Shown here piece by piece: positions 1 to 64,000 of a DNA stretch of 64,000 nt. The position numbers and the translations under genes are program-made. The stretch comes from a bacterium DOLZORAL124_38_8. Its GTDB lineage: Bacteria > Patescibacteriota > Gracilibacteria > UBA4473. Below the pieces are notes generated by a model. It was not told the origin of the DNA and ran no database searches. It saw only the letters and a list, made by a program, of their open reading frames with translations. The stretch covers positions 1 through 64,000 of the forward strand of contig PDQG01000008.1 in assembly GCA_002747745.1 (NCBI GenBank), read 5' to 3'. Each line of letters begins with the position of its first letter. Position 1 is the first letter of the stretch.

Positions 1-47
1 TTTATGGTGTTCGATTTAATCTACTGCTCCCTCCTCCTTGTTATTTT

Positions 48-560
48 TCACCAAAAATTCCAACCGAAAAAAATATTTAATAATATTCCCCCAATAATAT
101 GAAATACACCAAGTAATAAATACAAAAAATTAACACTTCTTTTTTTTCTATAAGAAGTAACTTTTAACTTTTTCAACTTACTAAACCTAACCTCCTCATC
201 TTTAATATTAGCTATACTACCCATTTCTCTATAAACAGAGTAATGAGAAATAAAAGAAAAATAAGTACTCATTAAGTGACTTATCCTATTATTTCCTAAC
301 TTTTGTTCTATCGAAATAGCAACAAATATAATCGGAAACATATAATAATTAACAAAATACATCATTACAGCAATTCCTATTGGAAAAATGGCTGCTAATG
401 CGATTACTCCTGACAGTCTTTGGTCAACTCCAAAACCGACAACTGTAAAATCACCTATTACAAGGACAGTAAAAAGCTGTACCATAAGAGAATACTGAGT
501 TCTGTAAGTAGAAAGAGCCTCAACATATTCTTTTTCTAGTAGTTCAGTTGTTTTTTTCAT
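48..560 (-). CDS. hypothetical membrane protein
   Basis: ORF of 170 aa with several hydrophobic segments; no family recognised. Confidence 0.6.
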   Translation of the reverse strand: MKKTTELLEKEYVEALSTYRTQYSLMVQLFTVLVIGDFTVVGFGVDQRLSGVIALAAIFPIGIAVMMYFVNYYMFPIIFVAISIEQKLGNNRISHLMSTYFSFISHYSVYREMGSIANIKDEEVRFSKLKKLKVTSYRKKRSVNFLYLLLGVFHIIGGILLNIFFGWNFW

Positions 561-610
561 ATCTCTAAAATTTTAATTGTAACCTAAAATTTCTTCTTCA
601 TCACGCCCAA

Positions 611-3600
611 CTACCTATTCCCACGCAGACGAATCTTCCCACGATTGAGCAAGTAAAACATTACCGGAACGATAATCAGCGTAAGGAAAGTGGCGAAAAT
701 TAGACCATAGACGATTGTCCACGCGAGCGGTCCCCAAAAGAACGTATTGTCGCCTCCGAGCGTGATATGCGGATTGTAGGTTTGCAAGAACGATACAAAG
801 TCCACATTCAGCCCTATTGCCAATGGAATTAAGCCCAAAACGGTCGTAATTGCCGTAAGCAAAACAGGACGTAAGCGGGATTTTCCACCGGCGATTATTG
901 CCTGATAATATTCCTCTTTCGATAGTAACATTTCCTCGTCCACGCCTAATTCTCGTTTGCGTCTATCAATGAGCAGTTGCGTATAATCAATCAGCACAAT
1001 GGCGTTATTTACGACAATTCCCGCAAGTGAAATTATCCCCATCATCGTCATCAGAATAACGAAATCATCGCCGAAAATAATCATACCCAAAAATACGCCG
1101 ATAAAACTAAACAGCACCGTTATAAGTATCAAAATTGGCTTGCTGACAGAATTAAACTGTGCCACGATGATTAAACCAATCAAAGCCAACGCAATCATCA
1201 AAGCCTTGGACAAGAAATCCATATTTTTTGCCATTTCTTCCTGCTCGCCAGAGAAACTGTAACTCACCCCCTCAGGGAAGTGATAATCTTGCAACTTTGC
1301 ATCTATTTTTTGCACAATTTCATTGGCATTATACCCCTCTAACACATTAGAATAAACCGTGATAACTCGCTTTAAATCTTTGCGTTTTATCGCACTGAAA
1401 GTCGCCACGTCTTTGACTTCTGCCACAGAGGCAATCGGCACTTTAAACAGCATTCCCTTATTGTTACGAAACAGCAATTCTTGATGCATCAACGCCGACA
1501 TATTATAACGATTTTTGGCATTGAAACGCACCATAATATCGTATTCGTCATCATTTTCCTTGAACGTAGACGCATCAAAACCATAAATCGCTTGCCGCAA
1601 TGCCTTGCCCACTTGTGCCGTAGAAAGCCCCAATTCTCGTGCCTTTTCCCTATCCACAAGAATTTGACGCTCCATTTTATTCTGCGTAATATTCACATTC
1701 AATTCCTCAATTCCGGGAATTGCCATTTCGTTAATAAAATCCCGAACATTCAGCACAGTTTTTAGCAATTTCTTATAATCTTCCCCTTTGATTTCCAGCG
1801 AAATAGGATACCCAACCGGCGGTCCTGATTGGTTTTTCTCAACAATAATATTCGCACCAGGATAGCCCTTTACTTTTTCACGAATTTCGGTCAAAACCGC
1901 ACTACTTTTTACCCCTCTACGATATTTGTACTCACGAAACAGCACACTTACCTTGCCCTTATTCGGCATTTCCGCCATAGAGCCACCGTCCACTTGCGGA
2001 TTTCCGGCACCTTGCCCCACTTGGGCGATAATGCTTTCCGCCATATAATTATAGGTCGTTCCGTCCGCCTGCTTTTCCTCGTAAGGTTTCATAATTGCGA
2101 TAACCTTCTGCTCAATTTCTTTCGTGAGTTTGTTGGTTTTCTCAATGTCTGTACCCTCCGGATATTCGATATAGACATTCGCTTGGTTTGGCTCATTTAC
2201 AGGGAAAAATGACACTTTCGGGCGTACAATTCCGACCAATGCAAATGAAAAAAACAGAAATCCAATCGTTCCAAAAAAGAATAAATACGGCTTTCGTCCC
2301 GTGAGTGCAAAGGTCAAAAATCGCTCATAAAATCGCTCTAATCGTGGTAAAAATACGCGTTGGAAAAAGTTTACAACGTGCGAAAATACGTAGCGTTGCA
2401 ACAGCATCGCAATTCCCACAATGATAAATAAATTACCGAATGCGGTAAGCGTTCCTCGCCCAAAAGAAAGCCCCAAAATCACAAAAAGAACGCCCACAGA
2501 AATCAAAACACCCGTGTATAAAAACAGTTTCTTTAGAGGCAAATCCTTATCCTCAGCATCCATAAATCGTGAAGTCAGCATCGCATTGATGACCAAAGCC
2601 ACAAATAGCGATGAGCCCAAAACCACCGACAATGTTATCGGCAAATACATCATAAATTTACCAATCATTCCCGGCCAAAAACCAAGTGGTGCAAAAGCTG
2701 CAATAGTGGTTGCGGTGGACGCAATTATCGGCCACGCAATCTCGCCAACGCCTTGTTTGGCAGCGTCTTTGGGCAACATTCCCTCAGCCAGCAGTCGGTG
2801 GACGTTTTCCACCACCACAATTCCATTATCCACGAGCATTCCCAAGCCCATTACCAAGCCGAAAAGCACCATCGAATTCAGCGTAATGCCAAACATCGAC
2901 AGCAACAACAGCGAACAAAGCATCGACAACGGAATTGCCACACCGACAAACAACGCATTTTTTGCTCCCAAAAAGAACATCAAAACGCCCACCACAAGCA
3001 AAATTCCAAAGATGATATTATTTACCATATCATCAACTTGGGCTTTGGTACGCACGGACGAATCACTCGTAACCGTCAGCGAAATATCTTTCGGCAAAAG
3101 GTTCGTTTTGGCATCGTCTATAATTTTATAAATCTTATCCGCCGCCGCTAATTGGTTTTTTCCCGCTTTTTTCTTCACATCAAGCATTACCACCGGCAAA
3201 CCGTACTCTCTGGCGTAGGTCGTTTTGTCTTTCGGACGAAAATTCACTTCAGCAATATCACGCAAATACACCACACCACCGTTGTTTTTCACGATGATAT
3301 TTTCCAATTCTTTCGGTTGCTGAATCTCGCCAATCACACGAATATTGCGTCGTTGCCCGTTTGAAATAATATTTCCACCCGAAATCGTAACATTTTCTTG
3401 CTGAATGGCTCTCACGATATTGTCAATGGTCACCGATGCCCCCATCATTTTGTAAATATCAACGGCAACTTCCACTTCCATATCCTCTACCCCTCTGATT
3501 TTTACCTCTTTGACCTCGCTCAACTCCTCTATCCTATCCTGCAAAATCTCGCCATATTTCTTTAATTTCTGTGACGGATAATTCCCTGACAAATTGATAT

Positions 3601-4057
3601 TCATAATCGGAATCATCTCGCTCAGGTTTAAATCCAAAGCCTGAGGACTCACCTTTGCCCCACCGTCCATTTTTGGCCAGTCGGCTTTGGCTTTTACCAC
3701 ATCAATTTTATCCTTGACCTTTTGCTTAGCAACTTCAGGATCTACATCATCTTCAAATTTCACTTCGATAGACGAATAATCCTGCAATGAAGTTGAATTT
3801 ATCTTATCAACTCCAGAAATATTGCTAATTTCCTCCTCCAAAGGCTCAGTAATGAATTTCTCAATATCTTCTGCCGAGTTTCCGGGATTTACGGTGCTCA
3901 CATAGACCGTCGCCACGTTGGTTTCAGGGAAATTCTCTTTCGGCATAGAACGGTACGCACTAATGCCCCCCACGAGCAAAATCACGATAAGCACATAGAC
4001 CGTACTGCGGTTGTCAATCGCCCACGAAGACAGCGAAAATTGTTTATCTAATTTCAT
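611..4057 (-). CDS. RND efflux transporter, AcrB/MexB/CusA-type inner membrane permease
   Basis: 1148 aa; typical RND N-terminus (SSWAIDNRSTVYVLIVILLVGGISAYRSMPKENFPE) and duplicated TM blocks (GLVMGLGMLVDNGIVVVENV, SLAGIVVNNAIVLIDY). Confidence 0.96.
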   Translation of the reverse strand: MKLDKQFSLSSWAIDNRSTVYVLIVILLVGGISAYRSMPKENFPETNVATVYVSTVNPGNSAEDIEKFITEPLEEEISNISGVDKINSTSLQDYSSIEVKFEDDVDPEVAKQKVKDKIDVVKAKADWPKMDGGAKVSPQALDLNLSEMIPIMNINLSGNYPSQKLKKYGEILQDRIEELSEVKEVKIRGVEDMEVEVAVDIYKMMGASVTIDNIVRAIQQENVTISGGNIISNGQRRNIRVIGEIQQPKELENIIVKNNGGVVYLRDIAEVNFRPKDKTTYAREYGLPVVMLDVKKKAGKNQLAAADKIYKIIDDAKTNLLPKDISLTVTSDSSVRTKAQVDDMVNNIIFGILLVVGVLMFFLGAKNALFVGVAIPLSMLCSLLLLSMFGITLNSMVLFGLVMGLGMLVDNGIVVVENVHRLLAEGMLPKDAAKQGVGEIAWPIIASTATTIAAFAPLGFWPGMIGKFMMYLPITLSVVLGSSLFVALVINAMLTSRFMDAEDKDLPLKKLFLYTGVLISVGVLFVILGLSFGRGTLTAFGNLFIIVGIAMLLQRYVFSHVVNFFQRVFLPRLERFYERFLTFALTGRKPYLFFFGTIGFLFFSFALVGIVRPKVSFFPVNEPNQANVYIEYPEGTDIEKTNKLTKEIEQKVIAIMKPYEEKQADGTTYNYMAESIIAQVGQGAGNPQVDGGSMAEMPNKGKVSVLFREYKYRRGVKSSAVLTEIREKVKGYPGANIIVEKNQSGPPVGYPISLEIKGEDYKKLLKTVLNVRDFINEMAIPGIEELNVNITQNKMERQILVDREKARELGLSTAQVGKALRQAIYGFDASTFKENDDEYDIMVRFNAKNRYNMSALMHQELLFRNNKGMLFKVPIASVAEVKDVATFSAIKRKDLKRVITVYSNVLEGYNANEIVQKIDAKLQDYHFPEGVSYSFSGEQEEMAKNMDFLSKALMIALALIGLIIVAQFNSVSKPILILITVLFSFIGVFLGMIIFGDDFVILMTMMGIISLAGIVVNNAIVLIDYTQLLIDRRKRELGVDEEMLLSKEEYYQAIIAGGKSRLRPVLLTAITTVLGLIPLAIGLNVDFVSFLQTYNPHITLGGDNTFFWGPLAWTIVYGLIFATFLTLIIVPVMFYLLNRGKIRLRGNR

Positions 4058-4066
4058 CTTTTCGTT

Positions 4067-5227
4067 CTATTTAATTTGCACTTCTGCACCATTTTGAATG
4101 CCTTGACTTCCCTCTTCCACAAGAATTGCATCAGGCATAATTCCCTTGGTAATTTCGACCGTTCTGCCTTGCGAAACACCTTTTTCAACCTGTTTCTTTT
4201 CGGCAAAATACTTTCCGTCTTTTTCATTAATTACAAATACAAAAGATTTGCCCTCGCCGTCCTCTTGGACAGTATTTACGGGCACAGACAACGCATTTTC
4301 ATTGCGATAATCCGCAATTTTCAGAGTCGCCATCAAGTTCGGTTTTATGCTGTTGTCCTTATTCGAAATACCGATTTCAATGTAGAAAGTGCGATTATTC
4401 GGATTGATAAAATTCCCCACTTGGCGAACCTTGCTCGTAAGTGTTTTTCCAATAGCCGGAAATACGATTTGCACCGGAGTTCCCACTTTTATCGTAGATA
4501 AATAACGCTCCGAAACTTCCGAACGCACATACATATCGTGCAAGTTTACCAAACGTGCAATCGGCGTTTGCCCCGGCAGTACGACAGCCCCTTTTTTGAC
4601 CGGCACATCATCAATAATGCCCGAAAACGGAGCAACAATCGTCGTTTTTCCCAACTGTGCTTTTAGCTGTTTGATACCGCTCTCAGCAGCCTCTTTTTGA
4701 GCTTTGGCTTGCAAATATTGAATTTCCGAACCAATTTTCTTCTTCCACAGACGCTCTTGGCGTTCAAAAGTCGTCTTTGCAAGGTCGTATTGCACTTGCA
4801 TTTGCCCCAACTTTTGTGACAAACCACCGTCATCAACTCTCGCAATGATTTGCCCTTTTCTTACGTGCTGTCCTTTCTTCACGTACAGATTTTTTAGCAC
4901 GCCCGAAAACTCCGCAAACAGTACGGTATTGTTTTTCGTATCCACGCTACCTTGGATTTCAATCATACGCTCAAAAACGCCCTGTTTAGGCTTAATTGTC
5001 GTAACAACAGGGAGCTTTTTTGTACCTTTTAATTCTGCCAAAGCAGTATTAATTTGCCCCATTTTTTTCGTGATTGCATTGTATTTTTTCTGCAATTCAG
5101 TTTGCTTTCTTTGCAAACCTGCGATGTCTTTCTTCTCAATCAATCGCTCAATAGATTTTTGCTCTCTTTTCTCGCCACAGCCTACTGCCAATCCTATCAG
5201 TAAGCCTATGTAAATCAATCGTTTCAT
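4067..5227 (-). CDS. RND efflux periplasmic adaptor (membrane fusion protein)
   Basis: Lipobox-like N-terminus (GLAVGCGE), coiled coil, lipoyl/barrel-sandwich motifs (VKKGQHVRKGQIIARVDD, APFSGIIDDVPVKKGAVV); adjacent to the RND permease. Confidence 0.94.
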   Translation of the reverse strand: MKRLIYIGLLIGLAVGCGEKREQKSIERLIEKKDIAGLQRKQTELQKKYNAITKKMGQINTALAELKGTKKLPVVTTIKPKQGVFERMIEIQGSVDTKNNTVLFAEFSGVLKNLYVKKGQHVRKGQIIARVDDGGLSQKLGQMQVQYDLAKTTFERQERLWKKKIGSEIQYLQAKAQKEAAESGIKQLKAQLGKTTIVAPFSGIIDDVPVKKGAVVLPGQTPIARLVNLHDMYVRSEVSERYLSTIKVGTPVQIVFPAIGKTLTSKVRQVGNFINPNNRTFYIEIGISNKDNSIKPNLMATLKIADYRNENALSVPVNTVQEDGEGKSFVFVINEKDGKYFAEKKQVEKGVSQGRTVEITKGIMPDAILVEEGSQGIQNGAEVQIK

Positions 5228-5372
5228 TTATTTTTGTTTTTTTAGTTTTTTAGAGATTAGTAATTAGTGGTTAGTTTTATTTTCGCTGACTGAGCGAAGT
5301 CGAAGTCTTTGTATTTTACCTACATTTTGCTCAGAAACCCTTTATTTTCCCTTATTAACAATATTTTATTGT

Positions 5373-6359
5373 TTATTTTTTCTCCCTTTTTCTCATCTTT
5401 TTCCTAACAAAAACGACAATTAAAATCAAAACCACTAAACCTACTAAAACATTAATAATAAGTTGGTTAGACATTGAGCCTCCATAAGTTGATGTGGTCA
5501 TTCGCATTCCGTCTTTTTCATAAACAGTTTGAAACCCAGTAGAAGTTAAATTTATTTTAGAATCAAGTGATTTATTTTCGTAGGATTTTAGAAAATTCAA
5601 GTATTTTTTCAAAGTTGTGTAAGATTGTCTTGGAAATCCGTGAGCACCATTAAAAGTGTAGGTTTCATCGTAGTTTGCGATTAATTTTTCAGCAGAATTT
5701 ATCAATAAATTAGCCTTTGTATCTTCGTGTAAATCCACATAATCTAATCGAGGGTCGTAGAAAAAATCGCCCGTAAATAGTTGTTTGTGTTTTTCATCAA
5801 CCAAAACAGTAGATTCGCTTGTATGTCCTGTAATATTAAGCACTTGTATTTTTCTATCGCCTAAATCAATCACTTCGTTTGGCTTTATCCATTTTGAAAC
5901 CGTTACCTTTGGTGGACTAAATAACAAGGTTTCACTTGTGGTTAATTTCAGTTTGTTATCCGTTGTTCTTTCTCGCAAATAAGGTAAATCAATCAGCCAC
6001 ACACTCTTTTGATTTTCAATGTTTGCAATATGGTCAAGATGAAAATGTGAATACATCGTAACTACGGGTAAATCAGTAAGTTTATTAACAACAGAAAGTA
6101 TGTTTTTTCCAAAACCTGTATCAAATAACAAGGCTTTTTCTTTTCCTAAAATAAGGTAACTCGTGTTGTAGTACCATTCGGCAGTTGGCTCTGAAATAGC
6201 GTAAGTTTGTTCGTCTAATTTTCCTACAATATAGTAGTCATCTACCCACTCTGAACCCTCCCACAAGGGATATACAAATTTCTCTTTACTCTCTGAACAA
6301 GAGCTTAGTACAAAGATAGTAGCAAAGAATATTGCGATAATTTTCAATCTATTTTTCAT
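5373..6359 (-). CDS. metallo-beta-lactamase-fold hydrolase, probable lipoprotein
   Basis: MBL motif HFHLDH, GHTSEST, FTGDFF; N-terminal lipobox FVLSSC; C-terminal TM segment. Confidence 0.88.
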   Translation of the reverse strand: MKNRLKIIAIFFATIFVLSSCSESKEKFVYPLWEGSEWVDDYYIVGKLDEQTYAISEPTAEWYYNTSYLILGKEKALLFDTGFGKNILSVVNKLTDLPVVTMYSHFHLDHIANIENQKSVWLIDLPYLRERTTDNKLKLTTSETLLFSPPKVTVSKWIKPNEVIDLGDRKIQVLNITGHTSESTVLVDEKHKQLFTGDFFYDPRLDYVDLHEDTKANLLINSAEKLIANYDETYTFNGAHGFPRQSYTTLKKYLNFLKSYENKSLDSKINLTSTGFQTVYEKDGMRMTTSTYGGSMSNQLIINVLVGLVVLILIVVFVRKKMRKREKK

Positions 6360-6362
6360 AAA

Positions 6363-7229
6363 TTATTCCTTTATTGATTTTAATAATTCTTCTGCACATA
6401 ATTTACCAAAATTATTAGCAGATTGCGGACTTGACCCTGTGATAAGTTTTCTATCAATATGACAAGTTTTATCAGCTTTTTTATTCACAAAACTAACGCC
6501 TAATTTTTCTAATGCTTCGCCAAATTTCCAAGGCATATGACCCGGCATATAACCAATCATTGGGCTTTGTTTATCAACACTATCAGGGAATGCCGACATT
6601 TTATAACCTTTGTAAATAAAGTCTTTTTTAGTATCTAAATTTGCCGATAACAATGATGCTGGTGCGTGACAAATTGCCAACATAAACATCTCTTTTTCGT
6701 GTGACCAATGAATTAACTTTCCTAAATTTTCATTTTTTGGAAGTCCGAGCATTGCACCGTGTCCACCAGGAATAAAAACCGCCAAATACTCGTTATTATC
6801 ATTCATTTTGTTTTGTACAAAATCGGCTAAATTTTTCGGTTTTTCAAATTGTGATTTGTATTCTGAATAGATTTTTTTAATATTTTCATCTTTTTGTGGC
6901 ATTGCCCACATTTCTATTTTTACAGACTGACCTGTTGGTGTATAAATATCAACATCAAAACCTGCATTTTTAAGGTGCAACATCGGTAAAAGCATTTCCA
7001 CAGGGTGATTTCCTGTTGAGAATTTTTTACCATTTGCCATTGTCATATTGCGTTCTTCGGTACAAACCATTAAGATTTTTTGGTTTCCTTGATATTTGTT
7101 TTTGTAAACTGTATTATCAAAGTCCGTTTTGTCTGATGTCGCCAATTTTAAGGCTAATTTTGAGGGAATAAATGCTCCGTCTTCCGTTGGTTGCGGTGCT
7201 ATTCCGAATATTTTTTTAATTATATTCAT
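6363..7229 (-). CDS. DJ-1/PfpI family protein, Hsp31/HchA-like
   Basis: 288 aa; nucleophile elbow motif LAICHAPASLL, FIPGGHGAMLGLP, GYMPGHMPWKFGEAL. Confidence 0.88.
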   Translation of the reverse strand: MNIIKKIFGIAPQPTEDGAFIPSKLALKLATSDKTDFDNTVYKNKYQGNQKILMVCTEERNMTMANGKKFSTGNHPVEMLLPMLHLKNAGFDVDIYTPTGQSVKIEMWAMPQKDENIKKIYSEYKSQFEKPKNLADFVQNKMNDNNEYLAVFIPGGHGAMLGLPKNENLGKLIHWSHEKEMFMLAICHAPASLLSANLDTKKDFIYKGYKMSAFPDSVDKQSPMIGYMPGHMPWKFGEALEKLGVSFVNKKADKTCHIDRKLITGSSPQSANNFGKLCAEELLKSIKE

Positions 7230-7272
7230 ATTGTTTTATTGATAATTTTATTTGTCCTAATATTTTTCAAAC

Positions 7273-9579
7273 CTAAAGCAAGAACTTAGCTGGTTTTAAA
7301 TCTTTGTAGTGTTCTAAGATTTTTAAATCAGCGATAGAAATTTTCCCAATGTACAATTCATCCAAATTTCCGCCTCCTTTGAGGAATTTTTCGACTTCAT
7401 TATTTCCTCTAAAATAAATAGCGTCTTTGGTAAAACATCCCAGTTCGTTTCCGTCGGTAAACCCTCGTTTGGCTTTTAAGCAACGACTCCAAGCCATGTC
7501 GTCAGAAATATCAAACGTGTCTTTGAGCCAGTTAAATAATTCACGGAAATTCATGGTTTTCGCCATGTAAATAGTGGCAACTAATAAAGCCGGCGCAATG
7601 AATTTTTCTCCGAGATTGAGTCCTAACATATTTTGGTTATGAATCGCGATTCCTTCTTCGGTTTGTAGGTATCCAGCGGTTCCTCGTTGGAAAATTTTGA
7701 ATGGTTGTTGTTTTCCATTTTCATTTCGAAATACATGCGCCCCCACTTCGTGTACGAGTAAGGCATTGAGGCGGTTGGTGGTAAAGGTGGCCGTTTCTTT
7801 GATGAGGATTTTTCCTTTTTTGGTTACTTGAATGTCGGCTACCGAGTCTGATATTTGTTTTACTTGCCAGTGTCCGAGTTTGTATTGTTTTAAAAATTGT
7901 TTGACGATTTCGGTCGCTTTTTTGGCGTCAACGACCGGACTTACATCTGCAGGCATAGATTTGTATTGATCCAAAAACTTGATAGCGTTTTTGTATTCGG
8001 TTCGAGTGACTTTTCCATAAAGTTCTTCGGATCTTTTCGTAAACTCAGGGGTTCCGACGGCTTCTAATAATGATATTTTTTGTTCAATTTCTTCAATTTT
8101 GGCTTCAAACAATGGGAAAAGTGGGTGTTTAACGCGGGGGATTTTTTTCAAATCACGTCGTAGGTTTGAAATTTCGGCTGGTAATTCTTTGTAATAAAAC
8201 CGTGGCACGTAATTTTCATGCGATAAGAACAGTTCTTTTTGTTCGGCGACATTTTGTGGATTGATGTAAGACAATAACTTAATGGATTCATCTATTTCCG
8301 TAATTTTGTCGTCAATGTTTTTTAATTTTTGTTCGCCGACTTGTCCGACTAAATCTTGTGATTCCGCGTGAGAAATTTCTTTGCTTGGGTCAATATAAAA
8401 ATCTCCCAAGAATTTTCCGGCTAAGACTAAATCAACTCCCGATAATCGTTTTTTTCGTACGGGTAATTTAAGTCGTTTTCCTTCAATCGTGATGTCTAAT
8501 AAAGGTGACTTTTCGTCAAAATATCGACTGGCAAGGAAATTTTCTTCGGCTAACGAATCTATTTTAGCGGTTAGGTGATGCACTTTTTCTCGACCATTTA
8601 ATAATACGTGTTCTTGTAATCCGATGATTGGTTTGAAGGGGATTTCTGGTTTGATAATCGGTTTACTTGAAAATAAAGTTTTGGCTACTTGAACGCCTTC
8701 TTCAGCCGAATTAATAGTTAAATCGGCGACTTTTCGGAGACGTTTTTTTTGTGGAACTTGGTTAGCGATTTGAATTTTTAATCCTGCTCGTGCATTTAGT
8801 TCGAGGACTTTAATTCCGTCATTGGTGATAACAAAATCGATTCCGAGATACCCAATGCCCGTTACAATTTGTATTTTGGATGTGGCGTATAAAATATCAT
8901 CCCAAAAAGGAACTTGAAATCCTACGGCCGATTCGCCGTTTGATAATTTTTTGACATAATCAGAATAATACGCTCCTCCCGTAGTTTTTCCGTTTCCGAT
9001 ATCAATTCCCAGTCCGTAGGCTCCTAGCTCCATATTGGCTTTTCCGTCAGATTCTTCGGTTGGAACCCGCAACATGGCTAAAATTGGTACGCGGTTAAAG
9101 GCGATAATCCGGATGTCAGGTAAACCGTTTGACGTGAGTCGTTTGAGGTCGTCGTGCAAAACGAGTAATTCTTCAAACAAAATCGTATCAGAGGTGCCAG
9201 AAATAGAGTATTTCCCGTCGAGAATATCAATACAAGAACGGTATAAATCGTCTTGGTTGAGTTTTTGACCTCCGGCGGTAATCCAATGTTTCCCAGATTT
9301 TTTTACTATTACAACAATTCCACCGCCAGCAAACCCTTTGTTGGGTTTAATTACAAACTGATCGGGAAGTGAATTAAAAAATTCATTGGTTAATTGTTTG
9401 TGCTTTTTGATAACATGATACAGTTTGGCCACCCCAATGCCTCGCGATTCTAAAAACCGTTTAGTAGAAATTTTATCATCAGCAAACTTTTTATCTTTAC
9501 TGGAATTATATCGAGAAATATATTCGAGGTTTCTCGAATTCATACCTAAAATGTCTTTTGATTTTTTTAAAAATTCCAT
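7273..9579 (-). CDS. fusion protein: N-terminal ATP-grasp alpha-L-glutamate-ligase-like domain + C-terminal DUF1704/MATCAP-like metallopeptidase domain
   Basis: ATP-grasp signatures (FVIKPNKGFAGGGIVVI, GIDFVITNDGIKVLELNARAGLKIQIAN); C-terminal HEVGAH ... GYLQTEEGIA matches the HExxxH + E pattern of DUF1704. Confidence 0.85.
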   Translation of the reverse strand: MEFLKKSKDILGMNSRNLEYISRYNSSKDKKFADDKISTKRFLESRGIGVAKLYHVIKKHKQLTNEFFNSLPDQFVIKPNKGFAGGGIVVIVKKSGKHWITAGGQKLNQDDLYRSCIDILDGKYSISGTSDTILFEELLVLHDDLKRLTSNGLPDIRIIAFNRVPILAMLRVPTEESDGKANMELGAYGLGIDIGNGKTTGGAYYSDYVKKLSNGESAVGFQVPFWDDILYATSKIQIVTGIGYLGIDFVITNDGIKVLELNARAGLKIQIANQVPQKKRLRKVADLTINSAEEGVQVAKTLFSSKPIIKPEIPFKPIIGLQEHVLLNGREKVHHLTAKIDSLAEENFLASRYFDEKSPLLDITIEGKRLKLPVRKKRLSGVDLVLAGKFLGDFYIDPSKEISHAESQDLVGQVGEQKLKNIDDKITEIDESIKLLSYINPQNVAEQKELFLSHENYVPRFYYKELPAEISNLRRDLKKIPRVKHPLFPLFEAKIEEIEQKISLLEAVGTPEFTKRSEELYGKVTRTEYKNAIKFLDQYKSMPADVSPVVDAKKATEIVKQFLKQYKLGHWQVKQISDSVADIQVTKKGKILIKETATFTTNRLNALLVHEVGAHVFRNENGKQQPFKIFQRGTAGYLQTEEGIAIHNQNMLGLNLGEKFIAPALLVATIYMAKTMNFRELFNWLKDTFDISDDMAWSRCLKAKRGFTDGNELGCFTKDAIYFRGNNEVEKFLKGGGNLDELYIGKISIADLKILEHYKDLKPAKFLL

Positions 9580-9607
9580 GCCTGTTTTGTATCAAAGAAA
9601 AAATATA

Positions 9608-11143
9608 CTATTCTTGTTCATCTTCGCCTTTATTTTGGAAGATGGTTCGGAATTTGACGTATTCTGAAAGTCGGAGTCCTGTGAATTTTCCGAGCCAAAC
9701 ATTTCCTAGTACTGGCAAGAGAATTATTTCGGGAGTTGAAGTAATGGTATTAGAAATACTTGGTATTTTGAGCAACGCAAAAGCAATTAAACTTACGAAT
9801 ACGGTTTCTCCAGCGGAAATTAAAGCTTTTTTGAGTCCGCCTTCAGATTGAGCCGAAACGAATTTTTCCGATACGGTAGCCATCACCATAAGCGGGAAAA
9901 TTGCCAACACTAAGTTGATGGATGTGTCGAAATATACGGCGAGCCCTAGTACGGGTAAAAACGAAATAGCGAGGGCTGAGTGTAATAAGGAGACTCGTGG
10001 AATGTAGAGTAATTCAACTTTTTTAAAGATCGACCGAATCATGTATCCGACCACCATTACGACTAAGAATGACAAGAATCCAAAGTTAAATCCGAGCAAT
10101 AAAAAGCTGAGGGTCAACATCAGCGGTGAAAAAACCCCAAAAGTCGAAATTCCGATAAATTGTCGGAAAAAAGCAATGACAAACGTAATAAATGGAACTG
10201 CTAAGAGCAGATAAATTACATTGGCTGAAATACCGTTGGCCACAAAATAACTCGTAAGATTTGAAAAAATTAAGAACGGATTTTTGTGGTTGAGTCCGTC
10301 AACTAATTCAAAGCTAATGCCTCTTTTTTGGAGGGTTTGTACAATTTGCGGATTTCCCAATTGTTCAAAAATTGTGTTCAATGCCGAAAACCGAGTAACA
10401 ATAATTGATTTTGGTTGGATAATTTTTCGGGCGGTTTCAGATAGTTGCGAAATTTGTTTCAAAGAACCGCCTGTTAATTGTACCCATAGTTTGTTTTTGG
10501 CTTCAATATTCGGGGTCTTTTTGTTCCACCATTGGGCGAAATTTTGTAATCCTTTTGAATATTCAATATTGAAAATAATAAGGTTGGCTTCTCGTAGGGC
10601 TTCCGCGTTTTCTGACAGATTTTGTAAGAATTTTCCTTCGCTAACTAATCCAGATTGTCCATCTTTAATAAAAATTGGTTTGAGGTAAATCCCGTGAGCC
10701 CCAGCTTGGTGAATGATTTCTTCAGAATTTTTATTGGGGGAAGTAATAAATAATCCTGTTTTGTTATAAACAAAAATCTCTTTGGTGCGTTCGCGTACTT
10801 GATCTCCTTGTTTTATTTTCAACAAAACGGTTTGTTTTCCAAGTTTTTGGAATTTTCGTTCAACGGTTTTTCCAAATCGGAGTCCTTGTTCGTTGACTTG
10901 TGGCCAAATAAATCGTGCTGGACTTACTTCTTCGGACAATATTTGTGAGTTTTCGCCTGAAAAGTTCACGGCCACTCCTTGTCGGACAAACGTTGGTCCG
11001 TCAATCAGTGGTTGAATGATTTTACTAGGTTCTAATATTAATGGTTTGGCGTCATCAGGGACGTCATTTTGAGTATTGGCTACGGCCCATGTTTGAGTAA
11101 CACAACAAAGGCTCAAAATAAGTGTTGTTAATAGTTTGTTCAT
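9608..11143 (-). CDS. exported PKD-like domain + 7-TM protein (family usually fused to an inactive transglutaminase)
   Basis: Signal peptide; PKD-like segment (VRQGVAVNFSGENS...FIWPQV...KQTVLLKI); C-terminal multi-TM block with MVMATVSEKFVSAQSEGGLKKAL; next to the ATP-grasp gene. Confidence 0.75.
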   Translation of the reverse strand: MNKLLTTLILSLCCVTQTWAVANTQNDVPDDAKPLILEPSKIIQPLIDGPTFVRQGVAVNFSGENSQILSEEVSPARFIWPQVNEQGLRFGKTVERKFQKLGKQTVLLKIKQGDQVRERTKEIFVYNKTGLFITSPNKNSEEIIHQAGAHGIYLKPIFIKDGQSGLVSEGKFLQNLSENAEALREANLIIFNIEYSKGLQNFAQWWNKKTPNIEAKNKLWVQLTGGSLKQISQLSETARKIIQPKSIIVTRFSALNTIFEQLGNPQIVQTLQKRGISFELVDGLNHKNPFLIFSNLTSYFVANGISANVIYLLLAVPFITFVIAFFRQFIGISTFGVFSPLMLTLSFLLLGFNFGFLSFLVVMVVGYMIRSIFKKVELLYIPRVSLLHSALAISFLPVLGLAVYFDTSINLVLAIFPLMVMATVSEKFVSAQSEGGLKKALISAGETVFVSLIAFALLKIPSISNTITSTPEIILLPVLGNVWLGKFTGLRLSEYVKFRTIFQNKGEDEQE

Positions 11144-11235
11144 ACAATCATTCTTTCTATTTTTCGTGAAATGTCTATTTTTTCTGTCTGTAAATGCGGT
11201 TTGCTTTTTCTCGTTTCTTGGCTAATTTTGTGCCG

Positions 11236-12633
11236 ATGGTAGACTTTCAAGACTTATCTCGGCTCGATTTAGATACTCCCGGGAATCAGTCGTATGTTGG
11301 GAAATGGGGAAAGGGATTGTCTGAAACGTTAGTTCGTAATATTTCAGCAGAAAAAAACGAACCGCAATGGGTTTTGGATATTCGGTTAAAAGCCTTGGAA
11401 GTGTTTCATAAACAATCTTTTCCAACTTGGGGGCCCGATATTTCGTCGCTTGATTTAGAGAATATTTGTTTTTATGCGGCGGCCGATCAAGACTCCAATC
11501 AAAAATCGTGGGATGATGTTGATCCAGAAATTAAAGCTACGTTTGAGCGTTTGAAAATTCCAGAATCAGAAAGAGCGTATTTAGCAGGCGTTGGAGCCCA
11601 GTACGATAGCGAAATGGTGTACCATAATTTAAAATCAGAGTGGGAAGAACAGGGCGTTATTTTTTTAGATTTTGATGTGGCCATTCAAAAACACTCAGAG
11701 TTAGTAAAGGAATATTTTACTAAATGTATTCCGATTCACGATCATAAATTTTCAGCGTTGCATTATGCCATTTTTTCGGGCGGCACGTTTTTGTATGTGC
11801 CAGCCGGAGTAAAATTAGATCAACCGCTTCAAGCGTATTTTAGAATGAATGCCCAAAATGGGGGACAATTTGAACACACCTTAATTGTGGTTGAAGAAGG
11901 AGCCGAAGTAGAATATATCGAAGGTTGTTCGGCACCAAAGTTTGGTTCAAATTCGTTACATGCAGGGGGCGTAGAGGTGTTTGTAGCGGAGAAGGCTCGT
12001 GTGCGGTACAGTTCGGTTGAAAACTGGTCGACGGATACTTTTAACCTCAACACCAAACGAGCTCTAGTAAAAGATTTTGGCGTTATGGAATGGGTTGGTG
12101 GCAATTTGGGTTCGCAAACCACGATGTTGTATCCGTGTTCATTACTAGTGGGCGATTACGCTCGAGCGGATCATTTAGGGGTGGCGTTTGCTAATAAAAA
12201 CCAAAACCAAGACACCGGAGCCAAAATTATTATTACAGGAAAGAAGTGCCGTGCTACGGTAGTAAGTAAAAGTCTGAGTAAAGGTGGGGGAATTTCAACC
12301 TACCGCGGATTGATTAGTGTTGAAAAGTCAGCCGATAATGCCACGGTTAACATCGAATGTGATGCGTTAATGTTAGATGGAGTATCGGTTTCGGATACGA
12401 TTCCACATATTGTTTGTAAAAATGATTCGGCTTCTATTACGCACGAAGCCAGTGCTGGAAAAATATCAGAAGAAGTGCTGATGTATTTTGAGTCTCGTGG
12501 AATAGAAGAAGAAGTAGCGAAAGGAATTGTAGTAAATGGGTTTTTGAACGAAGTCGTAAAAACTCTCCCACTTGAATATGCAGGAGAGTTGAATCGTCTG
12601 ATTGAACTCGAAATGGAGGGGAGTATTGGGTAG
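11236..12633 (+). CDS. sufB: Fe-S cluster assembly scaffold SufB
   Basis: Strong SufB sequence (HYAIFSGGTFLYVPAGVKLDQPLQAYFRMN, EGCSAP, SITHEASAGKISEEVLMYFESRGI); ORF track extends upstream to 11194, ATG at 11236 is likelier. Confidence 0.95.
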   Translation: MVDFQDLSRLDLDTPGNQSYVGKWGKGLSETLVRNISAEKNEPQWVLDIRLKALEVFHKQSFPTWGPDISSLDLENICFYAAADQDSNQKSWDDVDPEIKATFERLKIPESERAYLAGVGAQYDSEMVYHNLKSEWEEQGVIFLDFDVAIQKHSELVKEYFTKCIPIHDHKFSALHYAIFSGGTFLYVPAGVKLDQPLQAYFRMNAQNGGQFEHTLIVVEEGAEVEYIEGCSAPKFGSNSLHAGGVEVFVAEKARVRYSSVENWSTDTFNLNTKRALVKDFGVMEWVGGNLGSQTTMLYPCSLLVGDYARADHLGVAFANKNQNQDTGAKIIITGKKCRATVVSKSLSKGGGISTYRGLISVEKSADNATVNIECDALMLDGVSVSDTIPHIVCKNDSASITHEASAGKISEEVLMYFESRGIEEEVAKGIVVNGFLNEVVKTLPLEYAGELNRLIELEMEGSIG

Positions 12634-12635
12634 AA

Positions 12636-13259
12636 TTAACTTTTAAAAATTCTGTCACCAGCGTCGCCTAATCCTGGTACGATGTATCCTTTTTCGTTTA
12701 GATTTTCATCTATTTGGGCTACAAATACGGGACCCTTGAATTTTTTTTCTACGGTTTTGATTCCCTCTGGGGCGGCAAGTAGCGCTAGAACGGTAATTTG
12801 TTCTTGTTTTATTCCAGCTTGTTCGAGGTATTCAATGGCGGCTACTAAAGACCCTCCGGTAGCCAACATTGGGTCTACTAAAAATACTTGGTCGTCTTTC
12901 ATTCCAGCTGGAAATTTTTCGTAATAAGTTTCTGGTTCTAAGGTTTCTTCATTTCGAGCCAATCCAATAAATCCACTTTTAGCAAAAGGAAGTGTTTCTA
13001 GACAAGCATTCAGCATTCCCAGTCCTGCTCGTAAAATTGGAATAATCGTAATGTCAGTGGCTATTTTTTTACCAGTAATGCTTTTGAGCGGCGTTGTAAC
13101 AGGAATATCCGTTAATGGAAGTGTTTTAGTTGCCTCCAGTAACAACATTTGTGTTAATTCATTGGTGAGTTCTCGAAATAGTTTTGAGTTAGTGTCGGTA
13201 GACCGAAGCAAAGAAATTTTGTGGTCTTTAAGCGGGTGCGAAAGTTCATAAATCATCAA
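12636..13259 (-). CDS. upp: uracil phosphoribosyltransferase
   Basis: ITIIPILRAGLGML, VFLVDPMLATGGSLVAAIEYL, GLGDAGDR. Confidence 0.96.
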   Translation of the reverse strand: MMIYELSHPLKDHKISLLRSTDTNSKLFRELTNELTQMLLLEATKTLPLTDIPVTTPLKSITGKKIATDITIIPILRAGLGMLNACLETLPFAKSGFIGLARNEETLEPETYYEKFPAGMKDDQVFLVDPMLATGGSLVAAIEYLEQAGIKQEQITVLALLAAPEGIKTVEKKFKGPVFVAQIDENLNEKGYIVPGLGDAGDRIFKS

Positions 13260-13272
13260 AAGTGAGTATAAG

Positions 13273-13302
13273 AAAAAATATCGCTTTGGCGAGATTTTTT
13301 TG
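13273..13302. terminator. Rho-independent-like hairpin
   Basis: aaaaaatatcgctttggcgagatttttttg, stem flanked by A-run and T-run. Confidence 0.55.
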
Positions 13303-13418
13303 ATTGATATTTGTAGAGAAAAGGAATCAAGGCGTTTGAGCGTGTAATGAAATGTTTTTTATTGGAGTAAGTGTAATATTCCTGGATCGATGTAAATGAG
13401 AAAAAGGAATGACTTTTC

Positions 13419-13446
13419 TTGACTTTTATTATTTTTATATTATAAA
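13419..13446 (+). promoter_or_regulatory. candidate promoter of the sigma factor gene
   Basis: TTGACT - 16 nt - TATAAA, 24 nt upstream of the ORF start. Confidence 0.5.
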
Positions 13447-13469
13447 TTGAAAAAAAATCTAATTATCAA

Positions 13470-14366
13470 ATGGGGAAAATTATGAGAAGAATTGACGTCG
13501 GTAAAAATAGTTTGAGAGTAGAAATTACGAATCGAACAGATAATCCTTGTCTTGAACCCTATCTTAATGAAATAAATAAGTTTCCTTTAATTTCTCCAGA
13601 AGAAGAAGTTGAATTAGCACGAAGAATTAAAGAGGGGGATAAAAATGCGCTTGATACTCTCGTGCAAGCGAATTTGCGGTTTGTAGTATCCGTGGCTAAG
13701 CCATATCAAAATGTAGGAGTAGATTTGATGGATTTAATTAGTGAAGGAAACAATGGACTTATTAAAGCTGCAAAAGAATTTGATGAAACACGAGGGAATA
13801 AATTTATATCCTATGCAGTGTATTGGGTACGGGCTGAAATTTATAAGGCAATTCAGAGTACATCTAAGACGATACGTTTGAAAGGTGGTCGTTTGAATAA
13901 TTATATAGGTAAATATTCAAAAATAGTAGAGAAATTTAGGCAAGAATATGGGAGGGAGCCCTCATTGATAGAAGTGGCAGAGGAGTTGAAAGTACCGATT
14001 GATACAGTACAAGATATCATAAGAATTCCTAAAAAAGGAGTTTCTTTTGATTCTCCATTCAATAATGACGGAGACAATACCTTGTTGAACATATTTCCAG
14101 ATAAAAATTCGCCAGTACCAGATGAGGAATTAATGCAATCGTCTTTAGGAACAGATTTAGGTCGTGTGTTGTCTGTGTTGACTGATGAGCGAGAGAAGTT
14201 TGTTATTAAAGCATTCTTTGGAATAGGAACCGAAGCAATGAGTTTAGAAGAAATTGCTAAAAAGTTTGGTTTTACAAGAGAAAGGGCTCGTCAAATTAAG
14301 GCAACAGCACTTAAACGTTTGCAAAAATCACCTGAAATCGGTTTACTCAAAAAGTATTTGGGATAG
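13470..14366 (+). CDS. RNA polymerase sigma-70 family factor lacking region 1.1
   Basis: ANLRFVVSVAKPYQNVGVDLMDLISEGNNGLIKAAKEFDETRGNKFISYAVYWVRAEI; region 4 EEIAKKFGFTRERARQIKATALKRL. Confidence 0.95.
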   Translation: MGKIMRRIDVGKNSLRVEITNRTDNPCLEPYLNEINKFPLISPEEEVELARRIKEGDKNALDTLVQANLRFVVSVAKPYQNVGVDLMDLISEGNNGLIKAAKEFDETRGNKFISYAVYWVRAEIYKAIQSTSKTIRLKGGRLNNYIGKYSKIVEKFRQEYGREPSLIEVAEELKVPIDTVQDIIRIPKKGVSFDSPFNNDGDNTLLNIFPDKNSPVPDEELMQSSLGTDLGRVLSVLTDEREKFVIKAFFGIGTEAMSLEEIAKKFGFTRERARQIKATALKRLQKSPEIGLLKKYLG

Positions 14367-14429
14367 CTTTCTGAAACGTAATAAAAAATCAGACTATTAA
14401 AATATTTGGTGAAAGGGGGGAAGAAACCT

Positions 14430-14879
14430 TTATAAATTTTGTTGAGCGAGATGTACTATTTCGTTAATAATTTCGTGTGATTTTGTAGGGAAATGAATGA
14501 TTTTGATTTCATTCTGGTTGGTGAATGTTTCGTTATTATCAGGGAACGCCTTTTGCAGTAAAACAGCTATTCTATATTTTGTATTAATGAATTCTGCTAG
14601 CACTTCTCCAGCTTTGTGTCCGTTTTGCATCTTTTTTACTAGATCTTCACCCAGTGTTTTTATAAAAAAAGCTTTTGTTTCGTCATCTAAAGTGATAACG
14701 TTATCTATATAGGCCACTTGCTTTTCTCCTTTGGTGGATTCTTCTAATTTGTTAAAAAAAGCTTCTATATTTTTAGAAATTTCTAACTTTATTTTTTGCT
14801 TGTGTTTAAAAATTTCTGTCAAAGAAGTGTCAGTTCGACCTTCGTCACTCGGTAGATATAAAACTTTTATTTCACACAT
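14430..14879 (-). CDS. hypothetical protein
   Basis: 149 aa ORF without recognised domain. Confidence 0.5.
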   Translation of the reverse strand: MCEIKVLYLPSDEGRTDTSLTEIFKHKQKIKLEISKNIEAFFNKLEESTKGEKQVAYIDNVITLDDETKAFFIKTLGEDLVKKMQNGHKAGEVLAEFINTKYRIAVLLQKAFPDNNETFTNQNEIKIIHFPTKSHEIINEIVHLAQQNL

Positions 14880-14974
14880 TTGCTTAGTGTTAAGAAGCGA
14901 TATATTATCATTTTTATAAATTAAAACTTGGAAAAAGTCAAATTGGTGGATAATTTTCAGTTTTGATGTACATA

Positions 14975-15002
14975 AAAAAATCTCGCTTTAGCGAGATTTT
15001 TT
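14975..15002. terminator. Rho-independent terminator
   Basis: aaaaaatctcgctttagcgagatttttt; directly downstream of topA on the minus strand. Confidence 0.75.
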
Positions 15003-15006
15003 ATGC

Positions 15007-17487
15007 TTATTTTTTCTTATTTGTTTTTTTCTTTTTCATTTCCAATACTTTTTGAGCCTTTTCAAGGGTAAACTGGCTGACATCAACCGTTTTATCTAAT
15101 TCTATTTTTGTTTTTCCTTGAATTAAACTGTGTCGTCCCCAACGAGCCTTTTCAATTCGGATACCAGCCTCTTCCCAATTATGAACGACTTTTTCCCGTT
15201 CTTTTTTCTTTTTGTCTTCAATTAATTCTTTGATATCTTCCTGAGTCAAATTATCAAAATCGTATTTCTTGTTCACATTAATAAACATCCCATTCCATTT
15301 AATATACGGACCAAATCGTCCGACATTTTTTTGGACTGGAAACCCTTCGTATTCTGCAATGGGAGCATCGGCTTGTTTTTTGGCATTTACCAACTCAATC
15401 GCGGTTTCTAAGCTGACCGTCATTGGGTTTTCGTCTTTGGGCAATGAGACATATTTTCCGTCAAATTTAATATACGGACCAAATCGTCCATTATTCGCCA
15501 CAATTTCTTCTCCTTCTGGCGTGTGTCCAACGACCCGTGGCAACGTAAACAAGGCCAAAGCTTCTTCTAGCGAGATAGATTTTACACCTAGATTTGAAGG
15601 AATAGAAGCAAAGGTTGGTTTTTCTTCATCATCTTTGGTTCCAATTTGAATCATAGGGCCGAACCGTCCAATACGGGCAAAGACGGGTTTTCCACTCTTA
15701 GGGTCGGTTCCAAGTTCTCGCATTTGAGTGGCTTCGGATCGAGAAATATCGGCCGATTTTTCTACGATAGCGTGGAACGGATCATAAAACTCTTTAATCA
15801 TTTGGTTCCAGACAATTTTTCCCGTAGCGACTTCATCAAACTGACCTTCGACTTTTCGGGTAAACCCATAATCAACAATATTTTCAAAATTATGAATCAA
15901 AAAATCGGTTACGACTTCTCCTAACGGAGTCGCAAAAATTTTATTTTTCTCTTTTCCGGTAATTTCCGTTTTTTCTTTCTGTGTAATTTCATCATTTTTT
16001 AGGGTCAACACCTGATAAGTTCGTTCGTGACCCTCTTTGCTCGCTTTTTCAATATAGTTTCGATGAATAATAGTCGAAATAGTTGGGGCGTAGGTAGACG
16101 GACGACCAATTCCTTCTTCTTCGAGTTTTTTTACCAATGAGGCTTCTGTAAATCGTGCTGGTGGACGGCTGAATGTTTCTCGAGCGGTCATTTCAGCTAA
16201 TTTCAAAATTTGTCCTTCTTTGATTGGGGGAAGCATTTTTTTTGCCAATGGATCTTCGGCTTCGTCGTCATCAGATCCTTCAAAGTAAACTTCTAAGAAT
16301 CCAGCAAATTTTACCATTTCTCCTTGGGCTTTTAATACTTCTTGATTCGTAGAAACTTCAATTTGTGCGGTTGTTTTTTCGAGTTTGGCGTCAGCCATTT
16401 GTCCAGCAATGGTTCGTTTCCAAATCAACTCATAGAGCCGTTTTTGGTTCGTATCGGCTCCAGCGGTTGTGTCGCTAAAATCAGTTGGACGAATGGCTTC
16501 ATGCGCTTCTTGGGCGTCGGCGTTTTTGGTTTTGAATTTTCGAGTTTGGGCGTATTCCGGTCCGTATTTTGATTCAATCGTTTTTTTTGCCGCAGCTAAG
16601 GCTTGCTCCGAAAGATTGGTCGAATCGGTACGCATATACGTAATTTTTCCCGCTTCGTATAGTTTTTGTGCTACCATCATGGTTTGTTTTACACTGAACC
16701 CAAGTTTTCGGCTGGCTTCTTGTTGCAGAGTTGAGGTGGTAAATGGGGCAGCGGGAGATTTTTTGGCTGGTTTAGTTTCGAGTGATTGTACTCGGTAATC
16801 AGCGCCGATACATTCGGTTAAGAATTTTTCGGCCTTGGCTTTTGACGGAAATTTTTTTCCATATTCGGCTTTGAGCATTTTGCCGTCTCCTAAATCAAAC
16901 TCGGCTACAAGACGGAATGTTCCTTTGGCGGCGTGTGCTTCAATCGCTCGTTCTCGTTCGACCACAATTCGGACGGCCACACTTTGTACTCGTCCAGCAC
17001 TTAGCCCAGTTTGTACTTTTTTCCACAATACAGGTGATAATTCGTATCCTACTAATCGGTCGAGTACTCGGCGGGCCTGTTGGGCGTCTACCAAATTTTG
17101 ATCAACGGTTCGAGGGGCTTTGACGGCGGCGGTAATAGCGGGTTTGGTAATTTCGTGAAACACAATTCGTTTCGTTTTTTTGGGGTCTAAATTCAGAGCA
17201 TGACATACATGCCAAGCAATGGCTTCTCCTTCGCGGTCTTCATCGGCGGCTAGCCAAACTTCTTTGCCTTTCGCGGCTCGTTTAAGCTCGCTTACGACTC
17301 GTTTTTTATCGTCATTAATTTCGTAATGTGGGGTAAATAATCCACTTTCTATATCAATGTTCATGCCTTTGCTGGGCAGGTCTCGGATGTGTCCAAAACT
17401 TGATTTTACGGTAAAATCAGAACCTAAAAATTTCTCAATGGTTTTGGCTTTGGCAGGAGACTCTACAATCACTAAATTCTTACTCAT
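15007..17487 (-). CDS. topA: DNA topoisomerase I (type IA)
   Basis: MSKNLVIVESPAKAKTIEKFLG, AADEDREGEAIAWH, YMRTDSTNLS, C-terminal GRFGPYIK repeats. Confidence 0.98.
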   Translation of the reverse strand: MSKNLVIVESPAKAKTIEKFLGSDFTVKSSFGHIRDLPSKGMNIDIESGLFTPHYEINDDKKRVVSELKRAAKGKEVWLAADEDREGEAIAWHVCHALNLDPKKTKRIVFHEITKPAITAAVKAPRTVDQNLVDAQQARRVLDRLVGYELSPVLWKKVQTGLSAGRVQSVAVRIVVERERAIEAHAAKGTFRLVAEFDLGDGKMLKAEYGKKFPSKAKAEKFLTECIGADYRVQSLETKPAKKSPAAPFTTSTLQQEASRKLGFSVKQTMMVAQKLYEAGKITYMRTDSTNLSEQALAAAKKTIESKYGPEYAQTRKFKTKNADAQEAHEAIRPTDFSDTTAGADTNQKRLYELIWKRTIAGQMADAKLEKTTAQIEVSTNQEVLKAQGEMVKFAGFLEVYFEGSDDDEAEDPLAKKMLPPIKEGQILKLAEMTARETFSRPPARFTEASLVKKLEEEGIGRPSTYAPTISTIIHRNYIEKASKEGHERTYQVLTLKNDEITQKEKTEITGKEKNKIFATPLGEVVTDFLIHNFENIVDYGFTRKVEGQFDEVATGKIVWNQMIKEFYDPFHAIVEKSADISRSEATQMRELGTDPKSGKPVFARIGRFGPMIQIGTKDDEEKPTFASIPSNLGVKSISLEEALALFTLPRVVGHTPEGEEIVANNGRFGPYIKFDGKYVSLPKDENPMTVSLETAIELVNAKKQADAPIAEYEGFPVQKNVGRFGPYIKWNGMFINVNKKYDFDNLTQEDIKELIEDKKKKEREKVVHNWEEAGIRIEKARWGRHSLIQGKTKIELDKTVDVSQFTLEKAQKVLEMKKKKTNKKK

Positions 17488-17624
17488 TATTATATGGCTA
17501 CAAATATTTCAAAACGAGTGTAAGTAAAAATATTTCTCTTGGCAAAATTTAATGTGTTTTAGAAAATAATTTGCATTTTCAGAAAAACATTTTATAATAA
17601 TTTTGTTTTTAAATAGATTTTCTT

Positions 17625-17930
17625 ATGGAAAGTGTAAATGAGAATTTAGTTGATATACCGACCACATTAAAGGAATTAATTAAATTTTGTAAAAAATGTC
17701 CCAAAAGTGTTTCGAATATTAATGATGGCGGATTTTATTCTGATAAAGATATAGTATGGGTTTTTAAACACATTGATGAGAAATTGTTAAATGAATTCTT
17801 TGATAAACACACTCAAAAAGCTCTTGAGATTCAAGCAGTAAGTGAAATATTTGGGGAAGTGGCCAAGCGGTTGAAAGAGCCGGTGTATAAAAAAGCACTT
17901 GCGGCATATGTAAGAAGAATAGCGGTTTGA
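17625..17930 (+). CDS. hypothetical protein
   Basis: 101 aa ORF, promoter-like sequence upstream, abutting the next ORF. Confidence 0.5.
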   Translation: MESVNENLVDIPTTLKELIKFCKKCPKSVSNINDGGFYSDKDIVWVFKHIDEKLLNEFFDKHTQKALEIQAVSEIFGEVAKRLKEPVYKKALAAYVRRIAV

Positions 17931-17932
17931 AT

Positions 17933-18565
17933 ATGAATGACTATCGAGAATCGCCGTATAAAGGAAATTTTTATAAGGAGATATTAGGGGCATTGAATTT
18001 ATTAGAAACGGGGGATGGAATTAATGACACAATTGAGGTTTACCTTTTTTTGAAGGAAGTATTTAAAAAAGTTGAATTGGTGTTATATGGAGTTTGTACT
18101 CCCGATTCAGTTTTTCGTTCAGAAAAATTCTCAATCGAATATTTAGACCAATATATAGAAATAATGGTTAATAGAATTGTTTTTTTAATAGAGAATAAAT
18201 TTCTTTCTGATGTGGATTTGTTTACTAAATTTATGGAGGTTGCAATTGATATGAAATATTACTCTTTGAAAAAATCTTTATCTCAATCGGATGTTTTAAT
18301 CAAAGATTCGGTTATTCAAATCGAAAATGCTCGTATTTCTGATTTGGCAGATTCTGAAAGAGCTATTAATGATTTTCTGAAGAAATATCAATTTAACCGT
18401 GAAGATGTAGAGGTAATTCACCATAAAAAAACAGCGGACTACCCAATTTTGACCAGAAATTTACTGATTAAGGCTCCTACCCTAGATATTTTACGATGTA
18501 AAGAAGATTTAGTGCATGCGGTTGAATCGGGGAAAGAAGCGTTTTTGGTTTTGGTGAGTGAATAA
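17933..18565 (+). CDS. hypothetical protein
   Basis: ORF immediately following 17625..17930; no domain recognised. Confidence 0.5.
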   Translation: MNDYRESPYKGNFYKEILGALNLLETGDGINDTIEVYLFLKEVFKKVELVLYGVCTPDSVFRSEKFSIEYLDQYIEIMVNRIVFLIENKFLSDVDLFTKFMEVAIDMKYYSLKKSLSQSDVLIKDSVIQIENARISDLADSERAINDFLKKYQFNREDVEVIHHKKTADYPILTRNLLIKAPTLDILRCKEDLVHAVESGKEAFLVLVSE

Positions 18566-18789
18566 AATATGGTTGATTATTTCTATTGCATTTTATTATT
18601 TTTTTGTTATAATATAAATATATTTGTTTAATGTGTTATTTTTAATCAATGGATTATAAAATAATTTCTTGGACGAATATTGGTTCTTTTTAGTTCGTGT
18701 TGAGGCCTTTATGAGGGCTTCTTTTAGGAATGTTCATAAAGGCATCAAGAGTTGGTGCCATTAAATCTCAAAACAAATTAACTAAAATT

Positions 18790-19029
18790 ATGAGTACTTT
18801 GAATTTAACGACAGAAGTGAAAAATTGGATGATATTTCTAATGTTTTCAATGATTTTTGGGACGCCACTTGTAATGTGGTGTTTCGAAGCAATTGAGATA
18901 CCTGCAATGTTGGTTTTCATTGTTGGGGTATTAGCATCTTTCTCGGCAGGAATGTTCTTATTTTTTTCTCTCGTTCTCTGGGACGAAAAAATAAGAAAAA
19001 ACAGAAGAACCGAGCATCAAATATTTTAA
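18790..19029 (+). CDS. small two-TM membrane protein
   Basis: MSTLNLTTEVKNWMIFLMFSMIFG... two hydrophobic helices; followed by a terminator. Confidence 0.5.
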   Translation: MSTLNLTTEVKNWMIFLMFSMIFGTPLVMWCFEAIEIPAMLVFIVGVLASFSAGMFLFFSLVLWDEKIRKNRRTEHQIF

Positions 19030-19059
19030 CTCAATAGAGTATGAATATTTGTGCACCTA

Positions 19060-19092
19060 CCTTGGAGTGATTTTATTGCTCCAAGGTTTTTT
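19060..19092 (+). terminator. Rho-independent terminator
   Basis: CCTTGGAG-11 nt-CTCCAAGG followed by TTTTTT. Confidence 0.75.
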
Positions 19093-19165
19093 CGAAAAAT
19101 AAAATTTATAACTATTTGTTTAAACGTCTTGTAAGTTAGGAGGGAAGATGTAAATAATTACTATT

Positions 19166-20002
19166 TTAAACTTTCACATTTTTCTGAAAGTTTTTGGTAA
19201 TTTCAATCCAATCTTCGATGGTTAAATCTTCGGCTCGTAGGTTTTCGTTAACGGTTCCCATTAATAGGCTTGGCGACACGCCAAAATATTTTCCAATTGA
19301 GTTGCCGAGTTTTTTTCGTTTTTCGTGGAATCCAGCATTAACCACGGTAAAAAAATCCGTCTCCATGTCAGCAGGAACCAGTGGCGTCTCTCGGGTTACT
19401 AATTTGATAATTGCCGAATCAACTTTGGGTGACGGATCAAAATGTTCTCGTCCAACCACAAAACATAGTTTAGCGGTGGCGTAAATTTCTACCGAGATTG
19501 ACAAAATAGATCGTTTTTGTTTGCCTTTTTTTATTTTCGGGCAGATTTTTTCGGCGACTTCTTTTTGTACCATTAAAATGGTTTGTTGTGGTTTATTTCT
19601 GGTTTCAGATAATAATTTTCGAATAATAGGAGAGGTAATATGGTACGGAATATTAGCAATTACTGAATATTTTTTTTGTTCATATCTTTGGTCCAAGTCT
19701 TCGTGTAAAATCGAACCTTCTACTAATGTGAACGAAGGGGCTTCATCAACTGGACGATTGATGTATTGTGCGAACTTTTTGGTTAAAATTGGGTACACTC
19801 GGTTGTCTAGTTCAACAGCGGTTAATCGGGCCTTGGCGTCTATTAACGCTTCGGTTAAAAACCCAAGTCCGGGTCCAACTTCTAAAATTTCTTGTCCGCT
19901 AATATCACCCGCTTCTTCTAAAATTTGGTCTCGAAACTTAGTAGAAGTTAAGAAATTCTGACCGAGGTCTTTTTTGGCAAATTTGGCTTGGTTTTTAATC
20001 AT
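19166..20002 (-). CDS. rsmA: 16S rRNA dimethyladenosine transferase
   Basis: KKDLGQNFLTSTKF, EVGPGLGFLTEAL, VIANIPYHITSPII, FDPSPKVDSAI. Confidence 0.96.
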   Translation of the reverse strand: MIKNQAKFAKKDLGQNFLTSTKFRDQILEEAGDISGQEILEVGPGLGFLTEALIDAKARLTAVELDNRVYPILTKKFAQYINRPVDEAPSFTLVEGSILHEDLDQRYEQKKYSVIANIPYHITSPIIRKLLSETRNKPQQTILMVQKEVAEKICPKIKKGKQKRSILSISVEIYATAKLCFVVGREHFDPSPKVDSAIIKLVTRETPLVPADMETDFFTVVNAGFHEKRKKLGNSIGKYFGVSPSLLMGTVNENLRAEDLTIEDWIEITKNFQKNVKV

Positions 20003-20283
20003 TTTTTGAGTGAAATAATTTTGTGAGAACTCGTGTGTCCTGTTTGGATGGTTGCGTGGGCTTTAAAGTATTTGCTGATAAATTTTTCAATTACGGTATT
20101 GGCTTTGCCATTTTCCGGTTTGGCTTTGATTTTTATTTTTACGGTAGGTGGTTCGGTGGGTAATAACTCGTGCCATAAGTTTTTTGGTGCTGACGCTATT
20201 ACTTTTATGGCAAGGCTGGTTTTGCCTTTGGTGTTAAGTTCTTCTCTTTTTTGATCCAAAAAAGTGTTCAATTTATTTTCCAT
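19999..20283 (-). CDS. DUF167/YggU family protein
   Basis: VKIKIKAKPENGKANTVIEKFISKYFK; ATGA-type overlap with rsmA. Confidence 0.8.
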   Translation of the reverse strand: MENKLNTFLDQKREELNTKGKTSLAIKVIASAPKNLWHELLPTEPPTVKIKIKAKPENGKANTVIEKFISKYFKAHATIQTGHTSSHKIISLKK

Positions 20284-21040
20284 TTGTTTTCTGGTCAACA
20301 ATTTTCCAAACTAATCCGACGAGAATCATGATAAAACATAGTACTTGTCCCGTTTTAAAACCAGCTATGTAACCCGGTGATTCTTTCCAAAATTCGACTA
20401 CGAATCGGAAGACTCCATATCCAACCAAAAAGGCTTGTGTCAGCGTGCCTTTTTTTAACGGGATGTATTTCCAAAATCCGTATAAAATGCTACACAATAA
20501 AAACATACTGGCTGATTCATATAATTGAACGGGGTGTCTGAGTAATTCATCGACGTGTGGAAAAACCACGCCCCAGTTGGTGTTGGTCGGAATACCAACG
20601 ATTTCTCCGTTAATAAAATTGGCTATTCGTCCGAGTCCAATAACGGCCGATAGGGGAACCACCAACGCGTCAAAAATGGTTATGACCGAGCGTTTTTGTT
20701 TTTGGCTCCAAAAATATAGGGCGATAAGGGCCCCTAAAAATCCGCCGTGCATACTGAGTCCACCTTGCCAGATTTTTATTATTTCTATCGGGTGAGTCCA
20801 AAAAGTACGAGGACTATAAAACAAAAATTCGCCGAGCCGTCCACCGATAATACCAAATAAGAACGTATAAAAACAAGCGTCTTCCCATTGGGGACGGGTG
20901 AGGGGATGGTTGGAATTTTGACTAAGAATACGCCATCCAAAGTGTTGAACGATGAAAAATCCGACCAAATAAATAATACCGTACCAACGTACAGGCCAGC
21001 CAAATATTTCAAACGCAACAGGGTCTATGTTCCAAATCAT
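20273..21040 (-). CDS. lgt: prolipoprotein diacylglyceryl transferase
   Basis: FGWPVRWYGIIYLVGF, GGRLGEFLFYSP, GGLSMHGGFLGALIALY, GRIANFINGEIVGIPTN, RHPVQLYES; probable start MIWNID. Confidence 0.95.
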   Translation of the reverse strand: MIWNIDPVAFEIFGWPVRWYGIIYLVGFFIVQHFGWRILSQNSNHPLTRPQWEDACFYTFLFGIIGGRLGEFLFYSPRTFWTHPIEIIKIWQGGLSMHGGFLGALIALYFWSQKQKRSVITIFDALVVPLSAVIGLGRIANFINGEIVGIPTNTNWGVVFPHVDELLRHPVQLYESASMFLLCSILYGFWKYIPLKKGTLTQAFLVGYGVFRFVVEFWKESPGYIAGFKTGQVLCFIMILVGLVWKIVDQKTNGK

Positions 21041-21684
21041 TTTTGGAAGAGTGGGAGTTTGGTAAACGGTTTTATGCCTCTTAAGAAGAAGGCTTTCCAA
21101 AGTCCTCGGTTCCATTTTTGGGCTTCGGTGTTGTACAGCGTTTGGAGTTCAATCAATTTTTGATCGATAAATTCTAAATCACTTACCACTTTTTTCAGTC
21201 TTGGGTTTTTGTCTAATTCACCTTGTTTTTCTAGTTGTTCAAAAAAATTGTACAATATTCGAGAAACGGTCTCTTCTACTTCGAGTCGTTGGCTCAAATT
21301 TTTAGTAAGTGAGATGTTTTGACAGTTTTGTCTGATTTGAATGAGTTGAGCTTGTTGTTCCGCTGAAATTGCCCCATTTTTTTGAGCCAGAGAGATGACC
21401 AATGGAATCATCATTTGTCGTTTTGATAAGAAAAACAACAGAAATTTCCAAGCTTTCTCGATTTTTCTTCGGTCGCGGGCTTTGCGGTTAAATTGGAGTT
21501 TCAAAAATATCAAAATCAGTACCAACAAAAAAAACTTTGGGAAATGTTCGTCAATAAAATCAGGAATAGCAAACACCCAATCGGGGAAGATTTCGTGCAT
21601 TTTGTCACTAAAAGTTTTTACTTTTAGATGACTAGGAAGTGGTTTACTATGAACGGAACCGTCATGAAAGTTTAATCGGCTCAT
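21037..21684 (-). CDS. hypothetical membrane-anchored protein
   Basis: 215 aa, one TM segment, 4-nt overlap with lgt start. Confidence 0.6.
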   Translation of the reverse strand: MSRLNFHDGSVHSKPLPSHLKVKTFSDKMHEIFPDWVFAIPDFIDEHFPKFFLLVLILIFLKLQFNRKARDRRKIEKAWKFLLFFLSKRQMMIPLVISLAQKNGAISAEQQAQLIQIRQNCQNISLTKNLSQRLEVEETVSRILYNFFEQLEKQGELDKNPRLKKVVSDLEFIDQKLIELQTLYNTEAQKWNRGLWKAFFLRGIKPFTKLPLFQK

Positions 21685-21839
21685 GAGAGAATCGTTGATT
21701 CTAGAAACTTAAACGAACTATCCAAACTGGTTTTACTAAACTTTTTGGCAATTTCTTTTTGTATTTTCTTTTCGGAAAATCGTTTCGAAACCAAGTTTCT
21801 CGCATCAAATCGAAAATGAAAATTCAAAGATTTTTTCAT
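21681..21839 (-). CDS. hypothetical 52-aa basic protein
   Basis: MKKSLNFHFRFDARNLVSKRFSEKK...; ATGA stop/start overlap with the following gene. Confidence 0.4.
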   Translation of the reverse strand: MKKSLNFHFRFDARNLVSKRFSEKKIQKEIAKKFSKTSLDSSFKFLESTILS

Positions 21840-21924
21840 ATCAAATTCATTGTACGGCTCTTGTGTGGTCTGTAAAGTAGTTTTCTTGAGATGATTTTTA
21901 TAAAAAAATACGTATACTAAAAAC

Positions 21925-23040
21925 ATGAAAAAAGATGGAGCTTTGATAAACGAAAAATTTGATGCGTTGTTGTCGTCATTTGCCCAAAAAAACGCCACGA
22001 GTTTGGGGCGACTGCACGCCGAAAATCCCGATCCACACCGAACGCCGTTTCAGCGAGATCGAGATCGAGTAATTCACGCTTCGGCATTTCGGCGATTGCG
22101 AGGGAAAACTCAAGTGGTATCGCCACAAAAAGGGGACCACTTTCGAAACCGATTAACGCATACGCTAGAAGTATCGCAAATTGCGCGTGATATTGCTCGG
22201 CAATTAGGATTAAACGAGGATTTGGCGGAAACTATTGCTCTGGCACACGATTTAGGTCATCCGCCCTTTGGACACGCTGGCGAAACAGCGTTGCACGAAT
22301 GTTTGTTTGCGGCTACGGGTGATTCGTTTGAACATAATCAACAAAGTTTGCGGATTATTAATGTGTTTGAGCCGCGGTATGCGGATTTTGAAGGGTTAAA
22401 TCTTACGTGGGAAGTGCGAGAAGGTTTGAAAAAACACGATACAAAATTTATCCATCCAGTAACGGGTAAACGAATTTATTCACCGAGCTTGGAGTCGCAA
22501 GTGGTTGATGTGTCAGATGAAATTGCCTACCTTTCGGCTGATTTAGAAGACGCGTTGCGTGGGGGATTTATTAATATTCAAGACTTAAACCAAATAGAAA
22601 TTTGTCGGCAAGTGTTGGCCAAAATTCCAGCTTCAGAACTCAGTTTTCGTCCAAGTTTGATTCGTGGGGTGATGCGGTTATTAATTTCAGCCTTGGTTGA
22701 AAACATACAACAAAATTTAGCAACGAACCATATTCAAACGTTTGATGATGTTCAAAATTTCCAAGGAGGGCGATTGGCGGTCTTTGATCGCTCAATGTAC
22801 AAAAAATTCCGTGCCTTAAAACAATTCCTTATGAAACACTACTATCGGGCTCCAAAAGTAATGGATGTGACCAATCGTGGGCAAAAAATTATAAAATCTT
22901 TATTTGTTTTGCTCGAACAAACTCCAACTCTGATGCAAAATTTTGACCCACAAAAAGACAAGTACCAACAAATAGTTGATTTTATTGCGGGAATGACTGA
23001 TAATTTTGCTGAAGATTTTTATAAAAATCATATTTCTTAA
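21925..23040 (+). CDS. dgt: dGTP triphosphohydrolase family (HD domain)
   Basis: HRTPFQRDRDRVIHASAFRRLRGKTQV, RLTHTLEVSQIAR, LAHDLGHPPFGHAGE. Confidence 0.95.
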   Translation: MKKDGALINEKFDALLSSFAQKNATSLGRLHAENPDPHRTPFQRDRDRVIHASAFRRLRGKTQVVSPQKGDHFRNRLTHTLEVSQIARDIARQLGLNEDLAETIALAHDLGHPPFGHAGETALHECLFAATGDSFEHNQQSLRIINVFEPRYADFEGLNLTWEVREGLKKHDTKFIHPVTGKRIYSPSLESQVVDVSDEIAYLSADLEDALRGGFINIQDLNQIEICRQVLAKIPASELSFRPSLIRGVMRLLISALVENIQQNLATNHIQTFDDVQNFQGGRLAVFDRSMYKKFRALKQFLMKHYYRAPKVMDVTNRGQKIIKSLFVLLEQTPTLMQNFDPQKDKYQQIVDFIAGMTDNFAEDFYKNHIS

Positions 23041-23052
23041 GCTTCTTTTCTG

Positions 23053-23262
23053 ATGAAAAAAGAAACAATCCAAAATTTGAAAAAAAATATCGCTTTCGTG
23101 TTTTTAGCTCTTATTGTGCCATTTGTTGTGTTGGCGGTCTTATCAATTTGGGATTTTGTTGGCGCTGATGTTATCTGGAAGTCGGTTTCAACTATTTCTG
23201 TGTTGGCGGTGGCCACTTTATTAGCGGTGGGAGTATTAGCACTTGTAAACGATAAAAAATAA
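23053..23262 (+). CDS. small two-TM membrane protein
   Basis: 69 aa, two hydrophobic segments, overlaps purE start. Confidence 0.5.
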
Positions 23263-23756
23263 TGAATAACGCAGTTCCATTGGTATCAATTATTATGGGA
23301 AGTACTTCGGATTTGCCCATAATGAAGCAGGCGGCGGAAATTTTACAAGAATTTGGCGTGCCTTACGAAATAGACATTGTGTCGGCGCATCGTACGCCAC
23401 AAAAAATGTTTGATTTTGCCACTAACGCAGCTCAAAAAGGTCGCAAAGTTATTATTGCGGGTGCTGGTGGAGCGGCGCATTTGCCAGGTATGGTGGCTTC
23501 TATGACGACTTTGCCGGTTATTGGCGTGCCAGTTAAATCTCGCAATTCTATTGAAGGAATTGATAGTTTGTTGTCGATTGTGCAAATGCCAGGAGGCGTT
23601 CCTGTAGCGACGGTTGCGATTGACGGAGCGAAAAATGCTGGAATTTTGGCGGCTAAGATTTTATCAGCTTTTGATGCAGATTTAGCACAAAAAGTGCAAA
23701 AATATATGGATGATATGCGGCAAAAGGTGTTAGACGCGGCGGAAAATTTAGAATAA
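23262..23756 (+). CDS. purE: N5-carboxyaminoimidazole ribonucleotide mutase
   Basis: [56 protein letters not shown]. Confidence 0.97.
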
Positions 23757-23781
23757 AATTTGTATACAAAAATAAAAAATA

Positions 23782-24426
23782 ATGAATAATGGTCTCTCTC
23801 TTTCTTTCATTCTTTCTTGTCGAGATAAATTAAAGCATGCGGCGTTTACTATGATAGAATTACTGGTGGTTATTGTAATCATCGGAATTTTGTCTGGAAT
23901 GGGCATTGCCCAGTATAAACAAATGGTACGGAAGGCTCAGATTGCAAAAGAATTAGCCGAATTAAAACAAGACTTAACCAACGCGAATTTATCAAGAATT
24001 GATTTACAAGACAAACACGCTACGGAGGAAGAAGAGATGGCACAAGCCAGAATTGAAAGAGATGTAGTCGTCAAGGCGATTCAGGTAACCAGAAATATTT
24101 TACAAAAACCCGTGAGAGAAATCACAGGGCATAATTGTTATGCGTGTCTTTGTCGTGGAAGAGATTTGAGTAATATGCCAGATAATTCTCCCTGTCTTCA
24201 TTATTGGAATAAGCTAAGAACGGAGATGGAGAAAGCGACTGGAATTGATTTGAGTTTATTAAAACGAGATATTTGGGGGATTCCTCATCTTATAGATGAA
24301 AACCAAGGTGAGCGTGGATTAAATTGTTCGAGAGATACAATTTATATTATAGGAAGAGATAAAGTTTTAGAGGCTGATGAATGGATGAGAATTCCTCTAT
24401 ACAAACCGCTATGTCCGAGTGGGTAG
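23782..24426 (+). CDS. type IV prepilin-like protein
   Basis: Type III signal: HAAFTMIELLVVIVIIGILSGMGIAQYK; leader encoded by a pyrimidine repeat tract. Confidence 0.85.
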   Translation: MNNGLSLSFILSCRDKLKHAAFTMIELLVVIVIIGILSGMGIAQYKQMVRKAQIAKELAELKQDLTNANLSRIDLQDKHATEEEEMAQARIERDVVVKAIQVTRNILQKPVREITGHNCYACLCRGRDLSNMPDNSPCLHYWNKLRTEMEKATGIDLSLLKRDIWGIPHLIDENQGERGLNCSRDTIYIIGRDKVLEADEWMRIPLYKPLCPSG

Positions 24427-24461
24427 TTTGTTTTTTGACTTTTTGGGGTTAAGGTGTTATT

Positions 24462-24767
24462 TTGTGTTTGTATTTAGAAATATTAAACATGGAGAATACG
24501 GTATATTTTGAAACTTACTCGTATCCAAAACAGAAAGAATTGTTACAAGAAATTTATCATAATGCTATTTTAAGAGAAAGTGGATTATTGGTGGAGGGTA
24601 TTCAGTTTACTTCGGGTAAAATTGATGATTCGTCTTCTCTTAAACTAAATGGAGTGGCAGAGAGTTTTGCTGCATTTAACACGTTTATAAAAGAATTAGA
24701 GGAGAAAGGAATTTTGGTTAAGAGTGTTGGTTATAACAAAGAAGAATTAAATTCTAGTTTGTGCTGA
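24462..24767 (+). CDS. hypothetical protein
   Basis: 101 aa ORF; probable start at the internal Met (MENTVYF). Confidence 0.4.
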   Translation: MCLYLEILNMENTVYFETYSYPKQKELLQEIYHNAILRESGLLVEGIQFTSGKIDDSSSLKLNGVAESFAAFNTFIKELEEKGILVKSVGYNKEELNSSLC

Positions 24768-25202
24768 TAGTTTCTCAACCCACTGTTTGGTAGCTCGTTC
24801 GAGTTGCTGAAACATAATTTCAAAGCCATCAAACGCCGAATAATACGGATCGTTTACCTCATGTGCATCGAATAGATGCACTTTTTTATAATTTTCTGGA
24901 GCGATTATTTTTTTGATATTATCAATGTTTGAATAATCCATCGCCAGAATTAAATCAAATTCTTCGCCGTCTTGGGCGGTAAGTTTCCGAGATTTTTGAG
25001 CCGAAATATCAATGCCATATTTTTGGCAAACTTGAATCGACCGATCGTCAGGAGCCGAACCACTATGAAAGGCGGAAGTTCCAGCCGAATCAATCTGATA
25101 CGAATCGGTAAGATTTTCTTGTTCAAGAATGGCTCGTAAAATTCCTTCGGCGGCGGGGCTACGGCAAATATTACCTAAACAAACACAAAGTATTTTTTTC
25201 AT
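24747..25202 (-). CDS. low-molecular-weight protein tyrosine phosphatase
   Basis: CLGNICRSPAAEGIL P-loop, DPYY motif. Confidence 0.95.
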   Translation of the reverse strand: MKKILCVCLGNICRSPAAEGILRAILEQENLTDSYQIDSAGTSAFHSGSAPDDRSIQVCQKYGIDISAQKSRKLTAQDGEEFDLILAMDYSNIDNIKKIIAPENYKKVHLFDAHEVNDPYYSAFDGFEIMFQQLERATKQWVEKLSAQTRI

Positions 25203-25204
25203 AG

Positions 25205-28200
25205 TTATTCGTTTAATACAATGTTGAGTGTAATAGTTTTATTAAATTGCTCGTGGGCGGTGTTACCGGCTATTTCAAGGTGAATGGTTTGTGGCGTTTG
25301 TTTTTTTACTCGCACGGCTATAAATTGGAGTGACTTTAGTTCGAATAATGCTTGCCCGAGTTGTCGGAAGACGTCAAGCGCATTTTCGATATACAATTTT
25401 TTTTGGGTGTTTGTTAACTGAATATTCCGGATAACTTCCGAAGCGTGTTCGAGCTCGTAATGGAGAATAGCTTTTGATACTAACGTGCCAAAATTCATAC
25501 CGTTTGGAATATGTTTTTCTTCAAACGGAGTCTTTTCTTTCGTTTCAGAGACGTCTTCGTCGTCTTCTTCAGAGGTTTCTTCTTCTGTTTGTAAAAAACG
25601 TGCGAGCATGTTTTTCATTTCAAATTCGGCTGAGTCTGCATCAAGTTCTGATTCTATCGATTCGGAATGAAGTGTTTCTTCGGTAGTTTCTCCTTTATCA
25701 GGGACCGTTTCAGTGGCAGTTTCAAGCGCGTCATCATTGGCGGATTCGGTTTCTGTTTCGGTGGTTTCGTCTGGGGCATCGTTCAAATCTTGTTCGGCTT
25801 CAAGTTCTGATTCATCGTCTGTATTTTCAGGGCTGGCTTCGTTCTGGTCGGTTTCGGTTTCATTTCCTGCTTCTTGGTTTTCTTCATCTGCTTCTAAATC
25901 ATCCTCAAGTGTTTCGTCGACCTCTTCCTCTAATTCGTTTTCTGCTTCCGTATTTTCAGAGTCTTCTTCTACCTCTGTTTCATCGGTTATTTCGTCCGCT
26001 TCAAGGGTATCATCTTGGTCTAAATTTTCGTCAAAATCGTCATTATTTTCCGGATTGGCTTCGTTCTGGTCGGACTCAGTTTCATTTACGGTCTCTTGAT
26101 TTTCTTCATCTTCTTCGACCAGGGTTTCTATCCCTAAAATATTTTGTGCCACCAAATTTTCTTCGGCCGAAAACTTATTCCACTCCTCGACATGGGTTTT
26201 AGAAAGTTCTTTCATTTTATAACTTCTCAAATTATCTGACACGAGAATGGTTTGGACTTCTTCGGGTTTGTCTTTGTTTTGTAAGTCTTTTGATAATTCA
26301 TTGAATTCTGAATCAGACAAAGTGTCGAGCATTTCTAGTAAAAAGGGGAGGGTGTCTTTTTCGTGTCCTTTGAGCCATTTTTCGGTTCCGTCACCAAGTT
26401 CTAAGAGCGAAGATAAGCGGTTGAATTTTTGTCCTAAATTATCGGTGTTTTTTAGTATTACGTGTTTGAATTCTAACTGGTGGGTGTGTCCCAAATTTTT
26501 CAGATCATTTATTCCTACCTCACCATTTTCATGTTGCCATTCGCTGAAGGCTTCGGACAATTCATCAGTTTTTGCATAAAATTTATCGGCGCCCCATTGG
26601 TCCCAATCGGCCTTGGGCATAAATATTTGGTATTTATTTCCTAACGCTCGATCAAAATCTTGTCGAGTTTTTATTTGGTCCGCGCCTTGTTTTTGGAGCC
26701 AATCGGTGTCCATGGTATCAATTTTTTGGCTGAATGTTTCGGCTACTTTTATTCGTTCTTGGTGTGCGGGCCAGAGTTCATTGAATTTTTGAGTAAAAAG
26801 TTCTTTGCCGCCATTTTCCCACTGGCTTTGAGGCATTTTTATGTTGTTGAGTTCGCCAATCGCTTTGGCAAAGGCTCCGGCGGTCGTAATTTTATTAGGG
26901 TCAACTTTGTCGGCCGTCATGGACAATATTTTTTGTTTGTTTTTTTCATCCAAGGCGGGTTTTTCCGCTGACTCTAATGAATCAACCGACTCGATGGTTT
27001 GAAGTTCCGAATGAAGGTCGAGTAATTTCTTTTTGAATAAAGGTTCATTGGCTTTCCATACATCATCGTCCATCCAAACGTCAAATTGCTTCGCAAAAAA
27101 CGAAACATCTTGTTTCATTTTAGCTAAATCTTTTTCCGAAGCCTGTTTAAGGGCGGTTTCAAGCTGCATACCATTGATGTCGCGATGGGCTTGTTCGTTT
27201 TTTTGTTGCCAGTCGGTTTCGATTTTTTGCAATTGTGTTATTTCTTTTTCTAACGTTTGTTGCAATTTTGAAGGCGAAACGAACGTTTTATCAAATCGTT
27301 TCCAACTTGATTCAGCATTTTGTTTTTGGGTGCTTATTTTTTCGAATACGGCTTGGGCTTGGTCAGAATATTTGAGTGTTTCTTGTTTTGATTGCACGGT
27401 TTGTTCAATGGTTTGCAAATTTTTTAAAGCCTGTTCATATTGTGGAACATATTTGTCTTTCAATTCGCTTATCCAGCCTTGTTTTTCTTGGTATGAATTT
27501 GAGCGAGCAAACGACTCTCGCATGGCGTTTTGAATGGTCGAATTTGAAAGAGCTCCAATAACGGATTCGAAGGCGTTATTTTGTTTTTCGTCCGCTTCTT
27601 TTTTTTCAGTTGAGTATTTGGCGAATTTGGCTTCGACGGCCCTATTAAAATTAGGATGATTTTTCAAATACGCTTTCGCATCATTTATTCGGTCGCCAAA
27701 ATATTCCTTAATGAAGAATTGTTTTAAATCTTTTGTTGAACCAAAATTTTGTTCAAAAGATTGTAGGTTTTTATTCATGTTTTCCCAGGCTTTGGCCATG
27801 TCGGATCGTGGGATTTTGTCTTTCGATTTTTTGGTTTCTCGATTTTTTATGTCGCCTTCTACTTTTCCCCAAAGGTATTTCATTCGTTCTCCTAAGAGTT
27901 TTTGAATCGACTTTGGCAGGTCGGCAAAAAACTTGTTTTGGCTTAACTCCTGATTCGTTCGTTGGGCAATTTCTTCGGGTCTTAAATGTTTCCATTCGCC
28001 ATTGGTGGCTTTTTCTTTGGCGGCTACGATGATCGATTCGGCTTTTTTTACGCGTTTTTTGGCGGTTTCTAACTTTTTCTTAAAAGCCTCTTTTTGGGCG
28101 GTAATTTTTTTTACCATTTCTACGCCAAACACTTTTGGGTACCCCGATAATCGAATTTCGTCTTTTTGAATTTTATCGAAAGTGGGTTCAAAGTCTTCAA

Positions 28201-29227
28201 AATTAATTTTTAGTAAGCCTTTTTTTTCCGTGAAATTTTGAAATTCTGTATCAAGTAACGTCTCGTTTTGTTTTAAGAGGGTTTCGCTTTGCGGACGCAG
28301 AATATCCAGTTGTACTTTTTGTGCTTCTTTTACTTTTTCTTTTCCATATTCTATGAACTTAAGTTTTAATTTTTCGGCCTCTGCTTGTGGAAGCTTGTTA
28401 ATGTCGACTTTTTTGGAAGCTTCACTGAAAAATGCTTGTAATTTTTTGGCCGACATATGCACAAATTTGGGGTCTTTTTTCACTTCATCAAGGGCGGTGT
28501 CGAGGGCTTCTGTTCCAGCTTGTTTTTTCTTTTCAATAATTTTCGGCCGTTTAGACATTTTGGTTGCTAGTTTGTCTAAATGCTCTTTTTTGTTTTTCCA
28601 AAAATTCTCTGCGTTGGTTTGAATTGATTTTTGTTCGTCTTCACTGAGTAACTTTTGATTATTCGGGTTTTCGAAATATTCTTGAATAATTTGTTTGGCT
28701 TGTTCTTTGTCAGTCGTTTTGGTGAAAGCCTCCTGCAAATCTTCCCATATTTTTTGATGGATTTCGGTTCGGTTTTGGAAATTTTCCGTATTTTTATCGA
28801 GCGATTCTTCGTATTTGGACTGAGCCTCAATATATAAAACCCCTAAATTCGTTTTTAAAGAATTCATATTTTCATTGGGAAGTTGTTCTTGCATGTATTG
28901 TAAGAACTTTTCTTTCCCATTTTCTTCAAAAAAATCAGTTTCTTGGGCCAAAATAGCAATAAATTCGTCGCGGTTTTGCAGTAGTTTATCTAGGGGAGAT
29001 TGGGTTTCGGTGTTTGTTTCTGATGCATCTCCCAAGGTGTTCATAGCGTTGGATGAAACATCTTTTCCCGTTTTTTCGATTTCGGTTTGGGTTGTTTGAA
29101 TAAATTTGTCGAGCGTTTGGTGGTCTTTTACTTTTTCCATCTTAAAAATAATTCGGGGTGAATTTTGGTGTGATAAGACGGCTTTGTTAAATAAGTTTTT
29201 CATCTGCTCCGTCTGTATTGTGCACAA
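25205..29227 (-). CDS. very large coiled-coil protein with acidic repeat-containing region
   Basis: 1340 aa, long Lys/Glu/Gln-rich helical stretches and a Glu/Asp-rich segment containing a duplicated unit. Confidence 0.8.
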   Translation of the reverse strand: MCTIQTEQMKNLFNKAVLSHQNSPRIIFKMEKVKDHQTLDKFIQTTQTEIEKTGKDVSSNAMNTLGDASETNTETQSPLDKLLQNRDEFIAILAQETDFFEENGKEKFLQYMQEQLPNENMNSLKTNLGVLYIEAQSKYEESLDKNTENFQNRTEIHQKIWEDLQEAFTKTTDKEQAKQIIQEYFENPNNQKLLSEDEQKSIQTNAENFWKNKKEHLDKLATKMSKRPKIIEKKKQAGTEALDTALDEVKKDPKFVHMSAKKLQAFFSEASKKVDINKLPQAEAEKLKLKFIEYGKEKVKEAQKVQLDILRPQSETLLKQNETLLDTEFQNFTEKKGLLKINFEDFEPTFDKIQKDEIRLSGYPKVFGVEMVKKITAQKEAFKKKLETAKKRVKKAESIIVAAKEKATNGEWKHLRPEEIAQRTNQELSQNKFFADLPKSIQKLLGERMKYLWGKVEGDIKNRETKKSKDKIPRSDMAKAWENMNKNLQSFEQNFGSTKDLKQFFIKEYFGDRINDAKAYLKNHPNFNRAVEAKFAKYSTEKKEADEKQNNAFESVIGALSNSTIQNAMRESFARSNSYQEKQGWISELKDKYVPQYEQALKNLQTIEQTVQSKQETLKYSDQAQAVFEKISTQKQNAESSWKRFDKTFVSPSKLQQTLEKEITQLQKIETDWQQKNEQAHRDINGMQLETALKQASEKDLAKMKQDVSFFAKQFDVWMDDDVWKANEPLFKKKLLDLHSELQTIESVDSLESAEKPALDEKNKQKILSMTADKVDPNKITTAGAFAKAIGELNNIKMPQSQWENGGKELFTQKFNELWPAHQERIKVAETFSQKIDTMDTDWLQKQGADQIKTRQDFDRALGNKYQIFMPKADWDQWGADKFYAKTDELSEAFSEWQHENGEVGINDLKNLGHTHQLEFKHVILKNTDNLGQKFNRLSSLLELGDGTEKWLKGHEKDTLPFLLEMLDTLSDSEFNELSKDLQNKDKPEEVQTILVSDNLRSYKMKELSKTHVEEWNKFSAEENLVAQNILGIETLVEEDEENQETVNETESDQNEANPENNDDFDENLDQDDTLEADEITDETEVEEDSENTEAENELEEEVDETLEDDLEADEENQEAGNETETDQNEASPENTDDESELEAEQDLNDAPDETTETETESANDDALETATETVPDKGETTEETLHSESIESELDADSAEFEMKNMLARFLQTEEETSEEDDEDVSETKEKTPFEEKHIPNGMNFGTLVSKAILHYELEHASEVIRNIQLTNTQKKLYIENALDVFRQLGQALFELKSLQFIAVRVKKQTPQTIHLEIAGNTAHEQFNKTITLNIVLNE

Positions 29228-29279
29228 CGAACGATTTTATGCAACCTATAGAAAGAACCAATAAATTTTTCGGATATGG

Positions 29280-29846
29280 TTACAGCACTTTTTTGGGTAA
29301 AAAATAGAGATATACCGAACTTGAGAGGCTGAGTATTCCCATAATTATAAACAGAGTATTGAACCCAAAAGTCGTGGCAATGTACCCACCAAATAAAGCA
29401 CCAATTGCACTAGAAAAGTAGTTTGTTGACTCCCAAATGCCCCATTCTGAGGCGGATTCACCTTTGTCTAAATGTCTTGAAAATTCTGCGTCAAAAGGAG
29501 GGGAATAGATTGATTCTCCGATTCCTAGAAGTATTTGCATAAATAACAAGGTCGTCATTGATTCTACTTGGGTGTACCCAAAAAAGGCGCTGGCAATTAA
29601 TAAATATCCCAAACTGACTACTTTTTTGTCTTCGGTCATTTTGTTGGAAATTCGCCCAGAAAAGAATGTGGTAATACCGGCCACAACGGCAAATAGAGCA
29701 CTCGCAAAACTAGCATCTAGCAAATCTCCTCCAATTTTTTCTACAAAAATTGCATAAATGGGTGCAATCATAGCCCCAGAAATTAACACCATCGAATTTG
29801 TTACGAGTAATATTTTGAGGGCCGTGTTTTTGAGTATTTTTTTCAT
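29280..29846 (-). CDS. half-length MFS transporter (about 6 TM)
   Basis: 188 aa resembling the N-terminal half of MFS proteins (GRISNKMTEDKK loop 2-3 motif); ATGA overlap with purK. Confidence 0.75.
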   Translation of the reverse strand: MKKILKNTALKILLVTNSMVLISGAMIAPIYAIFVEKIGGDLLDASFASALFAVVAGITTFFSGRISNKMTEDKKVVSLGYLLIASAFFGYTQVESMTTLLFMQILLGIGESIYSPPFDAEFSRHLDKGESASEWGIWESTNYFSSAIGALFGGYIATTFGFNTLFIIMGILSLSSSVYLYFLPKKVL

Positions 29847-30970
29847 TCAGCGATGACGGTTACTTGTTGTAATAATTCGTCTCCGAGTTTTTTTGCTTGT
29901 TCTAAATTTTTGTTCAAAATATTAATATGTCCCATTTTTCTCCCTGGTTTGGTGGTGATTTTTCCGTACCAAAATAAGTGCGCATTGGGTGTTTGCATAA
30001 TGGTTTCAATGCCCTTGATTTTGGCGTTTCCGGTGTTGTTTGGAGCCCCTAAAAGGTTAATCATTACGCTGGGGGTGTGAATACTTGTGTCGCCCAGAGG
30101 AAGATTGAGTACGGTTCGAAGCAATTGTTCAAACTGGTTGGTCACGGCTCCATTTAAACTCCAGTGCCCAGAATTATGGGCTCGTGGAGCCATTTCGTTG
30201 ACTAACACTTGTCCGTTTTGGTCTAAGAAAAACTCTACCGCCAAAATTCCTTCTAGTTCTAATTTTTCAGCAATTTTGGTGGCTAATTTTTGGCAAGTGT
30301 TGTTGATATCATCGCTGATATTGGCTGGGGCATACACAAATTTTACGAGGTTTAATTCGGGGTCAAAATCCTGTCCGACGGTTGGAAAGGTTTTGATTTC
30401 GCCTTGTTTGTTTCGGGCCACAATCACGCTGAGTTCCTGTTCAATGTCGACCATTTTTTCCAAAATACTTGGGGCATCAAATCCTTTTGATTGAGCGGCT
30501 TCAAGCGTTGGTAATACGGTTACGCCTTGTCCGTCGTAGCCTCCAGTACGAGTTTTTTGTACGGCGGGTAAAAAGTTTTCGTTCGCCAGTAATTCCGTTT
30601 TATTCTGAATTTCAATAAACTCACTTGTGGGAATATTGTTCGCCACAAAAAATTCTTTTTGGACTTGTTTGTCTTGAATCATGCGTAGAATTTTACTGCT
30701 TGGTCGCACGATTTTTCCTTGTTGTTCGAGTTGTTCGAGGGCCTCAACATTGACGTGTTCAATTTCAATTGTCAAAATATCAACCTTTTTTCCAAAATCC
30801 AACACGGTTTGGTAATCATTAAAATCGCCCGCTACAAAATTATCAGCCAACGGGGCACACGGGCATTCGGGGTTGGGGTCTAACACGTGTACTGGTACAC
30901 CAAATGCTCGAATGCTGGGCATCATCATTCGTCCGAGTTGTCCGCCGCCAAGAATTCCAATGGTTTTCAT
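29843..30970 (-). CDS. purK: 5-(carboxyamino)imidazole ribonucleotide synthase
   Basis: MKTIGILGGGQLGRMM, TRTGGYDGQGV, VNEMAPRAHNSGHWS. Confidence 0.97.
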   Translation of the reverse strand: MKTIGILGGGQLGRMMMPSIRAFGVPVHVLDPNPECPCAPLADNFVAGDFNDYQTVLDFGKKVDILTIEIEHVNVEALEQLEQQGKIVRPSSKILRMIQDKQVQKEFFVANNIPTSEFIEIQNKTELLANENFLPAVQKTRTGGYDGQGVTVLPTLEAAQSKGFDAPSILEKMVDIEQELSVIVARNKQGEIKTFPTVGQDFDPELNLVKFVYAPANISDDINNTCQKLATKIAEKLELEGILAVEFFLDQNGQVLVNEMAPRAHNSGHWSLNGAVTNQFEQLLRTVLNLPLGDTSIHTPSVMINLLGAPNNTGNAKIKGIETIMQTPNAHLFWYGKITTKPGRKMGHINILNKNLEQAKKLGDELLQQVTVIAE

Positions 30971-30972
30971 GT

Positions 30973-32382
30973 TTATTTGAGTCCTAAATCTTTTTTCAGT
31001 GAATGTAAGTGTCGTGCCACGGTTGAATCTTTTCGTCCGAGGGCTTTTATTTTTCGAATTCCGTGCATAATAGTGGTGTGATTTTTCCCTCCAAATACAA
31101 ATCCAATACCTTCATAACTCATTTTTAGGGCTTCTTTACACAACACCCAGGCAATTTGTCGGGGCAACACAATTTCACTTTTTCGAGAAGTTCCCATCAG
31201 GTCGGTCGCTGGGACTTGGAAATATTCAGAAACTAAAGTGATGATATCATCTGAATTTTTCGCAATAAATTTGGTGCTGTCGTTTGATAAAGTGTAGTCT
31301 TCGCCTGGATTAAGTTTGCGGAAAATCCGCCCTACTGATTGAACCGTTGGTGAGGTACCCGTAATTTCCATTTCGGCCGAAACTTGGTTAAGAATGTTCT
31401 CAAGTTCGCGTAGATTGCTTCGTACGTTTGAAGCGATAAATTCTAGCACATCATTCGGCAAAATAATTTGTTTGGCCAGTGATTTTTCTTGCAAAATAGC
31501 CATTCGGGTTTCAATGTTTGGCATTTGTACGTCGGCTAAAAGCCCCCCGCCAAGTCGAGAACGAAGCCGATCAGAAATTCCTTTCAGTTCGCTGGGTGGT
31601 CGGTCAGCCGAAAATACAATTTGCTTATTAAACTCGTATAAATCGTTAAAAGTATTAAACAATTCTTCTTGGGTTTTTTCTTTTCCTTCAAAAAACTGAA
31701 TATCATCAAGCAAAAAAGCGTCTACTTGACGATATTTTCGTCGTAATTCGTTTGATTTTCGTTCGCGGATTGATTTTACAATCTCGTTCATAAACCGTTC
31801 AGCCGTGGTGTAAATAACTTTAGCGTTTGGATTTAGGCGACGGATTTCATTGGCGATTCCTTGTAAAAGGTGCGTTTTTCCCAGTCCTACGCCTCCGTAA
31901 ATAAAGAGGGGATTATATTTTCGTTTTTCGGTTAAGGGGCTTTCGGCCACGGCGCAAGCGGCGGCGTGAGCAAACTTAGTTTCTTCGCCCACAATGTAAT
32001 TGCTAAGCGTAAACCGTTCTTGGGTAATTCGGGTTTTGGTTCCATCGGAAAATTGTTGTTCGGGTTGGTTGGGTAATTTTCGTGGTTTTTCTGATTTGGT
32101 TTCAAATACTTTTGAGGTTTGTGGTTTATCGGCTAACGATAAATCTACGGTAAAATACAAAGTATCAATTTCGGGGAGCACGGCTTGAAAATTAGACAAA
32201 ATAATGGTGCGGTATTTACTTTCGAGCCAATTCTTATTCATTTCGGTTGGACAAGCCAACACTATGGCCGTGCCACTAATTTCGGCTATTTGTACTTTTT
32301 TAAACCAGGTAAAAAACTCCATGCGAGAAATTTTTTCACTGAGTCGCCCTAAAACCGTTTCCCATACTTGAAACTTATCCAT
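30973..32382 (-). CDS. dnaA: chromosomal replication initiator DnaA
   Basis: NPLFIYGGVGLGKTHLLQGIANE, FLLDDIQFFEGKEKTQEELFNTFN, C-terminal GGKNHTTIMHGIRKI. Confidence 0.98.
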   Translation of the reverse strand: MDKFQVWETVLGRLSEKISRMEFFTWFKKVQIAEISGTAIVLACPTEMNKNWLESKYRTIILSNFQAVLPEIDTLYFTVDLSLADKPQTSKVFETKSEKPRKLPNQPEQQFSDGTKTRITQERFTLSNYIVGEETKFAHAAACAVAESPLTEKRKYNPLFIYGGVGLGKTHLLQGIANEIRRLNPNAKVIYTTAERFMNEIVKSIRERKSNELRRKYRQVDAFLLDDIQFFEGKEKTQEELFNTFNDLYEFNKQIVFSADRPPSELKGISDRLRSRLGGGLLADVQMPNIETRMAILQEKSLAKQIILPNDVLEFIASNVRSNLRELENILNQVSAEMEITGTSPTVQSVGRIFRKLNPGEDYTLSNDSTKFIAKNSDDIITLVSEYFQVPATDLMGTSRKSEIVLPRQIAWVLCKEALKMSYEGIGFVFGGKNHTTIMHGIRKIKALGRKDSTVARHLHSLKKDLGLK

Positions 32383-32567
32383 ACAGGAGGTTTTCTATCA
32401 AAAAAAAAGGCGATTGACAAGTGAAATGTGGAAAACTTTTTTGAAAATTATTGGAATGATATACTGGTCTTTTAGTAGTATTGACAAATTTAAAAAAACA
32501 TTTTTAAACTTGACAAGAAGAAGAAGCGTTACAATTTTGGTGGATTAAATCTTAATGGTATAAAAAA

Positions 32568-33035
32568 ATGAAAAAAAGAACTTCTCGAGAACGTTTTAAG
32601 TTTGCCGTGACAAAAGAAGGTCGGAAGCGGTTATCTGAAGATACTAGATATAGATATTTATTAGAATTAGAATCCTTAGACGCGGCAGGAAAGTTGCAAT
32701 CGAATACTTTAAGACGTATAAAAGATGCTCTATCGGAAGATTTTCCAGAAAAAAGATATGGTTTCTATTCACCAAATTTGTCTGCAAAATATTCTTATGA
32801 AAATAAAAATGGGCCTTTTTTGATGGGGGGAAATGGGGTAGTACGTCATAACTTGGCTGTCTATAAAGATGAAAATGGAGAAGCGTTTCCTGTGAATGCG
32901 CTTTTTACGAGTAGAAGAAAAGAAGAAGCGGAAGCATCTTTGTCTGAAGGGGGGTTCTATCATGGAATGTTTTCAGGAAGGACTGATGTTGAGATGCGTG
33001 AGGTTCATGAATGGTTGAGAAACGAGGAATTATAA
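32568..33035 (+). CDS. hypothetical protein
   Basis: 155 aa ORF followed by a terminator. Confidence 0.5.
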   Translation: MKKRTSRERFKFAVTKEGRKRLSEDTRYRYLLELESLDAAGKLQSNTLRRIKDALSEDFPEKRYGFYSPNLSAKYSYENKNGPFLMGGNGVVRHNLAVYKDENGEAFPVNALFTSRRKEEAEASLSEGGFYHGMFSGRTDVEMREVHEWLRNEEL

Positions 33036-33040
33036 AAAAT

Positions 33041-33068
33041 AAAAAAATCCGCCAACGGCGGATTTTTT
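33041..33068. terminator. Rho-independent terminator, probably bidirectional
   Basis: aaaaaaatccgccaacggcggatttttt between convergent genes. Confidence 0.8.
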
Positions 33069-33094
33069 ACTCGTTAAGTTGTAAACTTATTTTT

Positions 33095-33928
33095 TTACTC
33101 ACTTTTTATTAAATGAATATCTCGTTGTGGGAATGGAATAGAGATGCTTTTTTCGTCAAAGGTGGTTTTGATTTTTTCGTTTAAGTCAAAAAATACATCC
33201 CAGTAATCTTTTCCTTCTACCCAAACACGGAAAGCCAAATTGACAGAACTATCCGCCAATTCGCTGACCCCAACAAACGGAACGGCTGGTTCACTCAAGA
33301 TTCGTTGGTCTTTTTTAGCCAGTTCTAGCAAGGTGTCTTTCGCTTTTTGAATGTCGTCGTCGTACCCAATTCCGACTGTAAAATCAACCCGTCGGAATTT
33401 TTCTTGTGAAAAATTTTGAATGGCTCCGTTCGACAAAATCGCATTAGGAATATGGATTTTTTTGTTGTCAGGGGTGTTGATGGCTGTGCTAAAAATATCA
33501 ATTTTATCTACGGTTCCGAGGAATCCACCCGCTTCAATAAAATCACCCACTTTAAATGGTTTGAGTAATAAGATGAGTACTCCGCCAGCAAAGTTTGAAA
33601 GACTTCCTTGTAGCGCCAATCCTACGGCCAATCCCATGGCTCCAAGCATGGCAATAAAAGACGTCATTTCGACTCCTAAAACGGTGGCGGCAATAATGAA
33701 TACAATGGCTTTCAGCCCCATCGAAATGAGACTTTGTAGGAATAATCGCAGTGACTTTTCAATGCGTTGTTTTTTAAAGAGCGTGTTGGTGCCGTTGGTA
33801 ATAATTCGCACGATTTTTAATCCAATCCAAATGGTTAAAGCTGCTAAAATTAATCTTCCGCCAAATAGAACGAGTAGGTCAATCGCTTTTTCTAAATAAT
33901 AGGTTATTTGTTCGTTTTCAAAAGGCAT
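33095..33928 (-). CDS. small-conductance mechanosensitive channel (MscS family)
   Basis: AMLGAMGLAVGLALQGSLSNFAGGVLILLLKPFKVGDFIEAGGFLGTV. Confidence 0.95.
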   Translation of the reverse strand: MPFENEQITYYLEKAIDLLVLFGGRLILAALTIWIGLKIVRIITNGTNTLFKKQRIEKSLRLFLQSLISMGLKAIVFIIAATVLGVEMTSFIAMLGAMGLAVGLALQGSLSNFAGGVLILLLKPFKVGDFIEAGGFLGTVDKIDIFSTAINTPDNKKIHIPNAILSNGAIQNFSQEKFRRVDFTVGIGYDDDIQKAKDTLLELAKKDQRILSEPAVPFVGVSELADSSVNLAFRVWVEGKDYWDVFFDLNEKIKTTFDEKSISIPFPQRDIHLIKSE

Positions 33929-34028
33929 GTGTGTTTGCGTAAAAAAATATCCATTACAGTGTATATTTTTGTGTTTGTTTAGGCGAATTTAAATTGATTT
34001 TTCGGGAAAAATTTGGTACAATGAAACG

Positions 34029-35105
34029 ATGGATTTAAACAAAATTATTGACGTAGCCTCACAACAAGGTGCTTCTGATGTGCACATACAACCAAATCGA
34101 GAAATTTATTTTAGAATTGATGGACGTTTGACACCGGCCGGAAGCGGAGTTTTGTCAAATAAAACGATTGCTGATTTGATTGAAAAATCGTTTTCTCGGC
34201 GGATTGTGTCGACTTATCAAAAAGAAAAACAAGCCGATTTTTCGTTTGAGGCCCAATCTGGTGTACGGGTGAGAGTTAATTTATTTCAACAAAATAAAGG
34301 GGCAGCCTTGGCACTTCGGATTATTAATAGCAAAATTCCAGAGTTTTCTTTTACGGGGTTACCGCACGATGTACTAGAACGATTTAAAGCCCTTAAACAC
34401 GGGTTAGTTTTGATTGTTGGAGCCACTGGTCAAGGAAAATCAACGACGATGGCGGCTCTGCTAAATGAGAAAATTCAGGAAGAAGCCTGTAATGTAGTTA
34501 CTATTGAAAACCCAGTTGAATATATTTTTCAGTCAAAGAAAAGTTTGGTGTCGCAACGGCAAGTAGGGGATGATGTAGTGTCGTTTCAAGCTGGGGTAAA
34601 AAGTGCCATGCGAGAAGATCCAGATGTAATTTTGGTCGGAGAAATGCGAGATTATGAAACTATTTCGGCCGCTATTTCGTTAGCCGAAACGGGGCATTTG
34701 GTGTTATCAACGATGCATGCCAATAATGCGATTGAAGTGTTGGGAAGAATGATTGAATCGTTTCCGAGCGAACAACAAAACCAAATTAAAATTCAGTTGT
34801 CTTCGGTACTCAAAATGATTATTTCGCAAAAATTAGTGCCAAACAAAGAAGGAAAACGAACGTTGGCGTACGAAATTATGCATTCGAATTATGCGATTTC
34901 GAATAAAATTCGAGAAGGAAAATTAAGTCAACTCGCCCAAGTGTTTGAACTTTCGGCGGCGGATTCTGGAACTATTTGTTTTGAAAAATGTTTGCTCGAA
35001 TTGGTGCGAGCCGGAAAAATTACATACAAAGAAGCCTTATTGCATGCCACAGATCAAGAAAAGCTGAAATCACTTCGGAACAGTGCGGATATTACAGATT
35101 CGTAA
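34029..35105 (+). CDS. pilT: type IV pilus retraction ATPase PilT-like
   Basis: GASDVHIQPNREIYFRIDG, Walker A VGATGQGKSTTMAALL, MREDPDVILVGEMRDYETISAAISLAETGHLVLSTMHANNA. Confidence 0.93.
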   Translation: MDLNKIIDVASQQGASDVHIQPNREIYFRIDGRLTPAGSGVLSNKTIADLIEKSFSRRIVSTYQKEKQADFSFEAQSGVRVRVNLFQQNKGAALALRIINSKIPEFSFTGLPHDVLERFKALKHGLVLIVGATGQGKSTTMAALLNEKIQEEACNVVTIENPVEYIFQSKKSLVSQRQVGDDVVSFQAGVKSAMREDPDVILVGEMRDYETISAAISLAETGHLVLSTMHANNAIEVLGRMIESFPSEQQNQIKIQLSSVLKMIISQKLVPNKEGKRTLAYEIMHSNYAISNKIREGKLSQLAQVFELSAADSGTICFEKCLLELVRAGKITYKEALLHATDQEKLKSLRNSADITDS

Positions 35106-35865
35106 TAATTTCTTTAATTTCTTTGGCGTGGGTGTGGTGGATGCCATGTCGACCATTTTCAAATACGCGTAATTGTTTTACCGTCGGAAGATGTTTTTGG
35201 TAGACAAAAGCGGCTTTGAGCGGAGTGTAGGTATCATTTTTTCCCCAAATTATGGTACTCGGAATTTTGATGGTTTCTAATTCGAATCGGAAGTCTGGTT
35301 CGGCAATTACATTCAAAAAAGTTTGCTTCATAGTGCCTTGAGTGGCATCCCAGTCATGGGCCCGGAATATTTTTCGGCGAATGAAACTTTGTACGGAAAC
35401 GGGGATTAATTTTTTTAGCGGTTTAACGTAAGCAGTTCCAGTTTTGATAACTTTTTTGTACCACGGAAGGGGAAACACAATTCCGGCGGCTCCGGTGAAA
35501 ACAAGGTGTTTTATTTTTGAACTAAATTTTTGTTCATTTAGGTATCGAACCATGACGCGACACCCAAAGCTATGACCATATAAAACAATTTCTTCAAAAT
35601 CTTGAAAATCAAATGAGTCTATGAATTGTTTGAAAAAATGAGCGTATTGGTGGGTGTCCCAATCCGTTTTGGGGGCGTCGGATTGTCCAAATCCAGGCCA
35701 GTCGAATATTAGCGTTGAATGGGTTTGGGCGATTGCTTGTGCCAATGGGGTAAAACTTTTTTGTGAACCGCCCCAACCATGTAAAAAAATATACAATCGT
35801 TTGGCGGTTGGGTTTTGATATAAATTGTAACAAATTTTTTGCGATTCAATGGTGGTATATGTCAT
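35092..35865 (-). CDS. alpha/beta hydrolase
   Basis: FLHGWGGSQKSF, LYGHSFGCRVMVRYL, catalytic His near C-terminus. Confidence 0.9.
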   Translation of the reverse strand: MTYTTIESQKICYNLYQNPTAKRLYIFLHGWGGSQKSFTPLAQAIAQTHSTLIFDWPGFGQSDAPKTDWDTHQYAHFFKQFIDSFDFQDFEEIVLYGHSFGCRVMVRYLNEQKFSSKIKHLVFTGAAGIVFPLPWYKKVIKTGTAYVKPLKKLIPVSVQSFIRRKIFRAHDWDATQGTMKQTFLNVIAEPDFRFELETIKIPSTIIWGKNDTYTPLKAAFVYQKHLPTVKQLRVFENGRHGIHHTHAKEIKEIITNL

Positions 35866-35866
35866 G

Positions 35867-36241
35867 TTATTTTGATTGAATCATAGCCACTTCACTGGTT
35901 TGTATTTCTACAAATTTAGGGTTGGTAATGAGTTTCATTTCTTGAACTTGTTCAGAACTTTCTAACGCGTACAAACTCACGGGAATGGTTAAGTCAATAT
36001 CTAATTTTTCTAAATCTTGTCGTAATTGTTCTTGTTCTTGTTTTGTTTGAGCTAGAATAAATCCTTTGGTTGAAATGGCATTAGTTAATAATATGTACCA
36101 AGCAAAGAGTGGCAGTATGGCCAAGAAGCATAATTTCAATATCCACTGCACTTTTTTAAGATCCGTATCTTTTCGAACACTGACTGTTTCAGATCGGAAT
36201 GAATTCGTTTGTCCGTGGGCGTTAAATTGTTGGATTTTCAT
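35867..36241 (-). CDS. FtsL-like single-pass coiled-coil protein
   Basis: Short protein, one TM followed by Gln/Glu-rich coiled coil, immediately downstream of rsmH. Confidence 0.5.
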   Translation of the reverse strand: MKIQQFNAHGQTNSFRSETVSVRKDTDLKKVQWILKLCFLAILPLFAWYILLTNAISTKGFILAQTKQEQEQLRQDLEKLDIDLTIPVSLYALESSEQVQEMKLITNPKFVEIQTSEVAMIQSK

Positions 36242-36245
36242 GAGA

Positions 36246-37178
36246 TTATACTTTTTGAATAATTCGTAGTTTGGCACTTCTTGAGCGAGGATTGTTTTGT
36301 ATTTCGGTTTCTGAGGGGAGAATTGGCTTTTTGTTTATTAATTTTCCTACGGCTGGTTGTACAACACTGTGGAGTGAAAAATTGTCGGCTTGGGTGATGG
36401 GCGTTGATAATTCTTTAAACAAACGTTTGACGAGTCGGTCTTCGAGTGAGTGGTAGGTGATAATACCCAGTTTGTCGCCCGACTGCATAACCGAAAAAGC
36501 ACGGTTAATAGTGGTTTCAATAACTTTTAGTTCTTCATTTACCGCTATTCGAATAGCTTGAAACGCTTGGGTAACGGCTTTTTTTCGTTTTAGGGGGTGC
36601 GTGTGTGTTTCGATTAAGTTTTTTAATTCATGGGTACGGGTAATGCGTGTTTCCTGACGATACTTAACTATTTCTTTTGAAATTTGTTGGGCGTTTGGCA
36701 TTTCGCCAAAATTTCGTAATGCGTTTCGAATTTCGGTTTCGCTGGCTTCGTTTACAAACACTTCAGCTGCGTTGTCTCCACTAAAACTCATTTTAAGTGG
36801 CCCGTCCGCTTTAAACGAAAATCCTTTTTCGGCTTCGTCTACATGGTTTGAACAAATGCCTAAATCAAGCAAAATGCTGAGTGGGTGCGTGGCTTTTGTA
36901 AGGATTGAGTGAATTTCGGTGAAGCTGGTGTTGTGCAGAGATAATTTATCTTGAAAGGCTTTTAATCGTCTAGCAGCCTCAGAGAGATGTTGTGGGTCAA
37001 GATCCGTTGCGTAATAGGTTTGTATGTTGGGATATTGTTCGAGGGTGGCTTTGGCGTGTCCACCAAGCCCTAGCGTGCCATCGAACACGCTTTTTGTTTC
37101 GGTTGAATAGAGAACTTCTAAAATTTCATTTTTGAGCACTGGAATGTGAACGGCTTGTTCTATGTTCATAAGAGGCAA
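36246..37178 (-). CDS. rsmH: 16S rRNA m4C1402 methyltransferase
   Basis: HIPVLKNEILEVL, FDGTLGLGGHAKATLE, LLDLGICSNHVDEAEKGFSF, ITYHSLEDRLVKRLF. Confidence 0.96.
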   Translation of the reverse strand: MPLMNIEQAVHIPVLKNEILEVLYSTETKSVFDGTLGLGGHAKATLEQYPNIQTYYATDLDPQHLSEAARRLKAFQDKLSLHNTSFTEIHSILTKATHPLSILLDLGICSNHVDEAEKGFSFKADGPLKMSFSGDNAAEVFVNEASETEIRNALRNFGEMPNAQQISKEIVKYRQETRITRTHELKNLIETHTHPLKRKKAVTQAFQAIRIAVNEELKVIETTINRAFSVMQSGDKLGIITYHSLEDRLVKRLFKELSTPITQADNFSLHSVVQPAVGKLINKKPILPSETEIQNNPRSRSAKLRIIQKV

Positions 37179-37629
37179 AAAAATGACGAGTTGGTTTGAG
37201 GGTTTTCTTCTGTGTAAAAAAACTGAACAGTAAAATTTTTTAAAGTTTCATTTCTTTCGAAAAGAGGACTCTTAAACCATGAAAAAATATAGAACAAAAA
37301 AATTGTTTTATCTAGTATTTTCATTAAATATGGTTTGATTTTTCATTCTTTTTGTGTTAAAAAAGTGTTCAATTTTATAGAAAAATTTTTTTGTATTAAA
37401 AAATTACTCGTGAGTAGAAAAAATGTTTATAACTATTGTATAAAATGTGGAAAACTTTTATGGATTTTTAGATATTTATCATTGAGTGTTTTTTGTGTTC
37501 AATTATTTGTTTCTATTTCTTATAAAATTATGTAGTTCAAATTTTTTATTCGGGTGATTTTTGTAAAAATACGGTATTATTTATTGTTATTTTTTTTTCT
37601 TTTTTTACGCTTTTCCTCGAAATTGAAGA

Positions 37630-38106
37630 ATGATTCAGTATTTATTGACGCTTGTGGCATCTATGACTCCGTTGGTGGAGTTCCGTATGGCGATTCCTTT
37701 TGGGGTTTCGTTAGGGGTTCCAGTTTGGCATTCGGTGTTGATGTCGATTATTGGAGGGTTGATTGCGACGAAGTTGTTGTTGTTTTTTCTTCCGAAAATA
37801 ATAGATTTTGCGCGAAATCATTGGGTTTGGTTGGATAAAAAATTGGCTTATTTGCTGAAAAGAACAGAAAAAATGCATAGTAAGAAAATGCAGAATATTG
37901 GTTTTTTTGGCATGGTGTTTTTTGTGTTATTACCGATTCCAGGGAGTGGTGCGTATACATCCGTTCTGTTGGCCTATATTTTCCGTTGGCCGTATAACCG
38001 TTCTTGGTTGGCTATTTCTTTGGGGATTATTTTAGGTTCGGGGTTGATTGGAATAATAACGCAATCAGGCTTAAGTATTTGGCATTATATTCAGTCATTC
38101 TTATAG
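37630..38106 (+). CDS. COG2426/small multidrug export-like membrane protein
   Basis: TPLVEFRMAIPFGVSLGVPVWHSVLMS, LLPIPGSGAYTSVLLAYIF. Confidence 0.75.
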   Translation: MIQYLLTLVASMTPLVEFRMAIPFGVSLGVPVWHSVLMSIIGGLIATKLLLFFLPKIIDFARNHWVWLDKKLAYLLKRTEKMHSKKMQNIGFFGMVFFVLLPIPGSGAYTSVLLAYIFRWPYNRSWLAISLGIILGSGLIGIITQSGLSIWHYIQSFL

Positions 38107-38124
38107 GTGATTAGGTGTTTGTGA

Positions 38125-38150
38125 TTTCGTTTTGGTATACCAAAACGAAA
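38125..38150. repeat. 26-bp perfect palindrome
   Basis: TTTCGTTTTGGTATACCAAAACGAAA equals its own reverse complement. Confidence 0.95.
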
Positions 38151-38220
38151 GTCTCGAAAGTCTTTGACGGGGTGGACTCAAACATAATAGTATTTCTAAA
38201 ATTACTAGTGTGTTTTTAGT

Positions 38221-38934
38221 ATGGAAAAAATTAGACGGGTATCATTCTTTTTGGGCGATCGGTTAAATGATTTTCTGGGTGAATTTGTGTATGGTGGTAT
38301 TGACGGAGCGGTGACTACTTTTGCGGTGGTGGCGGCTTCTGAAGGAGCTGGTTTGTCTCCTAAAATTGTGATTATTATGGGGTTGGCTAATCTGTTGGCG
38401 GATGGATTTTCTATGTCAGTGGGGGAGTTTTTGTCTACCAAATCAGAAATAGATCAATATAAGCAACAAGAAAAAAAGTTTGTGCAATCAGTGCCTGATT
38501 TAGCGTCGTTGAAACACCGTTTGCGAGAAATTTATGCGCATAAGGGTCTTTCTGGAGAGGTGTTAGAATCGGTGGTTGATGTGTTGTCTAAAGATAAATC
38601 TCGTTCGGTGAATGAAATTATGAAGCATCATGATTTGTCGGCCGAGATGCGTTCGCCCGTGGCGACTGCTGGTATGACGTTTGGAGCGTTTCAGGTAATG
38701 GGGGCGGTTCCGTTATTGCCCTATGTGTCAGCGTTTTTGTGGCAAGATTTAGAGATTCATTTATTTTTTTGGTCGGTGGTGTTAACGGCTGGAGCTTTTT
38801 CTATTATTGGATTCTTGAAGGGGTTTTTGACGAAAAAATGTTGGATTATGGGGGTGTTAGAAACTTTGTTATTGGGAGGTATTGCGGCCGCGGTTTCGTA
38901 TTTTGTAGGAGACTGGTTGGAGTCTTTGGTGTAG
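38221..38934 (+). CDS. VIT1/CCC1-family transporter
   Basis: [52 protein letters not shown]. Confidence 0.92.
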
Positions 38935-39008
38935 TGGTTTTTTAAAATTCCTTGCCAGTCGTTGTTTTTTGTTTTAGACTCGTTCTGATTTATTAATTAT
39001 TTTTTCTT

Positions 39009-39473
39009 ATGACCAAAAAAGAACCTGGTTTTTTGTATCGAATGCGTCGTAGTAAACACGCTCGATTAATTATTATGACGATTCTTATTGCTATTTTGGC
39101 GGTAATGTGGTTTGCGTTCGAAAAAGCACGCGCTTTTATTTTGGGGATGATTATTGTGATGTTGGCTGCAGTGGGGATAGAATTATTTAATTACGATTTA
39201 GATTTGGGAACGTTGTGGAATACGGGAAGTATTGAACAATCTCGGGTGCAAACGAAAAATGGGGTTAAATTGATTGGAGCTTGTATTGCGGACGACTTAA
39301 ATTGTTCTCATTTTAAGACTCAACCAGAGGCGCAGTCTTTGTATAATAAATGTGCGGAAGAAATTAAATCATACAATGCTCATCTAGAAGGAAAAGATGT
39401 GAAATCATTTGATGTGTATGGTTTGGATCGAGATAAAGACGGATTGGTGTGTGAGGCTTTGCCTGCTTCGTAG
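39009..39473 (+). CDS. membrane protein with excalibur-like calcium-binding C-terminus
   Basis: N-terminal TM segments; C-terminal YGLDRDKDGLVCEALP resembles DxDxDGxxCE. Confidence 0.7.
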   Translation: MTKKEPGFLYRMRRSKHARLIIMTILIAILAVMWFAFEKARAFILGMIIVMLAAVGIELFNYDLDLGTLWNTGSIEQSRVQTKNGVKLIGACIADDLNCSHFKTQPEAQSLYNKCAEEIKSYNAHLEGKDVKSFDVYGLDRDKDGLVCEALPAS

Positions 39474-39501
39474 TTATTTGAAAAGTGTGTATGTTAGTCG
39501 G

Positions 39502-39532
39502 AAATTCTCAGATTAGCTCTGAGAATTTTTTT
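39502..39532 (+). terminator. Rho-independent terminator
   Basis: aaattctcagattagctctgagaattttttt. Confidence 0.8.
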
Positions 39533-39623
39533 AGTGTATGGCTAAAACTTTCTTTTCTATATGGCAAGTCATAATTTTTGAAAAAATTAGACAAAGTATA
39601 AGTCTGAAATTAAGATTTATTTG

Positions 39624-40360
39624 ATGAGTTTTATTGAACCGAACCGAACCGAACCGAACCGAACCGAACCGCGTTAGCGTTTAAGGATTCTTGTGTTTCT
39701 ATTACAAAAGGATTTACCTTGATAGAATTATTGGTGGTGATTGTGATTATTGGAATTTTGGCGGGAATTGGAATTGCTCAGTATAAAAGTTATATCAACA
39801 AAGCCAAAAGTGCTAAAATTATTTCTGATTTGTCTCAAATATCAAAAATATTGCAAACGGATCGGATTGCTCGAAATAAATCTGACTTTTCTTATTTACA
39901 ATATGATGAATCTGGGCAAGAGCGAGATGGAGCCATTGAGGTGGTCCGGATTATTAAGGAGGCTGGATTTAAACTTCCAGATTCAAATGATGCTTGTTAT
40001 ATGATTATGCCTTTGCGTAGATTTAAAGGGGTTAACTTAAAACAAGGAACTGAGTGGCAGGATTTTGCGGTGGTTTCACTGAGGGCTGAAGCTCAGTCAA
40101 AAAAGTTTACACGTCCATATCCTAAATTTGGTGAAGTTATTTTTGCTTCGGGTACATCAAGGGCTGTAAAAATATTGAGTGATTTGTCGTTAACTCCGGC
40201 GGCAAAATCTGGTTTGAATTGGGCTGAAGCTATTCATTCGTATAGGAAATTGTATAAAAATTGTCAGAGAGATAATCGATGGAAATGGAATGGTGTTGTA
40301 GTAGAAAGTAGTCCATTTTATAATATCTTTTCAATGGCTCCTATTGATCCTAGTTTGTAA
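39624..40360 (+). CDS. type IV prepilin-like protein, start region out of frame at present repeat number (possible phase-variable OFF allele)
   Basis: TKGFTLIELLVVIVIIGILAGIGIAQYK prepilin signal; the ORF track starts inside it at 39719 because no upstream start is in frame; ATG 39624 would be in frame with 6 or 9 repeats. Confidence 0.7.
39636..39670 (+). repeat. pentanucleotide microsatellite (GAACC)7
   Basis: Seven perfect tandem copies read directly. Confidence 0.98.
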
Positions 40361-40375
40361 GGTTCTTTCGACTTT

Positions 40376-41134
40376 TTATTGTCCAATAAAACTTGTAGCG
40401 GCCATCCAAGCCAAATCAAAAATGGTTTTTTGGGCGTTGTAGACCGCTTGATCTTCGACCACGGTTCCAATGGGGGTTTGTTGGTTGAGGTTGAGGGTTA
40501 TGGTGTAATTGGGGAAAATGGTTACTTCTGATTGAAGGGGAAATTTATCGGTGGAAATGAAAAATACTTCAAAAAAATCGGTGTGTTGTTTGAAAATTTT
40601 TTCGTTTAAAATAGAAGCGGTCGAATTTTGGGCACAAATAAATCTTGATTTAATACCTTTTTTTACCCGTTTTAGTAAATGTTGTTCTATTTTTTCTAAG
40701 GGGATGGTTTCTTGCAGTGATTCAAAGTTTGTAAAACTAAAAATAGTATGTGGTTCTTGTTGGGTTATTCTTTCGAATATTTTGTTGATTCCAGATTTAT
40801 CTTCGAAAAATTGGAATTTTGGTTTGGTTGAATGAGTGTTTATGAGGGCTGTTAGATTTGGTAAGACGTTTTCGGCGAGGTTTTTCTGTTCTTGAGCTTT
40901 GGATAAGAATATTTGAGGATCTTCGGCTGAAAAATGCTTCATCTTGTTTTTTCTTGATTCGAGTACAAATCCTTTCTTTTTTAGGTTTAATAAATGGTGA
41001 TAACAGTTGATGCGCGGGATATTGGTGAAATTTGCAATGGTGGTAACGGAGGTTTGTCCGCGTTGTAATAATTCAAGATAAATGGTAGCTTCTTCTTTTT
41101 TTAGGCCGAGTTTTGATAGTTTTTGTTCAAGCAT
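40376..41134 (-). CDS. TrmB-family transcriptional regulator
   Basis: LSKLGLKKEEATIYLELLQRGQTSVTTIANFTNIPRINCYHHLLNLKKKGFV wHTH domain and TrmB-like C-terminal part. Confidence 0.85.
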   Translation of the reverse strand: MLEQKLSKLGLKKEEATIYLELLQRGQTSVTTIANFTNIPRINCYHHLLNLKKKGFVLESRKNKMKHFSAEDPQIFLSKAQEQKNLAENVLPNLTALINTHSTKPKFQFFEDKSGINKIFERITQQEPHTIFSFTNFESLQETIPLEKIEQHLLKRVKKGIKSRFICAQNSTASILNEKIFKQHTDFFEVFFISTDKFPLQSEVTIFPNYTITLNLNQQTPIGTVVEDQAVYNAQKTIFDLAWMAATSFIGQ

Positions 41135-41292
41135 TGCGGGGTGATTATACAATAATTGTAAAATTTTTTCTACATTTTTTATTAGTTATTTTGTTAATTA
41201 TAGATTTGTTTTAAGGTTTTTATTTTTTTTGTATTTTGAAATTATTATTTTTGTTATAGGATTAAGTTGTAAATATTAAAAAATATTTTTAA

Positions 41293-43038
41293 ATGATAGA
41301 AAGGACTTGTCGTCAATCGGGAGAAAAATTTGAAATCACGAAAACGGATTTAAAATTTTATGCGAAAATGGGGGTGATTACGGCGGAACAATTGGAAAAA
41401 TTAGCGAGTTTGCCAGTTGATGAGTCTGTAAGTGTACGCGAAGAAAAAATTCCGCAAGAATTATTGGTTGGTTTGCCGACTTTGTGTGAATCAGAGCGAC
41501 AGCGACGAAGAATGTGTTGGCGAAATGAACGAAAGTTGTATCAACGAAAATGTGATGGGACTGGGAAAACGATGGTATCTGTATATGATGATAAAACGAG
41601 TTTTCCTGTGTATTCACAAGATTATTGGTGGAGTGATAATTGGGATGCAACCGATTACGGAAAAGATTTTGATTTTTCAAAACCATTTTTCGAGCAGTTT
41701 CAGTCGTTGTTGCAAACAGTGCCGCAAATTGCTTTATGGAATAATGAGTCAGAAAATTCTGATTACAATAATTGTTGTTTCTTTAATAAAAATTGTTATT
41801 TGAACTTTAATACCGACCATTCTGAAGATTCGTGTTATAATTATATGCTTTGTGATGGAGTAGAAGTGTTTGATTCGGTGGGGGTGTTAAAATCGGAATT
41901 ATGTTATGAGTGTTTGGACTGTGAAAATGGATACGAACTTAAATATTCGCAAAATTGTAAAAATTGTTCGGATTCTTGGTTTTTGCAAAATTGTATAGGG
42001 TGTAGTAATTGTTTTGGATGTGTGAATTTACGGAATAAAGAATATTATTTTTTGAACGAAAAATGCACGCCAGAAGAATACGAAGCAAAATTGGATACGT
42101 TGAATTTAACGAAAAATTCTTCACTGAAAAATTTCCGAACCAGTTTCGTACAGTTTTGTCTTAAGTTTGGTCAAAAATATTCTATTCAAGAGCAGTCTGA
42201 AAATTGTACCGGAAACTATATTCGTCAGAGTAAAGATTGTGTGAATAGTTTTGATTTATTAGGAAAATGTGATTCGGTGAAAAATTTTGATTATGGTTTT
42301 AATTCAAATTTTGTGCACGAAGCGTTGGCGGTTGGAAATGCAAAATATGCGTATGAAGTGTCTTCGGGAGATAAAATATCAGATTCATGTTTTATCCAAG
42401 GGATAAAAGATGGTCCGCATATGTCGTATTATTCGATGAATTGTGTAAATAATTCTCAAAATTGTTTTGGCTGTGTGGGATTGAAAAAAAGACAATATTG
42501 CATTCTGAATAAACAATACACGCAGGAAGAATACGAAGCATTAGTATCCCAAATCATCGAACATATGAAAAAAACTGGTGAATGGGGGGAATTTTTTCCA
42601 GCGGAGTTGTCACCGTTTGCGTATAACGAAACAGTGGCTCAAGAATATTTTCCATTAACGAAAGAGGAAATTGTGAGACGAGGATATAAATGGAAAGAAG
42701 AAAAACATAACTTTCAATATACTGGACCAAAATATGAAATGCCCGATGACATTGCGGATGTGCCAGATGATATTGTAAATAAAGTCTTGGAATGTGAACG
42801 AAGTGGGAAATTTTATCGAATTCAACCGGCAGAATTGAGATTTTATCGAAAAATGAATTTGCCAATTCCACGTTTACATCCTGATGAACGGCATAAAGAT
42901 AGAGTAAATTTACGAAATCCACGGAAATTATGGCAACGGACTTGTGCCGATTGTGGGTGTAAAATCCAAACGACTTTTGCGCCCAACCGCCCAGAAAAAA
43001 TATTGTGTGAGGCGTGTTATTTAAAAGTGGTGGATTAA
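41293..43038 (+). CDS. Cys-rich zinc-ribbon protein, paralog A
   Basis: 581 aa; terminal CADCGCKIQTTFAPNRPEKILCEACY zinc ribbon; internal CxxCxxCFGCVxLxNKxY repeats; about 35 Cys-containing motifs by inspection not counted exactly. Confidence 0.8.
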   Translation: MIERTCRQSGEKFEITKTDLKFYAKMGVITAEQLEKLASLPVDESVSVREEKIPQELLVGLPTLCESERQRRRMCWRNERKLYQRKCDGTGKTMVSVYDDKTSFPVYSQDYWWSDNWDATDYGKDFDFSKPFFEQFQSLLQTVPQIALWNNESENSDYNNCCFFNKNCYLNFNTDHSEDSCYNYMLCDGVEVFDSVGVLKSELCYECLDCENGYELKYSQNCKNCSDSWFLQNCIGCSNCFGCVNLRNKEYYFLNEKCTPEEYEAKLDTLNLTKNSSLKNFRTSFVQFCLKFGQKYSIQEQSENCTGNYIRQSKDCVNSFDLLGKCDSVKNFDYGFNSNFVHEALAVGNAKYAYEVSSGDKISDSCFIQGIKDGPHMSYYSMNCVNNSQNCFGCVGLKKRQYCILNKQYTQEEYEALVSQIIEHMKKTGEWGEFFPAELSPFAYNETVAQEYFPLTKEEIVRRGYKWKEEKHNFQYTGPKYEMPDDIADVPDDIVNKVLECERSGKFYRIQPAELRFYRKMNLPIPRLHPDERHKDRVNLRNPRKLWQRTCADCGCKIQTTFAPNRPEKILCEACYLKVVD

Positions 43039-43101
43039 AAAATCATCCTTAAATTCTTTGTACCAACAGAGAGAGATTCTAAAAAAATTACTAAGCAAAA
43101 A

Positions 43102-44820
43102 ATGATAGAAAGAACTTGTCGTCAATCGGGAGAGAAATTTGAAATCACGAAAGCTGATTTAAAATTTTATGCGAAAATGGGCGTAATTACGGCGGAGCAA
43201 TTCGAAAAATTATCGAGTTTTCCAGTTGATGAGTCTGTAAGTATAAGCGAAGAAAAAATTCCGCAAGAATTATTGGTTGGTTTGCCGACTTTATGTCCAG
43301 CAGAGCGACAGCGACGACGATTGATGTTCTTTAATATTCATAATCTATACAAAAACAACACATTGATTTCACCGCACGCACCAGAATATAAATTGAATGT
43401 AATTTCGAAGAATGATTTTCTAAACGAAAAAGATTCTGGTTTGAATTATGGACGAAATTTTGATTTTTCTCGTCCGTTTTTTGAACAATTTAAAGAACTG
43501 CAAATAGTTTCACCTCGTTGGGATAGAATGTCGTTGAATGCGGAAAATAGTAATTGGACGACGAATTCTATTAGCTTGAAAAACTGTTATTTGGTGTATT
43601 CTTCCACGTATTTAGAGGATTGTTTGTATTGTGATCGGGTTGATAAATCGTCTGATGTGGTGGATTGTGAAGATGTTAAAAATTCAGAGTTGTGTTACGG
43701 GAGTCTTTTTTTGGAAAACTGTTTTGAAGTGTTATGGTCTAAAAAAATAAAGCAATCTACTCGTTCGGCATTTTTGCAAGATTGTCGAAATTGTTCTCAT
43801 TGTATTTGTTGTGTTGGATTGAAGAATAAGGAATATCAAATTTTTAATAAACCTGTTTCTCCTGAAGTGTTTGAAGAAACTTGGAATAAATTGTTGCGAA
43901 GTAGTGCTTTTCGGGCCGATTTATGGAAGAAATTCAAACAAGGGTGTGTGTTGATGCCACAAAAAAATTTAGAAATTGTATCTTCGGATAACTGCGTGGG
44001 AAACAATATTTTTAATTGTAAAAACGCTTGGTTTTCGTACGAAGTGAAGGATTGTGAGGATATTAAATTTGTACAAAATGCTTTGCGGTCAAAAGATACC
44101 ATGGATTGTACGAACGATGATGAAAGTGAATTGAGCTTTGAAAATGCTATTTCTTTTGATTTATATAATTCTAAGTTTAATTTTACGGTCGCTGAACGGT
44201 GTATAAATCTAGAATACTCAGAAACGTGTTTAAAATGCCAAGATTGTTTTGGCTGTGTTGGATTGATTAATAAGCAATATTGCATTTTCAACAGACAATA
44301 TGAACAAAAAGAATACTTTGAACTTCGTGCCAAAATCATCGAACATATGAAAAAAACGGGAGAATGGGGCGAATTTTTCCCAGCGGAGTTATCACCATTT
44401 GCGTACAACGAAACAGCGGCTCAGGTGTATTTCCCTCTGACGCAAGAAGAAGCTGAGAAAAGGGGATATAGGTGGCGAGATGACCAACAAAGTGTTCAGT
44501 ACACTGGACCCAAATATGAAATATCAGAAGATATTGCGGATGTGCCAGATGAGGTTGTAAATCAAGTTTTAGAGTGCGAACGAAGTGGGAAATTCTATCG
44601 TATTCAAAAACGAGAATTAGACTTTTACCGCAAAATGAATTTACCAATTCCACGTTTACATCCTGATGAACGCCATAAAGACCGAATGGCCTTGCGAAAT
44701 CCACGAAAATTGTGGCAACGAACCTGTGCCGATTGTGGATGTAAAATCCAAACGACCTTTGCCCCAGACCGCCCAGAAAAAATATTGTGCGAGGCGTGTT
44801 ATTTGAAAGTGGTAGATTAG
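43102..44820 (+). CDS. Cys-rich zinc-ribbon protein, paralog B
   Basis: 572 aa, same N- and C-terminal modules as the preceding gene, divergent centre. Confidence 0.8.
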   Translation: MIERTCRQSGEKFEITKADLKFYAKMGVITAEQFEKLSSFPVDESVSISEEKIPQELLVGLPTLCPAERQRRRLMFFNIHNLYKNNTLISPHAPEYKLNVISKNDFLNEKDSGLNYGRNFDFSRPFFEQFKELQIVSPRWDRMSLNAENSNWTTNSISLKNCYLVYSSTYLEDCLYCDRVDKSSDVVDCEDVKNSELCYGSLFLENCFEVLWSKKIKQSTRSAFLQDCRNCSHCICCVGLKNKEYQIFNKPVSPEVFEETWNKLLRSSAFRADLWKKFKQGCVLMPQKNLEIVSSDNCVGNNIFNCKNAWFSYEVKDCEDIKFVQNALRSKDTMDCTNDDESELSFENAISFDLYNSKFNFTVAERCINLEYSETCLKCQDCFGCVGLINKQYCIFNRQYEQKEYFELRAKIIEHMKKTGEWGEFFPAELSPFAYNETAAQVYFPLTQEEAEKRGYRWRDDQQSVQYTGPKYEISEDIADVPDEVVNQVLECERSGKFYRIQKRELDFYRKMNLPIPRLHPDERHKDRMALRNPRKLWQRTCADCGCKIQTTFAPDRPEKILCEACYLKVVD

Positions 44821-45017
44821 AGGAAATTTTATAAAAATTTCTTCATTCCCAACTAGATTGGAAATCTTTTAGAAATGCTAAATAAATGATTCTTAGTTTT
44901 TCTCGGGGATGAGAGGAGAAAAAATTCTTAAAAAAGAGTTTTGAACTTTGTAAAAAATTTTGTACCATTAAGTCCCGAGAGGTGGAAACACTTTGTACTT
45001 CAATTTTTTGAATGGTC

Positions 45018-46697
45018 ATGATTAGAAAGTCTCGGGAAAAACGGCTAGAAACAAAAATCATCTTTGTAACAGGAGGAGTTTGTTCATCATTAGGAAAAGG
45101 TATTGTGGCGGCATCAACCGCAGCCATTTTGAAATCTGCTGGAAAAAAAGTTTCGATTATGAAACTTGATCCGTATTTGAATGTGGATCCAGGAACCATG
45201 AGTCCATTTCAACACGGAGAAGTGTTTGTGTTGGACGACGGAGGTGAAACAGATTTAGATTTGGGGCATTATGAACGATTTATTGATGTGCCGTTGAATA
45301 AATTTTGTAGTGTGACTACGGGGAAAGTATACCGAGAAGTGTTGAATGAAGAACGAGAAGGGAAGTATTTAGGCGGAACAATTCAAGTGGTGCCACATAT
45401 TACCGCTAAAATTATTGAAAAAATTGAATTGGCGGCTGAAAAATCGGGAGCGGAAATTTTGGTGTGTGAGATTGGGGGAACGGTTGGAGATATTGAAGGA
45501 GAACCGTTTATTGAAGTGGTTCGACAAATGAAATCAACCTACGGAAAACAAGTGTTAAGTATGCATTTAACGTTGTTGCCGTATTTGGCGGCGAGTGGAG
45601 AACTCAAAACCAAACCGACACAAATTTCAGTACGACAATTACGAGCGTTGGGGGTTTCGCCTGATTTAATTTTTGCTCGAGCCGATAAAAAAATTCCACA
45701 ATCATTGCTAAAAAAGATTGCGTATTTTTGTGATGTGAATGAAGAAGCGGTAATTCCCGCCGAAACCGTTAAATCTATTTATGAAGTACCGTTGCGTTTC
45801 CAAAAATATAATCTAGGAAAAATCTTAGCAGAAAAATTAGGCTATGATGATTTAGCGTTTGATTTAGACGAGTGGAAACAAGGTGTGGAAAAAATTAAAA
45901 ATTCCAAAGAAACGATTCAAATTGGTTTGGCCGGAAAATATAATGAATTAGATGATGCGTATTTATCGGTGATTGAAGCGATTAAATCGGCTGGGTTTTC
46001 GGTTGATAGAAAAGCAGAAATTGTTTGGATTGATACTGAAAAAATTGAACATGACGATGCCGATGAACTGGAAAAACTCCAAGCGGTAGCCGGGGTGGTT
46101 GTGCCTGGTGGGTTTGGAAATCGTGGAATTGAGGGAAAAATAAAAGTAGCGCAATTCTGTCGTGAAAACAATAAACCGTATTTAGGGTTGTGTTTAGGAA
46201 GCCAAATTATGGCGATTGAGTTTGCTCGAAACGTTTTAGGAATTGAAAAAGCCACCAGTGAAGAATTTGATGAAATCGAACGAGAATGTGGTTGTACTTG
46301 CGCCCCAGTTGAATACAAACATGGAAAAGAGTTCCATTTAGTGCATTTCATGGAAGAGCAACGAACCGTGCGGGCCAAGGGAGGAACCATGCGATTAGGG
46401 GCGTATCCATGTAAGATTGAGGCCGGAACTTTGGCAGAAAAATTGTACGGACAAGCTGAAATTTCAGAACGACACCGACACCGATACGAGTTTAATAATG
46501 CTTTCCGAGATCAACTTTCAGAAAAAGGGTTTGTGTTCTCTGGTACGTCACCAGACGGTGAATTAGTGGAAATTGTAGAAAATCCCGCTTGTGATTTTAT
46601 GATTGCCGCCCAATTTCACCCAGAACTTATCAGTCGACCGTTCAAACCACATCCATTATTTAAAGGGCTGCTAGAAGCCAGTATTAAACTTCAGTAA
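45018..46697 (+). CDS. pyrG: CTP synthase
   Basis: TKIIFVTGGVCSSLGKGIVAAS, KLDPYLNVDPGTMSPFQHGEVFVLDDGGETDLDLGHYERF, GLCLGSQIM. Confidence 0.98.
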   Translation: MIRKSREKRLETKIIFVTGGVCSSLGKGIVAASTAAILKSAGKKVSIMKLDPYLNVDPGTMSPFQHGEVFVLDDGGETDLDLGHYERFIDVPLNKFCSVTTGKVYREVLNEEREGKYLGGTIQVVPHITAKIIEKIELAAEKSGAEILVCEIGGTVGDIEGEPFIEVVRQMKSTYGKQVLSMHLTLLPYLAASGELKTKPTQISVRQLRALGVSPDLIFARADKKIPQSLLKKIAYFCDVNEEAVIPAETVKSIYEVPLRFQKYNLGKILAEKLGYDDLAFDLDEWKQGVEKIKNSKETIQIGLAGKYNELDDAYLSVIEAIKSAGFSVDRKAEIVWIDTEKIEHDDADELEKLQAVAGVVVPGGFGNRGIEGKIKVAQFCRENNKPYLGLCLGSQIMAIEFARNVLGIEKATSEEFDEIERECGCTCAPVEYKHGKEFHLVHFMEEQRTVRAKGGTMRLGAYPCKIEAGTLAEKLYGQAEISERHRHRYEFNNAFRDQLSEKGFVFSGTSPDGELVEIVENPACDFMIAAQFHPELISRPFKPHPLFKGLLEASIKLQ

Positions 46698-46727
46698 ATA
46701 CCTTTTCCAATTAGAAGAAACGAATTC

Positions 46728-46752
46728 AAAAAACTCCGAGAGGAGTTTTTTT
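46728..46752 (+). terminator. Rho-independent terminator
   Basis: aaaaaactccgagaggagttttttt after pyrG. Confidence 0.8.
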
Positions 46753-46813
46753 ATAAACAATAGTTGTTTCTTTTTTATTTGGAAAATTTGCGTTTGTTTT
46801 TAGACTCCAAGAG

Positions 46814-47107
46814 ATGAAATTTGTAGAACGACCACGAAAACAACCCGACTTCCCACAATTCGAATCACAAAGTGGGTTAATGGGACTCCTCACTTTCTTT
46901 TTTTCAATTGTATTGTGGATAGGATTAATTGTGATTTTTTTGTTTACGCTTTATACAAATGCGTTTCGAAATAGTATTCAATCCATTTTGTTCTATTTTG
47001 GGCAAGAAACGTATTTGGTACCCTTTTGGGTGGCTGGATTATGTGTGTTTTTTGCTTTTCCGGTAACGTTAGTGGTGGTGTTGCTCGGGTATATTTTAAA
47101 AAAATAA
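46814..47107 (+). CDS. small two-TM membrane protein
   Basis: 97 aa with two clear hydrophobic segments. Confidence 0.6.
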   Translation: MKFVERPRKQPDFPQFESQSGLMGLLTFFFSIVLWIGLIVIFLFTLYTNAFRNSIQSILFYFGQETYLVPFWVAGLCVFFAFPVTLVVVLLGYILKK

Positions 47108-47137
47108 TTTGACTTTTTATAAAAAATATTTCATATT

Positions 47138-48985
47138 GTGTTTGAAAGTTATTTTCTTACACATTATTTCATTATGAGTGGTTTAGAAATCCCTTTGGCG
47201 GTTATTCAGGTAGTTAGTCCAGTGCCAGCAGAAGGAACAAATTTAGAAAAAAGTAATCAAGGAGCATTGGATATTCAACAAATAGCTGATACGATGCGTA
47301 ACAAAGCGTTGCAACCAGTAGATACAATTCCTAATGATACTACAAAATTTGAAAAGACGAATATTCTTCCATTTATGTATCCTCATAATCTGCACTTTGC
47401 TAAAAAAGATACAGAATTATTATCGGCTTTTTCGAACATGAGTCCAGAAGTTGGAGTGTCTTGTGATTTTTTGAATGGTCTTTTTAATCTTAAATTTACG
47501 GAGGATTATAAGAAATTTGAGCAATCATATGCACAGGCAGAAAAAGAATTTAAAGTGGTAGACCGAGAGTTGAAGTCTTTGGTTCAACAATTGAAAGGAG
47601 TTGTTGATATAAATTCCGATGAAGAAAAAATTAATTGGTTTCATAAAATAACTCAAGAATACAAAGCGTTGTTAAAGGTGCACCCTGAATTAAGGACGTA
47701 TGAAGAGAAATTTAATGATTTTAAAAAATATAAGTCTTATTTTGACTATATAAAGCAGGTTGAAGTATTATCCAAGCACTTAATAGATTCTGGATTGGTT
47801 GATAATGCTGATTCTAATATATTTTTGAATAAACGATCTCTAGAAGAATCTTCGGTAAAAAAACTGAAAGAAATTTTGGAGAAATTGAAGGGGAAATTTT
47901 TAAAGGCAGTTAAGGAGAATTTTTCTAATACAAAAGAGCTTCCTGGAGGAAATATTGTGGGAGAATCATTTGTGGGAGATATATTAAAACTGTTTGAAAA
48001 AGTAGAAACGATTGATTTGATTCAACAATCTGGTGAGAAATTAACTAATACGGCAGAGCAAGAAAATGTTCAGATGAAGTTAGATATTTTGTCTTTGTTT
48101 AAATACTTAAGAGAAAATTTTAACTTAGATGGAATCGGTCATCATTTTGCAACGGAAGGATTTGATAGCACAGAAGCGTTAAACAACGCTCAAGAATATG
48201 CTAAGGCTTATACACGTTTTGATGGACTAAAAAAATCAGAATATTTGACTACGGTTGAATTGGCTCCGTTATATGAGTTGTTGATTAAAATGGCTCATGT
48301 AGAACATATGCAACGAAAACAAGAAGTGTCTGAGGCTTTAGAGGAAGTAAAAGATTTATTTAAAAAAGGAAAAAAACAGAGAGATATTTCGGAATTGACA
48401 TGGAAACAGGTAATGAATCCACGTTTCCAACGCGTGTTAGCTATTCTAGAAAAATATAGACAGTACAATCTTGATCCAAATAATGATACGTCGGTATCAC
48501 TAGATAAATGGCCTGAAAAATATTTATCGCCTAAACAATTAACCACTATTAATCAATATGTAGATCGAGTGGGGCAAATGCGATCAATGAAGAATTTAGC
48601 AGCATTTATAAAACAGTTAAAGAGAACGAATATTTTTGATGGAGATGTTGAGGGAGCTTTAGAAACAGGGTTAAATATTACGGTAGAACAAAAAAATGAG
48701 TTTGTGCAGAAATTAATAAATGTGTTCTCTTGGTATGGATCTGAGGCGGAAGAACAATTCAAAGAAGATTTAAAAGAGAACCGGTTGGATGATGAATTTG
48801 ATTATTTAGCGAGTGTTTTTCAAAAATTATCTCTATTATTCCCACCTAAAAAAGCCAAAGAATTACTAAAATTTAGAGAAATAAAAGATGTGTTCAAATC
48901 GGGTGAAGAACCAGGAAAAACTACTATTACATGGGAAAATGCACAGGCATTTTATAATGAACGACACAATAAACAACATAAGTAG
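47138..48985 (+). CDS. hypothetical helical protein
   Basis: 615 aa Lys/Glu-rich ORF; possible start at the internal Met (MSGLEIPLA); terminator downstream. Confidence 0.7.
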   Translation: MFESYFLTHYFIMSGLEIPLAVIQVVSPVPAEGTNLEKSNQGALDIQQIADTMRNKALQPVDTIPNDTTKFEKTNILPFMYPHNLHFAKKDTELLSAFSNMSPEVGVSCDFLNGLFNLKFTEDYKKFEQSYAQAEKEFKVVDRELKSLVQQLKGVVDINSDEEKINWFHKITQEYKALLKVHPELRTYEEKFNDFKKYKSYFDYIKQVEVLSKHLIDSGLVDNADSNIFLNKRSLEESSVKKLKEILEKLKGKFLKAVKENFSNTKELPGGNIVGESFVGDILKLFEKVETIDLIQQSGEKLTNTAEQENVQMKLDILSLFKYLRENFNLDGIGHHFATEGFDSTEALNNAQEYAKAYTRFDGLKKSEYLTTVELAPLYELLIKMAHVEHMQRKQEVSEALEEVKDLFKKGKKQRDISELTWKQVMNPRFQRVLAILEKYRQYNLDPNNDTSVSLDKWPEKYLSPKQLTTINQYVDRVGQMRSMKNLAAFIKQLKRTNIFDGDVEGALETGLNITVEQKNEFVQKLINVFSWYGSEAEEQFKEDLKENRLDDEFDYLASVFQKLSLLFPPKKAKELLKFREIKDVFKSGEEPGKTTITWENAQAFYNERHNKQHK

Positions 48986-49016
48986 AAAGGGGAACAGTAA
49001 GCCTGAAGGGGAGGTA

Positions 49017-49050
49017 AAAAAAGAATCAAGTGACTTTGCTTGCTTCTTTT
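49017..49050 (+). terminator. terminator-like hairpin
   Basis: aaaagaatcaag...cttgcttctttt. Confidence 0.5.
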
Positions 49051-49072
49051 GGTTTTCTTTTTATGGTAAAAA

Positions 49073-49594
49073 ATGATGAAAATAGAGTATGAATTACGGC
49101 TGGATGATGTAGTGGCGTTGCAAAAACATTTGCTACGAAACTCAAAAAAACATACACAGTTAAAGTTTTTGACACAATTGCTCGTGCCATTTGCTTTGGC
49201 GGGTATCGTCGCTTACAAAATTATGAATCAGGCGACTTTAACGCAGTGGCAAATCTTTTTGTTTGGGGGCTTGGCTTTGCTTTGGATTGTGTTGCATCAA
49301 CTTTTTTTTGAAAAAATAGTGTTTGCAAAAGTGCAAAAAACGGTAGCAGCCCAAGCTCATGCGTTAGGATTAGGAAAAAATTCGGTTGAAATAACGGATG
49401 CTGGACTTAACTTTCAGCAAAATGAAGAACAATTGCTCTTGCCATGGAAACGGTTTGTTCGCCTTGATGAAACGGCTACGCATCTTTTTTTGGTGGTGGG
49501 AGAATTTGCTGGTATTACGGTAAGTAAAGAAACTGCTCAGACCAAAGATTTCTCAAAATTTGTGGCTGCGTTTCAAAAGCATTTGGAGGCATAG
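49073..49594 (+). CDS. YcxB-like membrane protein
   Basis: Two TM segments then TDAGLNFQQNEEQLLLPWKRFVRLDETATHLFLVV, YcxB C-terminal-like. Confidence 0.6.
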   Translation: MMKIEYELRLDDVVALQKHLLRNSKKHTQLKFLTQLLVPFALAGIVAYKIMNQATLTQWQIFLFGGLALLWIVLHQLFFEKIVFAKVQKTVAAQAHALGLGKNSVEITDAGLNFQQNEEQLLLPWKRFVRLDETATHLFLVVGEFAGITVSKETAQTKDFSKFVAAFQKHLEA

Positions 49595-49747
49595 ATTTTT
49601 GTGTTTGCGGGATGGCGGAGACGGTTTGGCATTTATCGATACAAAGTGTGGATTTTAACGCAAAGGTAAGAACGGAAAAAGTTGCATAAAAATCTTTTGT
49701 TATTTTGTATTCTTCCTACAATGGGCGTGATTTTTAGTAATACAAAC

Positions 49748-52282
49748 ATGGTAAAAAAGTTTATAGAACAGTTTTTAGGAAACTACAACGAAAAAGAAAT
49801 TAAAAAAATCCGGAAAATTATTCCCAAGATTAACGCTTTAGAAGAAGAGTTTCAGACTTTATCAGACGAAGAAATGAAGGCCAAATTCTTGTCTTGGAAA
49901 GAAGAACTGACGGCTGACCCGAGTCGAATAGAGGATTATTTGATTCGTGTGTTTGCGGGAGTAAAAAATGCCGCTCGTCGTTTATCGGGGCAAGCATTTG
50001 AGGTTAAAGGAAAAACCGAAACGTGGAATATGGTGCATTATGATGTGCAACTTATTGGTGGAATCGTTTTGCATCAAGGGAAAATTGCTGAAATGAAAAC
50101 GGGAGAAGGGAAAACCTTAGTTTGTACCGCGCCCGTAATTTTGAACGCGTTGACGGGCAAAGGCGTGCACGTGATTACGGTAAATGATTATTTGGCCTCT
50201 CGAGATGCCGAATGGATGAAACCGTTGTATGAATTTTGTGGGTTGTCTGTGGGTGTGATTGTACATGGCGTTGAAGCAGCCGATCGACAAGCGGCCTATC
50301 AAGCGGATATTACGTATGGAACAAACAATGAGTTTGGGTTTGATTATTTGCGAGACAATATGGCTCAAAATAAGGCCGATTTGGTGCAAAGAGCTTTGCA
50401 TTTTGCGATTGTGGATGAGGTTGATTCGATTTTGATTGATGAGGCTCGAACACCGTTAATTATTTCGTCTCCAGCCGAAGAATCAACTGATAAATACGTA
50501 CAATACTCATTACTTGTGCCACAATTACAAGAAAATGATCATTATAATGTTGATGAAAAGACCAAAGTGGTGACGCTGAACGAAGAAGGGGTCGCCAAAA
50601 TGGAAAGTCTGTTAGGACTATCAAACTTGTATACCGAAGCCGGATTTGAAGAAGTCCATCACATTGAACAGGCCTTAAAAGCCCACGTCATTTTTGAACG
50701 AGATCGCGATTATGTAGTGCAAGACGATCAAGTGGTGATTGTAGACGAATTTACTGGACGGTTGATGCCCGGAAGACGATTTTCAGATGGGTTGCATCAA
50801 GCTCTAGAAGCCAAAGAGCGAGTAGAAATTCAACGAGAGAGTAAAACGTTGGCGACTATTACGTTTCAAAATTATTTCCGATTGTACGAAAAATTGTCTG
50901 GTATGACCGGAACGGCCGAAACTGAAGCAGAAGAGTTTGCCAAGATTTACGCGTTAGACACGTTAGTGATTCCAACCAATAAACCAATTGCTCGGCAAGA
51001 TTTGACTGATAAAATATTTAAAAACGAAAAAGGGAAGTTCTTGGCTTTGGCACAAGACGTACGAGAAATCCACCAAACAGGGCAACCAGTGTTGATTGGA
51101 ACGAGTTCGATTGAAAAGTCAGAAGCGCTTTCGACATTGCTTCATTCAGAAGGGATTAAACACGAGGTTTTGAATGCCAAACAACACGAACGAGAAGCCG
51201 AAATTGTGTCTCGAGCCGGAGAAAAAGGAGCGGTGACGATTGCCACCAATATGGCGGGGCGAGGAACCGATATTAAACTAACTGATGAAGTGTTGGAACT
51301 TGGTGGGTTAGCGGTATTAGGAACCGAACGACACGAATCAAGACGAATTGATAACCAATTACGGGGTCGGTCTGGACGGCAAGGAGACGCTGGATTTACG
51401 CAGTTTTATGTGTCTATGCGTGACGAATTAATGCGACGATTTGGAGGCGATAGAATGTCGGGGTTGATGGAATCAATGGGGTTGAATGACACCGATGCGA
51501 TTGAGAATAAAATGATTTCAAAATCAGTTGAAAACGCACAGAAAAAAATTGAATCGTTCCATTTTGATGCCCGGAAACACGTGGTGCAATATGATGATGT
51601 GATGAATGTTCATCGGGAAAAAATGTATGATCGACGGCGACGAATTTTGTTTAGCGAAACGCCTGAGGAAGAATTGATACGAGTGTTCACAAATTTTGCT
51701 CAAAATTTGGCAGAAGCCCACATTCCAGGTGAAACGGTTGATGCCACGGCGAATCTTGATGAAATATTTGAGACGCTGCGGTCTATTATTCCAGCGTTTC
51801 CAGATAATGGACGGGCCGAGTTAGAAAACTTATCGGCGCGGGTGGATATTGCTCAGTTTATTGAAACACAATTATTGAAAGCGTGGGAAGTAAAAAAAGA
51901 GTTTTTCCCGGCCGAACAACGAGACGAAATTATTCGGTTCGTGTTATTGAAGTCGTTTGATGACTTGTGGCTAGAACATATTAATTCGATGACTTCTTTG
52001 AAAGATCGAGTGGCGTTGAGTGGATACGCACAAAAAGATCCGATTGTTGAGTATCGACGAGAAGCGTTTAGCATGTTCAAACATTTGTTATTTGAAATTC
52101 GATCAACTGCTACCAATAATATCTTCAGAATTGAAATGGTGGAAACGCCAACGGTGTCGGCGGCTCCAGAAATGCATACGAATGAAAACCAAATAGCCGA
52201 GAATCTTTCCGGTAGTACTGACGTACCAAATTTGACGAGGGCTGAACGACGACGGTTGGAAAAAGCCCGCAACAAACAATAA
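49748..52282 (+). CDS. secA: preprotein translocase ATPase SecA
   Basis: GGIVLHQGKIAEMKTGEGKTLVCTAPVILNALTGKGVHVITVNDYLASRDAEWM, IATNMAGRGTDI; probable start MVKKFIEQF. Confidence 0.98.
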   Translation: MVKKFIEQFLGNYNEKEIKKIRKIIPKINALEEEFQTLSDEEMKAKFLSWKEELTADPSRIEDYLIRVFAGVKNAARRLSGQAFEVKGKTETWNMVHYDVQLIGGIVLHQGKIAEMKTGEGKTLVCTAPVILNALTGKGVHVITVNDYLASRDAEWMKPLYEFCGLSVGVIVHGVEAADRQAAYQADITYGTNNEFGFDYLRDNMAQNKADLVQRALHFAIVDEVDSILIDEARTPLIISSPAEESTDKYVQYSLLVPQLQENDHYNVDEKTKVVTLNEEGVAKMESLLGLSNLYTEAGFEEVHHIEQALKAHVIFERDRDYVVQDDQVVIVDEFTGRLMPGRRFSDGLHQALEAKERVEIQRESKTLATITFQNYFRLYEKLSGMTGTAETEAEEFAKIYALDTLVIPTNKPIARQDLTDKIFKNEKGKFLALAQDVREIHQTGQPVLIGTSSIEKSEALSTLLHSEGIKHEVLNAKQHEREAEIVSRAGEKGAVTIATNMAGRGTDIKLTDEVLELGGLAVLGTERHESRRIDNQLRGRSGRQGDAGFTQFYVSMRDELMRRFGGDRMSGLMESMGLNDTDAIENKMISKSVENAQKKIESFHFDARKHVVQYDDVMNVHREKMYDRRRRILFSETPEEELIRVFTNFAQNLAEAHIPGETVDATANLDEIFETLRSIIPAFPDNGRAELENLSARVDIAQFIETQLLKAWEVKKEFFPAEQRDEIIRFVLLKSFDDLWLEHINSMTSLKDRVALSGYAQKDPIVEYRREAFSMFKHLLFEIRSTATNNIFRIEMVETPTVSAAPEMHTNENQIAENLSGSTDVPNLTRAERRRLEKARNKQ

Positions 52283-52325
52283 GCTTCTTGAAAAAATTTA
52301 AATTAGCGTGAAAAAAATTTGCGTT

Positions 52326-52363
52326 CGCACAGAAAAACGATAGAGTCTCTGTGCGTTTTTATT
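52326..52363 (+). terminator. Rho-independent terminator after secA
   Basis: CGCACAGA...TCTGTGCG + TTTTTATTT. Confidence 0.75.
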
Positions 52364-52364
52364 T

Positions 52365-52449
52365 GCCGGGGTGGCGGAATTGGTAGACGCGCGCGACTCA
52401 AAATCGCGTTCCGCAAGGAGTGAGGGTTCGATTCCCTCCCTCGGCACCA
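52365..52449 (+). tRNA. tRNA-Leu(CAA)
   Basis: Acceptor GCCGGGG/CCTCGGC, anticodon stem-loop CGCGA-CTCAAAA-TCGCG, long variable arm, GGTTCGATTCC T-arm, encoded CCA. Confidence 0.96.
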
Positions 52450-52745
52450 AAAAAATCTCTTGAGCCAATGGCTGAAGAGATTTTTTTTGTTTCCACGAAA
52501 GTGGAAAAGGGAATTGAACCCTGGGGTTCGAAAACGTAGTCTTTATTTTGAAAGCAAGCAGTTCACGGAGCGAAGCGAAGTATTCCCTCCCTCGGCATAA
52601 TCTAAGGACTTTCCACGAAAGTAGAAAGGGGGCTTTAAATTTGAGCGGTTTGTTTTCAATATGAGTTCACCGAGTAAAGTGGAGTATTCAATTTTTAGAA
52701 AGTTTTTTAATGGCAGATTGCCACGCTTACGCTTGCAATGACGGA
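52431..52745. repeat. cluster of degenerate repeats including a copy of the tRNA-Leu 3' end
   Basis: ATTCCCTCCCTCGGCA at 52431 and 52582; TTCCACGAAAGT-GAAA-like palindromes at 52491 and 52611; GTTCAC-GAG--AAG--GAGTATTC at 52561 and about 52664; REP-like agattgccacgcttacgcttgcaatgacgg at about 52715. Confidence 0.75.
52450..52489 (+). terminator. terminator-like hairpin after tRNA-Leu
   Basis: aaaaaatctctt gagccaatggct gaagagatttttttt. Confidence 0.75.
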
Positions 52746-52750
52746 GAAAA

Positions 52751-53191
52751 TTATTGTGGAGATTTATGGTATTTGAAATATTTTTTTCCCAACAATATTA
52801 GACTTCCAATTATCGCTCCCAAAGTCATTTGAATCCAGCCCCAAAATACAACGAGTCCAAGAATAATTACTGATGGTTCGTTTCCATAATGAAGTTTTTT
52901 GGCTTCGATTGGCATGCTCAATATTTCGGGGATAGTGTAAAATATTATGCTTAGATTAATAATTGAAGCGGTATAAAATGAATAGAAACAAATCTGTTTT
53001 ATAGTTTTATATTTTACGAATAAAGTTAGGAGTCCTGGAATTAGTACCCATATCAGACTGAAGAAACTGGTATAAATTAAATGTAAAATTGGTGGTTCAA
53101 TATATTCGTAAGAATAACAAAAAAGGATGAGGATGAATTGCAGTTCAAGTGTTAGTAAAAGAGTGGTTGGTTTTGATAGAAATTTAATCAT
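52751..53191 (-). CDS. 4-TM membrane protein (tandem paralog)
   Basis: 146 aa, hydrophobic, shares K-IC-YSFYT----NL---F-T with neighbour. Confidence 0.6.
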   Translation of the reverse strand: MIKFLSKPTTLLLTLELQFILILFCYSYEYIEPPILHLIYTSFFSLIWVLIPGLLTLFVKYKTIKQICFYSFYTASIINLSIIFYTIPEILSMPIEAKKLHYGNEPSVIILGLVVFWGWIQMTLGAIIGSLILLGKKYFKYHKSPQ

Positions 53192-53592
53192 CTTTGTTTT
53201 TTGAAAGAAGTTATAATTATACCAATTATAGCACCCAATAAAAGTGGTATAAATCCATACATAAATAATAAAAATGGAATGAATAAGGCATCTTTTTCGT
53301 TATTTAGTAATCCGTATAACGTAAAAAAAAGAGTTCCTAAATTTACGGCTGTAATGGTATAAAATGAGTAGCAACAAATGTGTTTAAAGCGACTACTTTT
53401 TTTAGCGATGATAGTAACGATGCCACTAATTAATGCCCATATTATTATGGATATGGTCATTCTTAGTAAAAAAGTTATTCTGATTGAGGGTAAATTTGTT
53501 GTAAAGAACAATAAAACTAATCCAAATTGAATGGAGATTAGGCTTATTATTGAGAAAGGATTTGATAGAAAATTCATTATTCTAAAACACAA
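53188..53592 (-). CDS. 4-TM membrane protein (tandem paralog)
   Basis: 134 aa; overlaps 52751..53191 by 4 nt (ATGA). Confidence 0.6.
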   Translation of the reverse strand: MCFRIMNFLSNPFSIISLISIQFGLVLLFFTTNLPSIRITFLLRMTISIIIWALISGIVTIIAKKSSRFKHICCYSFYTITAVNLGTLFFTLYGLLNNEKDALFIPFLLFMYGFIPLLLGAIIGIIITSFKKQR

Positions 53593-54934
53593 TCAATTCG
53601 CCCATAATCGATTCAATATTTTCAATCGAATGTGTGTTTTGTTCGCCAGTAGTCATATTTTTTAATACAAAACTATTGTTTTCAATTTCTCGTTCGCCAA
53701 TGATGGCCACAAACGGAATTCCGAGTTTATCGGCATAGTCTAATTTTTTTACAAACTTCTTTTTGTCCAAATATGTTTCGACACTTAATCCTAAAATATC
53801 ACGTATTTGTTGGCTTAATTCAATCGCGTTTGGTACCAATTTTTCGTCTTGTGGTACCACTAATATGTGGCTAGGAGACGCTGTGTCGGCTTGTATAATT
53901 CCAGCATCAAACAATTGCCCGAGTAGACGAGTGAGTCCGATAGAAATACCAACTCCTGGGAGATTTTTTTTCGTAAAAATTTTGGCTAAATCATTGTATC
54001 GTCCACCACTACAAATCGACCCCAGCGATTCGTGGCCAACTAATTTGGTTTCGTACACGGTTCCGGTGTAATAGTCTAATCCACGAGCGATTTTTAAATC
54101 AACTATAAAATTTTGAGCGGGCACTTTAAGGGCTTTAATTCCGGTTAAAACGGTTTCTAGTTCTTGTACACCAGTCGTAAAATCTTCGCCTCCGTTAATC
54201 CCTTTAAGATAGTTTAAAATTTCGGTTGGTTCACCCGTAACATTTGTAAATTCTAATATTTTGTTGGTTTGGTCGTTAGTTAACCCTTGCTCGGCAAAGT
54301 TTTCCATAATTTTGGCTGGTGGCAGTTTCTCCAAATCATCAACAATATCCAAAACAGGTTTAATTTTGTCGGCACTAATGCCTAAATCGGCAAAAAACCC
54401 AGTAAGGATTTTTCGGTTATTAATGCGAATCACAAATTCGCCAATGTTAAGTTTGGTAAAGATTTTGGTAATAATTGCCACCATTTCAGCATCGTGAAAG
54501 AACGACAAATTTTCGCTGCCAATCACATCAATGTCACACTGATCAAACTGTCGGTAGCGTCCTTTTTGGGCTCGTTCGCCTCGAAAAACTGGGCCGATGG
54601 CTTGCCGTCGAAACGGAAACGAAATATCGTTTAAGTGCCGAGCCACATACAAGGCCAGTGGTACGGTGTGGTCAAACCGGAGGGCGTTTCCAGAATGACT
54701 TTTGTCTTCATCGGTGGCTTGCAGTCGTCGCAAGGCATAAATTTCTTTGGGGTTTCCGCCTTTTCCCACCAAATTTTCGTCTCGTTCAACTAAGGGGGTA
54801 TAAATTGGTTGGAATCCGTGGCTGGCGTAGGTTTCTGATATGACTTTTATCCATTGTTGTCGTACTTTTTCTCGCTTGGGGCAAAACTCTGGAAACCCAG
54901 ACGGAGTGGAAACATTAAACTTTTTATTCATCAT
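53582..54934 (-). CDS. hisS: histidyl-tRNA synthetase
   Basis: LRFDHTVPLALYVARHL, FRRQAIGPVFRGERAQKGRYRQFDQCDIDVIG, ARGLDYYTGTVYE; probable start MNKKFNV/MMNKKF. Confidence 0.97.
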   Translation of the reverse strand: MMNKKFNVSTPSGFPEFCPKREKVRQQWIKVISETYASHGFQPIYTPLVERDENLVGKGGNPKEIYALRRLQATDEDKSHSGNALRFDHTVPLALYVARHLNDISFPFRRQAIGPVFRGERAQKGRYRQFDQCDIDVIGSENLSFFHDAEMVAIITKIFTKLNIGEFVIRINNRKILTGFFADLGISADKIKPVLDIVDDLEKLPPAKIMENFAEQGLTNDQTNKILEFTNVTGEPTEILNYLKGINGGEDFTTGVQELETVLTGIKALKVPAQNFIVDLKIARGLDYYTGTVYETKLVGHESLGSICSGGRYNDLAKIFTKKNLPGVGISIGLTRLLGQLFDAGIIQADTASPSHILVVPQDEKLVPNAIELSQQIRDILGLSVETYLDKKKFVKKLDYADKLGIPFVAIIGEREIENNSFVLKNMTTGEQNTHSIENIESIMGELIVF

Positions 54935-55033
54935 TGACAATGATACTTTAAACTCTTTTTTGCACAAATAATTGTGATTTAAACTCAAAATGAATAGTAT
55001 TGCTTCGAAGATATTTTTTAAATAAAAAGAACA

Positions 55034-55513
55034 ATGAAAGCCGTATTTAAAACCAATCGAGGAGATTTTGAACTAGAATTGTGGGATGAACACGCTCCAA
55101 ACACGGTAGAAAATTTTGTAAAACTAGCCAAAGAAGGGTTTTACAATGACACGAAATTCCACCGAGTTATTGAAGGTTTTATGATTCAAGGGGGAGACCC
55201 ATTATCAAAAGATGATGAGCAAGTAGCGTATTGGGGAACTGGTGGACCTGGATACCAATTTGATTGTGAGATTCATCCAGAAAACAAAAACGAAATAGGA
55301 ACTATTTCGATGGCGAATGCAGGGCCAAATACCAACGGAAGCCAATTTTTTATCAATACCAACGATAATCATTTTTTAAACACCAAACATACCGTGTTTG
55401 GAAAAATTTTGTCGGGTATGGATACGGTAACCGATATTGAACAAGTAGCAACCAACCATATGGATCGACCAATGAATGATGTGGTGGTAGAGTTGGTTGA
55501 AGTGTTGGAGTAA
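55034..55513 (+). CDS. peptidyl-prolyl cis-trans isomerase, cyclophilin type
   Basis: ENFVKLAKEGFYNDTKFHRVIEGFMIQGGDP, ANAGPNTNGSQFFI. Confidence 0.96.
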   Translation: MKAVFKTNRGDFELELWDEHAPNTVENFVKLAKEGFYNDTKFHRVIEGFMIQGGDPLSKDDEQVAYWGTGGPGYQFDCEIHPENKNEIGTISMANAGPNTNGSQFFINTNDNHFLNTKHTVFGKILSGMDTVTDIEQVATNHMDRPMNDVVVELVEVLE

Positions 55514-55562
55514 TTTATTGGAGAAATTTTTGTCCGAAAATAGACTTGAACCACTGTTTTTT

Positions 55563-56624
55563 ATGAAAAAATTTGATAGAAATAAGCAAATTTGTTTGCC
55601 TCGGAAAGAATTAAAAGATACGCAGATTGACTTAGAAGGCAGAGCGTTGATTCTTGGGTTTAATGAACCTCGATTCCGTAAATCAAAAAGAAAAAAAACG
55701 GTGGGAGATATTGATTCGAAATTAAATGCTCGTTTTGTTACGTACTTTCTTCCGTTAGTGGAGTTAGCAAAACAGCAAAAAAATCCGCCCAGAGTCTATA
55801 TAATGAGCGGCATTGTGGCGGCTCTAAGGTATAATTCTGAAACGGAGAATCAACGAAAAATCCTGTTAGCCAACAATAAATTGAAAATTGATTTCTTGCA
55901 GAAATTTTTTGAATATTTTTTTGATGATACGTTTCTCTTAATTGAGTATGTGTGTCCGCAGGACATCCTTAAGGTGTCAGAAACGGAATTATTAAAATTC
56001 TGGGAGATAATAGAGCAACGGTATCCAGACGAATTGAGAACGTTAAAATTTCATTTAGCTAAATTTGCTTATCCGAGAAAATTTAATGTATCGGATATAA
56101 AAGATTTAACCTTAGAACAAAGAAATGAATTACAAACGATTGATTTGTCGAATCCTATAACGTACTGTTTGTTTCATGTTTTTGCTTTAGGTGATATTAA
56201 TTTTGAAGGGAATTATGTCCATTGTTCTCGTGGATATGTTTCGGTTGGGGGACCATCAGAATCAGTTTTTAATACGTTTCGCGATTTAGCCTTTAAAACC
56301 TTAAAAGATTTAGATTATAAATTTTTTGAGAAAAAAATAGAGTTGTTCGATAACTTTAAAATTGTTCTTACTGACGAACAAAAGGTTCCAACCCCGTACA
56401 ATGGAATGATAAAGAAAAACGAGTTGTATGAAGTGACGTACGAAAACGAAAGAAGTTTGGATTTTTATGACGAGGAACCCAAAATAAAACCACAAATGGA
56501 TTACATGTACGAAAATATTGTACCAAAAGACCAATATAAATTATTTTGGAATAATTATAAAGCACGGTATTTCAAACTAAAAGAACGATACCGCAGGGCT
56601 TATGAGATAGAAGGGGAGTGGTAA
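55563..56624 (+). CDS. hypothetical protein
   Basis: 353 aa from ATG 55563; no recognised domain. Confidence 0.6.
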   Translation: MKKFDRNKQICLPRKELKDTQIDLEGRALILGFNEPRFRKSKRKKTVGDIDSKLNARFVTYFLPLVELAKQQKNPPRVYIMSGIVAALRYNSETENQRKILLANNKLKIDFLQKFFEYFFDDTFLLIEYVCPQDILKVSETELLKFWEIIEQRYPDELRTLKFHLAKFAYPRKFNVSDIKDLTLEQRNELQTIDLSNPITYCLFHVFALGDINFEGNYVHCSRGYVSVGGPSESVFNTFRDLAFKTLKDLDYKFFEKKIELFDNFKIVLTDEQKVPTPYNGMIKKNELYEVTYENERSLDFYDEEPKIKPQMDYMYENIVPKDQYKLFWNNYKARYFKLKERYRRAYEIEGEW

Positions 56625-56689
56625 TTTTTTCTAGTTGTTTTTTATAAGATTAAAATTAAATTTGCTTCCCTTATTTCTCTCGTTCAAAT

Positions 56690-57418
56690 TTATATTTTAG
56701 GAACAATAATACCCACATGATTTAAGGTTGAATTGTTTGGTGGGTAAAAGGTTGCTTCTCCTAGTCCTCCGGCAACAGGTCGACCGAATCCGGTTGGGAA
56801 ACCTGCCTGAACCCATCCAGATACTGGGTGCGGTGAAAAACTATCAGCACTCATTATCTTTAATGCTTGCCGATATTTTGCATTCATTTCATCATTGTTT
56901 ATTGCGGCCCTAAATACATCATGATTACAAAAATCTTCTACACTGAATGCTCCACCTTTTGCGTCTAGATATGTTTCTTTATCAATAGTTGAATAGGCGT
57001 TATCAATGATTTCTGGCATATATTGAGAATAATCAAATCCTCCGTCTTTTAATCCCTTCTTAATGGCCTTTGCTACTTCATTTGCTTCTAGTTGTTTATC
57101 TACAAAATAAACTTCATCTTCTCCCATAACAACATTGGTTGATGTTACATATCGGTCATACCACACTAAAAACTTTTCTCGGTTTGCATGCATGAAATGT
57201 TTCATGGCAGCCATTACTTGAAAATATTCTTGCGATTTTTCTTGATTTATAATGTTTTCTAAATGAGGCATTTCTGTTAGCAGTATCCCTACAGATTCTA
57301 TTCTTTTTTTTATTAATTCTCGGTAGGTAAGGAGTCGGTTTGACTCATCTATATTCGAGAATAATTCCGGAATTGTTTTTCCTTGTATGAGTTGGATATT
57401 TTCTTGTAATGTTGTCAT
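56690..57418 (-). CDS. hypothetical protein
   Basis: 242 aa ORF; no recognised domain. Confidence 0.6.
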   Translation of the reverse strand: MTTLQENIQLIQGKTIPELFSNIDESNRLLTYRELIKKRIESVGILLTEMPHLENIINQEKSQEYFQVMAAMKHFMHANREKFLVWYDRYVTSTNVVMGEDEVYFVDKQLEANEVAKAIKKGLKDGGFDYSQYMPEIIDNAYSTIDKETYLDAKGGAFSVEDFCNHDVFRAAINNDEMNAKYRQALKIMSADSFSPHPVSGWVQAGFPTGFGRPVAGGLGEATFYPPNNSTLNHVGIIVPKI

Positions 57419-57508
57419 GTTTTTATATTGAAATTTTTTTTATTTTTGTCAAAAAAACATCGAAGTATTCGAGTCTTTGTTTTTTCATCTATTAATACTT
57501 AAGAAAAT

Positions 57509-57538
57509 GTTCCGCATTCGTTTATACGAATGCGGAAC
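57509..57538. terminator. 12-bp stem hairpin between minus-strand genes
   Basis: GTTCCGCATTCG-TTTATA-CGAATGCGGAAC. Confidence 0.6.
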
Positions 57539-57548
57539 GGATTTTCCT

Positions 57549-57791
57549 TTACTTTTTCTTTTTACATAATCCAGCCAGAGTAATGATTATTCCTATGACT
57601 AGAATTATTCCTATTGGAATGAATATAGCATTCCAATTCTGGCTCCACACATCGATGAACCAGACTAGCAGTAGGATAGCCAGAATAAGAAATCCCAAAC
57701 TATCACCTGCTACGGATGTCATGATGCAAATCGCCATTGCTATCATGATAAAGAACAGGGTTACTCCTGTTTCTAATAATGTTGTTTCCAT
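57549..57791 (-). CDS. small membrane protein
   Basis: 80 aa, almost entirely hydrophobic helices with KKKK tail. Confidence 0.5.
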   Translation of the reverse strand: METTLLETGVTLFFIMIAMAICIMTSVAGDSLGFLILAILLLVWFIDVWSQNWNAIFIPIGIILVIGIIITLAGLCKKKK

Positions 57792-57822
57792 AACTTTTTA
57801 TTTTATTTAAATTTTTAACATA

Positions 57823-57871
57823 GTGAAACTGATAAAGATTCTTAAAAAATAAAAATGCTTATCAGTTTCAC
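57823..57871. repeat. 13-bp inverted repeat
   Basis: GTGAAACTGATAA (57823-57835) / TTATCAGTTTCAC (57859-57871). Confidence 0.9.
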
Positions 57872-58026
57872 CGTGTTTTATGGAAAAAGCACAAAGAAGA
57901 AGTAAAAGAGCAATAATTAGAAGAAAACAAGCTACATAATTTAAACAAATTAGTATTTGAATATCATTCTAATTGATTTTATTATAAATTATATTCCTTT
58001 GTTTGTCAATATTGATTCTTCGACAG

Positions 58027-58056
58027 AAAAAAACACCGAATTACTCGGTGTTTTTT
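58027..58056. terminator. Rho-independent terminator downstream of ATPase subunit I gene
   Basis: aaaaaaacaccgaattactcggtgtttttt. Confidence 0.8.
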
Positions 58057-58079
58057 CTTTCTTCGTCGGTTTTTAATAA

Positions 58080-60140
58080 TTATCGAAATGAAACGTATTT
58101 TCGTTTTCGAGAGAAAGCATCAAATATTGGCGCTCCACCTTTATAGAATTGATTGAAGAATTCAATAAATTGCAAACGCATAGAGTGGATGAAGGCTCCT
58201 AAGGCTGAAAGGGCAAAGTTTAAACTGTGTCCGAAAATAGCAAAGGCAATTACCACCACCGGCACTAGGTATGGAGAAATTCCTCCCACAATGTCTCCTA
58301 ATACCACCGCGGTTTGATTCATTGATGCGCCAATAATTCCGGTCGCTAATCCTAACGCCATCAACCGTGAGTAACTTAACACACCTGAAAGGTATCCAAT
58401 CAATCCATTGAAGATTCCTAAGGTACCCATGAGGGCCGCTTTTAGCACCCAAGCAATTCCTTTCAATCCAATAATTACTGGATTGGTTCCTTTTTCAATC
58501 TTAAATTCGCTTCGTCCTTGTGCCAAGACAAACAAAGCCGTGTAAACAAAGAAGATTGGAGTAACAATGCTGGCTGGGATAATTTCTGGCAAGGCTTTGG
58601 CCGCTACCCAAAGAGCGAGTAGTACCATGAAAACAAACCATCCAATTCCGTCAAGCCATCCGCCTAATGTGTCTTTCGTTGCAAATCTTTGGGCGGCGTC
58701 CATCAAGTGTCCAAATACTAATTGGATAAATCCAATGGCGAATACACCGGCCAAGAACATGATTGAACCACTTCCTTTGAGCGGATCCATTAATTGTCCG
58801 TAGAACAAACCGTTGGCAGGGTTTTTCAAGAATGGAAGTTGGTCTGGTGTTAATCCAAGCCATCCTCCGAGGAGAACTCCACCGATAATAGCGGCGGCTC
58901 CACAAATAGCCAACATTCTAAATGAAACTTTTGAAGATTCTTCGTGTTTTCCAAAAATCAATAAGAATAACGCTGGCAATAACATCAAAGTTCCGTATCC
59001 AACGTCTGATAAACAAATTCCAAACGCAATAACGAAGAATGGTGAAAGCCCGGCGGTTGGATCAATTTCGGTTTTGGTTGGGGCTCCAAACATTTCTGTT
59101 AATACTTGGAATGGGGCAAATCCTTTGTTATTTTTCAATAAGGCTGGGATTTTTTCGTCTTCGGCTGGTTGGACTTTTTCTGCCACTACTTCACCCACAA
59201 ACACTTGTTTTAACCAAGTTTGGAATTCTTTTAATTGAGCGGCTGGAATCCAACCTTCGTATACAAACAAATTCTTGGTTTGCAAACTTTTTCGTTGGGT
59301 ATCATTTTTGTCTTTTTTCCAAGAATAATAATCATACATGATTCGCAAATCATCTGATTTTTGTGCGAGTTCTACTCGTCGCACTTTTCCGTTTTGAATT
59401 TCTTCGTTTAAGGCCAAAATATTCGCTTCGAGTTCTTGAATAGCTTCGGCTGGCGTTTTTCCTTCGAATTCAGCGAATAAATTTTCTAAATTTACAATTT
59501 CAAATTTGTTTTGACTACACACACTTGTTACCTCGGTTTGAAGTGTTTTTGGATACGTCAATCGAGCCAAAATCTTCCCGTTTACTTCATCGATAATTTC
59601 TATGTCTACGAGATTTGATTTTTCTGACATAGCCGCCAAAAATGCTTCTTGTTGAGCCAAACCAACAATTCCAAAGACGGTTTTTGTTAATTGTGTATCG
59701 ACTTTGTCTCCAATAGCAAACTGGAAATTCTTGAATGGTTCGAGTGCTTGGATTTTTTCTTTCAAAGCCTTGATGGCATTTTTGTTCTCAGCGAACATTA
59801 CTTCTAATTTTTCACATTCAGTTACAAATGCTTCAAAATTTTCCGAAAACTCGTTCATTCGTTTTTCGGCTTCTTTTTCTTTCATGAAAATCAATCCTCC
59901 GGTCAAAATTGATTGTAGAACGGGTTTCTTCGGAGCTTGTTTTTCTAAAAATTTAAGGGCGAACTCAATTCGATTTAAATCAAATTTATCAAATAAATCG
60001 TGATGAGTTTTAATAGACATTTCTTCAAACGCTTTATTTTCAGAAATGTGTACCAATCCTTTTTTCTGTAATTCTTTTAGAAGAACTTTGGCGTGTTGGT
60101 GGAGTCCAACAATTTGAATTTTTTCTAAAGCAATTTTCAT
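58080..60140 (-). CDS. V-type ATP synthase subunit I
   Basis: 686 aa; large N-terminal coiled-coil domain and 7-8 TM C-terminus (LSDVGYGTLMLLPALFL, GVLSYSRLMALGLATGIIGASMN, FIHSMRLQFIEFFNQFYKGG). Confidence 0.95.
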   Translation of the reverse strand: MKIALEKIQIVGLHQHAKVLLKELQKKGLVHISENKAFEEMSIKTHHDLFDKFDLNRIEFALKFLEKQAPKKPVLQSILTGGLIFMKEKEAEKRMNEFSENFEAFVTECEKLEVMFAENKNAIKALKEKIQALEPFKNFQFAIGDKVDTQLTKTVFGIVGLAQQEAFLAAMSEKSNLVDIEIIDEVNGKILARLTYPKTLQTEVTSVCSQNKFEIVNLENLFAEFEGKTPAEAIQELEANILALNEEIQNGKVRRVELAQKSDDLRIMYDYYSWKKDKNDTQRKSLQTKNLFVYEGWIPAAQLKEFQTWLKQVFVGEVVAEKVQPAEDEKIPALLKNNKGFAPFQVLTEMFGAPTKTEIDPTAGLSPFFVIAFGICLSDVGYGTLMLLPALFLLIFGKHEESSKVSFRMLAICGAAAIIGGVLLGGWLGLTPDQLPFLKNPANGLFYGQLMDPLKGSGSIMFLAGVFAIGFIQLVFGHLMDAAQRFATKDTLGGWLDGIGWFVFMVLLALWVAAKALPEIIPASIVTPIFFVYTALFVLAQGRSEFKIEKGTNPVIIGLKGIAWVLKAALMGTLGIFNGLIGYLSGVLSYSRLMALGLATGIIGASMNQTAVVLGDIVGGISPYLVPVVVIAFAIFGHSLNFALSALGAFIHSMRLQFIEFFNQFYKGGAPIFDAFSRKRKYVSFR

Positions 60141-60164
60141 AATGTAATTTTGGGAAGAAAAAGA

Positions 60165-60521
60165 TTATGCACTAATAGTTTCTAATAAAGTAGAAAAGGC
60201 TTCAGCATTTAATTTAGAGGCTTCTACTTGTTTCTCTTTTTTTAATACTTCTGTGTCGGCTTCGTATTTTTGAACCATTTTTTCAACCTCTTTGTCAGCG
60301 GCTATTTTAGCGGCTTCTAAGGCTGATTGGTTGGCTTTTCGAGTTTGTGCCAATGTTTCTTGTTTTTGTGTTTCTCGATCGGCTCGAGCTTCGGCAACGG
60401 CTTTTTGTTTTTTATCCAAAGCGGCTTGAGTCATTGTTTCGGCTTGAGCTTCTGTTTCTTGGATACTTACCAAAAAATCGTTGTGACTTTTCTTTCCATG
60501 GGTGTCTTTTGTATTACTCAT
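60165..60521 (-). CDS. V-type ATPase peripheral-stalk (subunit H/G-like) protein
   Basis: 118 aa charged coiled coil directly upstream of subunit I. Confidence 0.7.
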   Translation of the reverse strand: MSNTKDTHGKKSHNDFLVSIQETEAQAETMTQAALDKKQKAVAEARADRETQKQETLAQTRKANQSALEAAKIAADKEVEKMVQKYEADTEVLKKEKQVEASKLNAEAFSTLLETISA

Positions 60522-60670
60522 AGTGTTGTTTGGTAAACATAAATAATCAGGCGTATTCTTTTTGGATCGTCAAAAATGTCAACTAATTTTGAACTTTTTT
60601 CTGAGTTTTTTGGTCCTCCTTTTAAAAAGGGTTTGTAAAAGTAAAAAGGCCTCGTATAATGCAAACCGAT

Positions 60671-62143
60671 ATGAAGCATATAAACACAAAAAGGAACGCA
60701 ACTGGATTATTTATATTCCTAATGACGATGGTGTTAGTGGGATGTCAAACCACCACCCAAACAACCGAATTGCCCCCCCAAGAAACGCCGAGCGTGGTAA
60801 CCGCTCAAGAGTCATTTGAACAAATTCAAAACACCGTACAACGACTGAAAAAAGATTCGCAGTACCAAGCGGCCATTTTAGAGGCGCATAAATTATTGAA
60901 AAAATATCCAGAAAATCGAGTAGGCTATTTAGTGTTGGCTGATTTGTATGCTGGACAGTCAATGACCGAAAAGTTATCAAAGTTGGTTGATGTTTTGGCG
61001 CAAAAGTTTCCGAACGAAAAGGGGGTGTTGCTTTGGCAAGTAAAACGAGAAATCCAACAAGAAGATTTCCAAGGAGCTTTGGATTTGATAAATCCACTTT
61101 TGTCAGACAAAACAGACGCTGATTCATCGGTGGCTGACCCAGAAGTTTTGTATTATTATGGGTTATTGAAGATATTACAAAACGATATTGAAGGTGGAAA
61201 AGTGGTGATGCAAGCGTTACGTACCAATGATGAAGTGTCTGAATCAATACGCAAACAAGCCGGCGAAATAGCAACCATTTATGATAATTTTTCAGAATTT
61301 TCTGACGGAAAAAATGCACACTTTTTTGCGTTATTAGCGAAAAGTTTGATTGATCATCAAGAGTATGTATTAGCCAAAAAATTTGCGGAAAATGCCGGAA
61401 AAGAAGATGCAAACTACATTGATGCTTGGATTTTGTCGGGGGTGGCAAATTTTAAAGTAGGAGATTTTGAGGCCGCGTTAGTTGATTTGAACCTAGCGTA
61501 TGATCAAGATCCGTTACGACCAGAAACACATTTCTTCTTAGCGGAAACACTCCAAAAATTAAGACGCTACACCGAAGCCGCTTTGTATTACGAAAAAGCT
61601 CTAGAAAACGGATTCGAATTTAATGATTCGGTAACCCGCCAGTTGATTGGGATTTTTAGTCGGCAAAAAAAGTATGATAAAATCGTCCAATTATATGAAC
61701 GTCTTTTGCAAATAGAAGACGCTCGTGCTGATGAGTTTATTCCAGCTATTAATGTAGTGTTGAATAAACAAAAAGATCCGCAGAAAGCGTTGGACTTAGC
61801 GCAAAAAATATACAAAAAGTTCCCGAAGAATACGGTAACGTTGAATTTGTTAGCGTGGGCACAAATGGACAATAATTTGTTGGAAGAGGCACAAAAGACA
61901 CTAGATAAAGCGTTTAAATTGGAAAAAAACAATGCACGAACATTCTTAAATCAAGGGTTTTTGTTGGAAAAAGAATCTGAATTAAATGAAGCCGTTGAGT
62001 GGTTTCAGAAAAGTTATCAACGGGGAAAAGAAACGGGGGAGTCGGCGATTACGAATTTAGCGGCAGACAAATACAATGAACTCGTGCAAAAGGTTCAGGC
62101 CACCGTGTCGTCTGATTTGGAACGTCCAACGAGTGCTCCATAG
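60671..62143 (+). CDS. TPR-repeat lipoprotein
   Basis: Lipobox MVLVGC; repeated TPR-like helices (AALVDLNLAYDQDPLRPETHFFLAETLQKLRRYTEAALYYEKALE). Confidence 0.9.
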   Translation: MKHINTKRNATGLFIFLMTMVLVGCQTTTQTTELPPQETPSVVTAQESFEQIQNTVQRLKKDSQYQAAILEAHKLLKKYPENRVGYLVLADLYAGQSMTEKLSKLVDVLAQKFPNEKGVLLWQVKREIQQEDFQGALDLINPLLSDKTDADSSVADPEVLYYYGLLKILQNDIEGGKVVMQALRTNDEVSESIRKQAGEIATIYDNFSEFSDGKNAHFFALLAKSLIDHQEYVLAKKFAENAGKEDANYIDAWILSGVANFKVGDFEAALVDLNLAYDQDPLRPETHFFLAETLQKLRRYTEAALYYEKALENGFEFNDSVTRQLIGIFSRQKKYDKIVQLYERLLQIEDARADEFIPAINVVLNKQKDPQKALDLAQKIYKKFPKNTVTLNLLAWAQMDNNLLEEAQKTLDKAFKLEKNNARTFLNQGFLLEKESELNEAVEWFQKSYQRGKETGESAITNLAADKYNELVQKVQATVSSDLERPTSAP

Positions 62144-62168
62144 AATATGAATTGAAGATGAGATTTTT

Positions 62169-62549
62169 TTAAAAACTTTCAAAAAAATCATCCATTCGGC
62201 GGCGGTCTTTTTTTACTGGGCGACCTTGGTCTTTTCGGTAGTGTTTTTTCTCAATCCGTTCTTTTTGCGGAGCGGCACTAAATATTTCTGGGGTTTCGTA
62301 CTCGGTATGATCAATAAAATATTGGGCGACTTTATCTGCCGAAGTTTGTTTGTTAATGAATCCAACTACTTCATAGTCTTTTGCTTGTTTTTGGTATTTG
62401 ACCGTAATTCGGTCTCCAACTTTAATTATTTTGGCCGCCTTGGTAGTGATTTGTCCGTTTACGGATACTTGTCCTAGTTTGCAGGCGTTCGTGGCTTGAG
62501 TTCTAGTTTTTACTAATCGAACCGCCCATATCCATTTATCAAGTCTCAT
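62169..62549 (-). CDS. S4-domain RNA-binding protein (Hsp15-like)
   Basis: MRLDKWIWAVRLVKTRTQATNACKLGQVSVNGQITTKAAKIIKVGDRITV. Confidence 0.9.
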   Translation of the reverse strand: MRLDKWIWAVRLVKTRTQATNACKLGQVSVNGQITTKAAKIIKVGDRITVKYQKQAKDYEVVGFINKQTSADKVAQYFIDHTEYETPEIFSAAPQKERIEKKHYRKDQGRPVKKDRRRMDDFFESF

Positions 62550-62577
62550 CTTTTTTGAATAAAATTTTTATACAAAA

Positions 62578-63684
62578 TTACCACTTTCGTCGACTTTTCT
62601 TTTGGGCGGCTTCTGCCGAAATTTGCAAAAGAATTCCCGCTGATAAGAGTGTCATAATCATTGAAGAACCACCGTAAGAAATGAGTGGGAGGGTGATTCC
62701 TGTGTTTGGTACGAGGGCAAGGTTTACGCCAATGTTAATAAAAGCTTGTCCAACAATGAGCGTCGAAATTCCAATGGCGAGATATTTTGAAAATTCGTCG
62801 CTACAGTTTTTGGCAATAACGGTTCCGCGAAGGGCGATAAATAAAAACGCTCCTACGAGAAAAATGACTCGAATAAATCCCATTTCTTCTGATATGGCAG
62901 CAAAAATAGTGTCGGATTGTACTTCGGGGAGGTAATCAAATTTTTGAATAGAGTTTTGAAACCCACGTCCAAAACTTCCTCCAGAACCAATGGCAATCAG
63001 TGATTGTTTGATTTGAAATCCGCTTCCTTGAAGGTCATTTTCGGGGTTTAAAAACGTCAACACTCGTTCTTTTACGTACGGAACGGTCAGCGTAACAATA
63101 AACATTCCCAAGATAGAGGTGACCAAGCCAGAAAAGAAATGCTTGAGGTTGGCTCCAGCCACAAAGTAGATGGATGCGGCGGCGATAGAAAGCACTAACA
63201 GTGAACCAAAATCGGATTGAATAACCAAGATTAGAGCAGGAATTCCGAAGAGAAAAGCAAACGGAACAAATCCGCCTTCAAAGGTGTTGGCGGCGTTTTT
63301 TTTGCTCGCAAAAATAGCGGATAAAAATATGACCGTACAGAGTTTGGTCACCTCAATTGGTTGTACGGAAAACGAACCAATTTTTAACCATAATGAGGCA
63401 AACGTATTGTGGTTTTTCCCAATAAAAAACGTCAGTAATAAGAGAATAATTCCACCGACAAAAATCAATGGAGAAAGTTTTTTTATTTTAGCAATAGGAG
63501 TTTTGAACCCCAAAATAAAGGCCCCAGAACCAAGTATGAGATACAAAAAATGACGCCATAAGAAGTAATCGTTTTCTCCTTTAATTCGAAAACTGGGCGC
63601 AATAGACATAGAACTCATCATGACGAGTCCAAATATGGCTAATAATACGATGGTGATAAACAGCCAGTTATCTACTTTTTTCAT
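62578..63684 (-). CDS. FtsW/RodA/SpoVE family glycosyltransferase
   Basis: SDFGSLLVLS, GFIRVIFLVGAFLFIALRG, FINIGVNLALVPNTGITLPLISYGGSSM. Confidence 0.95.
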   Translation of the reverse strand: MKKVDNWLFITIVLLAIFGLVMMSSMSIAPSFRIKGENDYFLWRHFLYLILGSGAFILGFKTPIAKIKKLSPLIFVGGIILLLLTFFIGKNHNTFASLWLKIGSFSVQPIEVTKLCTVIFLSAIFASKKNAANTFEGGFVPFAFLFGIPALILVIQSDFGSLLVLSIAAASIYFVAGANLKHFFSGLVTSILGMFIVTLTVPYVKERVLTFLNPENDLQGSGFQIKQSLIAIGSGGSFGRGFQNSIQKFDYLPEVQSDTIFAAISEEMGFIRVIFLVGAFLFIALRGTVIAKNCSDEFSKYLAIGISTLIVGQAFINIGVNLALVPNTGITLPLISYGGSSMIMTLLSAGILLQISAEAAQKKSRRKW

Positions 63685-64000
63685 TCTTTTACCGATTTGA
63701 TTTTAAAGATAATTCTGTCGGGAGAAATAGGGGTCGTGGTCGCCCAGAAAGGTTTGATAGAAATATTCAAAACTTCTTCAATCTCTTGGTTGTTGGCAAG
63801 GATTGGTTTAATTTCTTCTTTGGTTTTATTGGTAATGTCTTGTTTGATTTTCAAAATCCATTGTTGGAATGAAGGGTTCGTAGAATCGATGCTAAATTGT
63901 TCCGTGGCAAAGGCTTTTACCGAAATTTTCCCCCATAAATTTTCTTTGAAATTTTTGATATCAAACGGAATGTATTGAATTGATTTGGTATCAATATCAA
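63681..64000 (-). CDS. hypothetical protein, 5' part outside window
   Basis: Reverse-strand open frame ending ...ISPDRIIFKIKSVKE*, ATGA overlap with the ftsW/rodA start. Confidence 0.7.
   Translation of the reverse strand, partial: DIDTKSIQYIPFDIKNFKENLWGKISVKAFATEQFSIDSTNPSFQQWILKIKQDITNKTKEEIKPILANNQEIEEVLNISIKPFWATTTPISPDRIIFKIKSVKE

Follow-up and report, generated by a model that had tools for sequence, protein, structure and literature searches.

A ligase–metallopeptidase fusion with a degenerate retropepsin domain in an rlo-like operon of Gracilibacteria: indications of an exchanged eraser

Introduction

The closest described bacterial systems pair an ATP-grasp ligase with a protease of the retropepsin family. 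RimK, which also makes poly-Glu, attaches glutamates to RpsF; RimB removes the RimK-added glutamates and also stimulates RimK. The catalytic aspartate of RimB is essential (the D31E variant is dead), and a RimBK hybrid is proteolytic (PMC11957791). The rlo operon of Pseudomonas aeruginosa, which affects cell shape and stress tolerance and has a role in hypo-osmotic tolerance, encodes the retropepsin RloA, the membrane protein RloB and the ATP-grasp protein RloC. RloA cleaves Glu-rich sequences, and the defect of the rloA1-3 mutant is rescued when either rloB or rloC is deleted (PMC12239564), so that ligase and protease are genetically opposed. Legionella adelaidensis (L071) carries an rlo operon in which RloA is annotated likewise. 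The human MATCAP/TMCP enzymes (KIAA0895L, KIAA0895; PDB 7z5g) are carboxypeptidases and deglutamylases on tubulin that contain no ligase or retropepsin domain, and TMCP1/2 shorten glutamate chains as metallocarboxypeptidases (PMC10499314).

The window analyzed here, a stretch of 64,000 nucleotides from contig PDQG01000008.1, belongs to a tiny uncultured Gracilibacterium (0.91 Mb, 10 contigs), with Candidatus Gracilibacteria as the nearest named relatives of the locus under study. A previous sequence-only reading had described one of its proteins as an ATP-grasp ligase fused to a DUF1704/MATCAP-like metallopeptidase, a possible writer-eraser enzyme understood by analogy to tubulin. That description proved incomplete, as it missed a degenerate retropepsin domain between the two halves as well as the RloB-like gene directly upstream.

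Domain organization of the fusion protein

The fusion gene (7273..9579, minus strand) encodes, in a single frame, a protein of 768 aa with an ATP-grasp, a degenerate retropepsin and a MATCAP domain. The N-terminal part (residues 16-284; 8728..9534, minus strand) is a ligase domain of the ATPgrasp_ST (RloC) type, matching PF14397 with an E-value of 9.8e-56 (hmmscan) and 189 bits against a curated Pfam cut-off of 31.4. The C-terminal part (residues 451-758; 7306..8229, minus strand) is a MATCAP (formerly DUF1704) metallopeptidase domain (PF08014, E-value 2.3e-49; 169 bits against a cut-off of 27) that resembles human MATCAP in both sequence and fold. The single two-domain chain read from the letters is thus borne out by profile searches, both halves scoring far above the curated cut-offs. 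More specialized models remain below theirs. The ligase half scores 231 bits with TIGR02291 (NCBIfam, cut-off 314) and is by that curated model a relative of the family rather than a member, the C-terminal half scores 187 bits with TIGR02421, the QEGLA subgroup of bacterial MATCAP in NCBIfam (cut-off 339), and the RimK profile of Pfam reaches 14.1 (cut-off 21). No signal peptide or hydrophobic N-terminus was found in the fusion protein.

The catalytic residues of both halves are retained, and alignment of 57 orthologues revealed no loss. The MATCAP domain contains the metal-binding and catalytic motif HEVGAH (H610, E611 and H615; residues 610-615, 7735..7752, minus strand), which is invariant (57/57), followed by TEEG (residues 640-643; 7651..7662, minus strand) with the third metal ligand E642. 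Both motifs had been recognized before, and none of H610, E611, H615, E642 and G643 varies in any orthologue. In the ligase half, the motif LELNAR (8788..8805, minus strand) supplies the Mg-binding residues E260 and N262; these are invariant (57/57), as are K36, K40, K78, the glycine loop G82/G85/G87, E136, D155, R157, D248 and R264. Of these, K36, K40, K78, the glycine loop and D248 belong, with E260 and N262, to the ATP- and Mg-binding set of ATP-grasp enzymes.

We built an AlphaFold model on the 57 orthologues (mean pLDDT 90.6, pTM 0.55), in which each domain appears well defined, while the low pTM leaves their predicted mutual placement uncertain. The best match of this model in the PDB (Foldseek) is human MATCAP (7z5g, E-value 1.1e-13), to which the C-terminal half also aligns by sequence (phmmer, E-value 9e-16). 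The next fold matches are RimK with RpsF and ArgX with LysW. The structural comparison agrees with the identity that had been assigned to both halves.

Reality and spread of the fusion

The fusion is widespread in the Gracilibacteria/Peregrinibacteria class. MATCAP was found in 51 of 60 class genomes and a strong ATPgrasp_ST match in 50 of the 60 (the window's own genome counted in both cases). Both domains lie in one open frame in 47 of the 49 class genomes that have both. The standard code suffices for this in 40 of the 49, and a further seven, which are TGA-recoded, are fused once TGA is read as Gly. The apparent separate adjacent genes in these recoded relatives (7/7) are thus an artefact of reading TGA as a stop. 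In the two remaining members (G012 and G035; loci L061 and L053), the frame shifts between the remnant of the retropepsin and MATCAP, which reflects either a sequencing error or a true split.

Related loci were collected as the best 80 from the genome collection, most of which span nearly the whole query. They come from Gracilibacteria, Peregrinibacteria, Peribacteria, Magasanikbacteria, Uhrbacteria and others, and all 65 further species-level loci that were translated among them are free of stops (65/65). With the equivalent frame open across dozens of genera, an annotation or assembly artefact is ruled out, and the survey decides for a fusion over neighboring genes. No plasmid record (0/72,556) covers 80% of the fusion query in one place; in the Proteobacteria found by the same search, the ligase and MATCAP halves are separate proteins. 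A literature search for DUF1704/QEGLA together with ATP-grasp returned no account of the fusion, and no more than two of the papers covered name DUF1704 or QEGLA; Iyer et al. (2009), on amidoligases, lay outside its scope and may mention it. The parts belong to known families, and their combination, with a dead retropepsin between them, seems new as far as the searched literature goes.

A degenerate retropepsin between the two halves

The region between ligase and MATCAP is not an unstructured linker, a possibility that was ruled out by its homology to retropepsins. Residues of about 314-403 (8371..8640, minus strand) form a six-stranded beta domain in the model, which alignment and hhalign identify as a RimB/RloA-family retropepsin with a decayed active site: D-S-L-A (8548..8559, minus strand) replaces the D-T-G-A of the active site. 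Taken alone, the window protein gives no match to PF05618 in Pfam. The assignment runs through Patescibacteria outside the class, where ATPgrasp_ST proteins, mostly of 420-550 aa, carry a C-terminal domain with AKIDTGAxxTSI and IIGRKDLKxFLVDP. Four out of five tested chains of this kind (L080, L081, L085, L086, L090) pass the PF05618 cut-off, the exception being L080, which gives only weak matches to general aspartyl-protease models. A profile of seven intact domains plus the Legionella RloA finds PDB entries 2pma, 9g58 and 9g59 (E-values 2e-17 to 4e-11). The window-type domain matches the intact fused retropepsin domains with a probability of 99% in hhalign (2e-18), and direct BLAST matches to intact domains (up to 3e-17) were obtained with many fused proteins from other families. 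The intact Patescibacteria domains are needed as a bridge, because a direct hhalign comparison of the window-type domain with the single Legionella RloA reached a probability of only 14%. Between the motif and the C-terminal strands, in the stretch that holds the flap of RloA, the window has a much shorter insert.

Two long chains outside this pattern were also seen. One of 922 aa (L086:7411-10176) joins ATPgrasp_ST, an intact retropepsin and a second ATP-grasp domain, and one of 856 aa (L183:3212-5779) contains ATPgrasp_ST and an intact retropepsin.

The RloB-like gene and the organization of the operon

The first gene of the operon lies 28 bp upstream of the fusion gene and encodes an RloB-like membrane protein of 511 aa (9608..11143, minus strand; PF14402, E-value 1.2e-27), with its 7TM_transglut region at residues 308-501 (9641..10222, minus strand). 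Since a 7TM_transglut gene precedes the fusion gene, the locus can be read as a relative of the Pseudomonas rlo operon, though without some of its defining features. The match of the RloB-like protein to the NCBIfam RloB model is far below the cut-off, and PF14400, the inactive transglutaminase domain, was not detected in this protein or in six relatives, which have a PKD domain instead. The model (pLDDT 87) consists of a signal helix, a PKD-like sandwich (residues 52-134; 10742..10990, minus strand), an alpha/beta domain and a seven-helix region. Among these, Foldseek identified the PKD-like domain alone and gave no assignment for the alpha/beta domain, and related copies have a clear PKD domain (PF18911). 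Patescibacteria RloB-like proteins thus show PKD and alpha/beta domains at the position of the inactive transglutaminase of Pseudomonas RloB.

Ligase and RloB are inherited together. The 7TM_transglut domain occurs in 48 of 60 class genomes, all 48 of which also carry the ATP-grasp gene, and an RloB-like gene is present at 74 of 81 loci (the best 80 and the window), while some class families have it elsewhere in the genome. Judged by this conservation, the fusion gene provides the enzyme of an rlo-like operon that occurs across the class. A plasmid ORF of Halobacterium (L073:5152-6918, 589 aa), in which an RloB-like 7TM region is fused to an ATPgrasp_ST-like domain, supports a direct coupling of RloB and RloC.

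The RloB-like gene is the only neighbor that recurs in most of the 81 loci; no conserved third gene, candidate substrate or precursor peptide was found across them. This bears on a biosynthetic explanation, in which MATCAP would trim a precursor and the ATP-grasp domain would then extend or cap the exposed C-terminus, yielding a peptide that is exported or displayed by RloB. Fusions usually favor consecutive steps, the membrane protein RloB has a predicted extracytoplasmic PKD-like part, and the fold matches of the fusion model include RiPP-type ATP-grasp ligases. We nevertheless regard such a pathway as unlikely, given the missing precursor gene and the opposition of ligase and protease in the nearest studied systems.

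Downstream of the fusion gene, positions 48-7229 of the window encode an RND pump with its adaptor, a metallo-beta-lactamase-fold protein and HchA, and have a foreign look. HchA is closest to Flammeovirga (57%, plasmid records), the pump shares 24-35% identity with the pumps of relatives, and the GC3 of these genes ranges from 0.20 to 0.48. As the region sits at the contig start, both horizontal transfer and a chimeric contig end are possible.

Comparison with Rlo, Rim and MATCAP

The locus shares with RloABC an ATPgrasp_ST-type ligase beside a 7TM_transglut protein and a member of the retropepsin family. In P. aeruginosa, a separate, secreted and active RloA opposes RloB/RloC (PMC12239564), whereas the window carries a decayed retropepsin as part of the ligase chain, the chain has gained a MATCAP metallopeptidase and lacks a signal peptide, and the membrane protein has PKD-like and alpha/beta domains without a recognizable inactive transglutaminase. 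Because proteobacterial RloA is secreted, the compartment differs.

With RimK/RimB and RimBK, the likeness is a ligase with a retropepsin partner, separate or in the same chain, which in their case removes glutamates (PMC11957791). The window ligase is of the ATPgrasp_ST rather than the RimK family, its retropepsin follows the ligase while that of RimBK is N-terminal, its active-site motif is lost and a metallopeptidase is added. The pairing of ligase and protease, first argued from domain logic, stands on firmer ground, and the RimBK hybrid is a precedent for it.

Human MATCAP/TMCP belongs to the same domain family, with HExxxH and EEG in both (PMC10499314). The earlier choice of tubulin ligases and MATCAP as the nearest analogy gives way to RimK/RimB and RloC/RloA, which are closer. 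Tubulin is not expected in the bacterium of the window. The frame for the fusion seems to be an rlo/rim-type system with an exchanged eraser, ahead of tubulin-like chemistry.

A further bacterial pairing of MATCAP with ATP-grasp exists in rhizobia (L072, L099, L100, L101), where an operon contains genes for an N-formylglutamate amidohydrolase-like protein (FGase), a MATCAP of the QEGLA type and a glutathione-synthetase-like (GshB-like) ATP-grasp protein. It differs in that the genes are separate, the ATP-grasp is of the glutathione-synthetase type, the partner is FGase-like and neither RloB nor a retropepsin was seen. Vibrio sp. HDW18 (L074) has MATCAP and an FGase domain joined in one protein, and Patescibacteria contain a divergent group of MATCAP proteins of about 430-480 aa that are located away from RloB/RloC (L052, L065, L066, L067, L087, L089). 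These arrangements would fit a metabolic link, in which MATCAP recycles peptides or supplies the amino acid of the ligase without acting on the ligase product. Both the class-wide fusion to the ligase and a retropepsin decay that is confined to lineages with MATCAP favor a shared substrate, and a separate purpose of this kind seems to us improbable.

Decay of the retropepsin motif and presence of MATCAP

We compared the retropepsin motif D[TS]G[AS] in 106 ligase chains of Patescibacteria. It is intact in all chains from genomes without MATCAP (34/34) and in all those from genomes with only a divergent MATCAP (7/7), in six of 19 where the genome has a separate MATCAP of the fusion type, and in none of the 46 chains to which MATCAP is fused. 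Of these 46, 23 are without the Asp, 21 retain the Asp alone, and two have a Lys after an unchanged D-[TS]-G (DTGK and DSGK). The window retains the Asp, as do 38 of the 57 orthologues. No PF05618 retropepsin was recognizable in the 60 class genomes, so that MATCAP is the one protease of the system left intact in this class.

In a phylogeny of the ATP-grasp domain, fusion requires two changes (a clade of 44 members and the pair L095/L096) and motif alteration to five. Deviations occur in the fused clade, in L095/L096 (DTSR), in L091/L092 (NTGR, with MATCAP adjoining) and in the f39 lineage with its sister L088 (DTGI, DTGV or DTGE, with MATCAP usually a few kb away). Every one of them falls in a MATCAP-bearing lineage. 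The f39 motif keeps D-T-G, so judging by its sequence this retropepsin may well be active. Fisher's test gives 2e-23 for motif against MATCAP and ignores shared ancestry, for which reason we do not take it as evidence of correlated change, and an independent-pairs test (0 against 2-3) is far from significant. The idea of a replacement rests on few independent events, about three to four. Loci L080 and L081, which encode RloB, an intact ligase-retropepsin chain and an adjoining separate MATCAP gene, are possible intermediates toward the fusion by their gene content.

The Asp retained in the window and the D-[TS]-G of the two fused members speak against a replacement and could indicate a middle domain that is a still-active retropepsin with an unusual motif, MATCAP being an extra activity. 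The motif is wholly lost in half of the fused proteins, the flap-region insert of the window is much reduced in length, and a D-to-E exchange alone kills RimB (PMC11957791), which makes an active middle domain very unlikely indeed.

Proposed function

Replacement of the retropepsin by MATCAP as the trimmer of the ligase product is the best overall explanation of the rlo-like fusion, and we give it slightly better than an even chance. Like RimK, the ATP-grasp domain would spend ATP on extending the C-terminus of a peptide or protein by an amino acid, for which glutamate is the likeliest candidate. MATCAP would trim the ligase-added residues, as TMCP/MATCAP does on tubulin, standing in for the retropepsin eraser. 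The dead retropepsin domain may have been kept as a structural or activating linker, the latter role being suggested by RimB, which stimulates RimK in Pseudomonas as well. Finally, the RloB-like protein would link either the product or the enzymatic activity with the membrane. The trimmed product probably consists of Glu-rich tails, since RimB, RloA and human MATCAP/TMCP all remove glutamates.

A role in envelope or low-osmolarity stress is probable for the system. A QEGLA gene shows a 27.5-fold change in a salinity transcriptome of Photobacterium damselae (PMC10308900); the direction, read from other entries of the same table, hints at an increase at 1% NaCl.

Ligation, trimming, glutamate specificity, antagonism and the osmotic-stress link are what we infer from these analogies. 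The notion that one protein both ligates and removes residues has gained from the rlo-like operon, from the opposition of RloB/RloC to RloA and from the glutamate-removing relatives, and ‘writer-eraser’ is a plausible name for the fusion protein on these comparative grounds. A wider version would have one polypeptide install and remove poly-amino-acid tails, MATCAP having displaced the ancestral retropepsin, whose dead remnant tunes the ligase, and the MATCAP family having originally trimmed ligase-made Glu tails; this we put forward tentatively, as possible rather than probable.

Implications

A natural one-chain version in which the protease is unrelated restricts the range of possible RloB/RloC chemistry, because two glutamate-removing protease families would converge on the same kind of ligase. 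Bacterial MATCAP (DUF1704/QEGLA) proteins gain a testable function, and a role preceding tubulin becomes plausible for the human MATCAP enzymes. If the explanation is true, the active site of an eraser has eroded where another eraser is fused to the ligase, and in the wider, more tentative version the locus would represent a non-orthologous swap of erasers with intermediates across one phylum. Our analysis thus suggests that one eraser replaced another within a bacterial stress system.
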